This document shows, piece by piece, positions 1-9,712 of a DNA stretch of 9,712 bases. Below the pieces are notes generated by a model that saw only the letters and a list, made by a program, of their open reading frames with translations, was not told where the DNA came from and searched no databases. Position numbers and translations under genes: made by a program. This stretch comes from a bacterium (GTDB lineage: Bacteria > JAJVIF01 > JAGGVT01), in assembly GCA_021157815.1 (NCBI GenBank), contig JAGGVT010000219.1, forward strand, positions 1 through 9,712. The letters run 5' to 3'. Positions within the stretch are counted from its first letter, which is position 1. Each line of letters starts with the position of its first letter.

Positions 1-21
1 CATTTGTGGTGCGGGCTTCCA

Positions 22-152
22 GGGCTTGTTGAAAAAGCCCATTATATCCCAGACCGTAGGGGCAACTCTCCGTGGTTGCCCTGTATTTATGCCAATATTT
101 AGGGTAGGCACAGAGACCTACCCCCTACATTCAGCCATTTTTCAACAGCCCC
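22..152. repeat. Two-hairpin MITE-like intergenic element
   Basis: The ends are inverted repeats: GGGCTTGTTGAAAAA at 22-36 matches the complement of 138-152 at 13 of 15 positions. Inside lie two hairpins in mirror orientation. The first has stem GGGCAAC (60-66) with GTTGCCC (75-81); the second has GGGTAGG (102-108) with CCTACCC (117-123). Read in the same direction, the loops are TCTCCGTG and TCTCTGTG. The stems differ at three base pairs, each changed on both sides. There is no coding potential. It resembles non-autonomous palindromic elements of environmental bacteria; whether it moves or acts only as RNA structure is not visible. Confidence 0.7.
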
Positions 153-239
153 TTCCAGCCTGCATCCGATTGGTTTGATGCTTTAATGCATTTTGAATGC
201 AACTTAGTATCAGAACTAATTAAAAAATGCAAATATACA

Positions 240-292
240 GTTATTTTGTGCTGCGAGTTATTTTGCGCTGCGGGCATCCTGCCTGCAGCACA
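240..292. repeat. 17-bp tandem duplication running into a GC-rich hairpin
   Basis: A 17-bp unit occurs twice head to tail, 240-256 and 257-273, with 15 of 17 positions identical. The second copy runs into a hairpin: CTGCGGGCA (268-276), loop TCC, TGCCTGCAG (280-288), nine pairs with one G-T. An alternative outer pairing joins TGTGCTGC (247-254) with GCAGCACA (285-292), so the two structures compete. It lies in gene-free DNA downstream of the minus-strand membrane protein gene. I see nothing coding in 1-389. Confidence 0.5.
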
Positions 293-328
293 ACCACTCT
301 AAAGCTAAAGCAACAGACTAAAACTAAA

Positions 329-356
329 GCAGCAAAAGGTTTAAACCCTCTGCTGC
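329..356 (-). terminator. Probable intrinsic terminator of the small membrane protein gene
   Basis: GCAGCA (329-334) pairs with TGCTGC (351-356), and GG at 338-339 can pair with CC at 346-347 further in. On the minus strand the stem is followed by a T-rich stretch (TTTAGTTTTAG). It lies 34 bp past the stop of the minus-strand gene at 390-671. Its middle is a mismatched internal loop, so it is weaker than the related hairpin at 791-820. Confidence 0.5.
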
Positions 357-389
357 CAAAATTACAAACCTGTTAATTCCTCTTTTGAA

Positions 390-671
390 CTAATGGAATA
401 TTCTCGTTACGCTCTCAACATTATCAAGAAAACCATCAAGCGTCCCGTGGCTGCCATCATAGAAATCGATTAGGCTGGAGAATCCGATGTAAAGAAGCGT
501 TATCCCTGTGATTACAAGAAATACGGTTGATATCCATGTCTGCGCCAGGCCTTTCTGGAGACCCTCTGTCGCGAAAAACAGCGCGGCAAATCCGCCTACA
601 ATAAAAACGGCACAAAGGACATAATAAAATTGTTCCATGCTGTTTGATATACCCAACAGTACTTGCTCCAT
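390..671 (-). CDS. Small two-helix membrane protein, unknown function
   Basis: A 93-residue protein that I do not recognise. Residues about 15-34 (FYYVLCAVFIVGGFAALFFA) and 47-67 form two hydrophobic helices, separated by a short loop with one Glu and one Lys (residues 35-46). The C-terminal 25 residues are soluble and acidic (DFYDGSHGTLDGFLDNVES). This predicts an inner-membrane hairpin protein. I start it at the ATG at 669-671 because AGAGGTG lies 7 nt upstream; a TTG two codons earlier has no such support. It is monocistronic: a strong hairpin at 791-820 separates it from the gene upstream and another follows its stop. A perfect 8-bp inverted repeat (698-715) lies just before its ribosome site. 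Coding status rests on the clear Shine-Dalgarno and the regular two-helix pattern. Confidence 0.7.
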   Translation of the reverse strand: MEQVLLGISNSMEQFYYVLCAVFIVGGFAALFFATEGLQKGLAQTWISTVFLVITGITLLYIGFSSLIDFYDGSHGTLDGFLDNVESVTRIFH

Positions 672-697
672 AAGCAATCACCTCTTCAGCCATCACA

Positions 698-715
698 GGA
701 TTATATTTATAATCC
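698..715. promoter_or_regulatory. Perfect 8-bp inverted repeat upstream of the membrane protein gene
   Basis: GGATTATA, a TT spacer, then TATAATCC: a perfect palindrome ending 27 nt upstream of the ATG at 671. On the minus strand it contains TATAAT (700-705), which could serve as a -10 element, but no good -35 lies 16-18 nt away. It could be an operator over the promoter, or a weak AT-rich hairpin in the leader RNA. Confidence 0.35.
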
Positions 716-790
716 TTCAATTAATAATATCCAGAATTAACCTGAATCATGCACTATATTTCTTTACATAAAAAAAATCAGACAATGCAA

Positions 791-820
791 AATAGCAGAG
801 GGTCTAAACCCTCTGCTATT
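791..820 (-). terminator. Strong hairpin terminator after the TOPRIM-like gene
   Basis: A perfect 13-bp stem, AATAGCAGAGGGT (791-803) with ACCCTCTGCTATT (808-820), loop CTAA. It lies 29 bp beyond the minus-strand stop at 849. T residues follow on both strands (ATTTTGC on minus, ATTTTGATT on plus), so it may act in both directions. Confidence 0.75.
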
Positions 821-848
821 TTGATTCCACTGGATATCAAATTTTGGT

Positions 849-1916
849 TTAAATATCTTCCAGTTTATCTTTCTTTTTACGCTCTTCTCGTGTTTCCGGT
901 TTGAACGTTCTTTCGCCAAGGTTCGATTTCACAAACCAATCTGCAACATACGAACCTTCCGGCAGATTTTCCAGGCGCATGACCATATCATGATTCTTGA
1001 ACTGCTGTTCAAGCGCATGCGCTTTCTGTTCCCAGTTCGGGAATTTCCTGTCTGTTTGGTCAACAATCAATACCGGTTCAACATTGATGAAAAGCTTGAG
1101 CCATTCCTCCTCGATGTTAAAATCACGAATCGCAATTGCCTCAAAACCCTTCTCAACTACCACAAGAACATCCTCCTCCTTGGACAGTATATTCAGCCTG
1201 AATCGGCTCGGATAGAGGAAAAAAACTTTCTTGCGCTCCCTTTCGAGAATTTCCTCGAACAGGTTGGAATTATATGGAAATGGAATTTTGTCACCCAGCC
1301 TGATATATCGCCTGATGTCAAGTTCATGGCGTTCGTCCTGCGATAAAAGCGCACGGAAGGACAAATAACAGATTTCATCATCACGCAAATAGGGAAATAC
1401 CAGGACAGGAACATTTTTCTCCGCCCACTCCTTCATATACGATATCCCGGCTGATTGAAGTTCCTCCAGCGAGAATCTTTTTGTCAGAACTTGCGCGGTG
1501 TCCATAAGGTCTTCAATAAATCCAACCTTGAAATCCTCCTGGATTTTCGCGGGAATACCGCTAGCCTCAAGGTCTTCTATCACATCTTTCGGAGCTGGAT
1601 AGCTTAATTCATGAATTGCCCGCCAAACGCCAAATGCGGCAGGTTGAAGATTCGGCAGTTCAATGTTGTGGAGTGTTGGGCGTTCCTTCTTGGCATCCTT
1701 TTCAGCCTGAAGCTTATCCCGCTCCCATTGTGTTTTCTGCTCGTTCAGAAGCAGCTCAAGTGAATCGTCCTTCTGTACTTTTTTAGCTATTGTATCAGCT
1801 TCCGCATCTGATTTGCCATGCCGCAATTTTTCCTTCTCCTGTTCAAGCTTATCCTTCTCCTGCTTTTCCTCCTGTTTCGATTTCTCATCATCTTTTCGGC
1901 GTCTTAGTACTTCCAT
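849..1916 (-). CDS. Coiled-coil protein with divergent DnaG-type primase core/TOPRIM domain
   Basis: A 355-residue protein. Residues 5-80 are almost all Lys, Glu, Asp and Gln: a long charged helix. Residues 93-165 resemble the N-terminal part of the DnaG catalytic core (AFGVWRAIHELSYPAP, then EDLEASGIPAKIQEDFKVGF, then FSLEELQSAGI). Residues 170-330 follow the TOPRIM order: VLVFPYLRDDEICYLSFRAL, RYIRLGDKIPFPYN, VLVVVEKGFEAIAI (Glu255), VLIVDQTDR (Asp286, Asp289) and LPEGSYVADWF. In canonical DnaG these read VEGxxD and DxDR, so each catalytic motif appears to carry one extra residue. No zinc-finger or helicase-binding domain is present. The start ATG has GGAG 8 nt upstream. It has its own good promoter (2044-2072) and a terminator. 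Inference: a nucleic-acid-associated, perhaps catalytically altered primase-like protein. The family call is by eye and could be wrong in detail. Confidence 0.65.
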   Translation of the reverse strand: MEVLRRRKDDEKSKQEEKQEKDKLEQEKEKLRHGKSDAEADTIAKKVQKDDSLELLLNEQKTQWERDKLQAEKDAKKERPTLHNIELPNLQPAAFGVWRAIHELSYPAPKDVIEDLEASGIPAKIQEDFKVGFIEDLMDTAQVLTKRFSLEELQSAGISYMKEWAEKNVPVLVFPYLRDDEICYLSFRALLSQDERHELDIRRYIRLGDKIPFPYNSNLFEEILERERKKVFFLYPSRFRLNILSKEEDVLVVVEKGFEAIAIRDFNIEEEWLKLFINVEPVLIVDQTDRKFPNWEQKAHALEQQFKNHDMVMRLENLPEGSYVADWFVKSNLGERTFKPETREERKKKDKLEDI

Positions 1917-2043
1917 TTGTCTTTCTCCAGAAGTTGGTAAATTGTTTGGGCTTTACAGCACACTACTCTCCTGTTTAATTCGTGTGAAATCAGATGTTTT
2001 GTGTTTATAAGAGTTGTGCATCAGCAATTTAATATCATATATA

Positions 2044-2072
2044 AGTATATTTGTTCTTCATTGAATCGTCAA
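2044..2072 (-). promoter_or_regulatory. Sigma70-like promoter for the TOPRIM-like gene
   Basis: On the minus strand, TTGACG (2067-2072), a 17-nt spacer, then TATACT (2044-2049): 5 of 6 consensus bases in each box. Transcription would begin near 2036, giving a leader of about 120 nt before the ATG at 1916. Confidence 0.6.
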
Positions 2073-2074
2073 GA

Positions 2075-2102
2075 TTGAACTGTGTAAATATTAAAGTACA
2101 TT
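2075..2102 (+). promoter_or_regulatory. Possible promoter for the dehydrogenase gene
   Basis: TTGAAC (2075-2080) and TACATT (2097-2102) with a 16-nt spacer, next to the divergent minus-strand promoter. A small hairpin, AATCCG (2119-2124) with CGGATT (2133-2138), would lie in the leader RNA. The -10 box is only a fair match, so this is tentative. Confidence 0.3.
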
Positions 2103-2232
2103 AAGAAATTTCCTGTAAAATCCGCTTTTTTACGGATTCCAACAGAAATGTCTCTTTTGCATCGGCCTCAAGATGATTTGTGTTATTATTTGCCGGTTAT
2201 AAATTGAATTGTTGATAACATTGGAGATCAAC

Positions 2233-3384
2233 GTGAAACCGGATATCTCAACCAAATATCTCGGAATTGAACTAAAAAGCCCGATAATCGTGGCTCCCGC
2301 TGGGATTACTGAAACGGCTGACCGTATCGCCCTTTGCGCAAAATACGGCGCGGGCGCTGTGGTCATGAAAACAATGACCGATGTCGAGCTGATGCGCAAT
2401 TCACCCACTCCGCGATTCCGCCTTCTCAAAAAGGGAAAAGGGCTGCGTAATTTTGTGCTTTATTCCTACGAGCAGGCATCACTGTTCAACTCGGATGATT
2501 ACGCTGCGGAAATAGCGAAAAGCCGCCGTGAAACCGACATCGCAATTATCGCAAGCATCGCGTGCAGTACAGATGAATCGTGGCAGAATACCGCGAAAAT
2601 GATGGAGGATGCCGGCGCTCACGCTCTCGAAATAAACCTGTCATGCCCTCATGGTCCTGACATGGCTGTAAGCATGGGCATTGAGAAGCGCATGATAGAC
2701 ATAACCGAACTGGTTACTTCAGCTGTGAATATTCCCATTGTGCCGAAATTGCCATCACAGTTGACCGACCCGATTACAGTGGTAAAAGGAATCCAAAAAG
2801 CTGGCGCGAAAGGCGTTGTGATTTTCAATCGCCTTCTCGGGCTTGATATCGATATTGAAAAACAGTCGCCGATAATGCATGGCGGATTTGCCGGTCATGG
2901 CGGTTATTATTCAATCCATTATCCTCTCAGATGGATTGCCGAATTATCCCCGCTGCTCGATATCGACATCTCCGCAAGCGGCGGTGTGGCATCGGGCGAT
3001 GACGCTGTCAAATACCTGCTCGCGGGAGCATCAACGGTCCAAATTTGCACATCGGTTATTTTAAACGGCTATCCGGTTATCGAAAAAATCAATTCGCAAA
3101 TTATCGAATACATGGAAAAACACGATTTGGAATCGATATCGCAGTTTAGGGGAAAGGTTTGCAATCGGATTCTCGGTCTCAATGATATGGACAGGCGAAA
3201 AAGTGTCAGGGCGGAAATCGACCAGGAGAAGTGTAAAAGCTGCGGCGCCTGTTTTAATGCCTGTTTCTATGGCGCAGTTACTCAGGATAACGGGAAATAT
3301 GAAGTAACCTCCAAATGCGCCGGATGCGGCCTTTGCGCTGAGATTTGCGATTTCGACGCCATCTCGATGTTACCTCTCGAATAA
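2233..3384 (+). CDS. Dihydroorotate/dihydropyrimidine dehydrogenase-like flavoprotein with C-terminal 2x[4Fe-4S] domain (PreA-like)
   Basis: 383 residues. Residues 3-300 form an FMN-binding TIM barrel of the DHOD class: opening DISTKYLGIELKSPIIVAP, K46 in VVMKT, K172 in VPKL, and the phosphate-site pattern SASGGVASGDD (247-257) and AGAST. NLSCPHG (135-141) carries the Asn, Ser and catalytic Cys138 typical of dihydropyrimidine dehydrogenases rather than Ser-based DHODs. The tail binds two [4Fe-4S] clusters: Cys334/337/340/344 and Cys362/365/368/372. Neither motif has the usual Pro after its fourth Cys. Where pyrimidine dehydrogenases have Asn-Thr, this protein has N199-R200, so the substrate may differ. 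I chose the GTG at 2233 because GGAG lies 6 nt upstream; TTG codons at 2209-2221 lack this. No PreT-like FAD partner is nearby, so electron donor and substrate are unknown. Confidence 0.88.
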   Translation: MKPDISTKYLGIELKSPIIVAPAGITETADRIALCAKYGAGAVVMKTMTDVELMRNSPTPRFRLLKKGKGLRNFVLYSYEQASLFNSDDYAAEIAKSRRETDIAIIASIACSTDESWQNTAKMMEDAGAHALEINLSCPHGPDMAVSMGIEKRMIDITELVTSAVNIPIVPKLPSQLTDPITVVKGIQKAGAKGVVIFNRLLGLDIDIEKQSPIMHGGFAGHGGYYSIHYPLRWIAELSPLLDIDISASGGVASGDDAVKYLLAGASTVQICTSVILNGYPVIEKINSQIIEYMEKHDLESISQFRGKVCNRILGLNDMDRRKSVRAEIDQEKCKSCGACFNACFYGAVTQDNGKYEVTSKCAGCGLCAEICDFDAISMLPLE

Positions 3385-3409
3385 CCGTTGCCTTTTTATT
3401 GTGTGGGAG

Positions 3410-3472
3410 TGTTGAAAAAGGTTGTTTCCACCGTAGGTTGTTTCTACTGTAACCCGGTGTCCCTTCACCGGG
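3410..3472. repeat. Degraded relative of the 22-152 element, with 16-bp tandem repeat and GC hairpin
   Basis: TGTTGAAAAAG (3410-3420) is identical to 27-37, and ACCGTAGG (3430-3437) is identical to 53-60 in the same order. A 16-bp unit is repeated at 3420-3435 and 3436-3451 with 14 of 16 positions equal. It is followed by a hairpin, CCCGGTG (3453-3459), loop TCCCTT, CACCGGG (3466-3472). A CAACAC at 3487-3492 mirrors the GTGTTG at 3409-3414. Confidence 0.45.
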
Positions 3473-3551
3473 GTAATATGAAAAACCAACACTTTGTTTT
3501 CCCCTGGAAATAGAGAAAGTGTCTCATAACTCAATTATAAGCAAAAAGGTT

Positions 3552-3661
3552 TGTCATTCTGAGCGCAGCGAAGAATCTATTTGCTACTGTGTTGATGATT
3601 AAATCTGATGAAATTAATCTACACTATCTAAAATAGATCCTTCGCTTCGCTCAGGATGACA
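3552..3661. repeat. Two-arm palindromic repeat (TGTCATTCTGAGCG...type)
   Basis: The left arm at 3552-3579 begins TGTCATTCTGAGCGCAGCGA; the complement of the right arm at 3634-3661 begins TGTCATCCTGAGCGAAGCGA. Over 28 positions they differ at three. Two of these (positions 7 and 23) pair with each other inside the arm, changing T-A to C-G; the third lies in the apical loop. I recognise this family as widespread in intergenic DNA of several bacterial phyla. The 54-bp centre is AT-rich and non-coding. Confidence 0.75.
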
Positions 3662-3750
3662 GAAAAAACAACGTTCCAAGACAGCTTCATGAGAAGCCGG
3701 GCTACAATATAAGGCGCTTCAATAAAGAATGTGGGTTATTTGCCCTCCCG

Positions 3751-3789
3751 TAAAAAAAAAAGGGCATTCCCCGATAACGGGGTATGTCC
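3751..3789 (-). terminator. Strong orphan intrinsic terminator on the minus strand
   Basis: GGGCAT-T-CCCCG (3762-3773), loop ATAA, CGGGG-T-ATGTCC (3778-3789): eleven pairs, one of them G-T, interrupted by a T-T mismatch. On the minus strand the stem is followed at once by ten T residues (complement of 3752-3761). This is textbook terminator structure, yet no minus-strand gene lies within 3790-4155. AGGGCA (3761-3766) can also pair with TGCCCT (3741-3746), giving an alternative fold. Confidence 0.55.
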
Positions 3790-3932
3790 ACATGAGGCTT
3801 CAAATCTGATGTTATCAATATACTATGCTGTAACCCCTTATTTATACTGTGTTTATTCACTTGGTTGGAACATTCCCCTTTTTTTACTCAATCGAAACTC
3901 AACTCACACGATTTATTGAAGAGCCAAAAATA

Positions 3933-3965
3933 TTTTCCCCCGCTCGCGGGGGGATTAGGGGGGGG
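3933..3965. repeat. C/G-run hairpin repeat
   Basis: CCCCCG (3937-3942), loop CTCG, CGGGGG (3947-3952), then ATTAGGGGGGGG. This run pattern recurs in the intergenic DNA of many environmental bacteria. A second pairing between the C run and the downstream G run is also possible. No function can be assigned. Confidence 0.45.
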
Positions 3966-4079
3966 AGAAAATATAAAATCAACTTTTCCGATGTTCATTA
4001 TATGGGTGATTCGCAACGAGGATACGTATTTCACCACACGAAAATATCCAGAAAACGGCCAGATGACTGCTTAAAAACG

Positions 4080-4108
4080 TTTAAGAAATGTTAAGGATGT
4101 TATATAAT
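4080..4108 (+). promoter_or_regulatory. Probable promoter of the fliM-fliY-cheY operon
   Basis: A perfect TATAAT lies at 4103-4108, giving a start near 4115 and a leader of about 40 nt. The -35 position (4080-4085, TTTAAG) matches consensus weakly. I see no sigma54 GG-N10-GC or sigma28-type motif, so the operon is probably read by the housekeeping factor, perhaps with an activator. Confidence 0.4.
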
Positions 4109-4155
4109 ATGATTCAAACAGCAGTCATTACCGAATGAGGTGATACTCGGCACTC

Positions 4156-5130
4156 ATGGCGGATATCGTTACGCCAGAAGAGATTCAGGCTTTACTTGGC
4201 GCTCTTGAAAAGGGTGAACTTCTCCCTCCTCTTGAAGATAAGGAGATGTTTGGCCGTTTTGTCAAGGAGTATGATTTCAAACGCCCTGACAAGTTCTCCA
4301 AGGATCAGCTGCGTGTACTGCAGATGATTATTGAGGGATTTGCAAGAAGCTGGGGAACATTCCTGTCCGCCAAAATGGGATCGCTTGTTCTGATTGAAAT
4401 AGACAAAATCGGACAGCTGACCTATGAAGAATATCTAAGGGGATTGTCACATCCGTGGGTAATAATTATTTTCTCAGCGGGACCGCTTCAAGGCAACGCT
4501 CTTTTCGAATTCAGCCCGACTCTTACTTTCACTATTCTTGATAAACTGCTTGGCGGGTATGGTGGAACCTACGACACTGTAAGAGAACTGACTGAAATTG
4601 AGGAAGCTATTTTCTCAAGCGTTGTAAACGACGGATTAAGATATTTCAGGCAAAGTTTGAAGGATGTTATCAAGGTAAACACAAGAATAGAATCAATTGA
4701 ATCGAATCCGCAATTCGTACAGATTGTACCGCCGGCAGAAATTGTTCTGTCGGTAACGCTTGAAATGAAAATCGATGAAACATCAGGGCTTCTGGGATTA
4801 TGCTTCCCGTTCATGCTGCTTGAGCCGATTGCAAATGAGCTTAAAACAAAAAGCTATTTCAGCTCGCAAAGAGAACCTGATAAATATAAACCTCAAATCC
4901 TGGACCATTTGAAAAGCGTCAAGCTGCCTGTTTCGGGCAAATTGGGCTCAGTAAAACTGGTCGTGCGCGATGTTCTTGATCTTGAGGTTGGAGACATTAT
5001 TAAACTCGACACACTGGTTAAGGACCCTATTGACATTCAGGTGAAGCGGAAAACCAAGTGGTCTGGTCGCGCTGGATTAAGCGGAAACTTCCGCGCGGTA
5101 AAAATCGAAAAGGAATTTGATGACTTCTAA
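4156..5130 (+). CDS. fliM: Flagellar motor switch protein FliM
   Basis: 324 residues, the normal FliM length. Residues 1-20 ([20 protein letters not shown]) are the conserved N-terminal segment that binds phosphorylated CheY. Residues 40-230 are the CheC-like middle domain, with the LLGGYGG loop at 131-137 and [11 protein letters not shown] at 143-153. Residues 248-318 are the C-terminal SpoA domain that packs with FliN/FliY in the C-ring. FliM couples CheY-P binding to reversal of motor rotation through FliG. The start is fixed by the N-terminal motif; GAGGTG lies 14 nt upstream, a rather long spacing. Its stop TAA shares one base with the ATG of fliY. No fliG, fliL or fliP lies beside it in this window, so this is a short, detached switch cluster. 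Confidence 0.96.
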
Positions 5131-6206
5131 TGCCACCGGATTCACTCGACAATTTCTTCGCCCAATTGATTAACACAGCTGCTGAAGTCGCTCAGACCCT
5201 TGCCGTTGGTGAGAAACCAAAAATTAAATTCACCGGTGCGAGGAATATCTCTGGCGAGGAAATAACACAACTGATGCAGTCGAACCAGGTATTCAAAGCT
5301 GATTTCGGCGGTGAATCCGAAGGCAAACTCATCATGGTAATTCCCGAAACTCTTGCTCTTGCCCTGTCCGGTTCATTGATGGGAGCGGACAAGCCGGTGA
5401 GTTTCGGCTCAGCTGAAAAGAGCGCGGTTTTTGAATTATTAAACAACATTGCCGGAAGATGGGCGCTTTACTGGGGAGAAGCTGTAGAGGATAAATTTGC
5501 AATTACATCACCGGAGATTCCCGACCCTCCAGTTGAAGGGCCGGCATCGGATGAAACCTGGGTTGAAGTCAGCGCGGGGGTTGTAATTGGAGAGGATGAA
5601 TCCTCGTTAAGATGTTTTTTTCCCGTTCAATTTGTGGATGCAACAGTAAAAAAACTCGGTTTGCCGCTAAAGGCACCGGAGGAAATCATGGATGAAGAAA
5701 CCACCAAAAATGAGGAATCTGAATCTGTAGAAGAAGAAAAAACTCCTGATGAGCAGGTGGATACAACTGAGGAAACTGAAATCCCAGATGAATCCCAGAC
5801 GCCAATTGAGGCTGAACCGCCAGCGGAACCACCAGTGAAACCACCAGTGGAACCACCAGTGGAACAATCAGCGCATATTCAGCAGGCTCAGTTTTCTCAA
5901 CTCACAGACAATAAACAGGAACCCGCGGATGAGGATTCGGATAACCGCTCGATAAACCTTATCATGGATGTTCCTTTGCTGGTCTCAGTTGAACTTGGCA
6001 GAAAAGAACTTTCCATAAAGGACATCCTTGAACTCTCCCCCGGAAGCCTTATCGAACTCAACCAGCTTGCCGGTGAACCTGTTGACCTGCTTATAAACGG
6101 CAAACTGTTCGCTCGCGGCGAGGTTGTTGTGATTGACGAGAACTTCGGAATCCGTGTAACCGCCATAATTTCACCGCAGGAACGCGTGGAGAAAATGCGC
6201 CAGTGA
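5130..6206 (+). CDS. fliY: Flagellar motor switch protein FliY (long FliN with CheC-like N-domain)
   Basis: 358 residues against about 100-140 for a minimal FliN. Residues 1-180 are a divergent CheC/FliY-type domain: [20 protein letters not shown] (65-84) and [11 protein letters not shown] (102-112) fit its helix pattern. The CheC phosphatase Glu-Asn pair is not clearly conserved, so phosphatase activity is uncertain. Residues 183-272 are a disordered Glu/Pro/Thr-rich linker containing five tandem four-residue repeats. Residues 280-350 are a strongly conserved SpoA domain ([51 protein letters not shown]). It forms the base of the C-ring with FliM. The ATG overlaps the fliM stop (TAATG) and there is only a poor ribosome site, so translation is probably coupled. 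Its own stop overlaps the cheY GTG by four bases. Confidence 0.93.
5814..5873 (+). repeat. 12-bp in-frame tandem repeat in the fliY linker
   Basis: Five 12-bp units encode a Pro-rich EPPx/KPPV/EPPV series. The three central units (5826-5861, GAACCACCAGTG type) are almost identical and the outer two are diverged. The length keeps the reading frame, so gain or loss of a unit would change linker length only. Confidence 0.85.
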
Positions 6207-6610
6207 GTAAAGAGTGGCTGATACCTCGAGTATTGATAGTCGATGACACCTGGTTCCAACGTGAAAAACTAATCTCCTTTTTCAATCAGTATGGATTTTC
6301 AGTTGTCGCGGAGGCTGAAAACGGGGTGAAGGGAGTTGATCTCTTTGAACGGCACAAACCTGACCTTGTCACAATGGATGTCAACATGCCTTTCATGGGT
6401 GGAATCGAAGCTGTCAGGGAAATAATCGGGAAAAATCCCGATGCCATAATCATCATGGTAAGCGCAATGGGAGACCCAATGACAATCAAGGAAGCAAGAC
6501 TTGCCGGCGCGTGCGATTTTATTGTCAAGCCTTTCAACAGCGATATACTGGCGAATAAAATCGAAAAACTTCTAAAAGAGCCATTCCCCGATTTCTTCAA
6601 CAGAAAGTAA
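6203..6610 (+). CDS. cheY: CheY-type single-domain response regulator
   Basis: 135 residues forming one receiver domain with no output domain. The acidic pocket is Asp14-Asp15 (VLIVDD), the phosphoacceptor Asp59 (LVTMDVNMP), the switch Ser87 (IIMVSAMG) and the conserved Lys109 followed by Pro (FIVKPF). When phosphorylated by CheA, such a protein binds the FliM N-terminus and changes rotation; co-operon position with fliM and fliY supports that role over a generic regulator. The GTG start overlaps the fliY stop (GTGA); GGAG lies 11 nt upstream. A MITE-like element begins 8 bp after the stop and probably ends the transcript. Confidence 0.93.
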
Positions 6611-6617
6611 TTATGAC

Positions 6618-6796
6618 CCTGGGAGCGCTGGTCTCTGACCGGCACCTGTGTTATGTTAATAGAAATTAATAGAGTTTGTCTAACAGATGACTTACCGAAA
6701 AACAAGGGTTGAATTGTTTAACCATACATGTAAGATTCAGTTTTACTATCTCCAGTTAGCCCAACCAGATGCCGGTCAGAGACCAGCGCTCCCAGG
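6618..6796. mobile_element. 179-bp MITE-like element with 31-bp terminal inverted repeats
   Basis: The left end at 6618-6648 and the complement of 6766-6796 agree at 30 of 31 positions. Each arm folds alone: GCTGGTC (6627-6633), loop TCT, GACCGGC (6637-6643). The 117-bp centre is AT-rich and non-coding. No clear target duplication flanks it. The near identity of the arms suggests recent insertion or arm homogenisation. With its position just after cheY it may double as a terminator. Confidence 0.75.
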
Positions 6797-6813
6797 AAAA
6801 GATATTTTTAACA

Positions 6814-6837
6814 AACGCAATTCCAGGATTTTGCGTT
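6814..6837 (-). terminator. Probable terminator of the transporter gene
   Basis: AACGCAA (6814-6820) pairs with TTGCGTT (6831-6837). It lies 19 bp beyond the minus-strand stop at 6857. On the minus strand it is followed by TGTTAAAAATATCTTTT, an interrupted T tract, so strength is modest. Confidence 0.45.
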
Positions 6838-6856
6838 AATAGACACATCCCCTGAA

Positions 6857-7252
6857 CTATCCCAAACTCGTAACCTTGTCCTGCGCAAGGACAATCACTC
6901 CAATGATAATTATTGCTATCCCGGCTATTCGTAATACTCCAATTTGTTCCTTCAAAACGAAATATGCCATCAACACGACAAAAACATGCGCCAGCGCTAT
7001 AAAAGGATAAACCTGGCTCAAATCACGTTTGGACATCACAACACACCAGAATGTCGCGCTTATTGCGAAACAGATTATCGCTATGATTATCTGAGGCATA
7101 CTGACAATAGCAGGCAGTTTGCTCCAGACTGTGGAAAGGCTGATTGAGCCAAATCTCGATGTGAATGAATTAAGCCCGGTTTTAATAAAAAGTTGGCCGA
7201 TGCTTCCCAGCAATATCGCAGTGATTATTATCAACAAATCCTTGACTGGCAT
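6857..7252 (-). CDS. Four-helix DMT/SMR-type membrane transporter (EamA/ArnE-like)
   Basis: 131 residues with four predicted membrane helices at about 5-25, 53-73, 82-100 and 105-123. Helix 1 carries LGSIGQLFIKTGL, and the second half (DLSQVYPFIALAHVFVVLMA, then LRIAGIAIIIIGVIVLA) is the typical end of drug/metabolite transporter half-units. Proteins this short work as dimers; relatives export drugs, polyamines or lipid-linked sugars. The substrate cannot be read from sequence, and the SMR signature glutamate in helix 1 is absent, which argues against a classical EmrE-type drug pump. The ATG has GGGAG 6 nt upstream. A terminator at 7303-7323 separates it from the upstream operon, so it likely has its own promoter between 7253 and 7302, which I could not identify. 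Confidence 0.8.
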   Translation of the reverse strand: MPVKDLLIIITAILLGSIGQLFIKTGLNSFTSRFGSISLSTVWSKLPAIVSMPQIIIAIICFAISATFWCVVMSKRDLSQVYPFIALAHVFVVLMAYFVLKEQIGVLRIAGIAIIIIGVIVLAQDKVTSLG

Positions 7253-7302
7253 AATTCTCTCCCTGGCTGTTTGTGATTTAATCAGTCAACACCCATTAAA
7301 GC

Positions 7303-7323
7303 AAAACCCCGCTTTAAGCGGGG
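7303..7323 (-). terminator. Intrinsic terminator of the three-gene operon
   Basis: CCCCGC (7307-7312), loop TTTAA, GCGGGG (7318-7323). On the minus strand it is followed by TTTTGCTTT. It lies 29 bp beyond the stop of the second coiled-coil gene and ends that operon before the transporter gene. Confidence 0.8.
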
Positions 7324-7352
7324 TGCATTTTCATTGTTTAATTCAAATCGCG

Positions 7353-8051
7353 TTAGAAATCGAGATCAAGGCCTTTTTCTTCCTTCTTTTCCTCGACAAC
7401 TTCTTCAACAACGGTTTCAGGTGTATCCTCAACCAGTCCGACCGGCTCATCGGGTTTTGCAACCTTGGCGCGTTGGCTTTCCTCAACTGCCGCCTCGTAG
7501 GCCTCGATATCCTTCTGGTCTCGTTTTATCTCATCCGCCTTTCTTCCCTCTCTTTTGGCATCACGCGCGATTTTACTGGTTACCACCTTGCTTGCCCAGT
7601 GAGATTGAATCTCAGCGACCTTCGCGTTTATCTTTCTCAAACTATATTCTGCATTTTCGCGAGAGCGTTTTTCCTCTTTGATTTTCTTTTTATTAGCTTC
7701 GATACTATTCAGAAGGAGCTCTACATTATCGCGTAGAATCTTTTCCTCCTTTGTTTTTTTCTCCAAATCCTCATTGATGAGGTTCATCTCCTTGCGAATT
7801 CGCCCCGCTTTCAACTGGTTCTCCTTGAATTCCTCATCCAGTTCGGAAATCGAGGATTCCTGTTTTTCCAGTTCAGCCTCAAGGGCCTTATTTTCTTCCT
7901 CCTGTTTCAGGATGTCATCATCAAGGCGTGCGTTTTCCTGTTCCTTGTCGGCTTTCGACTTCATCCCGCTTTGAATCTGCCCTTCGAGAAGGTCAATATC
8001 CTTTTTTAGCCGAAGTATTTCCTTTTGTATCTGGCGTTCGCTCATTGCCAT
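7353..8051 (-). CDS. Coiled-coil protein with HWxSK motif (second paralog)
   Basis: 232 residues, family not recognised. Residues 5-148 are a nearly unbroken heptad-type coiled coil rich in Lys, Glu and Leu. It ends in NAEYSLRKINAKVAEIQSHW followed by ASK (HWASK at 151-155). A basic helix follows (156-185), then an acidic tail (EDTPETVVEEVVEEKKEE) ending GLDLDF, which could be a binding peptide. No signal peptide or membrane helix is present, so it is cytoplasmic. It lies 52 bp after the first coiled-coil gene on the same strand and is last in the operon. The start ATG has AAGGAG 13 nt upstream, which is long; the ATG two codons later is not better placed. A role as scaffold or partner of the Hsp70-SBD-like protein is inference only. 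Confidence 0.78.
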   Translation of the reverse strand: MAMSERQIQKEILRLKKDIDLLEGQIQSGMKSKADKEQENARLDDDILKQEEENKALEAELEKQESSISELDEEFKENQLKAGRIRKEMNLINEDLEKKTKEEKILRDNVELLLNSIEANKKKIKEEKRSRENAEYSLRKINAKVAEIQSHWASKVVTSKIARDAKREGRKADEIKRDQKDIEAYEAAVEESQRAKVAKPDEPVGLVEDTPETVVEEVVEEKKEEKGLDLDF

Positions 8052-8103
8052 AATTTATTTCACGCTCCTTGTTCCGCGCGTTTGATTCAATAAATAACAG
8101 TGG

Positions 8104-8775
8104 TTATCGGTTATATATCTTTGACAGCCAGTGATCTTCATATTTTGCAAGAAGGTCACGCGCTTTTACATATTCACCGTTAATCTTGTCATGCTTAAAA
8201 GCTTCTTCCTTCAGAACTTTTTCATATTTCTCAATCTGCGCCTGAATCTCATCAATCTTCTTTTTCAGTTTGGCGATAACCTTTTCCCTGCCTTCCTGTT
8301 CTTCCTTGACAGTTGCAAGTTCCTTCCTTGTGTCTGTAAGCTCAAGTCGCACTTTGAAGTTCTGATTTTCCTTACGGTCAACCTTTTCCGCAACCGTTTC
8401 AATGTCTTTTCTGAGATTCGTCCCCTGAACTTTCAGGCGCTGGAGATTTTCTTTCAGCTCGATATTCTTCTTCTGAACTTCCCACTTTTCATGCTCAATG
8501 CTGTCCAGCTTGCCCTGAATGTCTCCCATGATCTTCTCAAGCCGCGTCAGCTCACCATGTGTGACAGGCGTATCACCCATGTCGATATGCATGCCCGACC
8601 TTGACGCCTGTCTTGGAGCGACTTTGGGAATATGCGCGGTTGGCACGCCGCGGCGGCCCGCTTTCTTCTGCGCGATTTCCAGCTCTTTTTGAAGCTTCGT
8701 GTTCTTCTGCTTCTCAATCTCCAACTGCATTCGCAGATCTTGTAATTCTGTTTTAAGTTCGCTGACCTCGTCCAT
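8104..8775 (-). CDS. Coiled-coil protein with C-terminal HWxSK motif (first paralog)
   Basis: 223 residues, family not recognised. Residues 1-38 form a short coiled coil. Residues 39-75 are a basic, Gly/Pro/Ala-containing flexible linker (KKAGRRGVPTAHIPKVAP). Residues 76-212 form a long coiled coil with hydrophobic heptads. The protein ends in INGEYVKARDLLAKYEDHW then LSKIYNR; HWLSK is at 215-219. The N-x-E-Y, AK and HWxSK positions match the neighbour at 7353-8051, spaced two residues closer, so the two are probably diverged paralogs. It is not GrpE: there is no C-terminal beta domain. GGGAG lies 6 nt before the ATG. It is 82 bp downstream of the Hsp70-SBD-like gene with no terminator between, consistent with one operon. 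Confidence 0.78.
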   Translation of the reverse strand: MDEVSELKTELQDLRMQLEIEKQKNTKLQKELEIAQKKAGRRGVPTAHIPKVAPRQASRSGMHIDMGDTPVTHGELTRLEKIMGDIQGKLDSIEHEKWEVQKKNIELKENLQRLKVQGTNLRKDIETVAEKVDRKENQNFKVRLELTDTRKELATVKEEQEGREKVIAKLKKKIDEIQAQIEKYEKVLKEEAFKHDKINGEYVKARDLLAKYEDHWLSKIYNR

Positions 8776-8857
8776 GTTCTACTCCCGGTCATTCCGAAAC
8801 AGATCGCAACATGAAATTACACGGTCTGTCACGGTATGGAAATTCATTTAAGAGGAT

Positions 8858-9466
8858 TTAACCCTCATCGTCTTTCTTCTTTGCGTCCTTGCCTTTTGAA
8901 TTTTTCTTTTCTATCTCATCACTGTATTTTATCCCCAATTCCTTTTCCATGTCTTGCATTTTTTCTTCCAATTTTGTTATTTTTTCAAGAAGCACATCTT
9001 TCTCCGGGAATTCCCGATTCCTTCTCGCGGGTTTCTTGCCTGGAATCCCGGGTTCAATTGATGTCTCAGAGGGAATCCGAAAAGTGGCATTGGAGGCTTT
9101 CTTGCCAGGATCATCTTTAATGGAAATATGCAGCAAATTATCTGAGTCAACTGAAAAGATTATATCCAAAAGCGCCTGCCCTTCCTTGTTCAGGCGAATA
9201 TTCTCCAGTCCTACCTCGCCAAGAAAAACATTCTCATCGACAAAATTGCTTTCACCGACAAAGACCTGAATTTTAACCTTGCTGTATTCCTTCAAGCGAG
9301 CCAGAAGGCGCATCGATGATTCCTCGCATGGCAAACGGCTGCCCTTGGGCAGAAAAACACGCATCGAACCATCTGGCAACGCCATCCCAATCGAACTGGT
9401 CAGGCGTCCCGTGGAAGGAGCTTGTTCCTTGTCAGTTGTTTTCTGATTCGTTTCCTGGTCAGCCAT
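8858..9466 (-). CDS. Stand-alone Hsp70 (DnaK) substrate-binding-domain-like protein
   Basis: 202 residues. Residues 22-131 align by eye along the whole DnaK beta-sandwich substrate-binding domain: SSIGMALPDGSMRVFLPKGS matches SLGIET..GVMTTLIAKNT; KVKIQVFVGESNFVDENVFL matches VTIHVLQGERKRAADNKSL; then LLDIIFSVDSDNLLHISIKD matches IEVTFDIDADGILHVSAKD. The ATPase domain and its linker are absent; a polar 20-residue segment precedes the domain. The helical lid is replaced by a Pro/Arg linker, a short coiled coil (155-178) and a Lys/Asp tail. It could bind unfolded segments or serve as an adaptor, but cannot cycle with ATP by itself. It is first in a three-gene operon. No good ribosome site precedes the ATG: a run of eight T lies there, with AGGA 26 nt away. 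Confidence 0.85.
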   Translation of the reverse strand: MADQETNQKTTDKEQAPSTGRLTSSIGMALPDGSMRVFLPKGSRLPCEESSMRLLARLKEYSKVKIQVFVGESNFVDENVFLGEVGLENIRLNKEGQALLDIIFSVDSDNLLHISIKDDPGKKASNATFRIPSETSIEPGIPGKKPARRNREFPEKDVLLEKITKLEEKMQDMEKELGIKYSDEIEKKNSKGKDAKKKDDEG

Positions 9467-9498
9467 GCAATAAAAAAAACGCTACTTTCATCCTGTTC

Positions 9499-9516
9499 CC
9501 ATGCACAAATGCATGG
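9499..9516. promoter_or_regulatory. Inverted repeat in the leader of the Hsp70-SBD operon
   Basis: CCATGCA (9499-9505), spacer CAAA, TGCATGG (9510-9516): a perfect 7-bp inverted repeat between the predicted transcription start (near 9536) and the ATG at 9466. It could be a repressor site or a leader hairpin. It is not the CIRCE heat-shock element, which has 9-bp arms and a 9-bp spacer. Confidence 0.4.
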
Positions 9517-9543
9517 AGATGTTAATGTATCACCAAAACAATA

Positions 9544-9572
9544 ATTCTAGCAAAATTTAGCTATTTGCGCAA
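9544..9572 (-). promoter_or_regulatory. Sigma70-like promoter of the Hsp70-SBD operon
   Basis: On the minus strand TTGCGC (9567-9572), a 17-nt spacer and TAGAAT (9544-9549): 4 of 6 and 5 of 6 consensus bases at ideal spacing. It would start transcription near 9536, about 70 nt before the ATG. It does not resemble a sigma32 promoter, so heat-shock sigma control is not evident. Confidence 0.5.
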
Positions 9573-9609
9573 TAAATCAATAAAATCCCTAAATCCGCGA
9601 TTGAACTCG

Positions 9610-9688
9610 TTGTCATTCCGGGCTTGACCCGGAATCCATCTTGACAAGCGAAAAAGATATGGATTCTGAATCAAGTTCAGAATGACAA
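9610..9688. repeat. Two-hairpin palindromic repeat (TTGTCATTCCGGG...type)
   Basis: Left arm 9610-9639 and the complement of right arm 9659-9688 match at 24 of 30 positions. Each arm is itself a hairpin: TTCCGGG-cttga-CCCGGAA on the left, TTCTGAA-tcaag-TTCAGAA on the right. All six differences form three base-paired double changes. The 19-bp centre is A-rich. This family is common in intergenic DNA of many bacteria. Confidence 0.75.
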
Positions 9689-9712
9689 TTTATCACCCAA
9701 TTGGTGAATTCA

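Follow-up and report, generated by a model that had tools for sequence, protein, structure and literature searches.

Animal mitochondrial Twinkle carries a helicase domain and an N-terminal primase-like domain that is degenerate, having lost its zinc-binding cysteines and its primase activity (PMC7231222, PMC3610141). This inactive domain has kept a DNA-binding role. Bacterial replicative DnaG possesses a zinc ribbon, an RNA polymerase core fold with a catalytic Glu, and a helicase-binding domain, while the small TOPRIM proteins RNase M5 and RecR have no primase core. We located stand-alone short primases of about 340-400 residues on chromosomes of Fibrobacter and on plasmids of Candidatus Manganitrophus; they combine a CHC2 zinc ribbon, a DnaG-type core, and a TOPRIM domain and have no helicase-binding domain. 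A literature search using the phrases stand-alone and second DnaG-type proteins found no papers on them.

We analyzed a 9,712-nucleotide stretch of bacterial DNA (contig JAGGVT010000219.1, hereafter the window), in which the minus-strand open reading frame (ORF) 849-1916 encodes a protein that, judged from its sequence, is a degenerate form of a known primase type. The Fibrobacter (L039, L131) and Manganitrophus plasmid (WDT77860.1) primases are its nearest rows in the tree; they are likewise short and tail-less and align with it through the core and TOPRIM (residues 116-331). Their zinc ribbon and their EGxxD, DxDxxG, and D-x-N motifs are intact, whereas none of these is intact in our protein, which starts with a charged helix instead. 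Its structural model shares the RNA polymerase core fold with replicative DnaG (Z 13-15), yet the protein lacks the zinc ribbon, the helicase-binding domain, and the catalytic Glu, and a DnaG-only profile misses it. The model also matches the Twinkle primase-like domain (Z 11), although our protein is separate from any helicase domain, is bacterial, and has lost different residues. With RNase M5 and RecR, it has only the TOPRIM fold in common (Z 6-8), and the sequences are not close.

The gene and its chromosomal setting

ORF 849-1916 is a real gene, with 355 uninterrupted sense codons, a Shine-Dalgarno-like sequence ahead of its ATG (Table 1), and a codon usage resembling that of neighboring housekeeping genes when compared within the window. 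It occurs once in its own genome, a 3.2-Mb assembly in which contig C26 is the whole window. One flank holds a dihydroorotate/dihydropyrimidine dehydrogenase-like gene, beyond which lie genes for flagellar FliM, a FliN-type protein, and a CheY-like receiver; these surroundings are chromosomal. The FliN-type protein (5130-6206, plus strand), encoded directly 3' of FliM and before the receiver, has a weak CheX-like match at its N terminus and a Pro/Glu-rich linker. On the other flank, a gene with a Shine-Dalgarno site (390-671, minus strand) encodes a small membrane protein of about 93 residues without a family match.

Because a perfect hairpin lies downstream, the ORF is apparently monocistronic, and no operon partner hinting at its role was seen in the gene context. 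A terminator scan made no call at this hairpin (788-823). It is related to a second hairpin at 326-357 (83% alike over 29 nt), and both minus-strand genes at this contig end are followed by one of the pair.

The window also contains a 121-bp near-palindromic, MITE-like repeat (3548-3668; TCATTCTGAGCGCAGCGAAG...CTTCGCTTCGCTCAGGATGAC) with 57 matches at about 40 places in the genome (some matched on both strands) and up to 98% identity. Farther along, a 202-residue protein (8858-9466, minus strand) matches the substrate-binding domain of Hsp70 (PF00012, profile positions 393-559) without an ATPase domain and is adjoined by two long, charged, coiled-coil-like proteins (7353-8051 and 8104-8775).

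Since the genome encodes a normal DnaG on contig C19, the cell's priming is independent of the 849-1916 protein. Contig C99 of the same genome encodes a CHC2-like/TOPRIM/helicase-type protein with intact TOPRIM motifs (L129 1108-3354), which probably belongs to a mobile element.

Table 1. Positions in the window of the 849-1916 gene, its flanking signals, and the parts of its product
Feature	Position	Strand	Basis or remark
Perfect 16-bp hairpin with 4-nt loop, 3' of the ORF, terminator-like	788..823	-	Sequence
ORF for a degenerate relative of stand-alone primases, 355 aa	849..1916	-	Single copy; host-like codon usage
TOPRIM domain, residues 241-331	924..1196	-	Strand-helix order, fold searches, profile
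Motif III position, Y323-V-A-D326 (relatives D-[IV]-N-[ED])	939..950	-	Alignments
Motif II position, D286-Q-T-D289, then extra residues (relatives DxDxxG)	1050..1061	-	Alignments
Glu255, C-terminal end of TOPRIM helix 1	1152..1154	-	Model, alignments
Motif I position, S245-K246-E247-E248-D249 (relatives E-G-x-x-D)	1170..1184	-	Alignments
N-terminal part of primase core (DNAG_N-like), residues 92-240, with low-confidence insert at about 208-236	1197..1643	-	Profile alignments, model
Charged helical head, residues 1-80	1677..1916	-	Composition; helices 2-33, 39-46, 51-77 predicted
GGAG, Shine-Dalgarno-like, 8 nt 5' of ATG	1925..1928	-	Upstream sequence

Relationship to stand-alone short primases

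Searches with the 849-1916 protein, alone or without its head, gave nothing significant in Pfam (DNAG_N and Toprim included), NCBIfam, PHROG, or PDB sequences, and tblastn against phages returned nothing. Scanning genome and viral contigs for patterns from the query also turned up no relative, but such scans depend on exact matches to short peptides, so this is only weak evidence that relatives are absent. A tblastn search linked residues 106-321 to proteins of Candidatus Manganitrophus plasmids (E=1e-11), and genome G153 yielded a CHC2-TOPRIM protein in a whole-genome search. Searching around genome G092 revealed proteins of 325-430 residues across many genomes of one family, which named Fibrobacter contigs identify as Fibrobacter-type. 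In such genomes (L039 4995-6119, L131, L134-L149), the stand-alone primase has intact motifs and, where present, occurs about once per genome, and in L039 and L020 it is flanked by murB-like and transglycosylase-like genes. The Fibrobacter stand-alone primase is a resident second DnaG-type protein.

A profile built from 18 stand-alone primases, with the query left out and the search size set to 1000, matched residues 116-331 of the 849-1916 protein at 62.8 bits (E=1.4e-18), whereas none of 2000 shuffles scored above 6.5 bits. This bears out the initial annotation, in which a DnaG-type core was seen to be followed by TOPRIM, although the comparison with DnaG core and TOPRIM families that it proposed was positive with this profile and negative with Pfam and with a DnaG-only profile. 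The latter scored 4.5 bits, lower than several shuffles, and the protein is therefore no copy of the cell's own DnaG.

In a sample of 385 genomes, a family profile whose alignment contained the query (so that the query's own score is not independent) exceeded 200 bits only in G000, G153, and the Fibrobacter family, and all others scored at most 87 bits. No ortholog was found in this sample or in three other genomes of the same class. The tree places the protein loosely beside the stand-alone group, without a supported position; its branch, at 2.6 changes per site, is very long. Collectively, the alignments and profile matches indicate that the 849-1916 protein shares descent with stand-alone short primases of the Fibrobacter/Manganitrophus type and is divergent.

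The N-terminal CHC2 zinc ribbon, recognized in the relatives by PF01807 matches, is absent, as was noticed at the outset, and C183 is the sole Cys; the protein is thus a diverged descendant that falls short of the full family architecture. The head occupies the position of this ribbon and is highly charged (46 of 80 residues are K, R, D, or E; 23 basic and 23 acidic), and its helices were predicted by single-sequence AlphaFold at low overall confidence. No second copy of the head exists elsewhere in the genome. Its earlier description as a charged coiled coil holds for the charge alone, since the best a/d hydrophobic count of its heptads was no better than that of shuffled sequences (P=0.47). 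We therefore rejected a canonical coiled coil and prefer the term charged helix. About 25 residues follow TOPRIM, leaving no helicase-binding domain. The missing tail had been rightly recorded, but since none of the stand-alone relatives has one, its absence does not speak for degeneration.

Predicted fold

An AlphaFold model of residues 92-345, guided by an alignment of 39 relatives, reached a pLDDT of 75.4 and a pTM of 0.75, while the single-sequence prediction (pLDDT 43) was unusable. The guiding alignment consists of true primases and biases the fold, so that the model supports the register of the motifs and is no independent proof. Its best PDB matches were the catalytic cores of DnaG (Foldseek E=9.6e-7; Z 15.1, RMSD 4.0 over 221 residues), followed by human Twinkle (Z 11.1), T7 gp4 (Z ~11), and then TOPRIM-only proteins. 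The Rossmann-like strand-helix order of TOPRIM is present in this alignment-guided model, and the fold searches agree with it. A strand at 241-244 leads into S245 and a helix at 247-255 ends at Glu255, in agreement with the alignments.

Altered active-site positions

Conservation was counted in up to 94 relatives, for some positions in the stand-alone set alone (n=17-18). At motif I, the relatives have Glu (94/94), Gly (91/94), and Asp (94/94); our protein has S245, K246, and D249, so that only the Asp is kept. At motif II, the first Asp (18/18 stand-alone relatives) is kept as D286, and the second (also 18/18) corresponds to T288 or to a displaced D289, depending on the alignment. About 3-4 extra residues follow DQTD, and the conserved Gly that comes next is gone. 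If an insertion precedes D289, this residue can be read as the second Asp, and one metal position may survive. At motif III, the Asp present in 91 of 92 relatives is replaced by Tyr323 and the Asn of all 17 stand-alone relatives by Ala325. The Gly after TOPRIM strand 2 (93/94) is Asp265. The initial annotation had correctly called both TOPRIM motifs changed, motif II included; its DQTDR-for-DxDR reading as a one-residue insertion fell short of what the alignments show, and the loss at motif III was missed.

Set against the established chemistry of primases, two-metal catalysis appears unlikely in a protein that has neither the Glu nor the motif III Asp and has probably lost the second Asp of motif II as well. 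Positions important to the fold are retained in number (L116, I121, G157, P175, Y176, R188, P214, N216, L251, A260, W272, and F276), which speaks for a protein that would still fold. A changed, probably inactive DnaG-core/TOPRIM fold, as had been proposed, agrees with the profiles, the relatives, and the predicted structure. Neither EGxxD nor DxDxxG occurs in any reading frame of either strand here, and the primase profile match is confined to the frame of the ORF; the motif loss is therefore no frameshift artefact.

A probable non-catalytic pseudo-primase and its rivals

The reading that we favor, and consider reasonably probable, is that the 849-1916 protein is a non-catalytic pseudo-primase. 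It would be a divergent stand-alone short primase, now resident in the chromosome, in which a charged helix stands in place of the zinc ribbon and the metal-binding residues of all three TOPRIM motifs are missing. Such a protein would make no primers, given residues that argue against priming. The protein might still work by binding: most plausibly, the cleft of the retained core would take up a nucleotide or single-stranded nucleic acid, or the charged head would bind a partner. Among known proteins, animal Twinkle, with its inactive but DNA-binding primase domain, comes nearest to such a role. We further regard it as conceivable, at somewhat less than even chances, that the chromosome domesticated a stand-alone primase of the mobile-element type, which lost its active site and zinc ribbon, acquired a charged helical arm, and turned to a new non-priming role in binding or regulation.

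The main rival, which we hold to be unlikely although worth weighing, is that the gene is a relic, namely, a stand-alone primase gene that a mobile element left behind in the chromosome, where it has lost its function and is drifting, its frame open by chance. The plasmid location of relatives, the intact-looking CHC2-TOPRIM-helicase gene still on contig C99, the lack of an ortholog in the three other genomes of the class, and the very long branch are all consistent with drift. However, 355 consecutive sense codons with a good Shine-Dalgarno site and host-like codon usage argue against it, as does the pattern of change, in which the losses hit catalytic positions, many residues of the fold are retained, and the front end was exchanged in frame for a long charged helix.

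A second rival is an altered but active enzyme, in which D249, D286, D289, and D326, together with E247/E248, would form a shifted metal site of a nuclease or nucleotidyl transferase. D249 and D286 are indeed kept at positions that are invariant in the relatives, and E247, E248, D289, and D326 supply further acids near the site. We nevertheless deem this improbable, because the invariant Glu has become Ser, the near-invariant motif III Asp has become Tyr, and the conserved Gly residues of the motifs are also lost; nothing was found in support of the new nuclease-like variant suggested in the initial annotation.

The register first assigned to the motifs, with VEKG in place of VEG as motif I, Glu255 as the catalytic Glu, and DQTDR as motif II, each through a one-residue insertion, has a surface resemblance to the letters of the translation and can be set aside as very improbable, since the alignments place G257-F258 on the family's helix-end Gly-hydrophobic pair (L-G-F in Manganitrophus), 12 residues past motif I, the distance from E255 to motif II is 31 residues where about 42 are expected, and residues 247-255 are helical in the model. 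Counted from S245, the spacing is 41 residues, next to 42 in Manganitrophus. The alignments also pair the block GFEAIAI-RDF-NIEEEWLKLF with GFSAIGSPGSWGFNEAWLNLF. Motif I thus shows substitutions (Glu to Ser and Gly to Lys) rather than an insertion, and the proposed clustering of Glu255, Asp286, and Asp289, judged here from strand and helix order, was not supported.

If the domesticated, non-priming role holds, the 849-1916 protein would parallel, in bacteria, the dead primase domain of Twinkle, and if it is under selection, it would represent a free-standing bacterial pseudo-primase. When a replication enzyme has lost its activity and kept its fold, the dead copy reveals which parts of a primase are important beyond catalysis. 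The protein also draws attention to the little-described stand-alone short primases of Fibrobacter chromosomes.
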